A stretch of DNA of 64,000 nucleotides, taken from positions 62,001-126,000 of the forward strand of contig VCJN01002475.1 of assembly GCA_006384855.1 (NCBI GenBank), in the 5' to 3' direction. A program made the position numbers and the translations under genes. The notes beneath the pieces are model-generated. The model was not told where the DNA came from, did no database searches, and was given only the letters and a program-made list of their open reading frames with translations. Shown piece by piece: positions 1 to 64,000 of this stretch. Positions within the stretch are counted from its first letter, which is position 1, and the number at the start of each line of letters is the position of its first letter. The stretch is from Tetraselmis striata. Its lineage: Eukaryota > Chlorophyta > Chlorodendrophyceae > Chlorodendrales > Chlorodendraceae.

Positions 1-1631
1 TATGTGGCCTTTCTCCCTGCATATAAAGCAACGGCCTTCCTTCTTGTCCTGCTCGACTTCATCGGCAGTCAGTCGACGAGCCATGTCGACGCACCTCGTC
101 GCTCTCCTCGTCGCTCTTCTCGATGCTCTTCTCGGCTTCGTTGACGTCTCGGTCGCCACGGTCGCTATCGTCATCGGTACTATTCATTGGTGCGAGTCGG
201 CCGCGACGGGTGTCGCGATCAGCCTCGCTTTCTGCACACTCCATAGCCATGGCTGACTGTACGGCGTCTTAGGGTTATTGAGGGCAACTTCCTTCCAAAT
301 CCAGGGTTTCAACCCGCGCAGAAAATCGTGTACGTTGTCCTTCTCGTGCCGATGTGGCAGCTCCTATTACTTCTCGCGAAAATAATTCGAGTACTTCTGT
401 ACTGCAGTTTTTTGTGTAGCGCGATCCAAATTACTCCAGCGAAGCGTCGAATTTTCGGCGGTGAGCTTTATTGCCGTACGGGTACCCGTATAGTGCAGCG
501 GATCGGGCCTATAGGTGCATGACTAACGCGTTTATCTACTGGCATGTACTTCTAAGTACTATAATCCACCCACCCGCCCACCCACCCACGGTCCTTAATT
601 ACACAGCCGTCCGATTACGATCTCACGGTTGGGAGGCTATGAGTACTGGTACTCGCTACTCGCTGCTGGTAATGGAATTAAAAAAACTCTGGTACTTCAA
701 AGCGCTGGCAATGCGAACGCTCGCTGCTGGTACTGGTACTCTCTACTCGCTGCTGGTACTGTTGGTAATGATGGTACTGGTATTGGTACTCGCTACTCGT
801 TGCTGGTAATGGAAAAAAACTCTGGTACTTCAAAGCGCTGGCAATGCGAACGCTCGCTGCTGGTACTGGTACTCGCTACTCGCTGCTGGTACTGGTGGTA
901 CTGGTGTGAATTACAAAAAAGGCAGTTCTACAGAATTAGAAATTGGTACTGTAGTGCTGGTACTAGTACTAGTACTCGATACTCGCTGCTGGTAATGTAA
1001 AAAAAAACTGGTACTTCGAAGCGCTGGCAATGCAAACGCTCGCTGCTGGTAGCGACTACTTCAAAGCGCTAGCAATGCAATTCATGGAACTGTAGGCTAG
1101 TGATATAGAACCCGTAATTTTAAAATTTTCTGAAAAATCGACGCATCGCTGATTCAGCTGTTAAGTAATTCTTGAATCATGCCCTCTTCCATTGTCGTGA
1201 TACCGGTAAAACCCGCTCCAACTTCGTCGCTGGTACTCACAACCTAGCTATATCACCATTTTGATATTGCTCCGGACATATAGCCAGATGCCCAGTACAC
1301 GCTATGTGGTTCTTCCGGGTTTAACAATGTGAAACTTCAGATATCCGCGCGCATGTCGAAACCTGTTCCGAATTTCGTCGATATTCGTACTTGATAGTCG
1401 TTCGATCTTTGCTGGCTTGACATCGCTCGGCATAAGTCTCGGCATGTCGCTGGTGTGCTGAGCTAAATGCAACTCCTTCTTCATCTCAAGGTAGGATTCT
1501 CGCCTCTCGGCGCACCACCCGCCGAGGTCGGATGTGCGACCGTAGCAAGTGCCCCCGCTTGGTCGTTTCAGTCGATAGGTGGTGTCTGGTAGTCTAGGGT
1601 GGCCATTATCTCGTCTCTTCTCGCTGTCTTA
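1..1631 (-). mobile_element. Internal part of an LTR-element fragment, no intact ORF
   Basis: No convincing coding region is present. The assignment rests on the right boundary, where a primer-binding-like 14-mer (1632-1645) identical to the one abutting the LTR at 20,349 is followed by sequence laid out like that LTR, with a TATTTATA block about 170 bp further on. On that reading this is the internal region of a minus-strand, non-autonomous LTR element that runs off the left edge. A short minus-strand reading at 59-250 is rich in Asp, Glu and Arg but has no recognisable domain. Confidence 0.35.
625..1085. repeat. Degenerate GGTACT-rich tandem repeat
   Basis: Short motifs of the type CTGGTACT and CTCGCTACTCG alternate with a longer block containing TGGTACTTCAAAGCGCTGGC. 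That block recurs near 690, 823 and 1011, with a decayed copy near 1055. Spacing is irregular (about 45-190 bp), so this is a higher-order, partly decayed minisatellite and not a uniform array. Confidence 0.7.
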
Positions 1632-1645
1632 GCTCCGAAACCAAG
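1632..1645 (-). other. Primer-binding-site-like motif
   Basis: The plus-strand 14-mer GCTCCGAAACCAAG is identical to the one next to the LTR at 20,349. Read on the minus strand it contains TGG two bases from the presumed LTR edge, the complement of a tRNA CCA tail. The shared motif suggests two related LTR families using one primer. Confidence 0.45.
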
Positions 1646-2060
1646 TCTTAGGGCCCATTTAATTTGGGGACCTAACGGTAATAGGTACCCGTATTTACAG
1701 AGTCTCCTCTGTTATCAGCCGAAGGAATAGTAGACAATTGCCGGTCAGTTATGGGTTCAATTACAAATGGGTTCTGTCGTTCTCTCAGCATGGTCGTCGG
1801 CTATTCCGAGGCGGTATTTATACCCGCGAGGAATTCCTGACTAGTATACTCGTAATGTGATGTGATGCAGCTACGGTGTCACGGTGTGCTGTGCCGCAGC
1901 ATCCGTCATATCCGCGTGCGCGTGAAGAACGGGACAGCCAAGCCCTTCCGGGTCGGCTAGGGTTAAAGCTAGGGTTCCATACCCGGTTGAGACCACAGGC
2001 AGGGCACCTGATTGGTTAGGGTTCCATGCCCTGGCCATAGCCCTGAGCGAGGCGCAAGGA
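1646..2060 (-). mobile_element. Probable LTR portion of the left-edge element
   Basis: The stretch starts at the primer-like motif. On the minus strand it has a TATA-like block at about 1813-1822, positioned like the TATA block in the 17,687 LTR. The outer boundary was not found and no second copy is in the window. The boundary bases are not a clean CA, so the edge is approximate. Confidence 0.35.
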
Positions 2061-3694
2061 GACATACATACCGGAGATCAGAGACCCGCCCTAGCACACC
2101 TAGGCGGGACTTCTAAGGGAACTCAGATAGTACCTCTAATCGGGACCTCTAAGGTAGACTACCTGCAGAAGACCAAGTACTGTACTGCTGCTGGTACAAG
2201 GCGCAAGACTCACTGTAGCCGCGGCCGAGTAGTAGTATAGGACTTAATGAGTACAATTAGACAAGGGCAGTGCGTAATGCGTCTGGCGCGCGTGCTATTA
2301 GCACTTAGCGTGACGTGCGGCCGCCTTGCCATGGCCGCCTCCGCCTTCTGGCGGTCCCTCTTCCCCCTTGTCTTGCCTGTGTGTGCCTGTGTGTGCCTGT
2401 GTTTGCCTATGACAGGCATAGGCAAGAGCCTGTGTACGGGACGGAGACGGTGTAAGAGACGGAGATCGGCTTGAGGAACGAGGGCCAAAGGTAATCACGG
2501 TAGCCTGCGTGCTTGTCGTACGGTCGCACGCGTGCTGCTCGCTGCATCGTGCGCGCGCGCTGCTAGTGGTGCTGGGTTGTCACCATTCGACCCGGTACCG
2601 ACGTAAAGTACTGTAGGAACGGTTGATAGCCGCGACCAGCACTGCATAAAGTACTGCATTGCGTGGCAGTGACCTGTGGAGAGAGGCTTCATTGCCACTG
2701 GCATTCACCCCCCTGAGTACGGGCAAGACCAGCAACGCTGGTCTGAACTAAAGCCCTATAGGCGTCTGAGAGGTGCCTGTAGTGACTTAGGTTCGCGTTC
2801 AGACAAGGGGGAAGAGCTCTCGTGGGTGAGAGTGAGTGCTAGAGGTGAGGAAAGGTCTAAGGGGTGTTGGAGACAAACCTATATGGGAACTGCTCGTAAG
2901 AGTACATAAGACTCGAAGGGTGAGGGGACAAAACCCACTAGAGGGTGGGCCAGGAAGGCCCTCGGACTAGTGAGGTGACGAGGTGTGGAGTGGTTCGAGT
3001 TTCCTTTTGGGTTTGGTGACGAGCGAGAGGTAAAGGGTTTGCCACCTCTGGGGACATTTTGTGTTTGTGCCTGAGCGAGCCGTGAACAACGGGGCATTGA
3101 GTGGACGAAGGGCACTAACGCCAAGCTAAGTGTGTTGCTGAGTGGCTCTTTCACCCAGCGCGGCCTCTGAGTGAGAGCCACGGCGTGCCGACGCTCTTTC
3201 ACCATCCCGCGGGAGGTGAGAGAGCGGCGTGTTCCTTTGGGTACCAATTGGCCTGCTCCGGTTCTTTTGGCCTGCTCCGGTTCTTTTGGCCTGCTCCAGT
3301 CCAACGACATGCTCCAGTTCAACGGTTCAACGACGACAGGTGATAGGAAGGAGGCAGGGCGTGAGCCCGGGAGTGGGAGGGCGCCGGCTTCACAGTCGTG
3401 TGTCAGTGCCGGAGTGCACTTGGAGGGAGCGGCATCGCCGCCTGAGGGCCCCGGCGAGGGTGACGGCTGGCGGGTGCGTGGCTCAGCTCGGTGCCAACCT
3501 CTTCGTGGCGGTGGAGTGGATCTGAGGTTCATCGGCACTGAGTTATACCGGACGTTGGAACTGTTCGTGTATCGGCTTGAGACGGGTGTGCGCCAACACC
3601 GGCGAGGCGACGCGGCAGCGGCCCTCAGATTTCTGAGGCCGCGTGCACGCAGCCCCACTTCTGAGCTTGAGGGCCCCGGCGTGGGCGACGGCCA
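2061..3694. other. Non-coding leader or unassigned sequence before Gypsy Gag
   Basis: No domain is recognisable. There is a short triplication of a GGCCTGCTCCGGTTCTTTT unit at about 3250-3297. By eye, no direct-repeat partner was found downstream of 10,800 that would mark Gypsy LTRs, so the 5' end of that element is not defined. The open minus-strand reading at 2879-4054 is low-complexity and antisense to Gag. Confidence 0.4.
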
Positions 3695-6121
3695 GTGGAC
3701 GCGCTGGAAAGCGCAGAGGGCGGCTTTGCCCTGGGCGACCTGTGGGCAGCACTGGACGAGCTGGAGGAAGACCAGCTGATTGAGGAGGTCGTGGAAGGGC
3801 TGCTGAACGACGTAGACGCATCCAACCAGGAGGGTGAGGAGTGCGATCACGAGAACGCGTACGCATACAACATCAGCGAAGCAGAGGACAGCGGAGACGA
3901 CGAGGACGAGCTCTACTTTTCCCCGCTGCCAACACGCAACCCTAGGCGAGACACTTTGTACGGACACGCGTACTTTGTGGACGACGCAATGAGCGACGAT
4001 GAGATGGAGCCGCGGAGGGGCAAGGGCTCCAACGGGAGGTTGTGGGCGGGTCACGAGAAGGCGACCTCAGAGCACACGTTTGAGACGTGGAAGAACTCTA
4101 CGGACTGTGCCATGGAGAAGGAGCAACAACATGCATTTGACCGCAACAGACCGTTCAACGAGATCCACGAGGTTCACGTGCTGCGGAGCCGCATTCAGCC
4201 AAAGTACTTGGAGTCGCCAGAGACTACACTCATCAGCCGGGGCATCAAGTACGAGGACTCGAGGATCGCACGGAGGCTGGAAGGCGCAGAACGGCTCGAC
4301 TACTACCGCCGGTTGTTGGACGGCATGTGGGAGGAGCTCGTCAACATCACCAAGCAGATCGAGCTGCATTCGGAGCGGTACAGCAAGTGCCATCGCTCGC
4401 TTGGTGAGACTGTGCGCGAGTTCCGCAATCTGTTGCTAACGCACACCAGGGTCAAGAACCTGGTCACCGAGGAGACGACACGCATTGTGGAAATATCGCG
4501 CGTCAACGTGGAGTTCATCGAGCGGGCCTGGGACAAGACGCGTTTCAGCCCCCGCATCAAATTCGCACAACAACAACTCGTGGACTACACGATGGACACC
4601 CACGTGGACAGGACCTGGGAGATGGCTGAGTGGCTCGACAAGCAGGAGCGTGGCAGCATTCACGTGCGCGCTCACTCGCGCGTCGGAGAGGGTGACAACT
4701 ACCATCGACGTGGAGGTGGAGGAGGTGATCGTGGAGGCGGGCGCATGGAGAGGAGCGCTTACGCCCGTGATGGAGATGATGGTGGGCGAGGCAGCCACGT
4801 CAATGAGGCAGGTTGCTATGGTTGTGGGTCGAAAGATCACTACAAGAGCGACTGCCCTCTATGGAGCAAGACGTGCTCGGAGTGTGGCAAGAAGGGCCAC
4901 ATTGCCAAGCGGTGCTGGAAGGCCAACCCTAATCTCCGTCCGGAGACCGCCATGGCAGCAACCAATCCCAGGGAGCACATCAGAGTGCGCGAGGAGCCCA
5001 AGAAGCCGGACCGCAAGTCGTGCATGATGTGTGGCAAGGATGCGGGCCATACAACTGAGGAGTGCGGGAAGCTGCGCAAGTTCGTTGCGAACATGCAGGC
5101 GACAGACGGCCACGAACCCAAGCACCCGCTGCTCAACGGCTATGCTCAAGTCGTCGACAGAGAGGAGGGCGAGGTGGTGGGGCTGGCAGCAGCCAGCCAG
5201 TTGCGCCCCCAGCGTAAGAGCACGGAGGCTCAACGCCATGGCGTCAACACGGTGCGCATGGAGGACGGGGAGCGTGAGGCCAGGCAGCGGAGGCTGCCTC
5301 GCGGCTTCACCACCCCATCGATGGAGATGGCGCAGCAAATGCACAGCCGTACAGAGCTGACGGCGAAGCTCACCAGCGCAGCACAGAGCGTCACAGTGCA
5401 TGTGTCGCGGGCCAACGGCGGTGGACAGCCGCGCATGCCACTGATGGAGATCGCCAAGCGGCTGGTCAAGCACGAGCCCGTGGAGGATGGCTGGGAGAAG
5501 CATGCTGTCATGCGTGCTATGGAGAGCAAGCGAGTCTCCATCAGCTTGATGGAGGCTTACCAGCTCGAGCGCAGCGGCGGCGGGATGATGGAGAGCGTCA
5601 TGGCAACAGCATGGGGCGGCGGTGCCCTGAGTACCGAGCCGATCAGCAGCCACGCTCACTCAGCCAGGACCTCGAGCGAGGAGCGCGCCTTCGAGGCAGC
5701 GCTGATGATGGTGGAGGAGGTCGCCGACCAGCAAAGCGGCGGCAAGTCTACCGCGGAGGAGAAGACCTCTGGCGGAGAGGCTGAGACTGAACGGTCTTTC
5801 GCCGTTTACCGGCCAGGTCAACTCGCGAGACAACGCGAGGAGGAGGAAGATCGCAAGCGTGCAAATGCGCAGCGCAATGCCAACACGGCGGTTGAGGAGG
5901 CATCAGTATGTCGCCCCAGCGGCAAGTGGGAACCCGCCACTGACTATCGACGCAGTGCCACTGAGGCAGACATCAGGGAGCAAGCACTACGGCTGCCCAA
6001 AGGGTCTGAGACCCGACGCTGCCTGGAACAGCAGGCGGAAGTCGCCAACAAGGGCATTTTTGCCCTTCAGCCCACGGGGGCTGAGGCGAAGGAGCAGCCG
6101 GACGGAGACGGCTCGGCTTGA
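3695..6121 (+). CDS. Gypsy Gag with three CCHC knuckles
   Basis: This is a long open frame of about 808 codons, nominally from a GTG. The first in-frame ATG is at 3989, but the codons before it already look coding, so the true start may lie upstream or be lost. The N-terminal third is acidic, the middle helical. A Gly/Arg-rich segment precedes two canonical C-x2-C-x4-H-x4-C knuckles (about 4813-4855 and 4876-4917) and a third with one extra residue (about 5020-5064). Gag coats the RNA in the virus-like particle; CCHC knuckles bind nucleic acid. The C-terminal third is low-complexity, rich in Ala, Glu and Arg. The frame ends at TGA 6119-6121, where the next frame is already open. Confidence 0.8.
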   Translation: MDALESAEGGFALGDLWAALDELEEDQLIEEVVEGLLNDVDASNQEGEECDHENAYAYNISEAEDSGDDEDELYFSPLPTRNPRRDTLYGHAYFVDDAMSDDEMEPRRGKGSNGRLWAGHEKATSEHTFETWKNSTDCAMEKEQQHAFDRNRPFNEIHEVHVLRSRIQPKYLESPETTLISRGIKYEDSRIARRLEGAERLDYYRRLLDGMWEELVNITKQIELHSERYSKCHRSLGETVREFRNLLLTHTRVKNLVTEETTRIVEISRVNVEFIERAWDKTRFSPRIKFAQQQLVDYTMDTHVDRTWEMAEWLDKQERGSIHVRAHSRVGEGDNYHRRGGGGGDRGGGRMERSAYARDGDDGGRGSHVNEAGCYGCGSKDHYKSDCPLWSKTCSECGKKGHIAKRCWKANPNLRPETAMAATNPREHIRVREEPKKPDRKSCMMCGKDAGHTTEECGKLRKFVANMQATDGHEPKHPLLNGYAQVVDREEGEVVGLAAASQLRPQRKSTEAQRHGVNTVRMEDGEREARQRRLPRGFTTPSMEMAQQMHSRTELTAKLTSAAQSVTVHVSRANGGGQPRMPLMEIAKRLVKHEPVEDGWEKHAVMRAMESKRVSISLMEAYQLERSGGGMMESVMATAWGGGALSTEPISSHAHSARTSSEERAFEAALMMVEEVADQQSGGKSTAEEKTSGGEAETERSFAVYRPGQLARQREEEEDRKRANAQRNANTAVEEASVCRPSGKWEPATDYRRSATEADIREQALRLPKGSETRRCLEQQAEVANKGIFALQPTGAEAKEQPDGDGSA

Positions 6122-6465
6122 CACCATCACGTGCGAGTTGCACGTCAACAATACCCTGTTGCAGTGTGAGACCATCTCCGACGGCGGCAGCAGCCACACC
6201 CGCATGAACGCGTCAGCGATGGAACCAAGCGCGGCGGAGGCCGTGGTGAAGGGCGCTGGCGGGTGGGTAGACGTCGACATGGTGGTGGTGCTCGCCAATG
6301 GCAAGCGCTCATGCGAGCAGCAACGACGATTGCGGGATGGCGTGGTCTTCACGCTTCGGGACCCCATCACCTCAATCATGGCAGCTCATCACGCACCGCG
6401 CGTGTACGAGAATGGAGGCGAGGCACCGGGCTTGCTGCTTGGTGGACCCACCATCACAGCCCTCC
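6120..6465 (+). pseudogene. Gypsy aspartic-protease-like region
   Basis: In the frame +1 relative to Gag, a stretch after the Gag stop reads ELHVNNTLLQ, then ISDGGSSHTRMN, and later LLLGGPTI. The layout (beta strand, D-x-G-A/S-S-H, then a terminal L-L-L-G-G) follows retroviral-type aspartic proteases of Gypsy elements. The catalytic D-T/S-G is replaced by D-G-G, which would not be expected to work. The frame is lost near 6,450-6,465, where a coding-like reading resumes in the next frame. Identification is by position and pattern only. Confidence 0.45.
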
Positions 6466-6537
6466 GGGCTGCGACCGGACCCGGCGACCAGAATCTGCAC
6501 TTTCCGCGCACCCAACCGACCAGCCGGCAGAGTGCCA

Positions 6538-7870
6538 CTGCTCAGTCAAACGGCGTGGGAACGGCGGGTCCGCGAGCACCAACCTGTGGTGCGCGTGGAG
6601 AGAGCGAGCTACTGCCATGGGGTGGAGCTCGGCGATGATGAGATGGGGGAGGAGAGTGGGGGGGGCAGTGACGTGTCTCACAGCCACGCCGCCCACGAAC
6701 CCTCACGGCGTGACGTGCAAAAGTCCAAGACCTGCGAGCCGGCAGACCTACCGCCTTTGCGGGATGTGCAGAGCCTGCAGCGTCACGGGCTGGCGAGGCT
6801 GAGCACCCGCGAAGAGGGCATCAGCCTGTACGAGCCATGTGGCGGAGGCTACGTTGCCGTGCTGAATGCCATGCTGGCCAACGGTCAGAAGGTGGCCAGA
6901 TACCGGCATTCGGACATCGACCCGGCAGCCCGCAAGGCCGCTGGGCAACGTGTTCAAGGAGCTCAGTAGGAGATATCCGGATCTACTACCAGCTAGCGCG
7001 ATCAAGGGGTGGGACTCGTTCCCACAGGACATCACGGCGATCACAGCGGAGGACGTGAGGCGCCTGCCATACATAGACATAGTGGGGTGTGGATGGCCTT
7101 GCCCAGGCATGAGCAGAGCCAATCGCAACGCGCTGGGATTGCGCGACCGGAGGTCACGTTTGCTCTTTCACGTGGCCGCGTTCATCGAGAAGCTCGAGGA
7201 GAAGCAGCCCACCGGCGTGGGGTGGCTGTTGGAGAACGTGGATACGAGCGGAGACGAGAGACTGTACATCAAAGAGTCTGAGAAATACATCACGAAGATC
7301 ATCGGGAGAGCGCTCGTGATTGATGAGGCGGGCTGTGGAGCGAATCATCACCGAGTGCGACGATTCTGGACGAACATGGGGGACGTGGAGAGACTGAAGT
7401 TGGCGTGGGAGAGGCGGGCGGACATGCAGCCACGACTGCTGCGAGAGGTGCTGCCACCGCACCTACGGCCGCATGTCAATCTGCCGACACCACCCAACGG
7501 AGTTCGCGTCAACAAACCGGGGCAGCCACGCGCGTTGCCAACGATCTTGGCGCGATCGGACACAGATGCCTACTCCGGCGAGGGGGCCGGCATGTTGTTC
7601 AACATCAACACGGGCGAGTGGGAACGGCCCACTGTCCACCTGAAGGAGGAGCTTTTCGGTTACGAGCCGAACGTAATTCACGGCATATCGCTGCCGGACC
7701 ATGAGCGCCTCATAGGCAATGCCATGGGTCTGCACAGGGTAGCGTGGATCGTCGGGCAGCTCTTCGTGGAGCAGCAGCGACTGAGGGACTTGGAGGAGCT
7801 GGAGCGCGCAGCTCGGGCTGCCCAGGCAGCTCAGCGCGCGGAACGAGAGAGACGAGATCAACGCAGGATG
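6538..7870 (+). pseudogene. C5-cytosine DNA methyltransferase domain inside Gypsy Pol
   Basis: Two abutting frames give one methyltransferase. Frame one (to about 6,935) carries a motif-I-like ISLYEPCGGG and the following YRHSDIDPAA, the AdoMet-binding loop and acidic strand. Frame two carries motif IV as GCGWPCPGMSRAN with the catalytic Pro-Cys, motif VI as WLLENV, motif VIII as HHRVRRFWTNM and motif X as LIGNAMG. Pro-Cys not followed by Gln, the LLFH segment after motif IV and the RFWTNM block are closer to the DNMT3/DRM layout than to bacterial PCQ enzymes. The expected activity is transfer of a methyl group to C5 of cytosine. A +1 frame change at about 6,935 splits motif I from motif IV, so this copy is broken unless it is recoded. 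An Arg/Glu/Ala-rich tail follows motif X. Confidence 0.82.
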
Positions 7871-8105
7871 CAGAGATCCTGCGGGAGAGCATGGCAGCAG
7901 CTGTGTCAACAGGCGCTATGCTGCTGGCTGCTGCTCATTTGGTTGGGCGGCACGTCAATGCACTTCTGCGAGGCGAGTCGTCTCGGCAACACCACGGTGT
8001 TAGCCATGTTCGTGGCAGTGATGGTGCGCGCGAGCGCGCGCTACCGCCGCGAGGTGACGGCGACAAGCAGGGCGGGGCGCCGAGCTTTCGGCGCCAACGC
8101 CGTGC

Positions 8106-9002
8106 GTGTCGGACGGCGGCGGGACTGCGCAACGGAGTAGCGCTGCTGCGTGGGCCAATCGTGGCTACACGCAGGCAAGTATGAATGATCACGTGGAGGA
8201 TGTTCGCAGCCTGAAGGATCCTGAGAAACACTGGCGGTGCGGGCGCGAGTGCGAGGCTTCACAGCAACGACAGCTAGTGGAGCTCTGCGACAGCTTTTGG
8301 GATGACGTGTGGGTGTGGTCCGTCAGCGACCTACCGGCCGTCAACCACTGGGAGTTCAGGATACCGACGACCAACACGCAGCCCATCAAGCGACCCAAGT
8401 ACCGATTGAGCAAGACTGAGTGGGACTTCGTGGACAGCTGGTGCAAGGAGCTGTTGGCAGCTGGGGCGATCCGCGAGAGCCAATCTCCCTACAGCATCCC
8501 AGTAGTGTGTCCACCGAAGAAGGACGACGACGGCAACTGGACCGGGATCCGGGTGTGTTTGGACGCTCGCCCGTTGAACAGGGTCACTGAGTCGTGGGCG
8601 TATTGTATGCCCAAGACAGACGAGCTACTCAGCAAGGTCGCAGGCGCGCGCATGTACAGCGGGTTTGACGCCAAGTTGGCGTTTCATCAACTGCCCATCG
8701 CAGAGGAGGACAGACACAAGACTGCCTTTTGGGGCAGCGACCGGCAGTATGATTGGTGCCGGATGGCGATGGGCTTCAAGAACGCCAGCCAAGCATGGCA
8801 GCGTGTCATGGATGAGGCCCTTGGCGATCTGCCGTTCGTGGCGGTTTACGCCGATGACATCTGTGTCTTTTCAGGCGCAGCCGAGATGAGCGACGCTGAG
8901 GTGTTTCATCAGCACCTTCAGCATTTGGAGACGGTGTTTCAGAGGCTCGCAAAGGCGGGCATCAGACTGGCGCCCGGCAAGGGGCGCATGGCCGTGAGGT
9001 AG
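8106..9002 (+). pseudogene. Gypsy reverse transcriptase, cut by an in-frame TAG
   Basis: The reading covers the N-terminal RT fingers (KRPKYRLSKTEWDFVD), the SPYSIPVVCPPKK block, the RVCLDARPLNRVT block, GFDAKLAFHQLPI, the FGLK-equivalent MAMGFKNASQAWQRVMD and the catalytic VAVYADDICVFSG (about 8838-8876). It polymerises cDNA from the element RNA. A plausible start is ATG 8181; an earlier ATG at 8106 overlaps the end of the methyltransferase frame by 35 bp. TAG at 9000-9002 interrupts the conserved segment just before FLGH. It is one substitution away from GAG, and the same frame continues without shift. Confidence 0.88.
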
Positions 9003-10799
9003 ATTGCTTTCTTGGGCCATTGGGTCGACGGCGAAGGCGTATTCCCGCAGCACTCCAAGGTGGAGGCTGTGGTGAAGATGCCGCCGCCAACTGACGTTGC
9101 GGGGCTTTGGCGCTTCCTCGGCATGGTGGGCTACTACGGCAAGTTCATCGAGCAAGTTGCAGTCAAGCGCAAGCCGCTGACCAAGCTCACCGGCAAGGTG
9201 CCGTGGGAGTGGGGATCGGAGCAGCAACGAGCCTTCGAGCAGCTCAAGGCAGACCTGGTTTCAGCTCCCGTGCTGAGAAATCCGGATTGGAGCCGCCCTT
9301 TCATCCTGCACACCGATTTCAGCGGAGCTGGATTGAGCGCGGTGTTGGCGCAGGAGGACGACGAAGGACAGGAGTACGTGGTGGAGTTTGCGAGCCGCAC
9401 CTGCCAAGGCGCGGAGCCAAACTACGCCAGCTATGAGGGTGAGTGTCTTGCCATGTTGTATGGCATGGACAAGTTCAGATACTATCTGTTTGGCAGGCAG
9501 TTTGTGGTGGTGACAGATCATCGGCCTTTGGAATGGCTGATGAACACCGCTCAACTTCGTGGGAAGTTGGCGCGGTGGGCGATGAGGCTCAGCGAGTACG
9601 ACTTCGTGGTTCGCTATCGGAAGGGCGTTCACCACGTCAACGCATATTGTCTGAGTCGGGGGCCCGTGGAGGGCGACCCAACGGAGCTGGATGGGCGCGG
9701 TGAGTTTTCACCGGAGGGCACCGTGCGACATGCGGCAGCCTTTTGGTGCGCAACGGCTCAGAGCAGCCGGCAGCCGGAGCTGTCAACATGGGCGCGACGC
9801 CGAGTGCTGGACACCGCCCGTGAGGGCACGTCCGACGGCGACTTGGTGGCGGTTACCGGCGAGCTGACGGCGGGACCGCGGAGAGGCGATCCGTGGATGG
9901 ACGCGGAGGCGATGGCGGAGCTCCAGGCGGGCAACGTCAACATGCCGCAACCTTATGCCCGCTATACATGGAGAAACAACATCTTGTGGTATTTACACAA
10001 GGACGGCACGCACCGCGAGGTACCGCTACCCAGTGAGCGAGACACCGTGATTATGGATGTGCATGTCAAGATGGGCCATTTGGGGCGGGATCGGCTGCGC
10101 AGTGTTATCGCCGCTTCATATTTCTGGCCAGGGATGGTGGAGGATGTAGCCCGAGTCAAGAAGGCGTGTCCGGACTGCGATCGGCTGCAACATCGACCCG
10201 GCGGCACCAGCGGTCGCCCAAAGGCAGCCTCACCGCTGGACATGCAGCCGCTGCCGCACTTCGGCATGTTCTACCGCTGGTACTTGGACTTGGCGGGGCC
10301 TTTTGAGGCCACCCGCAGTCGCAACGTCTGGGTGTTGGTGATGGTGGAAGCGGCGAGCAAGTGGGTGGAGTTGGTGCCGCTGCGCACCAAGGAGGCAGCC
10401 AACATACGACAAGCCTTTCAAGAGAGAGTGCTGGCGCGTTTCGCGGCGCCAGGCGAGGTGTGTACCGACGGCGGTACCGAGTTCAGCGGCGAGTTCCACG
10501 AACTTCTCGTGGAGCATGACATCGATCATCCGAAGCCGCTGCCCTATCATCCGCAGCCCAATGGGTTGGCGGAAGGGATGGTAAAAACAGTCAAGGAGGC
10601 ACTGATGCGCTATGTGGTTCAGCCCGGCAAGCGCGTCGTGTGGGACACTTTTCTGCCTTCCATCGAGCTGGGCTACCGCTGCAGAAAGCAAGCCAGCACC
10701 AGGTACAGCCCATACGAGTTGGTGTACGGCAGGGCGCCCGTGTTTCCCGCGCAGGCGAGAGCGCTCTTTGAGGAGAGCGCCGTGGACTTCAACAGTTGA
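9003..10799 (+). CDS. Gypsy RT thumb, RNase H and integrase
   Basis: This continues the RT frame directly after the TAG. It begins with IAFLGHWVDGEGV (RT thumb/connection). RNase H follows with FILHTDFSGAGLSAVL, the YEGECLAMLYG Glu and VVVTDHRPLEWL, covering the catalytic acidic residues. The integrase has an HHCC finger (VKMGHLGRDRL to CPDCDRL, about 10,055-10,190), then the core Asp in WYLDLAGPF, the second Asp in CTDGGTEF and the Glu in NGLAEGMVKT. The frame stops at 10,797-10,799 soon after the GRAPVFP block. The usual C-terminal tail and any chromodomain are missing, so the 3' end is probably truncated. Confidence 0.88.
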   Translation: MAFLGHWVDGEGVFPQHSKVEAVVKMPPPTDVAGLWRFLGMVGYYGKFIEQVAVKRKPLTKLTGKVPWEWGSEQQRAFEQLKADLVSAPVLRNPDWSRPFILHTDFSGAGLSAVLAQEDDEGQEYVVEFASRTCQGAEPNYASYEGECLAMLYGMDKFRYYLFGRQFVVVTDHRPLEWLMNTAQLRGKLARWAMRLSEYDFVVRYRKGVHHVNAYCLSRGPVEGDPTELDGRGEFSPEGTVRHAAAFWCATAQSSRQPELSTWARRRVLDTAREGTSDGDLVAVTGELTAGPRRGDPWMDAEAMAELQAGNVNMPQPYARYTWRNNILWYLHKDGTHREVPLPSERDTVIMDVHVKMGHLGRDRLRSVIAASYFWPGMVEDVARVKKACPDCDRLQHRPGGTSGRPKAASPLDMQPLPHFGMFYRWYLDLAGPFEATRSRNVWVLVMVEAASKWVELVPLRTKEAANIRQAFQERVLARFAAPGEVCTDGGTEFSGEFHELLVEHDIDHPKPLPYHPQPNGLAEGMVKTVKEALMRYVVQPGKRVVWDTFLPSIELGYRCRKQASTRYSPYELVYGRAPVFPAQARALFEESAVDFNS

Positions 10800-11221
10800 T
10801 GGGCCGCCCATTGAGCTGGTGACAGCGCCCCACGTGGGAATGCGAGCATGCGACGGCAGCTGTCTAGAAGCAACCAGAAAATTAAGGAAACACTTCTGTT
10901 AACTTAGCCCAGTAACTATATGGCATATTTATGCCACAGCACTTAGTACCGGATTCCCAATGTATAGGAAACTCGGTATAGACTAGCATCAGGCAGGACA
11001 CGGTACCGTAGATACTCGTAGTCGCTAATAGCCAGTCTACTAGGTCTATCTAGCGGTACAATATATACATGGCTGGAGTATACGGAATACTACACTTCAC
11101 CGCCGGCCCGCCTCCTCCGTTCCATCGCGGCGTCTCCCTTAATGACGCTATTGACGCACAGCTCCGGTGGTTTACCGCGGAGGGCTGAAGACTAGTTCAC
11201 GTCGGAGCCTTAGAGCCCGGG
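10800..11221. other. Junction without recognisable gene
   Basis: AT-richer sequence lies between the Gypsy Pol stop and the decayed DIRS RT. No LTR, polypurine tract or target duplication was recognised. Confidence 0.4.
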
Positions 11222-12703
11222 GTGACGATGAGTCGCTACGTGATGTGGAGAGTTTTCCTAGTTCCGAAGCCGGGCAACAACAACTGGCGCCTCGTAATCG
11301 ACATGCGCCAGGTCAACCTCTGCGGTACGGTCTACAACATGAGGTTCGAGACGCTCCGGCGCTTGCGCTGCCTAGCGACCCAGGGCGGCCGGGCGTTCTT
11401 TTTCGACATGTGCATGACGGTTGCTGCGCCTTGGGGCTGGGAGAGGACGTCCGGGACTATTTCACGATCAACGTACGCGGCACCCTCTGGCGCTTCGTCG
11501 CGCTACCCATGGGTTGGTCCCTCAGCCCCTCCTACTACTACGCGGCACCCTCATCTGCGAGATGATGCGCTACCTCCGTCAACCGGCCTCGCGGCCTACG
11601 CGCGGTCCACATCATGTCTCTTGCTGTGACGTTTGCGTCGTCGCAAGGCGCGTTTTCAAGGTCTGCATGCGGCTCTTCGTCGGCGATTTCTAGTTCCTAT
11701 AGCCTCGTCCCGCTAGATGGCGCTACGACTACGCGCGATGGTGCACCGCATGTGGGGGCGTCTAGGCCTCGCCCGCCACCCCACCAAGGCCCACCCCGAG
11801 CCTACCCACCGTCTCCAACACATGGGGTTGTGGATCGACCAGACCGAGATGCGTTTCTACGCCCCGCCCAACAAGCTCCGCCGGTTGGCCGCGCTCGCCA
11901 CGACATGCTATGCCGCGTGCTTGCTCGCCTCGCTAACGGGGCGGAAGTGGCAGCTTCTTTAGCTTCCTATTCCGCCGGCGCGCTATACATATTGCGGGAG
12001 GCGCACAACGTCCTAGGCTGTTGCTCGGCGTCGGACGGGGATGTGAAACTGGCGCGCCTAAAGTGGTGGCGCGATGTCCGACTCTGCGCAATGGCGCCCT
12101 GATTTTGCGGCCCGTGGAGTCTTCCCACATGCCCACCGTTTCCAGCCAGAACGCACGGCTCGGGTGTTGTGCTGAACGAGCCCGCGGAGGCGCGTGGATT
12201 CTAGTACAAAGAATACGATCGGCGGCAAAACATCACGTACAGGGAGCCGAAAGCGGTACGTCTCGCGGTACATGCCTTTCTCCCTTACTCAGCTAGCCGG
12301 CCACAATGTCGTGTTGCACAAGGACAACCAGGCGGTAGTCCACGTGCTATCCAACATTACGTCCCGCTCCACAGTACTCATGGCAGAGTTACGGAAGCTA
12401 TGGTATTTACTGGACGTACACGACATCCATATACGAGTTCGGTTCATCCGTGGCGCGGCGAACACGTGGGCGGACATGCTGTCAAGCGTGGTGGATTTGG
12501 CGATCAATTCTCGTATTTTCCAGTACGTCGACATGTTGTGGGGTCGGCACACGGTAGACCGTTTCGATACCATAGAGAACCGCCATGTACCCTGGTACAA
12601 TTCTCGATGGCGAGACCCTCTTTCCGAGGCGGTCGACTCCCTCTCCTTACCAGACGACTCGTGGCGCGGCAAAGTGAACCGGTGCAATCCCCCTTCGGCT
12701 TGA
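11222..12703 (+). pseudogene. Decayed DIRS-type reverse transcriptase and RNase H
   Basis: Pieces in several frames read as one protein. RVFLVPKPGNNNWRLVID is the RT palm start, and WRFVALPMGWSLSPSYYY (next frame) the FGL block. GRLGLARHPTKAHPEPT and then MGLWIDQTEMRFY correspond to the thumb. The RNase H has VVLHKDNQAVVHVLSN and VRFIRGAANTWADMLS, followed by HTVDRFDTIENRHVPWYN, which is typical of the RNase H C-terminus of DIRS/PAT elements. Frameshifts near 11,420-11,520 and 11,700 and loss of the YLDD box mark it as a relic. It does not belong to the 24-30 kb element, which is on the other strand. Confidence 0.7.
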
Positions 12704-13341
12704 TGCACAATCTCGTCCTCAACCTGCGACAGTAAGGCACAGCGGCTACGGTGGTCGCCCCAGCGTGGCACGATCGGTTGTGGATGCCGAAGTGGCACGA
12801 CTTGGCTACCGAGGTGCTGCACTAGCCTCCCTCCCGCGGCTTGTTATTTCCTAGGCGGCGGGGCGAGAGCGATGGCATAGGGCCGCCGCGTTGGAGCATG
12901 CTGCTCTTCCGAGTGCCATTCCGTTATTTTCGACATGCCCCCTCGTACCGGCATGTACGGAATCGCGGAATTAATCTCGCAGTATACAGTGCGATTTCCG
13001 ATTTTCCGGCGCCCCCGCGCGCCCCGACGCCCCTCGCATGCGCAATCGCGCGCCGCCGCGCTACGCGCTATGCGCGGCCGCGCCGGTGCCTTGGGCGGCC
13101 AGCATGCGCGCTGGCGCGCTCAGCCTTTTGGGCGCGGACAACATCTATCCGTCAACGGGCTGCATACCTCTTGTTCGCTACTCAGAAGCCGCAATCGTTC
13201 GCGTCCTATACTCGTCAGAGCTGAACCTCTTCGACTTTTGCACGCCACATGACGTCTCTGTAGCGGACGATACATGACACGCCCTTCATCGTCCGCTACA
13301 TATCCTAGGCGGCCGACCGAGGCCGCAACAAGGTCGGGCCC

Positions 13342-13662
13342 TTGCCCTACTTGTCCGTTGTCAGCACCTTCCTCCGCAACCACCTCCGGGAACCCGTTGC
13401 TATGGGCCCGCTGGTCAATCAAGCCGTCAGCGGCTGGAAACTCTCCCAGGTGGACATCCGCGTGCCCCTCGCCCTTCGGTGCGTGCGGCGCGCGCAAGCC
13501 CTGCGAGACAGACCCAACTACGAATCGTACGTGTTCCACGCCTTCCTCGGTATTGCGGCCGGTTTATTGTTCCTAAACCGTTTGCAAACTACGGGCACCA
13601 CCGGCCGCGTGGAGGATATCGCGCTTAATCCCGGACAATTACGCTTTTCGCCGAGAATCTAA
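13342..13662 (+). pseudogene. Possible tyrosine-recombinase remnant of the DIRS relic
   Basis: An open stretch downstream of the decayed RT/RNase H reads FHAFLGIAAGLLFLNR and then TGRVEDIAL, the helix around the first catalytic Arg in the recombinases of these elements. The HxxR, GGW and Tyr motifs were not found downstream. The call rests mainly on order: in DIRS/PAT elements the recombinase follows RNase H. Confidence 0.35.
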
Positions 13663-15158
13663 AACCCACAGCCCGGACAAATCGGTTCCCGCGCTGCAGA
13701 TTTCGCAGTCAGCCCATTCGCAGATCAGATTATCGCGCGAATCTCATGCACGCTTTATATTCGTTCGATACGGAGCTGCCGTGCTCCCCGCGGCCACGCA
13801 TTTGTGGCAGCTACCCGGTGATCAGCCCAGCTCCCAGTCATCGGGCGGTTACCCACTTGGTTACCGTCTCCTGCCAGGCCCTCAATGAGCGCCCGCTCCC
13901 CGGTTTCGTTTCGACGTCGCACAGTAGTATGCGCAGTGGCGGGCTTTTACGTCTTCCGCAGGTGGCGTTCCCCTACCCAAGAACTGCTGGCTCGGCGACT
14001 GGGTGGACGGCAACATCGTCGTCCACACATACATCGTCCCTAGGATTATGGACTTTGCCGGCGGCATGTTCTTTTATTTCTGTTTTTTTATCCCGATGGC
14101 TTTTTGGCCCGCGCCGTCAGCGACAGTCCCATGACCGTCGTCCGGTCCAGGACTGCCCCCTTCGGTTTTTCTGGCAAACGAGACTCGCTGTGTCTATTCA
14201 TTCTCAGTACTTAAGGATTAACCGAGGTAAGTCAGACAGACCGAGTGGCGCGGGCATTTTGCGCCGCTACTCGTAAAACCCTTATACCGGCTGCAATTTA
14301 GCACGACGCGCCGGACTCTAGGAGTTTCCGAAGTTTCTAGAGTGGCGGCGGCTGACGTCTGCTGCCATTTGACCCTCGACATCTCCCAACCTCCCTAGTC
14401 ATGAACCTTTCATCACTAATTTGGTGGTGCTGGAGGTGCCCCTGCGCTCATCCCTTTTGCTGTATAGCCCTTCTTGCACCCACCTCATCCCACCCCGATC
14501 GTTAAGTGTGGCAAGTGTGTGCCTTGTAATCAAGTCACACACTCATTTTGGCAAATGATACTCGCACTGTATAACAATATATAAATTGATATTGAAATTG
14601 ATTACAACTGCTAATCTGCTGCTTCCACTGGCCCATACCGAGTTGTTCTTAGGGCATGCTATCTCTAACCATGGTAGGGAACACTAGGTGTAATTACAGC
14701 TCGGTCAAGCTACCGGCCTTCCTCTTGTGTGTCCTAGCCCCTCCTCCTTCCAACGGGCTGTAGCTAGGACAGCATCGCCCCCATGCTGTCCCTACCTCGG
14801 TCATGCCTATCCCATTCAGAGCTCAGCAGGTAAGCTTAGGCAGCCGGAGCGCCCCGCCTATAGCTAATAAGGTGAGATGGGGGAAGGGGGATGGCCGGAA
14901 TAGCGAAGTGTTGCTCAGTATTTATCCACCGTTGAGCCGGCTAGTAGGATTAGTGGGGGCTGTGATGCCCTCCTTCACGGCAGTGAGTATTTGTTGCATG
15001 TGGGGGTTGTGGTAATATGCGATGGGGTGTCTTGTGGTTTGGGCGGTGTTGTCATTAGTGTGTGATGTCTGAGTAGCTGCGTCGGGCACATGGGTTAGTA
15101 GTGGCCGGTGTTCTTGAGGCAGTTGGTATGTTCGTTGCTATTGTGGGTCGCGCGGCAG
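13663..15158. other. No gene recognised
   Basis: Open stretches are short and unlike any known family. From about 14,300 the base composition turns more AT-rich, with short T and A tracts. Confidence 0.4.
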
Positions 15159-17681
15159 TTACTGATGCGAGATTCGAGATGGCTGGGCTGTTTCATCGTC
15201 CGTTCCCCATTCGCTGTCGGAGGCATGAGTGCCCGAGAGGCGCGGCTTGCTCATGATGCGGTTGCGGGTGGTGCCGCCTGAGTGGCTACGACCACTGTGC
15301 TGCTTCTTCATGTGCTTGGCACATGTGGCTGCCTTGCCCTTGCCTGTTGGGAGGGGCTGTTGGGGGTGGTGTTCGAGCTGGATCGAGTGGCGCTGTGGGT
15401 TGCGCAGTTGATGTGACTCCGCTGTGAGCCTGGCCAGTTCGGCCGCGAGTGCAAGCTGGCTGGCTGGGGAGGTCCGGGCGAGCAGCTCTGCGGTTGTGGT
15501 GGTGAGGTGCTTGAGCTCGACTAGTCGTTCTGCGGTGCCGTCGGGTGTGCCTTTGGGGAATGTGCGTTGCACAATTGAGTGTTGGGGGGAGTCAAGGGCT
15601 ATGTCAGGCAGACATGGTGCCTCCGCTGCCCCGTGATGGGCGGTGTCCACGTCCATGGTGTTGTCGTTCTCCTCGTAGTTCAGTTCAAGCTCTGCCTCGT
15701 CATCCGCCTGCACTACTCCGGTTGTGGCGGCTGCTGCTGGGGTTGTGGCTGTAGGTGCAGCGGCGGGATGGGCTGCTCCGGGGGCTTGTTCCGGTGCTGC
15801 TCGGCGCTGGTTGATGGTTGCAACGGCATCAGCGACCGCTCCTCGTTTATGTTTAATGTGCTCGAATCTAGGGGGGGAGTGTCTCGAGTCTGGGGTTCGG
15901 CCTGGGCTGTTGGGTTCGCTGGTGGTGTCAGTTGGGCTATGCCTGCTGGTGGTTGTGTCGGCGTGGCGCCCGCAATTCGCCCTCGGTAGTTACCTCAGTT
16001 TGCGCGGCCTTGATCTTCCCGCACACTGTCGAGATTGTCTTACGCCACTGCTCCGTTATGTCAGTCCCGCGGGTGCCGCCGATGATGTTGTGGTGGTGGG
16101 CGGTCAATTGCAGGGTGAGGGTGTATATTGGGCGATGTTCGGCCCGAAGGGCGAGGGATGCTGGAGGGTCTTCCGAGCCTTCTTGCGCATGCCCATCGCT
16201 TTGCGTCAGAGCTGGTTGTGGCCGGTGTTGCCGCCGAGTTCTCCTGCTTCCCTGGCCGTCTGGCTGAAGGGGTGCACGAGGAGCTCCGAGGGATCGAAGT
16301 CTGACTCCGTGAGGTAGATGACGATGGTTCTGAGGCGTACCGCCCGCATGAGTGGTGCGATAGGAGAGGCAAGGGCCGCTGCTAGGCGTAGGGTGTCCGC
16401 GAACTCCTCGTGCTCTTTGCCGAGCGAGGGAGATGGCGCAGATTGTCGTCCCATACTCGCAGCAGTGCCGGCTCGGTGTGGTGTTGGAGCATCTCGACGC
16501 CAACAGCCATCATGGTGTCCGTCAGCCATAGGGCGTGCTGCAGCTCCGGGGGTGCGTTGATACGATGGCTGATGGAGGCTGCGATGGCCTATGCTAGCTG
16601 CTCGACCGTCGGCAGCTCTAGGTTGGCTAGGGGACCGGTGCAGATCGCTTTGGCCGTCAGCGCGCATCGAAAGAACTGCTTGGACAGAGTTGGGGCATGA
16701 CCCCCTGGTGTGGGGTGGTTGGCGGGTCCTCGCGTTCTTCGATGTGTTCGACGGCGATTTGGACCACCGCTCTGCCCTTCTGGTCGCCAAACGGCAGCGC
16801 CAATACGGCATCGCGGCACACGTCTTGTAGTAGGCGCGCCGCATCGGGATCAAGGAGTTCGAGTCATACCGAGTCGGCGGAGCGGCGGGCCTTCCACACC
16901 TCGCGGACCTCCAGGAGGGCCAATAAGGTGCGGCCCGGGGGGCAGATGACGGCGTCGTCTGCGTCTGTGTCGGCCTCGTACTCGGCCAAGGCTCTCACGC
17001 CGGCGCGTGCTAAAGTGTTTGCTGGCGTTTCCGCCGTTTGGTCTACCGCCGCTTCGCCAGGTTGGGGTTGGTCGTACGCCGGGCGGAGGAGGCCCTCCGC
17101 CAGGTGCTGCCACATGTCGGCCTCTGTGAGGCCTCTGAACGAGGGGGAGCGGAGTCACACATGGTGTACTGGGCGCTCGATGTCGTCGAGGTGCGGCGCT
17201 CCGAGCAGGCGGGTGGAACAGCGGCGTCCCTCGCGATCGAGGATCGCCGCGCCCTCTCCTGTCCATTTGGTCTGCAGTACGCTAGAGGCCGTTTCTCGGC
17301 GGGCGAGTCGCATGATGACGGACCCTGTGGCAGTGGAAAGCCCGGTGCCACTCGATCCGGTTGGATCAGCGGCGGTGGGTCTGGGAGGGCGGCCAGTCAC
17401 CACTCTGACGTCTGCCGGTAGGATTTGGACACCGGTTTTGCGGCCGAGGGTGCAGATCAGATTCGTCACAGTCCGGCCGCGTCACTCTTCGTCCATAGCT
17501 TGATGTTGGGCCACCACATCGCCAAACAATAGGGCCACATGGGTGGAATCGTCCGTGCCGGTAGGGAGGCCGGTGAGGAGCAGGTGGGATGGGCGTTGCA
17601 GTACGCGTATGTGGCGGCGGATTGCTGGTGGGACTGGGGTGCCTGCGAATTTTGTTGTTGTTGCGACCGTGCGGATCGATG
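15159..17681 (-). pseudogene. Decayed coding-like tract, unknown element
   Basis: Minus-strand pieces in different frames (17,469-17,155; 17,115-16,864; 16,503-15,937; 15,713-15,159) are Ala/Arg/Thr/Pro-rich with helical stretches such as LLQDVCRDAVLALPFGDQ and ITEQWRKTISTVCGKIK. The last piece is acidic, then Gln/His-rich. No zinc knuckle, RT or nuclease motif was seen, and in-frame stops are frequent. It resembles the structural ORF of a retroelement that lost function. The young LTR element at 17,687 is inserted at or next to its upstream end. Confidence 0.3.
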
Positions 17682-17686
17682 GCTGT
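17682..17686. other. Target site duplication, left copy (GCTGT)
   Basis: GCTGT directly before the left LTR matches GCTGT directly after the right LTR (21,194-21,198). Five bases is the usual duplication for LTR-retrotransposon integrases. Confidence 0.85.
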
Positions 17687-18531
17687 TGTCACAGCCCCCT
17701 TAGGACTTAGCCTGAATAGTCGTCTAGCCATAGATAGTCCTAAAGCAGGAGCTGAGTCAAGGGCCCATTGCTGGATCGTTATTCCACACGGCCAGGAATA
17801 ATGAGCAGAGATTTGGGAAAAGGGATTCTTACAGTACCGGAATGCCGGTAACCTGGGTGACTGGCCCGGCGGTGGTTTTGCCGGCCTATTTATAGTCGCT
17901 GGTTTCCGTCATTCCGTGCGCTGTGTACCGATCCAATTTCCGCCACCTGTGCTGCGTCTAACTACTAGACTTCTACTATAATCGACGTGTACGGTCCTAA
18001 CCCGCGGCCCGTCGCTATTTTAGTCACACACTACTAAGTACAGACACGGTTGCTAGCACCTTCGTCTGTCCGCAGCACAGTGATATAATATCTTACTACT
18101 ATTGCTATAGCAAGTGCTATAGCATTCTAGATAGTTCTAGTAGGCTCTAGTACCTACTACTAACACTCCACTAAGGCAGCGCTCCATCTCACGCTTGGTA
18201 TCATCATCCTCTAGCAGGTGACACCATAGCGTACGACAATCGCGCTCCTGCTGGTACGCAGGCGTAAGTACAGGTTACTCGCACCCCATGTGGGTACTCG
18301 TAATACTGTCATGCACTACTAATCGCCTGGTAGTCGCTCGTACTGACGCCTCGTCGTCCTCGTACCAGTACTTCGCCTTCACTTGTACTCGCACTCGCAA
18401 TGCTCATACTCGTACAGTACTTCGCTTGGCTTGTACTCGTTCTCGTCCGGCGACGTCCGCCTCAGTCGCCAGTTCTTCGCTCCTTCGTCGGCTCCCACAG
18501 TACAAAGTACAGCAGTGTAGAGTACATAACA
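17687..18531 (-). repeat. LTR (3' LTR in minus orientation)
   Basis: Starts TGTCACAG and ends TACATAACA. It has a TATA-like block at 17,886-17,895 that reads CTATAAATAG on the minus strand, about 200 bp from the LTR end, fitting a U3-R-U5 layout. The only difference noticed from the other LTR is C at 18,157 against T at 20,819. Confidence 0.9.
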
Positions 18532-20348
18532 CTCTCACCCTGTTAATGAACAGCGGCCGCGCTGTTCGCCAGTACGTTCAGCAGAACTCGGTCGTCGTTA
18601 TTGTAGAGTCGCGTAGCCAGAATATGTACAGATATGTACAGGTGGTGACACCCGTCATAGAGGCAGTCCCTTCGGAAAAAAAATCCTCATAGTCGAGCAT
18701 CATCTGGTGGTGCAGCAAGTTGCAGCAAATCGCCACCAATGGCACCGATAGGTGTCGTTCGGTGGGTAGCCACAGAAATGCAGCATTCTTCGAGCTCAGC
18801 CTCGTCGCGTCGTACTGTCGCAAGTCCCTTTTGACTCGTCCGTGTGCGCCATCGCCCCCATGTTGCCATCGGAACGCACACTCGCGTAGTCGTGGTCAAA
18901 GATCTCATACCAAAGGCTCTTGCGTCGCAGTTCGCCGAGTTAGCAGGCTCGCATCTTGGCATCTCAGCGGTGTCGACATTGGCACGCAGCGCGTCGGTAT
19001 ATTCATTGCGAAGCAGAAAGTCAATGGTGTGTCGTCGCTGCTCGCGATACCGTAGGTGGGACACTTGTCGCTACCTGTAGCAGCTCTCGTGCTCGCAGTC
19101 GCCCATCGCTGAACCGTAGTCTCATGTAGTCCACGGATTTTTCTACTCTCGATTTCGGTCAAAGCTCGTAGCAGGGTTGGTAGAGGGAATCATCGGTCAG
19201 TACCTTATACAGTACTTCCGCAAGTAGATAACCGTCCCATACCGGATATCTCCTCGCCATTTGTAGTCGTAGTCATCTTCTCATCGCAGCAGTACAATAC
19301 CTCCGTCCCATACCGGTGATACTGTATTTGGTTCTGATGCATTGAGTCGTAGACATACTTGTGCAAATATCATCCTCCTGTTTTTCCTGTATTTTGCACT
19401 CTTGGCCTCAACAGTAGTAGATTCGTAGTCGCTGCTTCGGTATCTCCTACTGTGGTACGACGCGCTTCGTTCGGTACCGTACAGCATACAGCATGTACAG
19501 GCAGGGAACGCGCCGAGTCTCGGTCGCCTCTCCGCAGCTCCCATCGCGCCATCTTCGCGTTGGCCGTCGTCGAGTCTTCTTACTTGGCAGCAGGCAGCAG
19601 GGTCTCCTCCGCCATACCGCATCATGTCGAGAGAAATGCGCGCGTCCGGACAATGAGCCGTGGTCACCCAGGATTTTCACCTGACGGCTCATGTCATAAT
19701 CTCGCAGCGCTCTCCTCGAATCTGATTCTGCAGCTGTTTTGTACTCGCGTACGAAATTAATCGTACCAGCACCTCATGGTTGTACCGGTAACCACAGCTG
19801 TTCTGTCTTCTTCTTCTTCCGAGTTCGATTTTCATGTGGCAGGTTGATTCTTCAGCGCAGAAAAAAATCTGCGGTTTTTCTTGTTCGCTATACCTGCTCG
19901 TTACCAGTACTGTACAGATAACGGCAGATACAGGTCGGTTCTGGTCGATGTCGCGCCATCGCCAACTCGCGTCGTCGGAACTGTAGCTGGGGTCGCGAGT
20001 CGCACGTTGCTCCGCCCTCATGGCTTCGCAGCTTGCAGCGTCATCGTTACACATCTCAGATCGAACGTTCGGCTGCTCCTTGGTGCTCGCAATCTTCGTC
20101 CCTTCGCCAGTTCATAATTTCGCTCGCTCGTTGTCGCATCCTCCTCATCGTCGCTACATCGTTCTCGCCACGTCGAACTTGACTCCATCTATCAAAGCCG
20201 GTGCGCATCCTCGGTGGGCGTCCCCGCCATAGGATCCTTGACATCTGAAGTCTTCTTCTGTCCCTATCTCGCCTCTCGCTCTCGTCGCTATGCCGCTTCT
20301 CTTGTGGAATCCGGAACCATGTGCTCCGGTCACCGCTCCGAAACCAAG
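18532..20348 (-). other. Internal region of the LTR element, non-coding
   Basis: Only short open stretches lie between the LTRs, none with a recognisable motif. The bases next to the right LTR (GCTCCGAAACCAAG, 20,335-20,348) form the primer-binding-like site in minus orientation. The bases after the left LTR are the purine-rich tract. Confidence 0.7.
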
Positions 20349-21193
20349 TGTCACAGCCCCCTTAGGACTTAGCCTGAATAGTCGTCTAGCCATAGATAGT
20401 CCTAAAGCAGGAGCTGAGTCAAGGGCCCATTGCTGGATCGTTATTCCACACGGCCAGGAATAATGAGCAGAGATTTGGGAAAAGGGATTCTTACAGTACC
20501 GGAATGCCGGTAACCTGGGTGACTGGCCCGGCGGTGGTTTTGCCGGCCTATTTATAGTCGCTGGTTTCCGTCATTCCGTGCGCTGTGTACCGATCCAATT
20601 TCCGCCACCTGTGCTGCGTCTAACTACTAGACTTCTACTATAATCGACGTGTACGGTCCTAACCCGCGGCCCGTCGCTATTTTAGTCACACACTACTAAG
20701 TACAGACACGGTTGCTAGCACCTTCGTCTGTCCGCAGCACAGTGATATAATATCTTACTACTATTGCTATAGCAAGTGCTATAGCATTCTAGATAGTTCT
20801 AGTAGGCTCTAGTACCTATTACTAACACTCCACTAAGGCAGCGCTCCATCTCACGCTTGGTATCATCATCCTCTAGCAGGTGACACCATAGCGTACGACA
20901 ATCGCGCTCCTGCTGGTACGCAGGCGTAAGTACAGGTTACTCGCACCCCATGTGGGTACTCGTAATACTGTCATGCACTACTAATCGCCTGGTAGTCGCT
21001 CGTACTGACGCCTCGTCGTCCTCGTACCAGTACTTCGCCTTCACTTGTACTCGCACTCGCAATGCTCATACTCGTACAGTACTTCGCTTGGCTTGTACTC
21101 GTTCTCGTCCGGCGACGTCCGCCTCAGTCGCCAGTTCTTCGCTCCTTCGTCGGCTCCCACAGTACAAAGTACAGCAGTGTAGAGTACATAACA
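20349..21193 (-). repeat. LTR (5' LTR in minus orientation)
   Basis: Second copy of the 845-bp LTR at a constant offset of 2,662 bp. In minus orientation it should carry the element promoter, with the TATA-like block at about 20,548-20,557. Confidence 0.9.
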
Positions 21194-21198
21194 GCTGT
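21194..21198. other. Target site duplication, right copy (GCTGT)
   Basis: Matches the five bases before the left LTR. Confidence 0.85.
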
Positions 21199-21379
21199 TG
21201 TACTCTGCCGGAAAAGTGCCGGCCCCGGCACCTTGTTGCTCCCCAAATCTATCGATATCCATGGTGGCCGTGGTGGTGTCCTCTTGGAGGGCATGCTCTT
21301 CACGCTACTGTGGGCGTAGGCCGGCAGTTGGCATGTAACAATATATGATAATTATTCGGCCACTTTCGCCCGGGACCTG

Positions 21380-23131
21380 TTGGACAAAATGGTTGAAAAT
21401 GTTCACCAATTTGGCTGGTCCCGGCTAATCGGTTTGGCCGATCAATTCCACTCCCACACTGCTACTCGTTTGCTGCAAGTTTGCGGCCGTCGTTTCCGCC
21501 ATCACCTCCGCTCCATGCCTCGGGGCTTGGGTCGCTCTAAGGAGTATGGCGACACTATTACGTCCTTCCCTGAAGATCCCCGCGTTTTCAACGCTCGCCG
21601 GCATTTGGGGTGTTAGCCCCGACCTCTTGGATACGCCCTCCATGCGCACGCAGCTGACGACCCTCCCGGTCCAATTTGGGGGCCTCGGCATCGGCGATCA
21701 TGTGGTTATCGCAGATGCCTCCCACATCGGCGCTGCCGCCCTTGTGGTTGGCCAAGATGTGACTTTCCTCCCTGCTCAATACGCCACCCTGAGCGACGCC
21801 GGCGCGTTCCTTTCCGAGCCATCATGCGTATCCAGCCCTCATAGCCTCTATCTTGTTGGGGCGTCCTCGATTCGCCAGGCTTTGGCCACCCCGGCGTTGG
21901 CGCCCGATGCCGGCGCCAACGTGTCGGCGCCGATGTGGGCTGTCGAGCTCCGCGTTGCTCATACCCGTGTCGTTGACGAGTGTGGAGACGCGGTGCTCGA
22001 GGATCTAGCGGGGCCGTTGGCCTCTGCCCTAAAGTTGCTCCCCTCCAAGCGCTCTCACGTTGCCCGTGGCGGCTGCTCGGCCGCTAGGGCTGATGAGCCG
22101 GCGTCTGCGATGCGCTCGCCGGCCGACCTCCAAGCTATCCCGCATTACTCGGACTTCCCCCTGCACTACATGCGGAAAGTCCAGGAAACCCTTAGCCACC
22201 GCATCCACACGGTCCGCTTCGCAAAGCTTGCTGCGCGTATGCCTACAAGCGGCCTTGCCAATAACCGCTTCCGGGGCCGCCTCTTACGCGCTACGACAAC
22301 ATTCCTGGTGACTGACGATCCGCCAAGTTAGTGAGGGTCGCATTGGTGAAGTCCGTGAGCGTTCTCCTGAGTACTACGATTCCATGTTCTGCGTTGCCGC
22401 TTGCCGGCCATTTGGCCTTCCGGCGGCTCCTGTCCTCTATCTCCCTTGGCGAGCCCTGCCGTTGTGCTTTTTGCTCCTTCTCGGTACAAGGCATGCTGGC
22501 CCGTTTCGAGGATGCGGGCGTGGAATTCACTCCTTCACCTTGGGCGGTCGCGTACGCTGATCACGTGGCACGTTGCTCTAGGGACGACTTTAATCACGCC
22601 GAACACGAGTGGGCGGCACATGGCCTTTCCGACGTTTGCCACGACGTGAAGTCCGCCCTGGGCGTGGGTGTCCAGATCCTCACGGGCCCGTCGGTGCTTG
22701 TTTCTCTTCCGAAGGGCAGCGACGGATGGCCGGCCGATGCATGGCTTTTTGGATATGGTGGTTTCCGCGGGAATAACACGGTCGCTGTCGATACCACAAT
22801 TGCCCCTATCCTCGGCGTGTCAAGCTCGGATCCAACGATTGCATTGCGGGCTGCAGAGCGCCACAACTATAAATCCAAAAGTATGACGAGGGTCTCCGAA
22901 ACGCCGCCGGCATGCTTCGCTGTGTTCCGCCTTTCGCCGCCTCCGAGTTCGGCTCATTGGCCCTGCAAGCTGAGGCCTTCTTGGTGGAGCTCGCGAAAGC
23001 TAGCCACACACACTGACCAGAAAGTCGGCCAACTCTTGTCTGCGTGTCGCGGCCGTTTCTCCTTGCTGCTCATCAACATGGCAGATGCATACAACATTCT
23101 CGGCGGGGTCGCGGCGGCGCGCGCGGCATGA
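21380..23131 (+). pseudogene. LINE-like ORF C-terminal half with zinc finger and nuclease-like domain
   Basis: The reading starts with RDLLDKMVENVHQFGWSR. The segment LPVQFGGLGIGDHVVIADAS (about 21,661-21,720) is the conserved post-RT block seen in many non-LTR retrotransposons. Further on, CAFC, then HVARC, form a C-x2-C...H-x4-C finger. PADAWLF and then VAVDTTI are laid out like the PD-(D/E)xK restriction-like nuclease at the C-terminus of R2- and Dualen-type LINEs. A frame change near 22,320 and another near 22,870 break it. The RT core is absent, so this copy is 5'-truncated or disrupted upstream. Confidence 0.55.
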
Positions 23132-23336
23132 TGGTGCTCCTGCGCCTGCGTCGCGTCGCTCGTCGGCATGTGTTGCTATGACCCGGGTCATTGGCTGCAA
23201 GCGTACTCGCCACGGCTGATGGCCTACCCCGGGGCGGTGGTCCCCATTGGTTTCATGTTTCCCTTTCGGTCTTTCTGGTCGTTCGTTCCTTGGCTTCAGT
23301 ACTTCCCTTGACCCTTTGGTTCCTGACAACTTGGCG

Positions 23337-24146
23337 ACTTCGTGGTTCCCTTGGCCCTTGCTTGGTTCTTGGCTCCCTGACCTCCTGCTCGACCTTGGTT
23401 TCAGGCTTATGTCTCTCTTTTGTTGGCAACCTTCCATAGTTGCTGTTAGTTCTGTTTGTAGTGCGCATATGTTAAAGCACTGATTCCCCTACCTCTTGGG
23501 TTGAGCGGAGGAAAAGGAGAGCCGCGTCCGAAATCGCCTGGAATACGAGAATCGATACCGGTTACAATTATACGGTTTTATCACGGATTTTTAGGCGTCC
23601 GTCCGTCCTCCGTCCTCCGTCCTCGTGTGCTGCGTCTTCGCGTATGAACCGTCATACGTTCGATCTGTGCTCGTTTGATTTCTAGGCACTCCTCCGTGTA
23701 CGGTAAGATTCTGAATGGATGCGCGTGTATTCTAGCCCAGGCACGTCATATATTCGTCTAAAACGCCAAAATAACGCGGTACCGCAGCGCGTTTTTACTG
23801 CTGAATCAGCAAGCGAGACTATTCAGCGACTATTCCTTACCTACAGTATACGGTAGTCCAAGTATGGTGCTGTAAAAAGGGGTCGCCGCGGTGCGGGGGC
23901 AGTCCGCCGACCCGGGGCCCGGCGTCCGTCGACGGTCGAACGACGGCGTCCGGCGTCCGGCGTCCGGCGTCCGGCGTCCGGCGTCCGGCGTCCGGCGTCC
24001 GGTGCCGGTACAGGCGGCGGGCGTGGCGATTCGCGCCGTGCCCGCCCCGTAGACCTGACGACCGGCCCGACCTGCGCGGCCTCGTGCGGGATGCGGGCCG
24101 CATGTAGGCGGCTTGTACTGTATTGCTGATCTTGTAGTGCTGTTTT
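23337..24146 (+). repeat. 810-bp repeat R, copy 1
   Basis: Follows the LINE-like ORF and matches 29,825-30,645 throughout. The differences seen are a 3-bp indel, a few substitutions and the number of 7-bp minisatellite units. The first part (to about 23,482) is also present at the end of the 43-kb LINE-like copy, so R probably includes LINE 3' sequence. Confidence 0.85.
23944..23999. repeat. 7-bp minisatellite (CGGCGTC)x8
   Basis: Eight perfect tandem copies of CGGCGTC; the paralogous array at 30,429-30,498 has ten. Confidence 0.95.
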
Positions 24147-24209
24147 CGCAGCTAGACAGCGTAGATTTTGCATCAGAATGTACGGGGTCGGCTGGGACCG
24201 AAAGATCCA
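24142..24209 (-). repeat. Split direct repeat B2 (outer)
   Basis: 68 bp beginning GTTTTCGCAGCTAGACAGCG on the plus strand; matches 24,767-24,834 with one mismatch. It is the terminal half of the split repeat. Confidence 0.85.
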
Positions 24210-24570
24210 CGACTGGTACGGGGCCGCCAGACCGGATGGTGTCCGGAAAGGCGCCGCGCGTCCCGAGCCCCCGCCGGTGTTTGTAAATTACATGCCACCA
24301 GCGATCACGTGGCTCATCAGGACAGTACATTCCGCTATGCTGCTCTCGGCCTCTCATCACGGCTAAGATGCTGGGAAAGCCTGACTAATTGCTGCCACAC
24401 CTGGGCTTATCGGACACGCAACACCCCTGTGGGATGACGTATATCAAAATGATATGCACTCCCCACCTCAGGTGCTTTCACAACTAACCAGACCATCCCT
24501 AATCTAAATCGAGCAGCATCTGGAAACGTACCACACAAGTGAATAAATTGTCTCCGGGCGGGCGGGGGGG

Positions 24571-24601
24571 AGACAATATAGTCGGGTGCCTTCCAACAAC
24601 T
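24571..24601 (-). repeat. Split direct repeat A2
   Basis: 31 bp beginning AGACAATATAGTCGGGTGCC, identical to 29,797-29,827. Confidence 0.85.
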
Positions 24602-24717
24602 GAAGGCGCCCCCGGTCCGCGGCCGCCCTTTATACTCGGTTAAAGGGCGCCGCCGGACCGGCGCCGGCCGGTACTGGCGTACCGGGCCGGCAGGGTCGTC
24701 ACTTAACCCTGACGGCG

Positions 24718-24776
24718 CTGCGAAAACCAGGGTTTCCTAGGTCGTTCCTCTCAAGGAAACCCTACAGTTTTCGCAG
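24718..24776. repeat. Hairpin at the inner edge of B1
   Basis: CTGCGAAAAC followed by CAGGGTTTCCT is mirrored by AGGAAACCCT and GTTTTCGCAG, giving a nearly perfect stem of about 20 bp. It overlaps the start of B1. A second, GC-rich hairpin around GCCGCCCTTTA and TTAAAGGGCG lies at about 24,620-24,655. Confidence 0.7.
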
Positions 24777-24834
24777 CTAGACAGCGTAGATTTTGCATCA
24801 AAATGTACGGGGTCGGCTGGGACCGAAAGATCCA
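24767..24834 (-). repeat. Split direct repeat B1 (inner)
   Basis: Inner copy of the 68-bp B repeat, 145 bp downstream of the recombinase stop in element orientation. Confidence 0.85.
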
Positions 24835-24978
24835 ACAGATGAAAGAACAGTGGCCGGTCTGGCGGGGCCCGTACACGGACATAAGCGAGCCAAGTTACAC
24901 AGGGAATTATATTCAATTAAATACAGACACAGGGATGGGGTACCACCAGTACGGTGTAAATTGCCACTAGGACGGGAC

Positions 24979-26331
24979 TTAAGTTGCTTCCCGGGAGGGA
25001 TTCGAGTCAGTGTCGGATGGTGAACCGTCACCGTCACCATCGTCTAGTTCGTCCTCTTCGGCAAGTGACAGAATCGCTCGCGACACGGAAAGGACGTGCT
25101 CTTCATCCAGCCCCATATAGCGGAGCTGAGCAGATGTTGACTTCCAGCCACCATGCTGGCCCCATGTTGCGAACGGGATGTCTGCGTTAGCGGCGGCGGA
25201 AGCGCCGCCACTTCGGCTGGACTGGGTGCCGAATCGGGACAGGAAAGCGGATTCAGTCATCGCAGGGGTGAGCAGCGGGCCCAACCACCGTGCGAGGTAG
25301 CGTCTGAATGTGGGGTACTCAATAGGGGAAGATGAAGGAACCATCCCCAGCTCGCCCTTGTGCCGTAGGACTGTGCCGCTGAACCCCGGGAACACTGGTA
25401 GGGTGGGTGTTGCCCAGCGGATCATGACTGCATGGTACCGTCGCAGGAGTCCATATACGCACACCACGGCGCCGTGCATCTTGGCGACCCACACCTTGCC
25501 ACACAGGCGGTGCTGGTCGTTCTTGCGCTTCACGAAGCGGAATTCCAGGTAAGTCGGGAGGAAGGAGACGTCCTCCCACCGGAGGACCCGGAGGTCGCTG
25601 TAGCGGCAGAAGCCGGCAAAACTGACGGCTGCGGCAACTGCCACTATCCAGGAACAAATACCTGAGTCGTCCTTGCAGCGAAGGCGGACCAGCTTCGCGA
25701 TGTCAGACCATGCGAAGGGCTCCTTGGCGTTCTTCACGGCGAGCCCCAGGGTGCGCTTGGCTGCTGCCCGGACAGAGGTGCAACACGGGGACAAGGTAGG
25801 ACTGGGATGCATATTCAGCCGATGCATCTGCGATATAGCCGCAGACGCAGACCTGATCACTGAATAGCTGTTGGTAGAACGGGCGTCCAACCGAGCTTGT
25901 AAAAACATAGCCACCACAATCGGGGCTGCTGGCATTGGGCACATGGGAGGTGACCGAGCTTCGCAGAACATCACAAAGCGATTCCATATGTAGGCATAGC
26001 CACGATTAGAGCCAGCAGCCCACTGTTGCGGAGCTGAAGAGATCAAAGCATTAAACAGAGATGTGCCGGCCACATCGGAGGGAGCCACCGGGTTACACGG
26101 CCAGGCGGATGTACACCCACGGATGATGGCTGACTCATGGGCCGTGACTGTCACACCACTGCGGGTGGAGGCAGCGATGGCGTGCTGGGGAGCGCCGCGC
26201 GTTGGGCCGGCAGTCGATGCGCAGAGCAAGGACGCGCCAGTTCCTGGAGCAGCTCGGGCGGCTGTTACCACTGCCCTCGCCAGAACTGAATAGCTCCTCG
26301 CCGCTGTCGAGCATGACCCAATCGACCACAC
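24979..26331 (-). CDS. Tyrosine recombinase of the DIRS/PAT-like element
   Basis: Open frame of about 450 codons overlapping the end of RNase H in another frame. The N-terminal half has the SAM-like DNA-binding fold (QQWAAGSNRGYAYIWNRFVM, then VVAMFLQARLDARSTNSY). The catalytic half has the first Arg in GFCRYSDLRVLRWEDV, a Lys in FVKRKNDQH, and then SSRSGGASAAANAD with GQHGGWKS and the nucleophile region LRYMG. It should cut and join DNA of the circular cDNA intermediate at the target. The usual H-x-x-R reads Q-S-S-R here, so the His is replaced. The C-terminal tail is acidic. The start codon is not certain because the frame opens inside RNase H. Confidence 0.85.
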   Translation of the reverse strand: MWSIGSCSTAARSYSVLARAVVTAARAAPGTGASLLCASTAGPTRGAPQHAIAASTRSGVTVTAHESAIIRGCTSAWPCNPVAPSDVAGTSLFNALISSAPQQWAAGSNRGYAYIWNRFVMFCEARSPPMCPMPAAPIVVAMFLQARLDARSTNSYSVIRSASAAISQMHRLNMHPSPTLSPCCTSVRAAAKRTLGLAVKNAKEPFAWSDIAKLVRLRCKDDSGICSWIVAVAAAVSFAGFCRYSDLRVLRWEDVSFLPTYLEFRFVKRKNDQHRLCGKVWVAKMHGAVVCVYGLLRRYHAVMIRWATPTLPVFPGFSGTVLRHKGELGMVPSSSPIEYPTFRRYLARWLGPLLTPAMTESAFLSRFGTQSSRSGGASAAANADIPFATWGQHGGWKSTSAQLRYMGLDEEHVLSVSRAILSLAEEDELDDGDGDGSPSDTDSNPSREAT

Positions 26332-28201
26332 AGTCAGCCAGGTGTCTACCGTCAGGAGCTACTAAAGTCCACCAGGACTGACTAGGCCATAGCGGTACTA
26401 TGACTGTAGCGACTGCACGGTCAGCTTTCAGCTTGCGCACAACTCGGCCAATGCAGCTAAACGGAGCGTTAATCCAATTATTCACATTACCACCCCAGAA
26501 GTGGCTGAAAGCATCGACTCCTTCGCATCCTGGGCACCAGAACCGCGAGTAGAATCTCGGTACTTGATGGTTCAGGTCGGATGCGAACCGGTCGACATGG
26601 TGGATGCCCCACCTCAGGCTGAGGCGCCGGAAACACTTGGGCAGCAGTTGCCAGTCATCTTTGTCGAGCATCTTGGAAATCTCGTCGGAGTCCGGATTCT
26701 CATCCCGGGACGCCCACACAATAGAGAGAGCTGCTCCCAAGGAGAGACACAAGAGGTAGACCTGTTGAGCGACAGAGTTCAGCGACAGGCTCGAGCGAGA
26801 GCCGTGCCGGCAAACCGGTAGCATACTTTTATTATCCACCTGGACTTGCACTCGTCTGCCTGCGATCAGGTGTGACAGGGACTTCAAAACGAAGAGAAGA
26901 CCACGAGTCTCACGGTGTGTCGAGGACTCGACGCGTTCCCACGGAAGGAAGAAGCCATGAGCTTTCGCGACGGGGTCTGAGCTGCCATCAGTCGGTCTGG
27001 CTAAACCGCCCCAGCCGATGCCTGAAGCATCACACTCCAGAAAAACGGACAGTTTGCTGTCCAGGTCAGGTACGATGCGCCCAGTAAACTGCTGCCTAGA
27101 CACTCGGGCCCAGAACCGTAGCTCTTCACGGGATTCCTCAGAGAGGGCAACGTGGTGACCCCACTGTTATGCTTGCGCAATGTTGGCATACAAACCTCTA
27201 GAAAAGAGGCGAGAAACTGGGCCCAATGCTAGCCCCATAGAAATCAATTTTCCAGTACAGCTGGCCAAGAACTTGACTTTGTGGCGCCTGCGGTGGCCAT
27301 GCAGTAGGGACTGGATGTCAAGCTGAAGGGCATCCCATCGCTTCTGAGGCACAGAGAAGGTGCCGGCCACGGTGTCCAGGTCAAACCCCAGGTGGGTGAT
27401 GGTGGAGCTAGGGCGCAGACTGGATTTTTTGAAGTTGATGTTGACATGGGCGCGCTCAACATCGGCCAGCACTCGCTGAGTCGTTAAATGCGCCTTTCTG
27501 ACAGAGCCAGAGATGAACAACCAGTCATCCAGATAGCAGAGCATCCTGATGCCCTTACTGCGCCAGTGTCGCACCCGGACTCCCATAACTTTAGAAAAGC
27601 AGCGAGGGGCATCAGACAGCCCGAAGCATAGAACTCGCCAGGTGTAGAATCTTCCTCTCCATTCAAACCCGCTGTAAGGTGCAGCTGAGTCATGGAGGCG
27701 GACATGGTAGTAGCCCTGGGTCAGGTCCATGCTGGTCAGCATGTCGCCGGGATTCACCAGGTCTGACAGCTTAGATAACGACTCCATCCTGAAGGGAGTG
27801 TAAACCAAGTGTTTGTTGACATGCCGCTGATCGCAGATCAGCCTGAGTCCACCATGGGGTTTGGGGACCACACCCAAAGGGTTCAGCACCACAGGGCGCA
27901 CAGCTTCCTCTCTGATATGGCCCAGCGGCATTAACAGAGCGATCTGCCCATCAATGAAATCGGGGTGCTGCAGCGCGGAAGGGTGATTTGGCAGGTGGCT
28001 GGGTGGTGCCGGACCATCAGCCCAGTTCATACGGTAGCCATGCCTGACCCAGTCTCTGACCTGACTATCTCTGACTGAATCAGTAATGCTGTCCCAAAAT
28101 TGCCAGCCATCGCGGATAACACCAGCTGATTCCACAGGGGAATTGACGTCCAGAGCTGGCTCATGAGGGAGTTCAAAATTAGCCGACGATAAAACTGTCA
28201 C
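26135..28201 (-). pseudogene. DIRS/PAT-like reverse transcriptase and RNase H, one in-frame stop
   Basis: RT (28,201-27,167) contains VVPKPHGGLRLICDQRHVN, MLTSMDLTQGYYHVRL, RVLCFGLSDAPRCFSKVM and the catalytic CYLDDWLF, then ITHLGFDLD. A TAA at 27,169-27,167 follows YANIAQA, after which the same frame continues into RNase H: VFLECDASGIGWGG, the Glu in STHRETRGLLFVLK, VQVDNKSMLPV, IVWASRDENPDSDEIS and the DIRS-typical HHVDRFASDLNHQVPRFYS. It makes and processes cDNA from element RNA. Whether the TAA is a mutation or read through cannot be told from one copy. The RNase H frame ends at 26,135 inside the recombinase frame. Confidence 0.85.
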
Positions 28202-28656
28202 AAAATGCCAACGCCACAGACAGCATCATAGTGGTCAGCAAGCAGCTTGGATGACTGCCGCATGAATCAAACAGTGAGTTTGAAGTCACAATCGTCTGAA
28301 ACTGAAAATAACAGAATTTTCAAAATAAATATCGCTCCGACACAACGAGAGATATGAATCGTCACACAGGGTGTGCCGATCTTCACACGAATGCATCATC
28401 AGCCAACTTAGTGAAAGTTGGGGGGACAACTGCCAGGGGCAGCAAAGAGTCGCAGGGAACATCATGTACATTACATACGAGGTATCTCTCGAGGATACAC
28501 CATCTAACAGGTGACTCTCCCGGAGGAGATCAGAGCTGCGATAACACGAGCCTGAGCTCAGCTCCCGGAGGAGGGCCAACAGCTGCCCGGAGGCCTAACT
28601 GCAGCTACACGAACACCATCACTGGCCAGGCCAGGAGGATTGCAGACTCCGCAGCT

Positions 28657-29706
28657 TCAGCGACGAGCACTCGGGCAGTCCCTACTGAAGTGTCCTTTCC
28701 TCTGGCAGCGATAGCAGGTGATGTCTGCAGCAGAAGATCGACCAGAAGGAGGCTTCTCCTCGCGGCGGCCGCTCTCCCTCCGGTTGTCGCTCCCGCGGCG
28801 AAACGACTCTGGCTTGCGAGAAGAGGAAGAAGGCTTGGCGCGCGAAGAGGAAGAAGGAGGTTTCTTGGCCTTGACCTTCTCCAGCGCCTTCTTCAGCTCC
28901 TTGTTGTCGGCTGAGCCCTTCTCGCCGAGAGGGTCCACAGCATCGAACTCCTTGGCGACTTCCGCGCCGTACTCGTGTTCTACATGCAGCTTCTTGCCAC
29001 GCTTGTTAATCCGAAGAGCCACAGTAGTGCACAAAGCTAGAGCTGCGGCAATCGACTTGAACAGCTCCGCAGACGAAGCTGGCGAAGAAGCAGGAAGATC
29101 GGTGCCGTCCTCCACTAAGTCACGCAGAGGCTCCTCCGCCGGTGCCAAAAAGTCATATATCTGGAAGACGTCGTCTAGGTCGCGCTGAAGGTTACGAGCG
29201 TCAGCGGTATGGCGGCGGTGAACCTTACCATCTTTGTCTAGCCATCCATCCTCAGGTGCGTTGATGAGGCGAGATGGAGCTTCCACCGCCGGAGGTTGAG
29301 CAGGTCTCTTGCCCTTGCGGTCGTAGTCGGCGTCCCCCTCCGCAACGCGTTTCGAAGCTGAAGCCGAAGTAGACGGACCGCTCGACGACGCGACTGCCTG
29401 CCTAAGCTCAGAGACCTCACGTTCAATACGGAGTAGAGCAGCAGACGTATCAGCAACTGCCTGTCTAGCGGCGACGAGAGGGGGAGATTCAGCTACCCCG
29501 TCTACAGGTGGAGTGTCACCACCTAGGACAGTGAGATGATTTTCGCGGGTAACGAGTTGCTCACGAAGAGCTCTGCGAGAGTCCAGTAACTCGTTCCAGA
29601 CGAGTTCAAACTTGTCCACTGCTAAAACAGAGACGAGAACGCAAGGTGACAGCACCACAAGCGAGACAAGGAGCCACGCCCAAGACGGACTCGCGGAGCG
29701 AGCCAT
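28657..29706 (-). CDS. Gag-like protein with zinc knuckle (DIRS/PAT-like)
   Basis: ATG 29,706 gives 349 residues. Unusually, residues about 8-30 (WAWLLVSLVVLSPCVLVSVL) form a hydrophobic, signal-anchor-like segment. A coiled-coil region (LLRIEREVSELRQAV), a Pro/Lys spacer, a helical core and a long Ser/Lys/Arg-rich tail (KKPPSSSSRAKPSSSSRKPE) follow. It ends with a C-x2-C-x4-H-x4-C knuckle, CYRCQRKGHFSRDC. The role is expected to be RNA packaging. It lies directly inside A1, as in other elements of the class. The open frame extends upstream through A1 into the flanking repeat without an obvious start, so 29,706 is preferred. Confidence 0.75.
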   Translation of the reverse strand: MARSASPSWAWLLVSLVVLSPCVLVSVLAVDKFELVWNELLDSRRALREQLVTRENHLTVLGGDTPPVDGVAESPPLVAARQAVADTSAALLRIEREVSELRQAVASSSGPSTSASASKRVAEGDADYDRKGKRPAQPPAVEAPSRLINAPEDGWLDKDGKVHRRHTADARNLQRDLDDVFQIYDFLAPAEEPLRDLVEDGTDLPASSPASSAELFKSIAAALALCTTVALRINKRGKKLHVEHEYGAEVAKEFDAVDPLGEKGSADNKELKKALEKVKAKKPPSSSSRAKPSSSSRKPESFRRGSDNRRESGRREEKPPSGRSSAADITCYRCQRKGHFSRDCPSARR

Positions 29707-29796
29707 GGTGAGTGCCGGGATCAAACACACTACAGAACGCAGAAGAAATTTGAATTTTTGTAGTCGAAGACGAAACGAAAATGTACCAGTCGTAGA

Positions 29797-29827
29797 AGAC
29801 AATATAGTCGGGTGCCTTCCAACAACT
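29797..29827 (-). repeat. Split direct repeat A1
   Basis: 31 bp identical to A2 (24,571-24,601); marks the 5' terminus of the minus-strand element. Confidence 0.85.
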
Positions 29828-30645
29828 TCGTGGTTCCCTTGGCCCTTGCTTGGTTCTTGGCTCCCTGACCTCCTGCTCGACCTTGGTTTCAGGCTTATGT
29901 CTCTCTTTTGCTCGCAACCTTCCATAGTTGCTGTTAGTTCTGTTTGTAGTGCGCATATGTTAAAGCACTGATTCCCCTGCCTCTTGGGTTGAGCGGAGGA
30001 AAAGGAGAGCCGCGTCCGAAATCGCCTGGAATACGAGAATCGATACCGGTTACAATACGGTTTTATCACGGATTTGTAGGCGTCCGTCCGTCCTCCGTCC
30101 TCCGTCCTCGTGTGCTGCGTCTTCGCGTATGAACCGTCATACGTTCGATCTGTGCTCGTTTGATTTCTAGGCACTCCTCCGTGTACGGTAAGATTCTGAA
30201 TGGATGCGCGTGTATTCTAGCCCAGGCACGTCATATATTCGTCTAAAACGCCAAAATAACGCGGTACCGCAGCGCGTTTTTACTGCTGAATCAGCAAGCG
30301 AGACTATTCAGCGACTATTCCTTACCTACAGTATACGGTAGTCCAAGTATGGTGCTGTAAAAAGGGGTCGCCGCGGTGCGGGGGCAGTCCGCCGACCCGG
30401 GGCCCGGCGTCCGTCGACGGTCGAACGACGGCGTCCGGCGTCCGGCGTCCGGCGTCCGGCGTCCGGCGTCCGGCGTCCGGCGTCCGGCGTCCGGCGTCCG
30501 GTGCCGGTACAGGCGGCGGGCGTGGCGATTCGCGCCGTGCCCGCCCCGTAGACCTGACGACCGGCCCGACCTGCGCGGCCTCGTGCGGGATGCGGGCCGC
30601 ATGTAGGCGGCTTGTACTGTATTGCTGATCTTGTAGTGCTGTTTT
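29825..30645 (+). repeat. 810-bp repeat R, copy 2
   Basis: Starts at ACTTCGTGG immediately after A1 and ends in a run of T at 30,642-30,652, where it departs from copy 1. It is 11 bp longer than copy 1, accounted for by two extra 7-bp units (+14) and a 3-bp deletion. Confidence 0.85.
30429..30498. repeat. 7-bp minisatellite (CGGCGTC)x10
   Basis: Ten perfect copies; eight in the paralogous array at 23,944. Confidence 0.95.
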
Positions 30646-30652
30646 TTTTTTT

Positions 30653-31190
30653 GGGGTAATACTGTACAACTTTTAGCGGTGGGTTGGGTACCGGCCTTTT
30701 TGTAATGCACACAAGTAGTCAGCGGCCCGCTTTTACGCGGCTTGCAGATTCAATCTGTTTTACAAAATAATACGTCTCTTTTGAAAAATAAATTACTGAC
30801 AAATCTAACGCTAAAAGCATTATTACCCGGAAACAACAGTATTATTACAAGATCAACACTGCAAGCCGGCTAAAAGCGGCCCGCATCCCGCACCACGCTC
30901 AACCCAAGAGGTAGGGGCACCTCCACAGATCCCCGGCGCGAAGCGCCGCTTAGTGTAAAAAAGAAATAATAATAATTATCATCAAGTATAAGCGCGGGTG
31001 TAACCGGGAGCACGCGGAGGACCGCGCGTTGCGACTACGCGCCCTCTGCCGCCGGACACGCGAGTGGAAGGGGGAGGGGCTCGGCCGTTCCGGCGCGGAC
31101 AGTTGACACACACCTGCTCAGGCGGCTCTCCCAAGGGGCGTGCCACCGTGCCACCCGCGCCAATCCGACTGGTATCTGTAGGACGTCAAG
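30653..31190. repeat. Spacer with imperfect inverted repeat
   Basis: GCGGCCCGCTTTTACGCGGC at 30,721 and the mirrored CGGCTAAAAGCGGCCCGC ending at about 30,884 flank AT-rich DNA of roughly 110 bp. Just beyond (30,894-30,916) is an inverted fragment matching CCTCTTGGGTTGAGCG inside repeat R. It could be a small inverted-repeat element. No gene seen; the FUN14 promoter should lie in the last part. Confidence 0.4.
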
Positions 31191-31224
31191 GCCGATATAA
31201 ATCACTTTGCAGCCGAAGCCAGAT

Positions 31225-33181
31225 ATGTCGGCGGGCGGGAGTGGGGCGGATGGTGAGGAGATTGATATCCCGGCATGGCTCGCCGACAACGCCGGCCCGA
31301 TCGCTGGCCAGCTCAGCACCGGAGCGCTCTTCGGCTACTGCTCTGGATTCGCCCTGCAGAAGGCCGGCTCGTACGCCCGCCAAACCCGTCCTGCACACAT
31401 CCGTACCCCTTTCTTCTTGAAACCAGCTGGTCTCCCAAAGAGGACACGACCGGAGTGGACACCGCCTCGGGCGTAGGCGTGCACGGCTAGTCGTCTGACA
31501 GTAGCGCGGCGCGCCTTTCGCGACCCCCCCTGCGTGATCAAGCCAGGGGCTCTAAAAAGCCGCCAGCGAGGGCTTGGTTTAGGCTAGCTAGATGTTTGAG
31601 TCCTTACTTTGCACTAGTCTGCAAGAATCCCTGCACACTGCATTTCAGGTTCCACGCGAGCCCCCTCCCTCCCTTGTCCTTTTCCGACATCCCGATGGCA
31701 AGTAGCCAACCTATGGCTGACCATATGGCATTTGCTGGTTGGCCTGGCTTGCCACTACAGCGTGGCCGCTGTGATGGTGGGCGCAGGCTTCACATTCCTT
31801 CAAGGCCTGGCATACTATGGGTGCGGCTCTCGCACTTGTCACCACGCGCTGACATGATGCCCCTGCCGGGAGCCCAAGGTGCCCATGCTACCCGCTTGCT
31901 TGTCTGGCTCAACGTTCTTGCTGTCTTTGCAGATACATTGACGTGAACTGGAGGAAAGTGGAAGGCGACCTGCTGTCCAGGCTTGATTTTGACGGGGACG
32001 GTGAGGTGAGTTATGCACGTATCCTGTGCTCTGAGCCCCACCCCCCCCCCCCCCCCCCCCCTTTGTGCCACATTTTGAAATGTCGAGTGTGATCTGTTCA
32101 TGAGCTCACCTGCTGACAGTGTGGTTATGGTGCTTCAGATCACAGTCAAGGATGCACACGCTGCGTTTCAGCACCTCGAGAAGGTCCTGCTATTCAACCT
32201 GCCGGCTGGCGCTGGATTTACCTCAGGTAAGGTGGTGGTCGCATACCTCTCCCATGCCACTGAGCACTCCGAGCTGCCTTGCGTCCCAGACCTGGAAGCT
32301 CGCGCATATACCGTAGCATTTACACTCACACTTTGGCGCGCTGAGCGTGCTGGCGCGTTTTTGCTGATCACTAGGTCTGTTGTATGGCATGGGGGGCCAC
32401 GTGAGGACTGCCAGCAAGGTTGGTCTGGCATATGGTGTGGGCGGGCACCTGCTCAGGTAGGTGCAATTGTGCCTCATGTGCCCTGCTCAATGTATGATCA
32501 TTTCCTGCCTGGAGTGCCAGCTTGCGATCTACTGCTTAAGGTATTATCATTTCCATGTCTGGGGGGCGGAGAGGGGTCTGACATGGACGGGGAATCTCCA
32601 GGGGTGTCGCGGCAACGACTGCACCAGCGCTGATGTCACTCCCGTACGAGGTGTATGGCAAGGCACGGATGTTTGTCGAAGATAAGATGGAGCCGATGGA
32701 GAAGAAGCTTGATATGTTCAAGTATGGCCCGGCGCTGGGAGCATACATGGCTTTGCCGCCTCTGGGGGAATGGGATGCGCCTTCCCTTGGCACCCCAAGG
32801 TCGTGGGGTGTCTGAACGTGGCGGGGTGCGTTTGACAGGGCGGAGGTTGATGGCAAGGGCTTGCGGGAGCTGCGGGAGATGGAGGCCAGAGTTCGGCAAG
32901 AGGCGGCTGCGCAGGCCAGCGCCTCGCAAAGCCTCCTAGCAGGTGACCCCCCCCTTCGTGCTCTACGGTGTATGTGCACAATGCATGCGGCGGTGGGTGT
33001 GCCCCCCCCCCCCCCCCCCCCCCCTTCTAAAACCCTAAAACCCCGGGGGCCCCCTTCACTCCACAACGCCGCCTGCACTCCATAACAGTTGCTTGGGCTA
33101 CCCACAGATGCCAAGCTGGCGATGATTGAGCAGTACAAGCATCAAGCCAAGAACAGCAAGCCGTGGTACCGCTTCTGGTGA
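31225..33181 (+). CDS. FUN14-domain protein with EF-hand loop and C-terminal extension
   Basis: Eight exons with GT/AG borders: 31,225-31,370; 31,761-31,820; 31,933-32,005; 32,139-32,226; 32,375-32,456; 32,602-32,799; 32,839-32,942; 33,108-33,181. They total 825 nt, 274 residues, and all phases close. Residues about 28-135 match the FUN14 family: GYCSGFALQKAG, VAAVMVGAGFTFLQGLAYYG, YIDVNWRKVEGD, then GAGFTSG. FUN14 proteins are small membrane proteins; FUNDC1 is a mitophagy receptor of the outer mitochondrial membrane. Residues 87-98 (DFDGDGEITVKD) form a canonical EF-hand loop. If exon 5 is not spliced at CTCAG|GTAGGT, a TAG at 32,458 gives a 150-residue protein, the usual family length. The longer form adds about 124 residues with a charged helix (LRELREMEARVRQEAAAQ). 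Which form is made cannot be told here. Confidence 0.8.
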
Positions 33182-33630
33182 GAGGCCAAGATGCCCATTA
33201 GCTTGTAGTACTGTGCAGTAAAGCTGGGCGTTGCGTCACTGGGCAGCCACATGCAAGGCACGGAGGTCGCCACCCTGGCACCATTGTCCAGCTAAGAAGA
33301 TGTTAATAAATCCTGTCATTGGCATGCCCTACCGTGTCTGGAATATTCATGTGACATGCGCCATGAGACCATGGAGGTCCAGAGCACTTGTGAGCGCTTG
33401 TGCATATTTGGTTCAGTTCACCATATTTCCACGACACGCTATTTGGGCTGTTTCGAGGATATCCAATCGCCCATGTGTGTGGGCAAGATGGAAGCGCTCA
33501 CCATACCCAACTGCTGTTATTCCATATTGAATGAAGGTGTTGATTGGAGAAACCCCGCCCTCAGATGTTTCCAGGGTTTAACATCCACTCCGTCATGTTA
33601 CATGCACGATCTGGCAGTCCGCCTCGTCTC
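33182..33630. other. Convergent intergenic spacer
   Basis: Lies between the FUN14 stop and the end of the minus-strand lipoyl-like gene, so it holds both 3' UTRs. No TGTAA signal was clearly placed. Confidence 0.4.
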
Positions 33631-34226
33631 TCATTCCGGTTGCATGTCGGGCAGCACACGGTCGCAGTACACACGTATTAGCCAGCTACTCGCATCGCCC
33701 GCTTGGATCGCTTCCTCATTCACCTCAGCGATCTCCCCGCAGCAGGGCGCTGCGAAGTCCTTGCGAGTGTCCCCCTCTCCTTCCAGCATTGCCCAAACAC
33801 GGCCCGGCGCCAGGATTGACCCGACAGGCGCCACGTCGATGAAGTGTAGCCCTGATGGTGCAGCCCCACGGCATACCCCAACCTCCAGCAGCTCCTCATC
33901 GGAGCCTTCCTCCATACGCTGCAACCATACTTGCCGCAAAGGGTCTACAAATCTGCCTCCACTGTCGCCAGGCATGCCACCAAACTGCTGGCGGCCGTTC
34001 TGCAGTGACATATGCATAAATGCATAAATGCGGTGTCAGTGGCTTCGGGAATGGGGTGGAGAACGCAACGAGGGGAGCGCTTGAGCGTGTGGCCGTCGTA
34101 CTTGTCTACCGGGACGATTGGGCATTCCTCACTGCGCCTGTTACCTGTGCCAACAATGGGTATTCGAAGCTGCACGCCGGGGTCCTCGGCACTCGAGACG
34201 CCAGAAGTCGACCTGCTGGTCGCCAT
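33631..34226 (-). pseudogene. GcvH/lipoyl-domain-like protein, split by an 8-bp duplication
   Basis: From ATG 34,226 the frame runs to about 34,029, then is lost at two tandem copies of TGCATAAA (34,013-34,020 and 34,021-34,028). Counting one copy instead of two puts the upstream frame in register with the open frame ending at 33,631, giving about 195 residues. The C-terminal half looks like a glycine-cleavage H-protein fold: LLEVGVCRGAAPSG, HFIDVAPVGSILAPG, AAPCCGEIAEVNEEAI, SSWLIRVY. H-proteins carry lipoate on a Lys in an E-S-V-K segment; here the aligned segment reads EGEGDTRK and the Lys is not in place, so a lipoate-carrier role is doubtful. The N-terminal half is unrecognised. The duplication may be a real mutation, an allele or an assembly error. 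Confidence 0.5.
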
Positions 34227-35666
34227 ACTGCACTTCGCATATTTCGGGACTCGCGCGCTGATACCAAGTCACTAAGACACTAACGTATGTGGGCTCAGCG
34301 GTTCCATACTACTCCAGGGTGTTGAAACCACTGACACTGGCAGAGGATACGCAGCGACCGAGGTAGTAATATGACGCAATCCGCGATATGCACGCTGCAA
34401 GGCAAGTGGTAGCAGGTAATCCTTGCAGGGATTCTCCTGCTGGCGGTAGCGCCTCGAATGTTGTGCGTGCTGCCATATATTAGAAAGTGTCGCGCAACAT
34501 ATGTGCGAATACTATGCACAAGCGAAAATATGATTATTCTATGATGGTCGCAGATTAAACACGCATAGGTAAACACGCAGATCAAACACGCCATATAAAT
34601 TAAAACAAAACCGCCTGAGCCGCCGAGAAGCGTCCGATTGCTGTACCGGTACCAAGGAATTCAGGCGCGCACCTGCTGCCGCCGAGAGCGCGGGCTTCCC
34701 GCGCGTGGTCGTCGCCGTCAGTCTTCCGGCAGTCTCCGTGCCGCTGAAAACGGCGCAGGCGGCGGACCGGTTACAGTACTGACGGTGGCGGCAGCTCGGC
34801 GCGCATAGTAGTCCTCTACTTTTCCCTCTTCCGACTGCTGAGTACCGCACCGTACGACCACGACCCGGTCGCCCCGTGCGCAATAGCCAGCCGACCAGCC
34901 TGCAAGAAGCCCCGCCCCCGTCACAGAAAGGAAGCACCACGCTGCACGAGCCGCCGACTTGTGAGCCGCCCCTTCTCCGCGCTGCCCGGCTGCCGGGGCG
35001 GTGCTTTACTGCCCGAGGCCCACCCGACCCGCCTGATATCCCCCCCCCCCCCCCCCCCCCGCCCCTCCCACTAGCGCCCTAGCTAGCAAAGCAATTTACA
35101 CCGCAGGCGTGACTCTCACACCCACGCACGTCACCGGCAACAATTGCTGCTGTACCGCCGAGGCCACCGCGCGCGCGTAGTCCTCCGAGCCGCTGCCGCA
35201 GTCCCCCCCCCCCCCCCCCCCTCTTACCGCCCAGCTGCCCCCCCCCCCCCCCCCCCCTCAACCCGACCCCACGCGCTGCCCCAACCCCGCCGCCCTGTGC
35301 CCTGTCGTCCCGTTCGTGTGCTCTGATCCCGGGGACCGCCGTCCGCCCGGAGGGAGGGGGGCCGGGGGGGGGGGGGGGGGGGGGGGCGGCGACTCGCCTT
35401 GGCCGGGCGTGTGGCGCTGCTAGGGCAGGCGGTGATCACGCTAAGGCCTGGCTTGTTGTATGTCCCCATATTTGGCCCCCCGGGGGGGGGGGGGGGGGGT
35501 TCCGCGAACCAGCTGGACAGACAGCCCTGCTGCTCTGCCCCTAGGCCTGGCCGTTAAAGTGCCTCGCTACTCTCTGTTAACTTGCCGCTGTTGCCTCAGG
35601 CTCTCAACCCCCCCCCCCCCCCCCCCCCCCCGGCTTGTCTCCCGGTGCAGGCTCGCCCCCGGCACG
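34227..35666. other. Divergent intergenic region rich in C and G runs
   Basis: Holds the promoters of the minus-strand lipoyl-like gene and of importin alpha. From 35,041 there are six runs of about 17-24 identical C or G (near 35,041, 35,204, 35,238, 35,363, 35,480 and 35,609). No gene recognised. Confidence 0.5.
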
Positions 35667-38508
35667 ATGAACCGCCCCGACATGTCCGCCCGCCGCAAGG
35701 GCAAAGGCTTCAAGAAGGGCATTGACCAAGACGAGGCCCGCCGCAAGCGCGAGGACAACATCATCGAGCTGCGCAAGAACAAGCGCGACGAGAATGTGAT
35801 GAAGAAGCGCACGGGCGTCATCTCGGACGCCTCTGCCATGGCGCCCACCGGCAGCAGCGCCACCGCCAACCAGTCCGTCGCGCAGAAGGTGAGGGTCTCA
35901 GAAATGCCGGACAGGGGTGCCCTGCAGCCCTCTGTGGCTCGGACGTAGCCGATACAGGAAGAGAGGAGGGGGGGGGGGGGGGGGGCATCTGGTGTAGTGC
36001 CCCCAAGATAACGCGTGTGGTGTTCCCTGGCACAAGTGGGCATCATAATCAATTGAGATGCGATCACCTCCTATCCTGAATAGTCCAAGGCTTAGCCAAG
36101 ACTCATCCCTGTGGACAGGATGTGCCTTACCTATCTATGGCTTGTCTGTAGCTTACGGCACCATGTACTTGGGTTCACATGTCCCACCACATTCTGAACC
36201 ATTTTTCAGCATAGCGTGGAGATTTCGTGCTTTGCTTGTGGCATATTCTGATTGATGCCTAGATATACACCTGTTGCCCCTCCTGTGACGGGGTCATGCG
36301 AAATGGAATAGCTAACCCAAGGGCGTTTCTTTGTTATTTAAGTAGGCACCATGTTAGGAGTTTGCTTATACTCCCTTTTGTAGCTGAGGACAGGGCTAAT
36401 CCCCCCCCCCCCCCCCCCCCCTCCCATTCCCGGATCACCGATTGCAGCTGGAGAGCCTGCCCGCCATGGTGCAGGGCTTGGCGTCGACAGACCCCCAGGT
36501 GCAGGTGGAGGCGACCATGCAGTTCCGCAAGCTGCTTTCCATCGGTGCCCCCCCCCCCCCCCCCCCCCCCATGTGTCTTGCACTGGCGCCCTGATGATAC
36601 ATGCCGTGGTGGAAATGCTCACCCTGTCTGAGGCTGACTCCTGTCACCGCGCTGGTCGCCTACGCAGAGCGCAACCCGCCCATTGAGGAGGTCATCCGCC
36701 AGGGCGTCATCCCCCGCTTTGTGGAGTTCCTGCAGAGGGCGGAGTTCCCGCAGCTGCAGGTGCGCCACAGCGGGGGATGAGAGCGCCACAACTCAACCCA
36801 GATCGCCCCACGTGCCTGGCCTCGCCAGTATGCTGATCCTGACCTCAGCTGACCTCGCGCTGCCCCCGGTCCTCCGCCCCTGCACAGTTTGAGGCGGCAT
36901 GGGCCCTGACCAACGTTGCGTCCGGCACCTCGGAGCACACCAAGGTCGTCATCGACAACGGCGCTGTCCCCATCTTTGTGCAGCTGCTGCTGTCGCCTAA
37001 CGACGACGTGCGCGAGCAGGTGAAGAGCCACATGCCCCCTCCCCCAATCCAGAAGAAAAAGAGCTACCCGTTTCTTTGTTATCCCTCTACCTTGCCGGCG
37101 AGCCCGGCTTACGACCTCTCTTGACGCAGGCTGTCTGGGCGCTGGGCAACATCGCTGGCGACTCGCCTGCGTGCCGCGACCTGGTGCTCAACTACAACGC
37201 GCTGCCACCGCTGATGGAGCAGCTCAAGGACGGCTCCAAGATCTCCATGCTGCGCAATGCCACCTGGACCATGTCCAACTTCTGCCGCGGCAAGCCGCAG
37301 CCCAACTTTGAGCAGGTTCGGCGGCGCTATGCCCTCGAGCCCCGCCCCTTCCTGAGCATCTGTCTGTGCTCTGACCCTCGATGCGGTACTTGTCAATGCT
37401 GTGCAGACCAAGCAGGCGCTGCCCACCCTCGCCCGCCTGGTGTACTCGGAGGACGAGGAGGTGCTGACAGACTCTTGCTGGGCGCTGAGCTACCTGTCGG
37501 ACGGCACCAATGACAAGATCCAGGCCGTGATCGAAGCCAACGTGTGCCGGCGCCTGGTGGAGCTGCTCATGTATGCGCCCCCCCCCCCCCCCCCCCCCCG
37601 CCCCTGCCCACCCCTGCCAAAGAACCTCACCACTGCTGCCCTGAGAATCATCTACGTCACAGACCCCCCCCCCCCCCCCCCCCCCCGCCCTTCGTGAACC
37701 TCTCCTGCGCGCATAAGTGGTTGATAATGCGTTGCTGATGTGCTTGCCTCTTGCCGGCTGCAGGCACAACGCGCCCCCCGTCATCGTGCCGGCGCTGCGC
37801 ACCGTGGGCAACATTGTGACAGGCGATGACATGCAGACGCAGGTAGTGGTGAATTGCAACGTGCTGAGCTGCCTGCTGGCGCTGCTGCAGTCGAGCCATA
37901 AGAAGAGCATCAAGAAGGAGGCGTGCTGGACCATCTCCAACATCACCGCCGGCACGAAGGAGCAGATCCAGGCGGTCATCGACACGGGCATCATCACGCC
38001 ACTGGTGCACCTGCTTGCCACCGCGGAGTTTGACATCAAGAAGGAGGCGGCGTGGGCAATCAGCAACGCGACGTCGGGCGGCACGCACGACCAGATCAAG
38101 CACCTCGTGGAGCAGGGCGCCATCAAGCCGATGTGCGACCTGTTGACGGTCAACGACAGCCGCATCGTAACGGTGGCGCTCGAGGGTCTGGAGAACATTC
38201 TCAAGGTGGGCGAGAGCCTGAAGGAGCAGGGCCTGCACCCCTCCAACCCCTTTGCGGACATGGTTGACGAGGCGGAGGGGCTCGACAAGATCGAGGGGCT
38301 GCAGAACCACGAGAACCAGGACATCTACGAGAAGGCGGTCAAGGTGCTGGAGAACTACTTTGACATCGACGACGGGCTTGACGAGAACCTGGCGCCCGGC
38401 ATGGATGAGGGCACGGGCACCTACCAGTTTGGCATGCCCGTGGACGGCACCGCCCAGCAGGGAGGCTTTGTGCCGCAGGGCGGCTTTGACTTCAACAACA
38501 TGAGCTGA
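35667..38508 (+). CDS. Importin subunit alpha (karyopherin alpha), complete
   Basis: Seven exons: 35,667-35,888; 36,448-36,544; 36,668-36,759; 36,888-37,019; 37,130-37,315; 37,407-37,570; 37,764-38,508. They sum to 1,638 nt, 545 residues, with all GT/AG borders and phases consistent. Exon 1 encodes the basic importin-beta-binding domain ([19 protein letters not shown], then [13 protein letters not shown]). ARM repeats follow with the family signatures [104 protein letters not shown] and [15 protein letters not shown], whose Trp/Asn ladders hold classical nuclear localisation signals. The acidic C-terminus binds the export factor CAS. It carries cargo with importin beta through nuclear pores. 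ATG 35,682 is an alternative start five codons later. Introns 1, 2 and 6 contain long C or G runs. Confidence 0.97.
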
Positions 38509-40420
38509 AACGGGGAGCGCCGCCACGGGACGCCGCCTGCGCTCCACTACCTCCGCGCCAAGCGTCTCGTACATTACTCCTTGACGACAGCGCCACCGAA
38601 ACAAGGCACTCCATCCGGTGCAACTTACTGCACATTCTCCCAAGCCCTACGCAGCATTGGGGGCAGCCCACCCTCACCAACTTACTCGGGTGACCTTCCC
38701 CCGTTACCCCTCACGACACGTGCCAACCATCGGCACATAGACCAGAATAAGCACGACGATGACCCTCACGCCAGGCGCTCCTGCAGTGCGCTTGTCCGCG
38801 AGGGTCGTCCGCGACACCAACGAAATAATATTTTGACCGTAACTTCGCACTCACTAGCATCAGGATCTGAGCGACCCTAGACCCAGCATCACCGCATTAG
38901 ATGACAGACCCCCCCCCCCCCCCCCCCCTGCACCGCACCGCCCGCGCCACCTCCTGGGCGTCATACTGACCGCACACGCTGATTGCGTACTGCAAATCTC
39001 ATACACGCTCTCGCTGCCCGCTGCGCGTCACTTGTCAAGCTAACCAGGCCACGGCCAGAGTGTAAACAAGCATATTGACAAACATCTACCAGCATGCAAC
39101 TGCAAGCCAAGCCATCGTGTGACCCCCTAATGGTGTGCAGGTGCCGCTTGCCGCAGTTACTGGGTGTGGTCACTATTGAAATAGTGCAATAATTACCATT
39201 CCTGCCACTGGCCAATATGAATAAGAATATAATTGCAAATCATCTACGGGTGCCGACGTACCTTTCATAACGCTAAGAATATAGGGTTTTTATTCATGCA
39301 ACCTATTAGAGTTGATGCAACCTATGAAAACCTTGCTATACGGATACCGACACGATTCTTAAAACACTGATGCGAACAAGAACCGGCTACGCCTGCCAGC
39401 GGTCAAATGTAGGCGAAGGTATATCGGGACTGCTAGCGGCTGCTGTTCTTCTTAGTATAGTTCCAGAATGGTTCTGTCTACATCTGAGCTCTGGCAGGCA
39501 TAGCAGGTTATTGTACTCGCAGTTTGTTTATAACTGCGCCGGTACCTGAAGAAAAAGCTGAGCACGTAACCGCGAGGACTACCGGTAAAATACAAGAAGA
39601 TCTGTCTACCGAAGTACAATACAAGAAGATTGGTCTACCGAAGTACAATACAAGAAGATTGGTCGACCGAAGAATGCAAATATAGTTGGTAGGCAATTGG
39701 CGCTGCTTTGCATTGTACATCATACCTGCATAATATATGATAAGTTGCACTTAGTGCATATATTGACGATGCAGCTCTAATCCGAATTCGACCCTCAAAA
39801 ATAGGCAGCGGATGTCCACTTGTGGTGTGCTGCAATGACTGTTGTCTAACATAATTACCGCCTGTCGCTGCAGGGTGTGCAGAACGCCGCACGCAATGGC
39901 TGCGAGAGTACAATAGCAGACTATCGCGAATAGGTTGACTATCGCGCTCAGATATATAAATAGATCACAGCAACTGACTTCTGATGAATCAGTAGCCACA
40001 TACTTCATATAAGCATCTACCGCAAGGCAAGAGAGCTTGGGCGAAGAAGTGGGCAAGAATGTTCTTGTTTACATCAGGATTGCTTAATTGGTAATGGGGA
40101 CGAGTTTATATACACATGTACAGGTTCACATTGGTAAAGGAGCTCTTAGGTATGTACAGCCACGAGGGACAGCAGCCGCCACTTGCCGCTCTCATCGCTA
40201 CCAGCACATCGCTTCCACGTTTGTGGCGGAGCCACGGAAACGTCATACTGCTGTCGATCAGTCGGAGTGAGGGGCCGGATGCTGCCGGCCGCAAGGCCTA
40301 TACAGGCTACATTATCGCAGCTGGGCAAGCGCATGGCATCAGTCACCCAGCACCTGTGTTGTAGGGAAGTGTGCGAGGACGGGACAGCTTGAAGTCTCTT
40401 GAGTCTTGCTGTCTGCATGC
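38509..40420. other. Convergent spacer without recognised gene
   Basis: Follows the importin stop and ends at the stop of the minus-strand secreted protein. It contains a run of about 19 C near 38,910, AT-rich stretches at 39,200-39,360 and the 29-bp tandem repeat at 39,589. Confidence 0.5.
39589..39672. repeat. 29-bp tandem repeat, 2.9 copies
   Basis: The unit AATACAAGAAGATTGGTC plus TACCGAAGTAC occurs at 39,589-39,617, 39,618-39,646 and 39,647-39,672 with few changes. Confidence 0.9.
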
Positions 40421-41908
40421 TTACGGGCGCCGGGCGCAGCCAGGGCAAATGGGAGCGCACACCCTGTCGACATTGCGGCGGAAGATGGCGCGCGCCTGCT
40501 CCGTCGAGCACACAGAGTTTCCTTCGAACAAGAGGCGGGCGCAGGGCTCCGTCTGCAGGGCGAACTGCGGCGCAGCGTCGGAGCACGAGCTCTGCGCCAG
40601 GTCGTCGCATGCGCGGTTTAGGGCGGCCTCGGCGCGGTTGACAGACAAGGGAGATATCGCCTGGCATTCAGCAAACACAGCCGAGCAGGCAGCCATGCCG
40701 GCGGCCTCGCCGATGGTGGCTCCATCGCACACGCACTGCTCGAGGCCGAAAGGCAAGTCGCCCACGCAGCCCTTGTTGCTCTGGTCCGACTCTCCGTGAG
40801 GGCGCCCGCTGGCGACGGCAGAACTCTCGTCCGAGAGATAAGCTCCGTCGGCGGGCTGCTGCTGATCGCCGAAGTGCTGCTGGTACATGGCCTCGTCGGA
40901 GTCCGTGGCCGGGTACACCTCGTCGGCAGCCCCGTCGACGGGGTACACGACGTGCTCGTTCTGGCCGGGCTGAGAGTAGTCGACCTCGCCGTCAGCGACC
41001 TCCATGGTGTAGATATTCTTCGGAGCTGGGTGGCCACCCTGCTCGTAGGTGGCGCTGGCGGGGTTCTTTGTGGCAGCAGGCTCGTAGGCGGGGTCCTGGT
41101 CGTAGTGGGCAGGCGCCGAGGTCTGGGGGGCGGCGTAGTCGTCGCCGTCCTTAGCCGGCGCGTCGTAGCCCTGCTCCAAGGGCACGTCGACGTGGCAGTC
41201 GGGGCACAGCGGCTCGCAGGTGCGCTTCACGCTGCCGTCCAGGATGGACTCGGCCTCGGCGGCCGTGCAGCTGCCGGCACCTTGCAGGAGCGCCGCGCAG
41301 GTGGGGTTGGACCACGCAAGCTGCTTGCCGGTGAGGAGGCAGGAGGAGGAGGTCAGGCTGTCGCAGGCCTTCTGGATGGCGTCCAGCTTCGCGTCGGGCG
41401 GGGCAGAGAAGGCCGTGAATGGGCCTCCACACTGCGAAAACACAGCCGAGCACGCGGCGAGGCCAGCAGCTTCACCGATGGCGGCGCCCTCGCAAACGCA
41501 GTTCTCGAGGCCGAAGGGCAGGGCGCCGAAGCAGCCGCGTGTAGGCTGGGGCGTCGTGGGCTCGGGGTTGTAGTGCGCGGCTGTAGGGGAGGGAGTAGGG
41601 GCGTATGTCGGTGCATAGGTGGGGGCGTAAGTGGGCGTATAGGTCGGGGAAGGAGTGGGGGCGTAGGTCGGCGATGGTGTTGCTGGCATGGGGCGGTAGT
41701 AACCAGGGCCGAAAGGTCGGCCCACCGGGCGGTATCCATAGCTTGGCGGCGGTGCCGACGGCGCGCTGCTGCCGGGCCAGCCCCATGATGTGCAAGTGCG
41801 AACACCCGTTATAGGATTCCAGTAGCACAGCGCGTCCGCGCTGCCCATGAGGGCCATCAGCGCCAAGAGCACGCCGAGGCAGTGCAGCACTGAGTGCTGG
41901 CGAGACAT
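40421..41908 (-). CDS. Secreted protein with two homologous Cys-rich domains
   Basis: One uninterrupted frame of 495 residues from ATG 41,908. Residues 1-26 form a signal peptide ending SADA before LCYW. A Trp/Cys segment and a Pro/Tyr-rich stretch lead into tandem TYAPTPSPT and TYAPTYAP units (about 79-110), like the Pro-rich rods of algal wall glycoproteins. Two domains of about 113 residues follow at 125-238 and 380-492. Each begins GC(F/V)G(A/D)LPFGLE(N/Q)CVC and continues GEAAG(L/M)AACSAVF, with matching cysteines through a C-terminal C-x3-C-x2-C. They are separated by an acidic Gln/Tyr/Asp-rich linker. It probably acts in the wall or extracellular matrix. The domain is not a family I can name. 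Confidence 0.8.
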   Translation of the reverse strand: MSRQHSVLHCLGVLLALMALMGSADALCYWNPITGVRTCTSWGWPGSSAPSAPPPSYGYRPVGRPFGPGYYRPMPATPSPTYAPTPSPTYTPTYAPTYAPTYAPTPSPTAAHYNPEPTTPQPTRGCFGALPFGLENCVCEGAAIGEAAGLAACSAVFSQCGGPFTAFSAPPDAKLDAIQKACDSLTSSSCLLTGKQLAWSNPTCAALLQGAGSCTAAEAESILDGSVKRTCEPLCPDCHVDVPLEQGYDAPAKDGDDYAAPQTSAPAHYDQDPAYEPAATKNPASATYEQGGHPAPKNIYTMEVADGEVDYSQPGQNEHVVYPVDGAADEVYPATDSDEAMYQQHFGDQQQPADGAYLSDESSAVASGRPHGESDQSNKGCVGDLPFGLEQCVCDGATIGEAAGMAACSAVFAECQAISPLSVNRAEAALNRACDDLAQSSCSDAAPQFALQTEPCARLLFEGNSVCSTEQARAIFRRNVDRVCAPICPGCARRP

Positions 41909-42166
41909 CTTGCTCTGGGGTCGTGAAAATGGGCGACGTATGTTGCGGTCGAAATATCGTCCACGGGTGCTGCCGTCGGATATGTCGCGGCCGGATGTCG
42001 CGTCGAGCAGATTTGCCGCGCGGGCGACGAGCAGTTTCGAGGTGGGCTACCGTCGAGGCGAGGAGAGAAAGCTCGAAGGCTAGGGCGCTGAAATGTGGGG
42101 AAACCGTCTGCGAATTTGTGGCAGCGGAGGTCGGGAGTGTGGTGGAATTACACGGGGCGTCGTGCC

Positions 42167-42177
42167 TTTTTATATGC
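42167..42177 (-). promoter_or_regulatory. TATA box of the secreted-protein gene
   Basis: Minus-strand GCATATAAAAA, about 260 bp upstream of ATG 41,908, in the only AT-rich patch of a GC-rich stretch. It would give a 5' UTR of about 230 nt. Confidence 0.5.
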
Positions 42178-43007
42178 GCGCGCAGTGTGGGCCGGTTGTT
42201 GCGTCTTGATGCGCTCGGATTGCTCGGCAGCAGAGCGCGCCGTCGCCATATCATCGATTAATCGGCTGATGCTGAGCGAGGCGCAGCAAGTGGCGCTGCT
42301 CCGGCCGGGTCGTAATCGGCGTTTACGGTAGCGACTATCCGCGCGCGGGGGCGAGGCGCGGTGTGACCGGTGTCCGACTGTCGGGGCGCAGCGCAGATGT
42401 ACAGGGTAGTCGCTGCTTGCGACTGTACGAGGGTGATGAGAACATGTGCTTGGGCGCCACTTGGAGGGCTCCGGTGCTTCGCAGTATGTTAGGCTTAGCT
42501 TCTGCAGCATCAGCGCGCGATATCATCACGCAAATTAAATAGAGTTAGTCAAATATCGTCCGAAACTTAGTATACTACTGACCATGTGCTATTTTCATCA
42601 TCATCGCGGGCTATTGCTCGGGTAGTCGTGCTCGTGCCTTCTACATTGAGCCTTTGGTGACGCGACAATTAAAATGAATGGTCGCTATCTATTTTAAACT
42701 ACAAACAGTAGGCGAACGCCGGATACGGCTACCATCTACACAGCGCTATGTATATCCATACAGGTGTATTATAACGGCCATGTGCAGCGTTCAGCCCTCG
42801 CGCCAAATTTGTCGAGAACGTCAAGAGAAACTAAGCTAACCAGCGCTCTCGAAATTGTCTTCGCGTAATAAACCTCCCGATCGGGGCCATATACCGCGTA
42901 TACCCTGCTACTCAAGCTCGCGAACGGCTCGCGAGTTCTCGTACCGGTATGCGAACGAATGCGAAAGTAAAACTAACACTACTATAAGGATACGGTCTAC
43001 GGCGGCG
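42178..43007. other. Spacer, no gene recognised
   Basis: Upstream flank of the secreted-protein gene, changing from GC-rich to AT-richer from about 42,530. No coding signature or repeat noted. Confidence 0.4.
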
Positions 43008-44541
43008 TTGTGGGCTGTCGAGCTCGCGCTGCTCATACCCGTGTTGTTGACGAGTGTGGAGACACGGTGCTCGAGGATCTAGCGGGCCCGTTGGCCAATG
43101 CCCTAATGTTGCTCCCCTCCAAGCGCTCTCACGTTGCCGGTGCCGGCTGCTCGGCCGTTGTGGCTGAGCCGGTGTCTGCGATGCGCTCGGCGGCCGACCT
43201 CTAAGGTATCCCGCATTCCTCGGACTTCCCCATGCACTCCATGCGGAAAGTCCAGGAAACCCTTAGCCACCGCATCCACACTGTCCACTTCGCAAGCTTG
43301 CTGCGCGTATGCCTACAAGCGGCCATGACAGTGACCGCTTCTAGGGCCGCCTCTTACGCGCTGCGACAGCGTTCATGGTGGCTGATCCTCCAACTAAGTG
43401 AGGGTCGCCTTGGTGAAGTCCGTAAGCGTTCCCCTGAAAACTACGATTCCATGTTCCGCGTTGCCGCCCACCGGCCATTTGGCCTTCCGGCGGCTCATGT
43501 CCTCTCCCTTGGCGAGCCCTGCCCTTGTGCTTTTTGCTCCTTCTCGGTACAAGGCATGTTGGCCCGTTTCGAGGATGCTGGCGTGCAATTCACTCCTTCA
43601 TAATGGGCGGTCGCGTACGCTGATCACGTAGCACGTTGCTATGGGAGCGACTCCAACCACGTCGCACACGAGTGGGTGGCACATGACCTTTCCGACGTTT
43701 GCCACAACGTGAAGTCCGGCCTAGGCATGGGTGTCTAGATCCTCACGGACCCGTCGGTGCTTGTTTCTCTTCCGAAGGGCAGCGACGGCCGGCTGGCCGA
43801 TGTTGGGCTTTCCGGGTATGGTGGTATCTGCGGGAACACGGTTGCTGTCGATACCTCCATTGCCCCTATCCTTGGCGTGTCAACCTCAGATCCAACGACT
43901 GCATTGCGGGCTGCAGAGCGCCACAAAATCCTAAAGCATGACGAGGGTGTCCGAAACGCCGCCGGCATGCTTTGCTTTGTTCCTTTCGCCGTCTCCGAGT
44001 TTGGCTCGCTGGCCCCGCAAGCTGAGACCTTCTTGGTGGAGCTCGCGAAACCTAGCCACACACATCCTGGCCAGAAAATCGGCCAGCTTTTGTCCGCATG
44101 GCGCCGCGGCCGTTTCTCCTTGCTCATCAACATGGCACATGCACACAACGTTCTTGGCGGGGTCGCGGCGGCGCGCGCGGCACGCGATGGTGCTCCTGCG
44201 CCTGCGTCGCGTCGCTCGTCGGCGTGTGTTGCTATGACCCGGGTCATTGGCTGCAAGCGTACTCGCCGCGGCTGATGGCCTACCCCGGGGCGGTGGTCCC
44301 CATTGCTTTCATGTTTCCCTTTCGGTCTTTTTGGTCGTTCCTTGGCTTCAGTGTTTCCCTTGACCCCTTGGTTCTAGGCAACTTGGCGCCTTCGTGATTC
44401 CCTTGGCTCTTTCTTCGTTCTTGGCTCCCTGGCCTCCTGGTCGACTATGGTGCCATGCTTATGTCTCTCTTTTGCTGGCGACCTTTCATATATAGTTGCT
44501 TTTCGTTCTGTTTGATGTAGTGCGCATATGTTAACGCACTG
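43008..44541 (+). pseudogene. Second LINE-like copy, 5'-truncated and decayed
   Basis: Matches 21,936-23,482 along its length with many substitutions and small indels, starting abruptly at GTGGGCTGTCGAGCTC. The C-x2-C finger (CAFC), the HVARC half and the VAVDTSIAPIL nuclease-like strand are recognisable. In-frame stops occur (for example near 43,201 and 43,602). The segment 43,757-44,275 stays open longer than in the first copy and preserves AETFLVELAKPSH and INMAHAHNVLGGVAAA, so it is useful for reconstructing the family. Sharp 5' truncation with a shared 3' part is typical of LINE insertion. Confidence 0.7.
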
Positions 44542-45589
44542 TTGTAAAAGTGTCTACGGCGGCGGGTAGTATAAAATTCAGTAAAACTAGACGGGTAATC
44601 CCGACGATAAGGGTACATAATGATGTAGCGACTATGTGATATAAAAATTCCTGCAATGATATTTTATTTATGTGAAAATATCTGAGCCGATGCAGTAATC
44701 GGTGGCACATATATAACATGTATATTATATCTAAATATTGTATAATTCATATCTAAAATCTTCTAATAAAGGAAATAATATTACCATTTTCCGCGTGATT
44801 GCAAGACTGCGGCTCTTTGCATGGCAAATAACGAGTTTGCGAATGTTCGCATGCAGCCCGCTAGCTGACCATAGCCGCTAGCCATGCGCCGAGCATCTCG
44901 AGGTAGGTGGCTAACACATATATCTCGACGACAATGGTAGAAAAACACGGTTCTTTATGTTCAAATGCCAGCGTGCCGTGCGCTCAAACCGGCCACAACC
45001 TTGCTTCCCAGCACACTTAATGCTGATATTGCCGAATGACAGGCGCCGCGAGTAGCGCACCGCACACCGTCGCATTGACCCTGCTAGCGCACGACATGCA
45101 CGCCCTTTCATGAGTCTCCCTGCGAAGGCCGCAACGGCATATGTTTTGCGTTCGATTTTTAAATAGAAGCGCCCGAAGTAGCGAAATCACGTGCATAAAA
45201 TATTGCGGCCTATTGTGTGCTATCCACTGATTGCACGATGACGATTGTAACAATCGAGGCGACATTCATCTCAAAAGAACAACTCTTACCACATTGCAGC
45301 ATATTACTGTACATATATCCTTCATTGGTCTCAGGTACACATCGTACCAGTATTGGTACACATAGTATATTGGTACCTATTCGTTTTAGTATATTTTACT
45401 CGCATAATGTCACCCATCACATTGTTACAATCGAAGCGGCATTCGTGTAAAACAGGCAGATCTCGCAGCTAAGCAAGATGATCGTCTTGTTGGATGCCGG
45501 TCCCGGGCGTAAGCTAACAAGGCAGACAAGATAAGCTAGTTAAGTGACCGCACGTCGTTGCTAATACTAAGATGACCGCACGTTGCTAA
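44542..45589. other. AT-rich spacer, no gene recognised
   Basis: Includes strongly AT-rich sequence at 44,560-44,800. Around 45,340-45,380 there are GGTACACAT/GGTACC words that resemble 56,495-56,540. No coding signature. Confidence 0.4.
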
Positions 45590-45880
45590 CAAGGTGATCG
45601 CACCTTGAGGTCGACCATGATAATCTTGCTAGATGCCGGCCCGCCCAGTATGTCGAAGTAGTCCGGTCAATCCATAATGCGTCCGCGGATGCAACCCGAC
45701 AGGACTACCCGCCCCCGCTTGCGCCGCGCGGGCGCGCTTCCATCGCACCACTGCCGGCCCAGTCTCTCCATCACCCATCTCCGCCGGCGATGCTTCAACT
45801 AGACATCCATTTCCAGAAATCGCAAGCCCCCCTCCCTTCTTCCCCTGCGTCTTCCAGTGTCTATCAATATCGACAGTGTT

Positions 45881-45915
<35 letters not shown>

Positions 45916-47743
45916 TCCAAGGGGGGGGGGGGGGGGGGGGGGGGGGGTGCATGCGCACGTATAGGTCCGTGATGTCCGTAACGCCGGTGTGTCCGCTCCT
46001 CGGCATCATTGACGCGCATGCGAGCAGTAACAAACTTTTGAATAGCCCATACGTATGAGTGTATTTTTGAGGGGCGATATGAGGAGTCGCGGCATGTTGC
46101 GTCAACTAATGGCCCGACAGCGCAGCATTGCCGCCCCGGCATGTCCATTACGCATCTCCGCACCACGGTGCATGAACTAGACATCCTTTGCCAGTATCTG
46201 TAAGCTCCCCTCCCTTCTTCCCCCTTCGTCTTCTAGTGTCTACCAATATCGACTTGCACGTTGTAGTCAATTTCAATTTTAATTTTCGCGCGGGTCCCCG
46301 CTCGCGACGGCGGTATACGGTCAGTGGTAGAGTTAGGCGCAAGGTATGTGGTTTCGGGGGATGGGAGCGAGGACTTCAGAAGGGGGGGAGGTGGATGGCG
46401 CGCGTGTAGGTCCGTGATCTCCGTAGCGCCGGCGTGGCGCCAACGACCTGCCGACCTCCCACCCGCACCTCGGCATCATGGACGCGCGCGGGCAAGCAGT
46501 CGCAAACTTTTGAAAGGCCCGTGCGTACGGCGTATGTTTATTAGTGGGCGATACGGGGAGTCGTCGCGGCCTATTACGTCAACTAATGGCCCGTCAGCGC
46601 AGCACTGCCGGCCCGGCATGTTCATTGCCCATTTCCGCATCCCGCTGCTGAAACTAGACATCCTTGGCTAGTATCATTTGTAAGCACCCCTCCCTTCTTC
46701 CCCTTCGGCTTCCAAAGTCTAGCATGTCTACCAATAGGATTGTGTTCGCCGGGGGGGAGTGGGGGCTGTCGGACGGCGCTTGAGTAGGTCCGTGATGTCC
46801 GTTGCGCCTACGACCCGCCGACCTCCTCCCTGCACCTCGGCATCACGCATGCGCGGACACGCAGTCATAAGCATTTGATTTGCCCATGAGTATGGGCGTA
46901 TGTCTAGTGGGCGATGTGATGAGGAGTCGCGGCATTTGACTTTATTGATGGCCCGTTGGCGTGTCCTCCTCGGATCGTGTGATGGGTGCACGCCATATGA
47001 CCGTCCATGCTATCAGGGGGCTTGTTGACGAGCGTGGCTCGTGCCCGCCAGTGGGCGCCTGAGATTGGTGTTGTGGACATCGACCCCGGTATGTTCTTCG
47101 ATGGGCACACGTCGTGGCAGGGCTGCGTATCCGTGTGCGACTATGAGGCTCTGCAACGAGGCCGGGAACATCTCGGTTTGAACCCGGAGTGTAGGTCCTT
47201 ATGGGCTAAACCGAAGCTTTTGACTGCGTCTCCGCGCGTGCGTGATGCCGAGGTGCCGGGAGGAGGTCGGCGGGTCGTAGGCGCAACGGACATCACGGAC
47301 CTACTCAAGCGCCGTCCGACAGCCCCAACTCCCCCCCCCCCCCCCCCCCCCCTTCCCCCAACCAACGCAATCATATTGGTAGACATGCTAGACTTTGGAA
47401 GCCGAAGGGGAAGAAGGGAGGGGTGCTTACAGATACCGGCAAAGGATGTCTAGTTTCAGCAGCGGGATGCGGAATGGGCAATGAACATGCCGGGCCGGCA
47501 GTGCTGCGCTGACGGGCCATTAGTTGACGTAATAGGCCACGACGACTCCCCGTATCGCCCACTAATAAACATACGCCATACGCATGGGCCTTTCAAAAGT
47601 TTGCGACTGCTTGCCCGCGCGCGTCCATGATGTCGAGGTGCGGGTGGGAGGTCGGCAGGTCGCCGGCGCCCCGCCCGCGCTACGGACATCACGGACCTAC
47701 GTACACTCACGCCATCCGACGCCCCCCCTTTGGAAGAACCCCC

Positions 47744-47775
<32 letters not shown>

Positions 47776-47833
47776 AACAAAACCCCCAGTCGATATTGGT
47801 AGACACTAGAAGACGAAGGGGAAGATGAGAGCG
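45590..47833. repeat. Fold-back interspersed repeat cluster
   Basis: A unit of about 330-420 bp, recognisable by GGTCCGTGATGTCCG, then CCTCGGCATCA, CTAATGGCCCG and AAACTAGACATCC, occurs in plus orientation from 45,961, 46,407 and 46,784. It occurs inverted at about 47,195-47,430 and 47,430-47,833. The segments 46,405-46,905 and 47,195-47,700 form an inverted repeat around a unique spacer of about 290 bp. Long G or C runs sit between units (45,880-45,947; 47,331; 47,740). No coding sequence recognised; it could be a fold-back or miniature DNA element. Confidence 0.65.
47831..47833. other. Target site duplication, left (GCG)
   Basis: GCG directly before the left terminal inverted repeat; the same triplet follows the right one at 55,938-55,940. 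Confidence 0.7.
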
Positions 47834-47855
47834 CACTGTGAGATTCAGATGTGAC
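47834..47855 (+). repeat. Left terminal inverted repeat
   Basis: 22 bp beginning CACTG, exact inverse of 55,916-55,937. Confidence 0.9.
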
Positions 47856-48438
47856 GTAAATGTGCCCTACTGGTGACGAACGACGACATACGGGGACGAT
47901 ACGGGACGGACGAGGGACGTGGATTTCATACCCAGTAGCGACGACTATCGCGCGCGACCTGTAAAGTACTATATGAATTTCTCGTTTCCATAATTTCATC
48001 AAATTGATATGCGCACGCGGGCTCGCGTGTCGCCCGCCGACGCGGAGCACCCGGGCTAAGTACATGCGGATGTACGCACTCATTGCACATCGTCGCACAT
48101 CGCTGACCGCACATCGCTGACCGCTGACCCCGCGGTGTGCCGCGATGTGCGGCACGACGGGCGGAGGTGTGGGCGGATGTAGGTGGTACGGTAGGTGGTA
48201 GGCGGTAGGTGGTGTTCGTAGGTGCGCGTTTTAATGCAGCCGCCCTAACTGCTGATGATTGTGTAACGCCCCAGCACGCGCATGAAGTACGGGGTCGCCT
48301 CACGGTCACCGCCGCTCACCGTTGAATCAAGCGCGGACAGCCGCGCACTCGCATCTGTGTTGCCTGCCGGTGGTGGGTTACATCCACCCCAACTCTCAAC
48401 CCCCCCCCCCCCCCCGCCCCCCGCGCGCGGCAGCAGGC

Positions 48439-48687
48439 ATGCCGGCAAAGGGATGGATAGCGAGTGTGTCGAAGGATGGCGTGTACACATGCAAGCACTG
48501 CCACGGTATCGTGACGGGTAGTAGTGAAAGGACGGCGCGAGAGCGGCACTTCCGGAAATACCCGAACTGTAGCCACTCGTTGAAGCGTGCGGCTAAGTTG
48601 CGCCGCAAGGCCGCCTTATCACAAGAAGCAGCAGCAGGGGCGGCAGCAGCAGCAGCAGCAACAGCAGCAACAAGCGCGGCAGCATGA
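48439..48687 (+). CDS. BED-like zinc-finger ORF of the CACTA element
   Basis: ATG 48,439 gives 82 residues. GVYTCKHCHGIVTGSSERT followed by RERHFRKYPNC fits a BED-type C-x2-C...H-x5-C DNA-binding finger, common at the N-terminus of transposases. A Lys/Arg stretch and an Ala-rich tail made by GCAGCA repeats end at TGA 48,685-48,687. The same frame continues past the TGA with an acidic coding-like stretch (PVSDDGGSKVDDVMGVGEDP), so the stop may be a mutation or the edge of an intron. The protein is probably the N-terminal part of the transposase chain continuing at 48,840. Confidence 0.55.
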   Translation: MPAKGWIASVSKDGVYTCKHCHGIVTGSSERTARERHFRKYPNCSHSLKRAAKLRRKAALSQEAAAGAAAAAAATAATSAAA

Positions 48688-48839
48688 GTAGCTGCAGCCG
48701 TCGGAAACGGCCCGCCGGCGCCGGTCTCGGACGACGGCGGCTCGAAGGTGGACGATGTGATGGGCGTGGGGGAGGACCCCGTTGGCGAAGACGGTATGGA
48801 CATCGACGCGCCTGCGTGGCCGCCGGCGGGCGTCGAACC

Positions 48840-49037
48840 CGCGATGAGGGCGTGATATGGAAAGGCGATCCCGGCGACTTCTACATGAAGGTCATCGCCA
48901 AGAAGTTCCGGGGAGTATGGCACTACGGCGTGATAACCGGCCTCGTTACCGAGTGGGTGTTGGAGGACTACGGCGGGGCGACCCAGTGGCGCGCTGTTTT
49001 CGAGGACGGTGACATTGTGGACCTTCTGCGTTCAGAG
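48840..49037 (+). CDS. Tudor/chromo-like exon of the CACTA element
   Basis: The reading VIWKGDPGDFYMKVIAKKFR, then GVWHYGVITGLVTEW and WRAVFEDGDIVDLLRSEV, has the strand pattern and terminal V-x-F-E-D-G-D-x-x-D-L of Tudor/chromo-barrel modules that bind histone tails or nucleic acid. It ends at a strong splice donor, CAGAG|GTGAGT (49,037/49,038). The upstream junction is unclear because the acidic stretch before it is in another frame. Other eukaryotic elements carry chromodomains that steer integration; a similar role here would be inference. Confidence 0.45.
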
Positions 49038-49122
49038 GTGAGTGGGCCCGGCCTGCGTGCTGGTGGCACCACTCAACTGCGGTTGTATGGAATCACACGC
49101 ACCCGCCCGGTCGGCGTGGCAG

Positions 49123-49540
49123 GTTGTGGAGGCTATGGCGGCTGCCCAGGAGCACCCCCCTGTGGATGCGGACGGGGAGGCTCGCTTGGTAACCGTCCAT
49201 CAAGGCGATGACTTGTCCAGTGAATCACGCACCTTGCCCGGCGTGCGTTCAACACAACCCGGCTGGCGGAGGCCAAGCACAACGCTGGCTGCCATGGCGT
49301 GTGCCATGTGCATGTGGTCCTGGGCTATGTCAGCATGATCAACCTCTTCCCCCTCGCGCCGTTCCACCTGTTTTTTTTTGGCTTGGGAAGGGACTTCTGG
49401 AGGAAATTTGTCACCGTGCAGGGCCACATTGGATTCCGAGCTATGAAGCAGGAAGACCGGCGCCAGGCTTTAGTCCCGATACCCAGCAACTTTGAACGCG
49501 GGTTGCGCCCTTTGTTTGCAGTGTCCAAGAATCGAAAGGT
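49123..49540 (+). pseudogene. Tnp2-like transposase exon
   Basis: After an acceptor (GGCGTGGCAG|GTTGTG) a frame opens with VVEAMAAAQEHPPVDADG. A coding-like stretch in the next frame gives AEAKHNAGCHGVCHVHVVLG, YVSMINLFPLAPFHLFFFGL, GRDFWRKFVTVQGHIGF and SNFERGLRPLFAVSKNRK, ending at a donor AAAG|GTAACC before a C run (about 49,540). A further part (MEDCLHHMETFSILNAGPLL, about 49,663-49,722, then HMYKRMQGAAWFVTRWGLQN, about 49,790-49,850) looks like the next exon. The style resembles the C-terminal region of Tnp2-type CACTA transposases. The assignment is from memory of the pattern and supported mainly by the element ends. Confidence 0.4.
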
Positions 49541-49563
49541 AACCCCCCCCCCCCCCCCCCCGG

Positions 49564-49605
49564 GCGTGGGCGTGGGCGTGGGCGTGGGCGTGGGCGTGGG
49601 CGTGA
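49564..49605. repeat. GGGCGT hexamer microsatellite
   Basis: About seven copies of GGGCGT directly after a run of about 18 C, inside the predicted intron of the Tnp2-like gene. Confidence 0.9.
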
Positions 49606-49930
49606 CGGCATTCCCCTCCATGACTGCAGGGTCAGGCAAGGTGACGGTGCAGTCCGGCTGGGTCATGGAGGACTGCTTGCACCACATGGAAACGTTTTCC
49701 ATTCTTAACGCCGGTCCGCTGCTCGAGGAGGCCCGGGTGAAGGCGATCATGACCGAGAAGGAGCTTCGCGTCCCCAGGCGGTGCTTGGGCACATGTACAA
49801 GCGCATGCAAGGAGCTGCGTGGTTCGTCACGCGGTGGGGGTTGCAGAATGTGGTGACGGAGGAGGACGGCCCCGAGCGCAAGGCGCAGGTGGACGCGCTC
49901 ACTAGGGAGGGGAGGACTCGATACCCCGCG

Positions 49931-50120
49931 CGGCGCCAAGGCGCGGCGGCCGGGGCAGCGCGGCGCCAAGGCGCGGCGGCCGGGGCAGCGCGGCGCCAAG
50001 GCGCGGCGGCCGGGGCAGCGCGGCGCCAAGGCGCGGCGGCCGGGGCAGCGCGGCGCCAAGGCGCGGCGGCCGGGGCAGCGCGGCGCCAAGGCGCGGCGGC
50101 CTGGGCAGCGCGGCGCCAAG
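49931..50120. repeat. 30-bp minisatellite, six full units
   Basis: Units start at 49,931, 49,961, 49,991, 50,021, 50,051 and 50,081, with a partial seventh. Thirty is divisible by three, so the array stays open in every frame (for example RRQGAAAGAA per unit on the plus strand). It may be a low-complexity linker of the transposase-like protein; the long open readings across it on both strands are otherwise artefacts. Confidence 0.95.
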
Positions 50121-51072
50121 ACAGCGCATACAGCGGAATCGGCGGAAAGGGATGCATTACAAGCTGTGGACGGCAGCCGCTGAAAACTATGCGGTCATGC
50201 CGCAACAACCCCAGCACTGGCTTCTGGATACCTCTGATCTGGCTGACGGCGGCGGGCTGCGGGATGCAGGGCCGCATGACTGAGGTGGCGGTGCTGGTGA
50301 GCCCGCAGAGTCTGCATGCGGCGGAGGCGGCGCAGCCGCATAGGCACTAGACAATGCTCTGAAGCGAGCCCCAATTGTCTGCCCAGCGCCTGCCCCAATG
50401 TAACGCACCAGCTTGGCAGCAATTGGCAGCTCTTTTGCCCCCCCCCCCTCCACCCCACAGACACACTACCAATACCAGTTTCTCATCCCGGCGGGCAGTT
50501 GATGCGTATACCCAGGCTTGTGCGTACGCGGTGCGGGGGGGGGGGGGGGGGGGGGGGGAATCACTATAGCTAAGCTAGTGATGTGAGATATGAGTGCAGC
50601 AACAGATATTGTGCAAGATATAATACGATGGCATGCAAGCGGGTCCCCGCTCTTCCACAATCATTGGCCCTGCTCCCTCTTGCCCCGCCCCCGGTGCCCT
50701 TTAGCTGCTCTCAGCATCCCGAGGGGGATGGGCGGGGCAGCGGTTGCTACCGAGTGAGGCGTAGCATCGTTTGCAGTAGCAACGCAGCCTTTCCGGTGTG
50801 ACGCCGCCTGGATGTAACCCAGCAGTACGCGCAAAGTGCAAGTGCAAGCTGCTGATGGCGGGGATCCCGCGCGGGGGGGGGGGGGGGGGGGGCAGCGGCT
50901 GTGGGATAGGCGCGGCAGCGGTTGCTACAGAGTGAGGCGTCGCATTGTTTGCAGTAGCAACGCAGCCTTTCCGGTTGCATAGTGTGACGCAGTCTGGATG
51001 TAACCCAGCAGTACGCGCAAAGTGCAAGTGTTACACGTCCGTGTGCCCCACCCAATGACATTGCGCCCGACC

Positions 51073-51702
51073 TCACTGACGGCATGTCTCGCTCTCCTTC
51101 AGCTCCTGGGCCGTCCGCCGCCTCACCCTGCGCACCCTACCAGCCGCGCGTGCCTTCTCGGAAGCCTCACACACGGCGGCGCGAGTCGCGTCGTGGAACG
51201 CGTCCCTGACATGGCGGAACTCCGCCCTCTTCGTGGCCGTGGTCGGGCAGGGGACTGCCCGCTGATGGGTCGCCATGCATGGGTACTTGGGGCCGCACAA
51301 AGCCGGGGTGCCGTCGCAGCAACACTCCCAGTCCGTCCGTTGGCCGCAGTCCACGCATGACGGGCGTCCGGCCAGGACACGCACATGATAGTGCATGTGG
51401 CCGCCTCCCGCCACTGCTCGTAGTGCTCCGGTCAACATGGCGACGAGCAAGTCGGCATGTCCCGCAGGTGGCTGCGGGGCGGGTGGCGCGAGCGCAGCCT
51501 CGCTCGCCTCGACAACCCCCTCAGCCCGATCAGTCGCCTCGACCACGGCCTCCTCCGCCTCCTGACGCGGCGCACCAGGCGCATCATCGTCGCCTGGCAG
51601 GGCGTCCCCCCCCGCAACGGCGCCGTCGGCGGTGGCCGACGCCGTCGTGGCGGGGTGTTGTGAGGAGGTGGCCCTAGACATAGGTGGGGCCGGCACCGCC
51701 AT
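51073..51702 (-). CDS. Cys-rich ORF with piggyBac-like C-terminal zinc domain
   Basis: From ATG 51,702 the frame gives about 209 residues. After an Ala/Asp/Glu-rich N-terminal half it reads HYHVRVLAGRPSC, then CVDCGQRTDWECCC, DGTPALCGPKYPCMATH and a basic C-terminal helix. The spacing C-x2-C-x6-C-x-C, then L-C-x5-C-x3-H, resembles the Cys-rich domain at the C-terminus of piggyBac-like transposases. No piggyBac catalytic core was seen. It lies on the opposite strand to the other element genes. It may be a second element gene, cargo, or a fragment of a nested piggyBac. Confidence 0.45.
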   Translation of the reverse strand: MAVPAPPMSRATSSQHPATTASATADGAVAGGDALPGDDDAPGAPRQEAEEAVVEATDRAEGVVEASEAALAPPAPQPPAGHADLLVAMLTGALRAVAGGGHMHYHVRVLAGRPSCVDCGQRTDWECCCDGTPALCGPKYPCMATHQRAVPCPTTATKRAEFRHVRDAFHDATRAAVCEASEKARAAGRVRRVRRRTAQELKESETCRQ

Positions 51703-51967
51703 GTGTTGCTCCACATGCGGAGCGGTTCCTGACGCGACAGCTCCGTCGCACCAGTACCGGCGCCGGCACCCCACACACGCCTGCTGGGCTTACCACCAAC
51801 CGGCATGTTTCCTTTGGGAGGCGGTTCATCCGCGTCGGAGGTGAGCGGCGGTGCCTGTGTGGGTGTGGATACTGCCCGGCCATTAGGGCTCCCGCCGCCT
51901 GTCGCTCCGCCGACCCACGCCGCGGCGTGTGCTGCGCCCCGCATAGTCGCCTCGAATATAATATACA

Positions 51968-52305
51968 TGACGCGGGGACGGGGGGGGATTCGTGCGTTTC
52001 GTATGTCGGCGGAAAGGCGTGCGAAGCTGCGGCTGGCGAAGGTGGTGGAAGTAAGCGTGGCGGCGTCGGCGGCGTATTACCGTGCGTGCATGCGTGCGCA
52101 ACCCCGCGGCAGCAAGCGCCGGACTCGGCGTGTGCCGGCGGCAGAGCTGCGAAGCCATGGACACGGTACGGGATGCCAAGTCTGGCTAAGCAACTGCCGA
52201 GGCTGGCGGCTTAACCCCCATGTCCGGCGGTTGAGGGACGGAAAGTGCGTAGAAGTTGATCGGGAAAGCGGGCATATAAGCCTGGCTGTGCTAGGTTCCT
52301 TTTAA
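51968..52305 (+). CDS. Small unknown ORF in the CACTA element
   Basis: ATG 51,968 opens 112 codons: a basic start (MTRGRGGIRAFRMSAERRAK), a possible donor GAAG|GTGGTGGAAGTAAGC near 52,045, a basic middle and the ending GHISLAVLGSF. No domain recognised. Codon use is plausible but the case is weak. Confidence 0.25.
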
Positions 52306-52689
52306 GTAATGGCGGTTTGTGCTAAGTAATTCTTAGGGGTAGACCATGCAGCGCAGGTAGGGGGCGGTATAAATGAGGCCTGGCACATATACTGCTCCAC
52401 GAAACGACACTGTCGCACGTGTAGTTGAATAGACGCCCCCCCCCCCCCCCCCCCCGCCGGGTCGGCCCGCCGGGTCGGCCCGCCGACCCGCCACGGCATG
52501 TAATATTTGTCATGCATCGCCGGGGTATGTGTGAGTGGATGCCCCGCCGCCACATCCCCCCCCCACCCCACCCCCCCCCCCCCCCCCCCCCCATTTACAC
52601 TTGTGCACTCATTAAGTTTGGGCTGGTTTCGGAGCAGTACATGTACGTATGTATATACATACAATGGAACGTAGGACCTGCGCGGAAAG

Positions 52690-54197
52690 AGGGGGGGCTG
52701 GCGGAATGCGTTGGGGGTGCGTAGAGTAGCGTGTTGGTGAGATTCGGGGTGCATCGGACGCCGGATGCCCATCCACCCAGCGTAAAAGACGCCTACGTAA
52801 TATTCACACTATATATATTCACACGCAAATGTGTGAAAACCGGACATTCCGTGCCGGATGGGTGGGAATACGGCGTCCGATGCAGCCAAAACCCCAGCAA
52901 CACGCTATTCTGTGCACCGCCAACGCACTCCGCCAGCACCGCCTCATTCTCTGTCGATTTCGAAAACGCCTTCACATTACCCACCGCTAATTGCAATTGC
53001 CACCGTGTAATGTTGTCACGATGTGCGCACACAACAACACTTACTACCGGTTCCGACGCGGATGGAGGCGAGGCTTGCGGAGTGCGTTGGGGGTGCGTAG
53101 AGTAGCGTGCTGCAAATAATTGGGGTGCATCGGACGCCGGATGCCCACCCACCCGGCGTAAAAGACGCGTAATATTCACACTTTATTAACACACAAATGT
53201 GTGAAAACCGGACATTCCGTGCCGGATGGGTGGGAATACGGCGTCCGATGCAGCCAAAACCCCAGCAACACGCTATTCTGTGCACCGCCAATGCACTCCG
53301 CCAGCACCGCCACATTCTCTGTCGATTTCGAAAACGCCTTCACATTGTCCACCGCTAATTGCAATTGCCACCGTGTAATGTTGTCACGATGTGCGCACAC
53401 AACAACACTTACTACCGGTTCCGACGCGGATGGAGGCGAGGCTTGCGGAGTGCGTTGGGGGTGCGTAGAGTAGCGTGCTGCAAATAATTGGGGTGCATCG
53501 GACGCCGGATGCCCACCCACCCGGCGTAAAAGACGCGTAATATTCACACTTTATTAACACACAAATGTGTGAAAACCGGACATTCCGTGCCGGATGGGTG
53601 GGAATACGGCGTCCGATGCAGCCAAAACCCCAGCAACACGCTATTCTGTGCACCGCCAATGCACTCCGCCAGCACCGCCTCATTCTCTGTCGATTTCGAA
53701 AACGCCTTCACATTGTCCACCGCTAATAATTGCAATTGCCACCGTGTAATGTTGTCACGATGTGCGCACACAACAACACTTACTACCGGTTCCGACGCGG
53801 ATGGAGGCGAGGCTTGCGGAGTGCGTTGGGGGTGCGTAGAGTAGCGTGCTGCAAATAATTGGGGTGCATCGGACGCCGGATGCCCACCCACCCGGCGTAA
53901 AAGACGCGTAATATTCACACTTTATTAACACACAAATGTGTGAAAACCGGACATTCCGTGCCGGATGGGTGGGAATACGGCGTCCGATGCAGCCAAAACC
54001 CCAGCAACACGCTATTCTGTGCACCGCCAATGCACTCCGCCAGCACCGCCTCATTCTCTGTCGATTTCGAAAACGCCTTCACATTATCCACCGCTAATAA
54101 TTGCAATTGCCACCGTGTAATGTTGTCACGATGTGCGCACACAACAACACTTACTACCGGTTCCGACGCGGATGGAGGCGAGGCTTGCGGAGTGCAC
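52690..54197. repeat. 368-371 bp tandem satellite with internal palindrome
   Basis: The anchor GTGTGAAAACCGGACATTCC starts at 52,831, 53,199, 53,567 and 53,938 (spacing 368, 368, 371), with partial units at both ends, about 4.1 copies. Each repeat is a fold-back around the short dyad CACACAAATGTGTG. The arm GCGGAGTGCGTTGGGGGTGC with CATCGGACGCCGG is mirrored by CCGGATGGGTGGGAATACGG with GTGCACCGCCAACGCACTCC. Similar open readings in every unit are repeat artefacts, not genes. Position near the right end fits a subterminal repeat array. Confidence 0.95.
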
Positions 54198-54490
54198 TTG
54201 CGGTGCACAGACTAGCGGGAGACTAGACCCATTGTCGCTTATTTACAAGCACGGGCGGTGCTGCCAGACCTGATCGTCTACGGCCGATATAATATTCACA
54301 CTATATTAACATCGGTGCACACCGCCGCACACCGCCGCACACCGCCGCACAACGCTGCGCGCGCACATTCGTCGCACACATTATCCCGGATTCACTCGCC
54401 GTATCCATTACGCCGTGCTACTTCAACAATAAACATTGCGAAATTACACCGACACAATGCCGCACCGACTAGCTCTTGACAATACGTGCA

Positions 54491-54498
54491 TATAAATA
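54491..54498 (+). promoter_or_regulatory. TATA box
   Basis: TATAAATA about 150 bp before ATG 54,642, in otherwise mixed sequence; it would start a transcript towards the right end of the element. Confidence 0.5.
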
Positions 54499-54641
54499 GT
54501 AGTGGCGCGCTGCTCCTCGCCTCCGATGTGTCGTTGACTGCTGCGGAAGGCGGTCGTCGACTGGGTGTTAGTTTCTCCACCTCGGCCGCCCCCCCCCCCC
54601 CCCCCCCCCCGCCCCCCCCCCCCCCCCCCTTCACCGCTCAC

Positions 54642-54937
54642 AGCGCCATGGCCGACCTCGCCCCCCCGGGCAAAAGTGGGCGGCGAGCCTTGTTGTCTCG
54701 CGTGTCCGCGCCGCCGGCATCGAGGAGGACGAGAAAGACATGAGGAAACCCGTGACAAGGTGGGCGCGCAACAAAACACTCCATCCTCCGCATTAGCACG
54801 CACCCACTCGTGGCTAACTTGTGCCGCGCGCAGGTTCGTCCGGGAGCGCCGTAAGGCCCACCTCAACGCCAAGGCTTCCACAGTGCCAGCGGCGCAACTC
54901 GTGGTGGCCGAGGAGGCCGCATCCTCAGCCGCTTAAA
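54642..54937 (+). pseudogene. Small two-exon gene model, frame broken at a C run
   Basis: ATG 54,642 reads MADLAPPGK and reaches TGA at 54,741. Past the seven-C run at about 54,660 another frame gives a better reading: WAASLVVSRVRAAG, EEDEKDMRKPVTR, then intron GTGGGC...GCGCAG and exon FVRERRKAHLNAKAST to VVAEEAASSAA and TAA 54,935-54,937. The change is explained by one base gained or lost in the C run, a common sequencing error. About 70 residues, basic middle, no known domain. Confidence 0.35.
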
Positions 54938-55008
54938 GGCGAAACGATTGTGGCTTGTTGTGGGTGTCTGGGCACAGGGGGCGTCCCGACGCGAAGGTAA
55001 GGAAGCTC

Positions 55009-55236
55009 ATGGCGGCGTCGTCGACGGCACAGCCTCCCGGGGTGGTGAAGACACTGACGGATGACAAGAAGCGGAAGAGGCCAGTGAAGAAACGCCGAGG
55101 TAAGAAACTGACGGTCGCGGAGTCGGAGGCGGAGTCGGAGGCGCAGGCGGAGGCGGAGGCGGAGGCGGAGGCGGAGGCAGCGAGATCGTCGAAGCGGAGG
55201 GTCCCCCGGGCACGCAAGAACAAGAACAAGCAGTAG
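55009..55236 (+). CDS. Lys/Arg-rich ORF with Glu-Ala repeat
   Basis: ATG 55,009 gives 75 residues: KKRKRPVKKRRGKK, then a hexanucleotide-driven ESEAEAEAEA stretch, then SSKRRVPRARKNKNKQ. It looks like a nuclear, highly charged protein or a last exon. The repeat and compositional bias make the open frame weak evidence by itself. Confidence 0.3.
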   Translation: MAASSTAQPPGVVKTLTDDKKRKRPVKKRRGKKLTVAESEAESEAQAEAEAEAEAEAARSSKRRVPRARKNKNKQ

Positions 55237-55915
55237 CCCCCGCCCCCTTTACCCCCCCCCCCCCCCCCCCCCCCAGGCGGGAGCGGCTGGCGGCGAGGGG
55301 GGGCGGGGGGGGGCGGGGCGGGCGTGGCCCCCCCGCCCCCGCACCCCCCCCCCCCCCCCCGGGCCACATTCCCCGATGGCAGCTGTCGCGAATATTGTAA
55401 TTCAATCATTCTTCGGCAAACCGCTGCCTGCCCCCGCCCTCCCCCTCGCGAATATTTATGTAACGTGAGCACTCTTTGGCAAAACATGGCAGCCAAACCG
55501 CCCATTTGATGACCTTTGATCGGACGGCTGGCAGGCCCGTTCAGCAGTACTAGCTATAATGTACACAAAATTCCCCAGTGTTACCAAATACGTACGGCTG
55601 CGATTTGCGCTCCCATGTACTAATAGTCGTAGTTATCCACAGGACGACTAGGGTTCGTACCAGATACCCGGTACCGGAGTAATAAATATATCGCGTACTA
55701 CCCGGTACTACACGGACAACCTTGTACCTTGTACGTCAGTGTCATGTACGCTTCACCGGGCTGGTACGACTACCAGAATGATGACAAAAAGGATTTATCG
55801 CCCGCCGGCAATAACGCCGGATGTACTCGCACGTAACTGGATGGACGTGCCGCCACCAGCAGCAGCCTTCACGGATAAATAATAGTCGCTAGTAGTAGTG
55901 CTTCGTCACCTGTAT

Positions 55916-55937
55916 GTCACATCTGAATCTCACAGTG
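55916..55937 (-). repeat. Right terminal inverted repeat
   Basis: Inverse of 47,834-47,855; followed by GCG, the second target-duplication copy (55,938-55,940). Confidence 0.9.
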
Positions 55938-56235
55938 GCGAGGCTTGCGGTTACTGGAAACGGATGTCTATTTGAAGCATCGCCGGCGGAGATGGATAAT
56001 GGAGATGCGGGGCTGGCAGTGGTGCGCTAGGAAGCGCGCCCACGCGGCAGAAGCGGAGGCAGGTAATCCGGGCGGGTTGCATCCGCGGACGTAACACGGG
56101 CTGACCGAACTAGATCCACACACCGGGCAAGCGGGAATCTATGGGCATGGTCGACCTCGAGGTGCGGTCACCTTGTTAGCAACGTGCCGTCACCTAGATA
56201 GCTTGTCGGGTCTATCTTGTTAGCTAAAACCCTAA
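55938..56235 (-). repeat. Other half of the interrupted fold-back-repeat unit
   Basis: Inverse of about 45,590-45,835: TGGAAACGGATGTCTATTTG, CGCCGGCGGAGATGG, GGGTTGCATCCGCGG and GGTCGACCTCGAGGTGCGGT correspond in order. It continues the unit cut at 47,830, which shows where the CACTA element inserted. Confidence 0.75.
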
Positions 56236-56262
56236 AAAACCCCTCAGTTATATTTCCACCGA

Positions 56263-56321
56263 GGGGCCCGGCAGGGTTCGAACCTGCGGAGAGCGAAATC
56301 ACGAGCGTAACATGCAGGCCC
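56263..56321 (-). tRNA. tRNA-like remnant lacking the D arm
   Basis: Minus-strand GGGCCTG and CGGGCCC can pair as a 7-bp acceptor stem (one U-G), and GCAGG-TTCGAAC-CCTGC is a perfect T arm with the B-box core. Only about 27 nt lie between, too few for D arm plus anticodon arm, and no anticodon stem forms. It is probably a decayed tRNA or the head of a tRNA-derived repeat. Confidence 0.35.
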
Positions 56322-56626
56322 CTCCTCCGCCGCCTATCACATCTCAAGCCGTTGATGAATATTCTAGGTTAATTATATCATAAAAATGGGCCACTGTACC
56401 ACTCGGCGGTCGGCGCCGCCGGTGCTGACGTGGCGATATGGACAGATACGTACAAGTCAAGACTTTCGAGGGGGACTGTATATCCGTTGTCTCAGGTACA
56501 CATCGTGCTAGTTCTCGTACACATAATACTGGTACTAAGTTGTAGTATGTCGTACTCGTACAATCGTCGCACGATTGCATTTTGCGTCTGACTCCTGTGA
56601 TTAGTTTACGGTACTCGTTTCTAATG

Positions 56627-56782
56627 CCAGGGAGCCAAGAACGAAGAAAGCGCCCATGGAATCATGAAGTCGCCAAGCTGCCAAGAACCAAAGGGTCAAG
56701 GGAAGCACCGAAGCCAAGGAACGACCAAAAAGACCGAAAGGGAAACATGAAAGCAATGGGGACCACCGCCCGGGGGTAGGCC
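56627..56782 (-). repeat. LINE-like 3' UTR fragment, inverted
   Basis: Inverse of about 44,275-44,437: GGCCTACCCCCGGGCGGTGG, TTTCATGTTTCCCTTTCGGT and CTTCGTTCTTGGCTCCCTGG correspond. It is the fourth member of this family in the window. Confidence 0.8.
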
Positions 56783-59168
56783 ATATTGTGGTTTACGACT
56801 TTGGGTCACGGCGACCCCCCCCCCCCCCCCCCCCCCCGATTTTTCGGACCCCGGTTTTAAAATGTAGAATACACATGATTTGCGCTTAGTACGAAATGGC
56901 GTAATTTCAACAAATTGCGATCATGGCAATGCATCAGTTTATAACATCAGCAAGACGTAGCAGCAATGCGTCACCTGCTTCCATGCACATTACATGTATG
57001 TATGCCGGTTACATGCAAACCATGGCCCTTTCGGCTCATCTGAAGCGTACCATATACTATAGATGATTGTTGCCACAATACCTACGCTAGCTGCGTCTCT
57101 TCTTTGCGAGGACGAGTATTGTTAGACATGATGTTGCCACATGTTGCTACCTGACATGTGCGCAACATCGTGCCGCACCTTATATTATCACCATTTCTGC
57201 GAAACTGCTTGATCAACGTCTTGGCGCATGTTGCTATGCAGACAAAGCAGATTGGTAGAACAGTTTTGAAGATGATGTCTAACGCCGCTTCTACCACGAC
57301 ATCATGCTCGTAGTTGACCCCTACCTCGTGCGCACCTAGATCTATCGGGGTCCGCGCCCTTCGCAGAGTAGTAATCTAAGTATCTCCATTGGGTCCGTGC
57401 AGTCATGTCTGCTCAAGTACATGAAGACATCCTCGCCAAGGGTATGGCCTATGCCTCAGGGTATGCCTGCCATGGGTCTATTGCCACGGGTATCATGGCC
57501 AAGTGGTTGCATTCCACACAAAAAACCGTCTCGGCGTTTGGCCGCAATCCGATAGCTAGGGCTCTACGACTGGCTCGAGCCATCTAGAGTGGCATTCACA
57601 GTAACGAGTTCAGACGATGGATCTCACATGTTGAGAGGACATGGAGGACAGCGGGGACGGTTGGGTGAGAATTTATGGCGGCGCGCATCGCGGCTGCGGC
57701 CGCCAAGGTTGATGACAATGCAGTAGTGCGCGTGCGTAAACCCCTTTATTACTTAGGTATAGCATAGTAGACCAAGTGCAACGGGGCGGTTCCAGGTATT
57801 GCGCAATGCACTAAAAGCCGACTTACAAAATATTCCCCGCTTTTATTCTTGCCCCCCCCCCCCCCCCCCCCCCCGCCCCCCACCTCCGATTTCCTCTAGA
57901 TATGTGACTTCAGTAAATCGGTTTGCGATAGCGTAATATACGCGAGCATAATAAGAGTACTAAAAGAATAGGATACCGGTATAGAATACGAACATAAAAA
58001 CGCTAGAAGGGTGGCAGTTTTAAAACACGGCAGTGCACCGCCGTTTGACACTAATTGGCAGCACCTACGCGCTGGTATAGTACATTGTGTAGGGTAGGCG
58101 CGTTGCGCGCTCGTATAGCATTAGCCGCCGCCTCGACGGCCGCGATCATAATGTCGGCCGACTTCGCAACTACTAGTAACTACATGTATGCCTGCTGCAA
58201 CAGTGTGAACTACAAAAGGCCAGTAGTATCACATCCACCGCCAAAAACAATACATTATGCCGTAGTGGGAGAATAACACAAGTCGACGTGTACTGCTGTG
58301 CTGCAGGTAATGAGGATTACTCGGGACATGCATACATGTACATGAATGGTACATGCACTTGTAGTCGCTACCAGTTTTGGTAGTCGCTAATCCTTAGGGC
58401 GTGACAAGTTGATTTGATGTTTTAGGTGCCCCTCCCCCCGCATCTGAGTGCCCCCTTTTGTTCCTTGCCATATCCACATGCACTACAAACTAAGTATTGT
58501 CAAAAGCAATGCAAACGATGCATTTGGGCTGTGGAATCAATGATGATGATGATGTCAAGCTAGTGCACATTGAGCAATAAGCATGTGAAATCCATCTGAG
58601 AGGACAATTATGAAGAAAAACCACTACATGACGACAATGAGGAAGTGTTCACTACTTGCCATTCCCGGCCAAAGCCTATTATTTTCACGTGCATGGTGGG
58701 GTAGCTGTCGTGAGGGTGGCTCTTGTGTTGCCCACTCGCGGCCGCGGCCGGGATTATGGAATTCGGCCGCGGGGTAGTGTCGAATGGAGCTTATAAACCG
58801 ACGTGGCGCGCCGCCAATGATAGCGTGCACGAAGGCGTGAACCCAGGCGCGGCCGTACGCGTCGATACGGATTCTCCAGTAAAGTGCTAAGTATTGCTTG
58901 GGATTCAGCATCTGCTTGTTCTGCGGATAGATCCATTATTAAACCCCCCCCCCCCCCCCCCGCCCCCTTTTCTGAGGGAGAAAAATAATAGGCAGCTATA
59001 ATAACAGCAAATCTACATAGCATTTTTTGGCCTTGTAATTATTATTATTTTTTGGCCTTGTTAGGCGGTATCCTGGCCGTAGCATGGCAATACTAGTCGC
59101 TCTATTATTGTCGTTCGTTCTGCATCAATGAACCCCGATGCGCCGCCGCCAAGGCCGCGGAACGGCCG
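56783..59168. other. No gene recognised; long C runs
   Basis: Runs of about 15-22 C occur near 56,814, 57,853 and 58,946. Two short ORFs, 57,405-57,587 (+, 60 residues, begins MSAQVHEDILAKGMAYASGY) and 58,624-58,911 (-, about 95 residues), have no recognisable domain and may be chance. Confidence 0.4.
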
Positions 59169-59194
59169 TTTCAAAGTTGAGTCTGGTTTTGCCA
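59169..59194 (-). repeat. Split direct repeat B2
   Basis: 26 bp beginning TTTCAAAGTTGAGTCTGGTT, identical to 59,474-59,499; outer terminus of the element. Confidence 0.75.
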
Positions 59195-59287
59195 AAAAGG
59201 TCGCGCAGGCTGTTTTACACGGTCAAGAGCCGAAATTGGCAGGAAGGTTTAGCGAAAAGCGTGGAGGGAAAACGGAGTCAGGGGGGG

Positions 59288-59473
59288 CGCTGCGTGGAAC
59301 GCAGCGAAAACTGGAAGATGGCAGGCTCAGCTGTTCTGGCTGCTTTTATGTCTACTCGTGCTGCACCCAACAAGGGCGCAACAACAGTTACTAGTTCCCG
59401 TACCACTGCGCAGCACTTGTAGCTGAAAAGCGGTTAGGTCAAGGATGGAAACCCCATAAACTAGTTTAGATCA
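59288..59473 (-). repeat. Split direct repeat A2 (186 bp)
   Basis: Same length as 62,206-62,391 and identical as read. Its edge is a hairpin, CGCTGCGT-GGA-ACGCAGCG (59,288-59,306). Confidence 0.9.
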
Positions 59474-59499
59474 TTTCAAAGTTGAGTCTGGTTTTGCCA
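59474..59499 (-). repeat. Split direct repeat B1
   Basis: Abuts A2 without a gap and matches 59,169-59,194. Confidence 0.75.
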
Positions 59500-59552
59500 G
59501 TCTTGAGCGAACGGAGAGAGCGGTGGATTGACGGAGAAGGGGTAGCGCCAAG

Positions 59553-61180
59553 TCATGAAGGAGGCACTGGGAAGGCCACCGCTGCGGAGTCCTGTTGGAC
59601 TTGGAAGTGGCGGAGAGGGGCGATGTGTCCAAAGAAGAACCACGCGCCAGGAGAAGGAAGAACGTTGGGGTCGATGTAGTCCAGAACGACATCAGAGTTA
59701 GTGGCCCAACCGCCCTGGTAGCGGATGTGGGACAGTGGCGCTCCAATGGCGTTTGCTGCAGAGGCTGCGCCCTTGCGTAGACTGTGTGAAGTCCAGGAAG
59801 TGCCAGCAGGGGGGCAGCGTTGACTAGGTTGACTGCTGTAGACAACCAGTCTGACATCGTAGTAGCAGTCCAAGGTTTCGACTGCTCAGCCACATTGACA
59901 GCCCAGAAGTTGGAGGTAGCCAAGCCAACAGTAACTAGGGGGACAGACTGGACGTTGTCGATGAAGTAGCGCAAGAGACGTGCCACTCGAGGGTGCTCGG
60001 ACACTGGAAGGAGAAGTACGCGCAGGTCGTCAGGTCCCCGCCGGCCGGCGCGACCCTTCTCGCGGTAGATCTGCAAGGTGATGTTGTAGGTGTCGACATG
60101 CACATCTTGCACTCGACAGGAGACGCCAGTAAGGCCCCTGGCAAAGAACAGGAAGTTGACAACCGAGGCCAAGAGGGCTCGGTAGTCGAGGTGGGACTCT
60201 GGGTAAGGAGCATACACAATTAGCTCGGCCTTTGAGACGAAGCGGTAAGCTACATCCGCAGGCAGAGGGACACGCAAAGGGGCAGCGTCCAGTCGACGCT
60301 GACGTAACATTAACCCACGTCTTGCCGAAGTGAGGTGTAGGCTGTCCTTGGCGATCGGGACGAGGTTGTGCAGCTCGAAGAAGGTGTTGATGGCAGACAG
60401 ATAGGGCTGCAGCGACTTATTAGCTGCGATATGCCCTCGCTCCCCGATCCAGGCAACGTACCGAACAACAGTAGCAGTAGTCGCCTCTAGCGGGCTGATG
60501 TTCTCGGAGTCGTGGCAGAACTCAGCGAACTGAGCCAACCTGCCGGCGTAGCTCTTGAGGGTCTGAGCGCTGAGGGAGCTGGAGAGCAGGTCGAGCGTCC
60601 GCTGGCCTAGCTCGTCTGAGCCGAACGCGTCCTGTAGTCGGGATCGCAGTGACGCAGCCCACGGAGCGATAGCTGCGGGCTCGTCGATTACGTAAGTGCG
60701 TCGTTTTACTGACAGAGTGCCACCGGGACGGCTACTGTTCGCAAAGTACTCGGCAGCAGCGGTTAGGTTCCCGGCGGTTGGCCGGTAGTTGCTGGACGGG
60801 TTTGCAGTAGCTCCAGTACGGGTTTGCGGGGCTAGGTTCAGGTAGGAGGGCCGCCCCGCGCGCCCTTCGCGCTCATAGCGCCTGTCCCGTGCGTAACGTA
60901 CACGCGCGAAACTTGGTCGTTGCGAACCGGTTGTAACTCGTAGTGTAACAACCGACGAACGCAGAGATGGGGTTGTAAGAAAGGCGGATGGTTGAGCCGC
61001 CATGTGCAGGTGTGCGGATGGTTGAGCCGCACTCGGCTGTAGCTGTAAGAAACGCCGCACCGAGGAAGGTCTAAATGAAGTCTGAAGGTGGGGGGGGTCA
61101 GGTCCTGACACATGGCGCTCATCCCGTCGTTGAGCTGCAAGGGTGCGCCTTGCGGCGGTCACCGAAAGGTGGCCTCGCAA
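59553..61180 (-). pseudogene. Tyrosine recombinase, frameshifted before HxxR
   Basis: The frame from 61,180 (no clear ATG) has a low-complexity start, then the recombinase N-terminal domain (LSAQTLKSYAGRLAQFAEFC, VRYVAWIGERG). The catalytic domain has FLFFARGLTGVSCRVQDV with the first Arg, and REKGRAGRRG. At about 59,800 the frame is lost. The neighbouring minus frame (to 59,553) continues with TSHSLRKGAASAANA (H-x-x-R), SHIRYQGGW and the nucleophile region VVLDYIDP. All catalytic motifs exist but not in one frame, so this copy needs a repaired indel or is dead. Unlike the recombinase at 25 kb it keeps the His of HxxR. Confidence 0.82.
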
Positions 61181-61216
61181 GGCTCCTGCAGCTCCGACGA
61201 ACGGCGCCCCACACCG

Positions 61217-62092
61217 TCACTCGTGCTCACCTTCGCGGCCACGTCCACGTCCCCCGCCACGTCCTCGCCCACGCCCGCGACCTGCAGCTGCAGCCGCCAC
61301 TCGAGAAGTAGCGGTCGCCTTGGCGCTGCTGGCAACGGTCGCCTCGAAAACACGACGCTCGTAGTCCCGCATGAGGTCCCCAAAGATCGCGGAACCCAGG
61401 TGCTCCGAAGCAGGCTGAAAATGCTGAGCTCGCAGCACATCCAGAACACCTTGGTCACCGTGCACACGCTTGATCTCATTGAGCTTCCGTAGGAAGGCCA
61501 AACGAAACCGAAACGCCTTGTCGATGGCCTCGGCGTGGTTCCGGGCTCTCGCGAGGTAGGGGGTGAAGTCCTGGTTGCTGGAAGGGACGTAGGGCAGTAG
61601 CTCGTCGAGCGCCACGAAAAGGGCGGCCATGTGGGCCCCGAAACACGACATCCACAAGTACTCCTCCTGGGCCGGCAGACGCCGGTCATCCTGCTTGAGG
61701 TACTCGTTCGTTAGGTCGGTGCTCAAAGGGAAAAGTCCAGGCACTCGGCTGACCGGTCGAACGGCCTCGTAACCAGACTCTGCTCTCTGCAGTAGCTCTG
61801 GCACCGCGAGGTAATCATCCTCGGCACTCACGGATTTTGCTCCGACACGGCCGCTCTGGGCTAGCTCTAGCAAGTCGGGGCGCTCTGCGGCTCCCCCGCT
61901 GCCTGTCGGCTGTCTCGCGAAGCGCTGCCCTGAGCCGGAGCCATGTGCCCCTTCTCCATCAACAACGCGATCACGAGCCGTCAATTGTGCCACAGCTGTA
62001 GCCAACTCTCGCAGTAATGAAGACTGGGCCCTCATATCTGCGTTCAGCGACTGCAGCGTCGGCTCAGCGACGGGTTCTTCTCCATCTGACAT
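61217..62092 (-). CDS. Gag-like ORF of the RT-less element
   Basis: ATG 62,092 gives 291 residues. It has an acidic N-terminus with a coiled-coil helix (LLRELATAVAQLTARDRVVD), a linker, a helical core (EEYLWMSCFGAHMAALFVAL, FRFRLAFLRKLNEIKRVHG) and an Arg/Gly-rich tail of repeated GRGRGRG, a typical RNA-binding end. No CCHC knuckle. Position just inside A1 matches the Gag-like ORF of the 24-30 kb element, and the helical core suggests a capsid-type role. No sequence family recognised. Confidence 0.65.
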   Translation of the reverse strand: MSDGEEPVAEPTLQSLNADMRAQSSLLRELATAVAQLTARDRVVDGEGAHGSGSGQRFARQPTGSGGAAERPDLLELAQSGRVGAKSVSAEDDYLAVPELLQRAESGYEAVRPVSRVPGLFPLSTDLTNEYLKQDDRRLPAQEEYLWMSCFGAHMAALFVALDELLPYVPSSNQDFTPYLARARNHAEAIDKAFRFRLAFLRKLNEIKRVHGDQGVLDVLRAQHFQPASEHLGSAIFGDLMRDYERRVFEATVASSAKATATSRVAAAAAGRGRGRGRGGGRGRGREGEHE

Positions 62093-62205
62093 AGTAACGC
62101 ACGGACGTACGGACGAGAATATCACACTCGGGTGGCGAGCCGGGTGTGGTCTTGAACAACCTGGGGTGACCTTGCTCGCAACGGGTTACGAGACAGTTTT
62201 TACAT

Positions 62206-62391
62206 CGCTGCGTGGAACGCAGCGAAAACTGGAAGATGGCAGGCTCAGCTGTTCTGGCTGCTTTTATGTCTACTCGTGCTGCACCCAACAAGGGCGCAAC
62301 AACAGTTACTAGTTCCCGTACCACTGCGCAGCACTTGTAGCTGAAAAGCGGTTAGGTCAAGGATGGAAACCCCATAAACTAGTTTAGATCA
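62206..62391 (-). repeat. Split direct repeat A1 (186 bp)
   Basis: Starts CGCTGCGTGGAACGCAGCG and ends AGTTTAGATCA; same as 59,288-59,473. The 5' terminus of the element in minus orientation. Confidence 0.9.
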
Positions 62392-63785
62392 ATGATAGAT
62401 GATACAGTAAGGATTAATATGCGCGAACGAAGAGGTCGCGCTGGTGCTGCTGCCGGCATCGTCCGCACGCCGGCGCACAGTGCAGATGCGGCGAGTAGTC
62501 GCTACCTGTAGCGACTATACAGCAGCTGCCGGTGCCGAAAGAGTGGGCCCAGAGTTGCAAGCACGGCCCGCCATATCACCACCTCCGACGTCGCGGACTC
62601 ACTGCTACGACGCGCGTGGCATCGCGCGCCCTACTATTCACTTATTCACACGAGCCTCTGCCCCGTTGGCCGGCGAGCCCAATGCGCGGGCCGGCCGCCG
62701 CGCTGACGACGCCCGCAGGAGCCATCCGCCCGCCGTCGCCGCGCCTGCCGCCCTCTCGCAGGCCTGCGGGCAACGCTGCTATGGTGGTGCGGCCTACTCC
62801 AGCTCACATGCGTGCGAATGGAGGAAGGGGGGGAGGGGGGGGAGGGGGGGCTTGTTTGGCTGCGCAATGAGGGGTGTCTCCCCTCAAGGATGGGCGGGGC
62901 GGGGAGGCGGAGACGAGGGTGGTAAGATGGGGGTATTGGCGGTAGAGTACTCTATGCCACTGTATATATTAAGCCCCCCCTCCCCACTCTGATTTAGTTT
63001 TCCGCCCTCGCAACATGGGGCATATGATACGACGACGTGGGACTGGATAAGTTGAACAACTGGCACCCTGATCATGAGTATGCATGGACGTCTGGATGCT
63101 ACTGCAGATGTGGTGCAAACGTGCACAGGAGCAAGACAGGCGGGCAGACATTAGCGCCTAGCGGGCAACGTATTGGCGCGCTATCGGTGGGCTATTGCGA
63201 GCAGTCATCGCTGATGAGGGGGTGAAGAGGGGGGGGGGGGGGGGGTTCAGTGTATGATGTGTTGGCGAGAGTATGCTGGGCGGCTAAAGTGCGCAAGTTC
63301 ACAACTCCTCCCATTTTGCGAGTATCCAGATGGCATGTATGCACTCCGCGGGTGAGTAGCCATTGAGGGCCCCCGGATGGCATGTGGCTAACTGGATCAT
63401 GCCGCCAGAGCGACATGATCCAGCGCGGGCACGGTAATAAGAACACTGCTGCGAATGAGAACCCGCTCTGCCTGCCAGAGGTCAAATGTAGACAAAACTA
63501 CAGCGAAATGCTGTTACAGGTTGCCTGCGCGCACCCAATCTTGGGTGCTTATAGGCGCGTCGGCACCCGGAGGCGGCGTGCATTTTGGCGGCGCAGGCCT
63601 GAAGGCTGTTGGTTGTGTACTGAATGCCATGGAGAGAGGGGCGCTCTGACTGCGATGCGGCCGCTCGTGCAATGTTGCCGCTGCTAATCGCTCCCGGCAT
63701 TTGTCACTTGGTGATGGCTGTGCGCCAGCTGACACATCATCGCCGCCCTGTCTTCCCCCCCTGCTCAGCCCTCCGCTGCTGTGGC
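62392..63785. other. Spacer, no gene recognised
   Basis: GC-rich with G runs near 62,826-62,850 and 63,229-63,245. Plus-strand open readings at 62,444-62,992 are Ala/Arg/Pro-rich and unconvincing. Confidence 0.4.
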
Positions 63786-63903
63786 ATGGCGTGCGGGGCA
63801 AACGGCAGTCCTGCGGTGCGCCGCTTCGAGGAGGGCGGCCGCTCCAAGCCCGCTATCGCCGAGCATTGGCATGCCGCTCCCGCACCCAGCTACACGCCGG
63901 CAG
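63786..63903 (+). CDS. Possible first coding exon of a gene leaving the window
   Basis: ATG 63,786 opens MACGANGSPAVRRFEEGGRS, continuing to SYTPA and a possible donor GGCAG|GTACAT at 63,903/63,904. It follows a pyrimidine-rich tract ending in CTGCTCAG. Codons prefer G/C in third position, like importin alpha. No domain can be judged from 39 residues, and the frame also stays open to the window end if unspliced. Confidence 0.3.
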
Positions 63904-64000
63904 GTACATCAGTGATCGCGGGGCATGCATGCCATCCAGTGACGGCGAATCGCGCCTCTGCTGCCTCACATGCCATTACCCACCGAGTCAACGCCATGGG

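What the first reader, a model, noticed from the sequence alone, without database searches (positions are those of the whole stretch)
6538..7870. Cytosine-5 DNA methyltransferase embedded in a green-algal Ty3/Gypsy Pol
Motifs I, IV (Pro-Cys), VI (ENV), VIII and X are visible in order between protease and RT. Retrotransposon-borne DNMTs are established for dinoflagellates and the charophyte Klebsormidium (de Mendoza and colleagues, 2018). A chlorophyte Gypsy with a DNMT3/DRM-like layout would be a further, possibly independent capture. Inference: the element may methylate its own cDNA or new insertions and so use or evade host silencing.
Basis: partly seen in the sequence, partly recalled or inferred. 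Interest (0 to 1): 0.92.

Follow-up and report, generated by a model that had tools for sequence, protein, structure and literature searches.

The report
DNA methylase split inside algal retrotransposon
A family of self-copying DNA elements in a green alga carries its own DNA-methylating enzyme, encoded across the frame junction between the element's two long genes, and related elements with such enzymes occur in several other green algae.

Summary
Window 6808-7780 encodes a DNMT3-type cytosine-5 methyltransferase between the gag/protease-like part and the reverse transcriptase of a Ty3/Gypsy element of Tetraselmis striata. It is a family feature: 108 match rows in the genome, 15 of them in a stop-free frame of at least 1753 aa.

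Three things change the picture. (1) Motif I lies at the end of ORF1, motifs IV-X at the start of ORF2 in the +1 frame. The ORF1 stop is kept in 22 of 22 homologous rows. In all 120 unbroken element DNMTs hit by both halves, the halves abut exactly. So +1 frameshifting at the gag-pol junction probably completes the enzyme. (2) It is not isolated: 120 listed Gypsy polyproteins, nine with chlorophyte names, carry a DNMT between RNase H and integrase. This genome also has DNMTs in Ty1/Copia and in a LINE-like element. (3) One copy shows A-coding-B-A-B repeats, as published for KnitGypsy-Dnmt3.

The catalytic half is under purifying selection (0.19). Frameshifting, activity and self-methylation are untested. 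New variant of a known kind.

The parts
1892..2802 (+). A repeat (5' terminal repeat) of the element; begins TGCCGCAG, ends GTTCAG
   Evidence: Matches L051 812-1500 and L052 1-792 at about 90%. In the C1240 copy the two A repeats are 953 bp and 100% identical over 161+527+265 bp.
3671..6118 (+). ORF1, gag part with zinc knuckles (CCHC near 4811-4858)
   Evidence: Stop-to-stop ORF; PF00098 E 1.7e-5. The homologous ORF1 of copy L030 is 1129 aa and runs on to the DNMT motif I half.
6119..6530 (+). protease-like stretch (D-G-G), in the ORF1 frame of other copies
   Evidence: Own reading; no Pfam match.
6808..6966 (+). DNMT N-terminal half: motifs I-II, last part of ORF1 (frame of 6298)
   Evidence: The ORF1 tail of copy L029 hits 115 of 120 Gypsy, 5 of 8 Dualen-like and 0 of 5 Copia DNMT domains at E up to 1 (104, 4 and 0 at 1e-3 or better); best 59% identity, E 2.6e-12 in that small set.
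6967..6969 (+). ORF1 stop TAG at the presumed +1 frameshift junction; a profile places the switch about three codons upstream (near 6955-6960)
   Evidence: TAG in 22 of 22 homologous rows, no indel in 6920-6995 in 21 of 22; switch placement.
6866..8140 (+). ORF2 in the window copy: DNMT motifs IV-X at 6956-7780, then linker
   Evidence: PF00145 24.2 bits; alignments; 108 genomic match rows.
8106..9002 (+). reverse transcriptase (RVT_1 8514-8987); separate ORF in this damaged copy
   Evidence: E 1.2e-20; in L029 it is part of the continuous 1771-aa ORF2.
9012..10799 (+). RNase H (9285-9599), integrase H2C2 (10029-10193) and rve core (10272-10529)
   Evidence: PF17917 2.2e-34, PF17921 5.6e-13, PF00665 8.3e-9; closest solved relative of L029's RT-RH-IN is Ty3-G, E 3.6e-76.
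10796..10797 (+). junction where the window copy lacks about 1.45 kb present in L029 and L030 (PHD finger and C-terminal methyltransferase-like domain)
   Evidence: Window 5315-10795 matches L029 2855-8326; window 10798-10862 matches L029 9779-9843.
10809..10859 (+). B repeat; similarity ends at 10862, no A-B follows

Best explanation
The window holds a damaged copy of an about 11.5-kb Ty3/Gypsy-type retrotransposon family of Tetraselmis striata with split direct repeats (A-coding-B-A-B). ORF1 encodes gag, probably a protease, and motifs I-II of a DNMT3-type cytosine-5 DNA methyltransferase. ORF2, in the +1 frame and overlapping by 101 nt, encodes motifs IV-X of the same enzyme, then RT, RNase H, DDE integrase, a PHD finger and a second methyltransferase-like domain. 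The most likely mechanism is that ribosomes shift +1 near the end of ORF1, as Ty3 does at its gag-pol junction (recalled), so the Gag-Pol product and a complete DNMT arise together at a low, fixed ratio. The DNMT would then sit in the particle and methylate the new double-stranded cDNA or the insertion site, with the PHD finger as chromatin reader for integration. Shown: embedding, multicopy family, conserved frame layout, purifying selection on the catalytic half, homology of both halves to one unbroken DNMT. Inferred: frameshifting, enzyme activity, cDNA methylation and its benefit.
For: Domain order. 108 genomic match rows; 33 of them, window included, cover query 1-414 or more at 96% or higher identity; 15 lie in stop-free frames of at least 1753 aa. 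ORF1 stop conserved in 22 of 22 homologous rows, no indel in 21 of 22. The halves abut with offset 1 in 120 of 120 unbroken homologues hit by both (115 Gypsy, 5 Dualen-like). Young copies, catalytic half: 24 synonymous, 11 nonsynonymous, 24.6 nonsynonymous expected, ratio 0.19, P < 0.001; wrong frames 1.56 and 3.16. Identical 953-bp A repeats in the one copy examined mean recent movement. Motif IV Cys in 120 of 120 listed Gypsy DNMTs. Retrotransposon DNMTs can methylate CG de novo (PMC5890265, abstract and discussion read).
Against: Selection on the motif I half is not significant on its own (young copies 4 S, 2 N, P 0.13; 6640-6965 ratio 0.74, P 0.40; mid copies 6 S, 11 N and 2 stops, ratio 1.11). 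No unusual RNA structure after the junction in the one copy folded (z +0.96) and no slippery heptamer that I recognise. No clear CpG decay (transition ratio 1.1-1.5, CpG o/e 1.01), so no sign of heavy 5mC on these copies. Protease not matched by Pfam. Ribosome, peptide and methylation data are lacking. The published SymbioLINE DNMT did not methylate DNA in yeast.
Confidence: 0.66

Rival explanations
1. Split enzyme without frameshifting: ORF2 is translated separately from the ATG at 6866 and the two DNMT fragments, one on Gag-PR and one on Pol, assemble in trans like natural two-subunit C5 methyltransferases (M.AquI, recalled).
For: ORF2 opens with an ATG directly after a stop; the frame layout is kept in 21 of 22 homologous rows and the stop in 22 of 22.
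Against: The overlap shows no constraint when read in the ORF2 frame (young 0 S, 4 N; mid 4 S, 9 N; old 6 S, 20 N; none significant), and the ORF1 frame fits the homologues up to about three codons before its stop.
Confidence: 0.17
2. The DNMT is a dying passenger: a one-base change in a master copy broke it and the family now spreads with a non-functional methylase.
For: The only register difference from unbroken homologues is a single +1 step; no methylation footprint; the motif I half shows no significant selection.
Against: RT and integrase would be lost with it unless translation crosses or bypasses the step. The catalytic half is under selection at ratio 0.19 in the youngest copies, and copies down to about 85% nt identity share the layout.
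Confidence: 0.12
3. A host DNMT gene or an unrelated element happens to lie next to or nested in this copy.
For: None found.
Against: The same DNMT half lies in an open frame of at least 1753 aa in 15 further places, shown in L029 to continue into RT, RNase H and integrase; equivalent DNMTs sit in 120 listed Gypsy polyproteins.
Confidence: 0.01

Closest known systems
KnitGypsy-Dnmt3 of Klebsormidium nitens (de Mendoza et al. 2018, PMC5890265; outline with abstract, passages, section 5 part 1 of 3, sections 9 and 11 seen)
   Same: Gypsy domains, DNMT3-type DNMT in Pol, DIRS-like repeat structure (Fig. 4 legend; A-coding-B-A-B as defined in the Fig. 1 legend), purifying selection on the DNMT.
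   Different: Chlorophyte host; DNMT between PR-like stretch and RT and cut by the ORF1/ORF2 frame junction. No frame junction in the DNMT is mentioned in the parts seen. Sequence relation not tested (no K. nitens sequence retrieved).
Gypsy polyproteins with RT-RH-DNMT-IN-PHD (P0022-P0141; nine of 120 rows named: Haematococcus lacustris, Scenedesmus sp. PABB004, Monoraphidium neglectum, Chrzof1, Chlamydomonas eustigma)
   Same: Related DNMT, PHD finger in most, and the C-terminal methyltransferase-like domain (53 of 120 hit by L029's at E 0.01 or better).
   Different: DNMT lies between RNase H and integrase in 111 of 111 proteins where all three were located, in one frame; motif IV is Glu-Cys in 102 of 120, Pro-Cys in the window family.
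SymbioDIRS-Dnmt3 and SymbioLINE-Dnmt of Symbiodinium (PMC5890265)
   Same: Cytosine DNMT carried by retrotransposons in many copies.
   Different: Tyrosine-recombinase or LINE elements, not a DDE-integrase Gypsy.
Methylase-encoding Ty3/Gypsy and DIRS elements of green algae as named in a hypothesis paper (PMC6338049, passages seen)
   Same: States that DAM- or DCM-encoding elements of these clades occur in green algae.
   Different: No element, layout or frame is described in the passages seen.
Ty3 of yeast
   Same: RT-RH-IN order and closest solved relative (E 3.6e-76); +1 gag-pol frameshift (recalled).
   Different: No DNMT, no PHD finger, plain LTRs (recalled).

Membership tests
Ty3/Gypsy retrotransposons | Pol with RT, RNase H and then DDE integrase; sequence closest to Ty3 | tested here: met
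Ty3/Gypsy retrotransposons | Plain direct LTRs at both ends | tested here: inconclusive
   One copy (C1240): two identical 953-bp direct A repeats, but with a 48-51-bp B unit before and after the 3' A.
KnitGypsy-Dnmt3 type | Gypsy Pol with DNMT and A-coding-B-A-B repeats | tested here: met
   against the legends; repeats seen in one copy only.
KnitGypsy-Dnmt3 type | Common descent with the Klebsormidium element | not tested
   No K. nitens sequence was retrieved.
DIRS/PAT elements | Tyrosine recombinase | tested here: not met
   Integrase is rve (DDE); no tyrosine recombinase family was reported for ORF1 or ORF2.
DNMT3 class | Motif order I to X unrearranged and best profile match DNMT3 | tested here: met
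DNMT3 class | Grouping with DNMT3 in a tree | tested here: inconclusive
   Only one partial DNMT3A row, long branch.
DRM | Rearranged order, VI-X before I-V (recalled) | tested here: not met
   Order I-X; DRM2 matches only partly, E 0.018.
+1 programmed frameshift | Conserved overlapping frames in +1 register with a fusion product | tested here: inconclusive
   Register and stop conserved; no product data, no RNA structure signal in the one copy folded.

The most novel reading that the evidence does not exclude
An element-borne DNA methyltransferase whose catalytic domain is cut by the gag-pol +1 frameshift, so that enzyme dose is tied to Pol dose and the methylase exists only inside Gag-Pol particles. 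It is one of at least three classes of DNMT-bearing retroelements (Gypsy, Copia, Dualen-like LINE) in one chlorophyte, within an old green-algal set of DNMT modules passed between element classes, in Gypsy accompanied by a PHD reader and a second, amino-type methyltransferase-like domain.
Probability: 0.5. Interest if true: 0.87.

Novelty: new variant of a known kind. Interest (0 to 1): 0.73.

Why it matters
Retrotransposon-borne DNMTs were reported from two lineages as independent acquisitions. Here they appear as a recurrent, selected part of green-algal retroelements of several classes. The frame layout makes a testable claim about what the enzyme is for: if it is made only with Pol, it acts on cDNA or the insertion site rather than on the genome at large. 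The named chlorophyte hosts make that testable in cultured algae.

Tried and rejected
DRM membership was rejected by motif order. DIRS membership was rejected by the integrase type. An RNA stimulator downstream of the junction was not found in the one copy folded. CpG decay as a methylation footprint was not found. Structure prediction of the ORF2 half gave mean pLDDT 44.7, with an alignment that misplaced the start of the domain, and was not used further. A scan of viral contigs with the window protein found nothing; one with an alignment could not be built. Tree placement of the window DNMT with the Gypsy DNMTs is only moderate: 87/77, and 75/39 without two outgroups. Grouping with Copia is rejected at p-AU 0.022, a group named after the first tree was seen. 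An RT tree was not made, for lack of DNMT-free green-algal Gypsy sequences. Host DNMT placement was dropped: L053 looks bacterial-type and L055 is a single exon-like stretch (own reading).

Full report
What was checked. The ORF at 6866-8140 (+) carries PF00145 above its cut-off (24.2 against 22 bits); ORFs upstream and downstream carry zinc knuckles, RVT_1, RNase H, H2C2 and rve. In PDB the DNMT half is closest to DNMT3A/3B (E 0.0012 and 0.0017). A profile of five element DNMTs of this genome gives DNMT3A 4.5e-14, HaeIII 3.4e-9, HhaI 3.5e-9, DNMT2 6.8e-9, 4onj 'DNA methyltransferase' 0.0017 (a DRM, recalled), DRM2 0.018 and DNMT1 0.27. The motif order is I to X, so DNMT3-like and not DRM. All 12 protein hits of the window DNMT are labelled jgi/Tetstr1 (recalled as the Tetraselmis striata portal), which makes the host a chlorophyte.

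Family feature, not a chance nesting. By my count of that table, 33 of 108 rows, window included, cover query 1-414 or more at 96% identity or higher. Fifteen rows lie in an open frame of at least 1753 aa without a stop; 11 of these are exactly 1771 aa. Many of the rows below 96% carry stops, though a few at 80-92% do not. I fetched 22 further copies (L029, L030, L031-L050), chosen to span the divergence; one (L046) lacks the upstream half.

Anatomy. From copy C1240 (L030 with flanks L051 and L052) the element runs A (953 bp) - coding - B (about 50 bp) - A (identical) - B, about 11.5 kb. This is the A-coding-B-A-B layout that de Mendoza et al. 2018 describe for DIRS elements and say KnitGypsy-Dnmt3 shares (PMC5890265, legends of Figs 1 and 4), here with a DDE integrase. 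A 3-bp target duplication (GAG) is possible in that one copy. ORF1 (1129 aa in L030) has two zinc knuckles; ORF2 (1771 aa in L029) has DNMT, RVT_1, RNase H, H2C2, rve and PHD. The last 250 aa of ORF2 hit 53 of 120 Gypsy polyproteins at E 0.01 or better; there the domain often carries DPFAGSG and VTSPPF signatures. Seven of 10 such sequences match MethyltransfD12 weakly (best 1.7e-4), five UPF0020, three N6_N4_Mtase; a PDB profile search found nothing below 0.14. I call it methyltransferase-like only. The window copy is damaged: ORF1 and ORF2 are interrupted, about 1.45 kb with the PHD and C-terminal domain is missing at 10796-10797, and the 3' A-B is absent.

The frame junction. Motif I-II ends ORF1, and IV-X starts ORF2 in the +1 frame; the ORFs overlap by 101 nt. 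The ORF1 TAG is present in 22 of 22 homologous rows (window and 21 copies), and 21 of 22 have no indel in 6920-6995; L037 has two single-base gaps and L046 was dropped as non-homologous there. The ORF1 tail and the ORF2 head of L029 were aligned, kept apart, to 133 unbroken element DNMTs (120 Gypsy, 8 Dualen-like, 5 Copia). ORF2 hits 133; the ORF1 tail, with a lenient E up to 1, hits 120: 115 of 120 Gypsy, 5 of 8 Dualen-like, 0 of 5 Copia (104, 4 and 0 at 1e-3 or better). In all 120 hit by both, the halves abut with no missing or extra residue under a single +1 step. A profile puts the switch about three codons before the TAG. Against: RNA downstream in L029 folds no better than shuffles (z +0.96), and I recognise no slippery sequence.

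Selection. Against L029 as reference, with substitution type and CpG context held, the catalytic half in eight young copies (the window among them) shows 24 synonymous and 11 nonsynonymous variants where 24.6 nonsynonymous are expected (ratio 0.19, P < 0.001). Reading the wrong frames gives 1.56 and 3.16; without the window copy the ratio is 0.17. Mid-age copies give 0.56 (P 0.001) and old copies 0.69 (P 0.0035). The motif I half does not show selection: young 4 S, 2 N (ratio 0.28, P 0.13), mid 1.11, old 0.81; 6640-6965 in young copies 0.74, P 0.40. It is short, so this does not decide. The protease-like stretch gives 0.39 (P 0.08) in young, 0.66 (P 0.09) in mid and 0.9 (P 0.28) in old copies. 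CpG sites change by transition 1.12, 1.5 and 1.11 times as often as other C/G sites in young, mid and old copies, and CpG o/e is 1.01.

Beyond the window family. PF00145 over the genome gave 123 scored matches of 337 candidates. I fetched 20 of the 123 places, chosen for long open frames, so the set is biased; all 20 hold a long ORF (1405-2598 aa) with a related DNMT. Of six scanned with Pfam, five are Ty1/Copia (DNMT, then gag-pre-integrase, rve and SH3; zinc knuckle matched in four of the five; RVT_2 in four, L026 having a shorter ORF), and one (L023) has RVT_1, PCIF1_WW, DNMT and RNase H. Of its nine polyprotein relatives P0013-P0021, all list RVT_1 and PF00145, eight list PCIF1_WW, two PHD, and one (P0013) an endonuclease of the LINE type; 'Dualen-like' is my recall. 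Copia-A DNMTs (12 copies) give a selection ratio of 0.43, Copia-C (4 of 5 copies) 0.13. A region search with one Gypsy DNMT returned 134 proteins from 5000 candidates, 120 listed. Nine rows carry a green-algal name or portal code, one a bacterial MAG name (probably mis-binned), and the rest are unnamed, so 'chlorophyte' is shown for nine. In the 111 where RNase H, DNMT and integrase were all located, the order is RH-DNMT-IN in 111. Motif IV Cys is present in 120 of 120, but the preceding residue is Glu in 102 and Pro in 13. In a tree of 38 rows (20 of the 120 Gypsy, picked by me) Copia and Dualen-like DNMTs group (99/96), Gypsy DNMTs group (99/99), and the window family joins the latter moderately (87/77). 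With two distant outgroups removed this falls to 75/39, while window plus Copia is rejected (p-AU 0.022).

Reading. The element works like the Klebsormidium Gypsy-Dnmt3 and shares its repeat layout; common descent with it is untested. What differs is the host, the place of the DNMT and the frame junction through it. I think it most likely that a +1 shift makes Gag-PR-DNMT-Pol as one product, and that the DNMT acts in the particle on cDNA or at insertion. The last part rests on the published proposal (PMC5890265 discussion) and on inference. Literature: in the listings of 10 searches of the held library I saw no paper describing DNMT-bearing Gypsy elements of chlorophytes. PMC12344493 (passages and section 5 seen) says some DNMT3s are embedded in Copia and DIRS elements, citing the 2018 paper. 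PMC9998398 (passages) reports no DNMT3 in green algae of MMETSP. PMC6338049 (passages) states in general terms that DAM- or DCM-encoding Ty3/Gypsy and DIRS elements occur in green algae. Passages of PMC12477816, PMC8226300 and PMC3266345 were also seen. Absence from this library is not absence from print.

Noticed in passing
L009-L022, L024-L028: Three Ty1/Copia families (my grouping) of the same genome carry a DNMT; in the 18 of these 19 loci where the motifs were found the order is zinc knuckle, DNMT, protease motif.
   Followed up: partly
L023:2-7795: LINE-like (Dualen-like, recalled) ORF with RT, PCIF1-type domain, DNMT and RNase H; two of nine database relatives also list PHD fingers.
   Followed up: partly
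P0022-P0141: Motif IV of these Gypsy DNMTs is Glu-Cys instead of Pro-Cys in 102 of 120, an unusual change next to the catalytic cysteine.
   Followed up: partly
L029:8958-9713: Second methyltransferase-like domain (DPWAGHG ... VTSPWF) at the C-terminus after the PHD finger.
   Followed up: partly
L001, L008 (also L002-L006 in the hit list): A different, about 325-aa C5 methyltransferase in several high-scoring places of the genome; L001 and L008 look alike, and it is probably another mobile or viral element (own reading).
   Followed up: no
L053 (C2009): 630-aa cytosine methylase that looks bacterial-type; possible contaminant contig or phage-like gene (own reading).
   Followed up: no
window 10863-12703: Sequence after the truncated element contains RT/RNase H-like reading frames reminiscent of DIRS/PAT elements (own reading); no Pfam match at E 0.01 for the two ORFs tested.
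   Followed up: partly
window 17687-18531 and 20349-21193: 845-bp direct repeat at 99.9% identity, possibly terminal repeats of a young element.
   Followed up: no
window 59474-61216 (-): Tyrosine-recombinase-like protein (Phage_int_SAM_1, E 3.3e-7).
   Followed up: no
L029:2792-2856: This copy begins with an inverted B repeat fused to a 5'-truncated coding region, unexplained.
   Followed up: no
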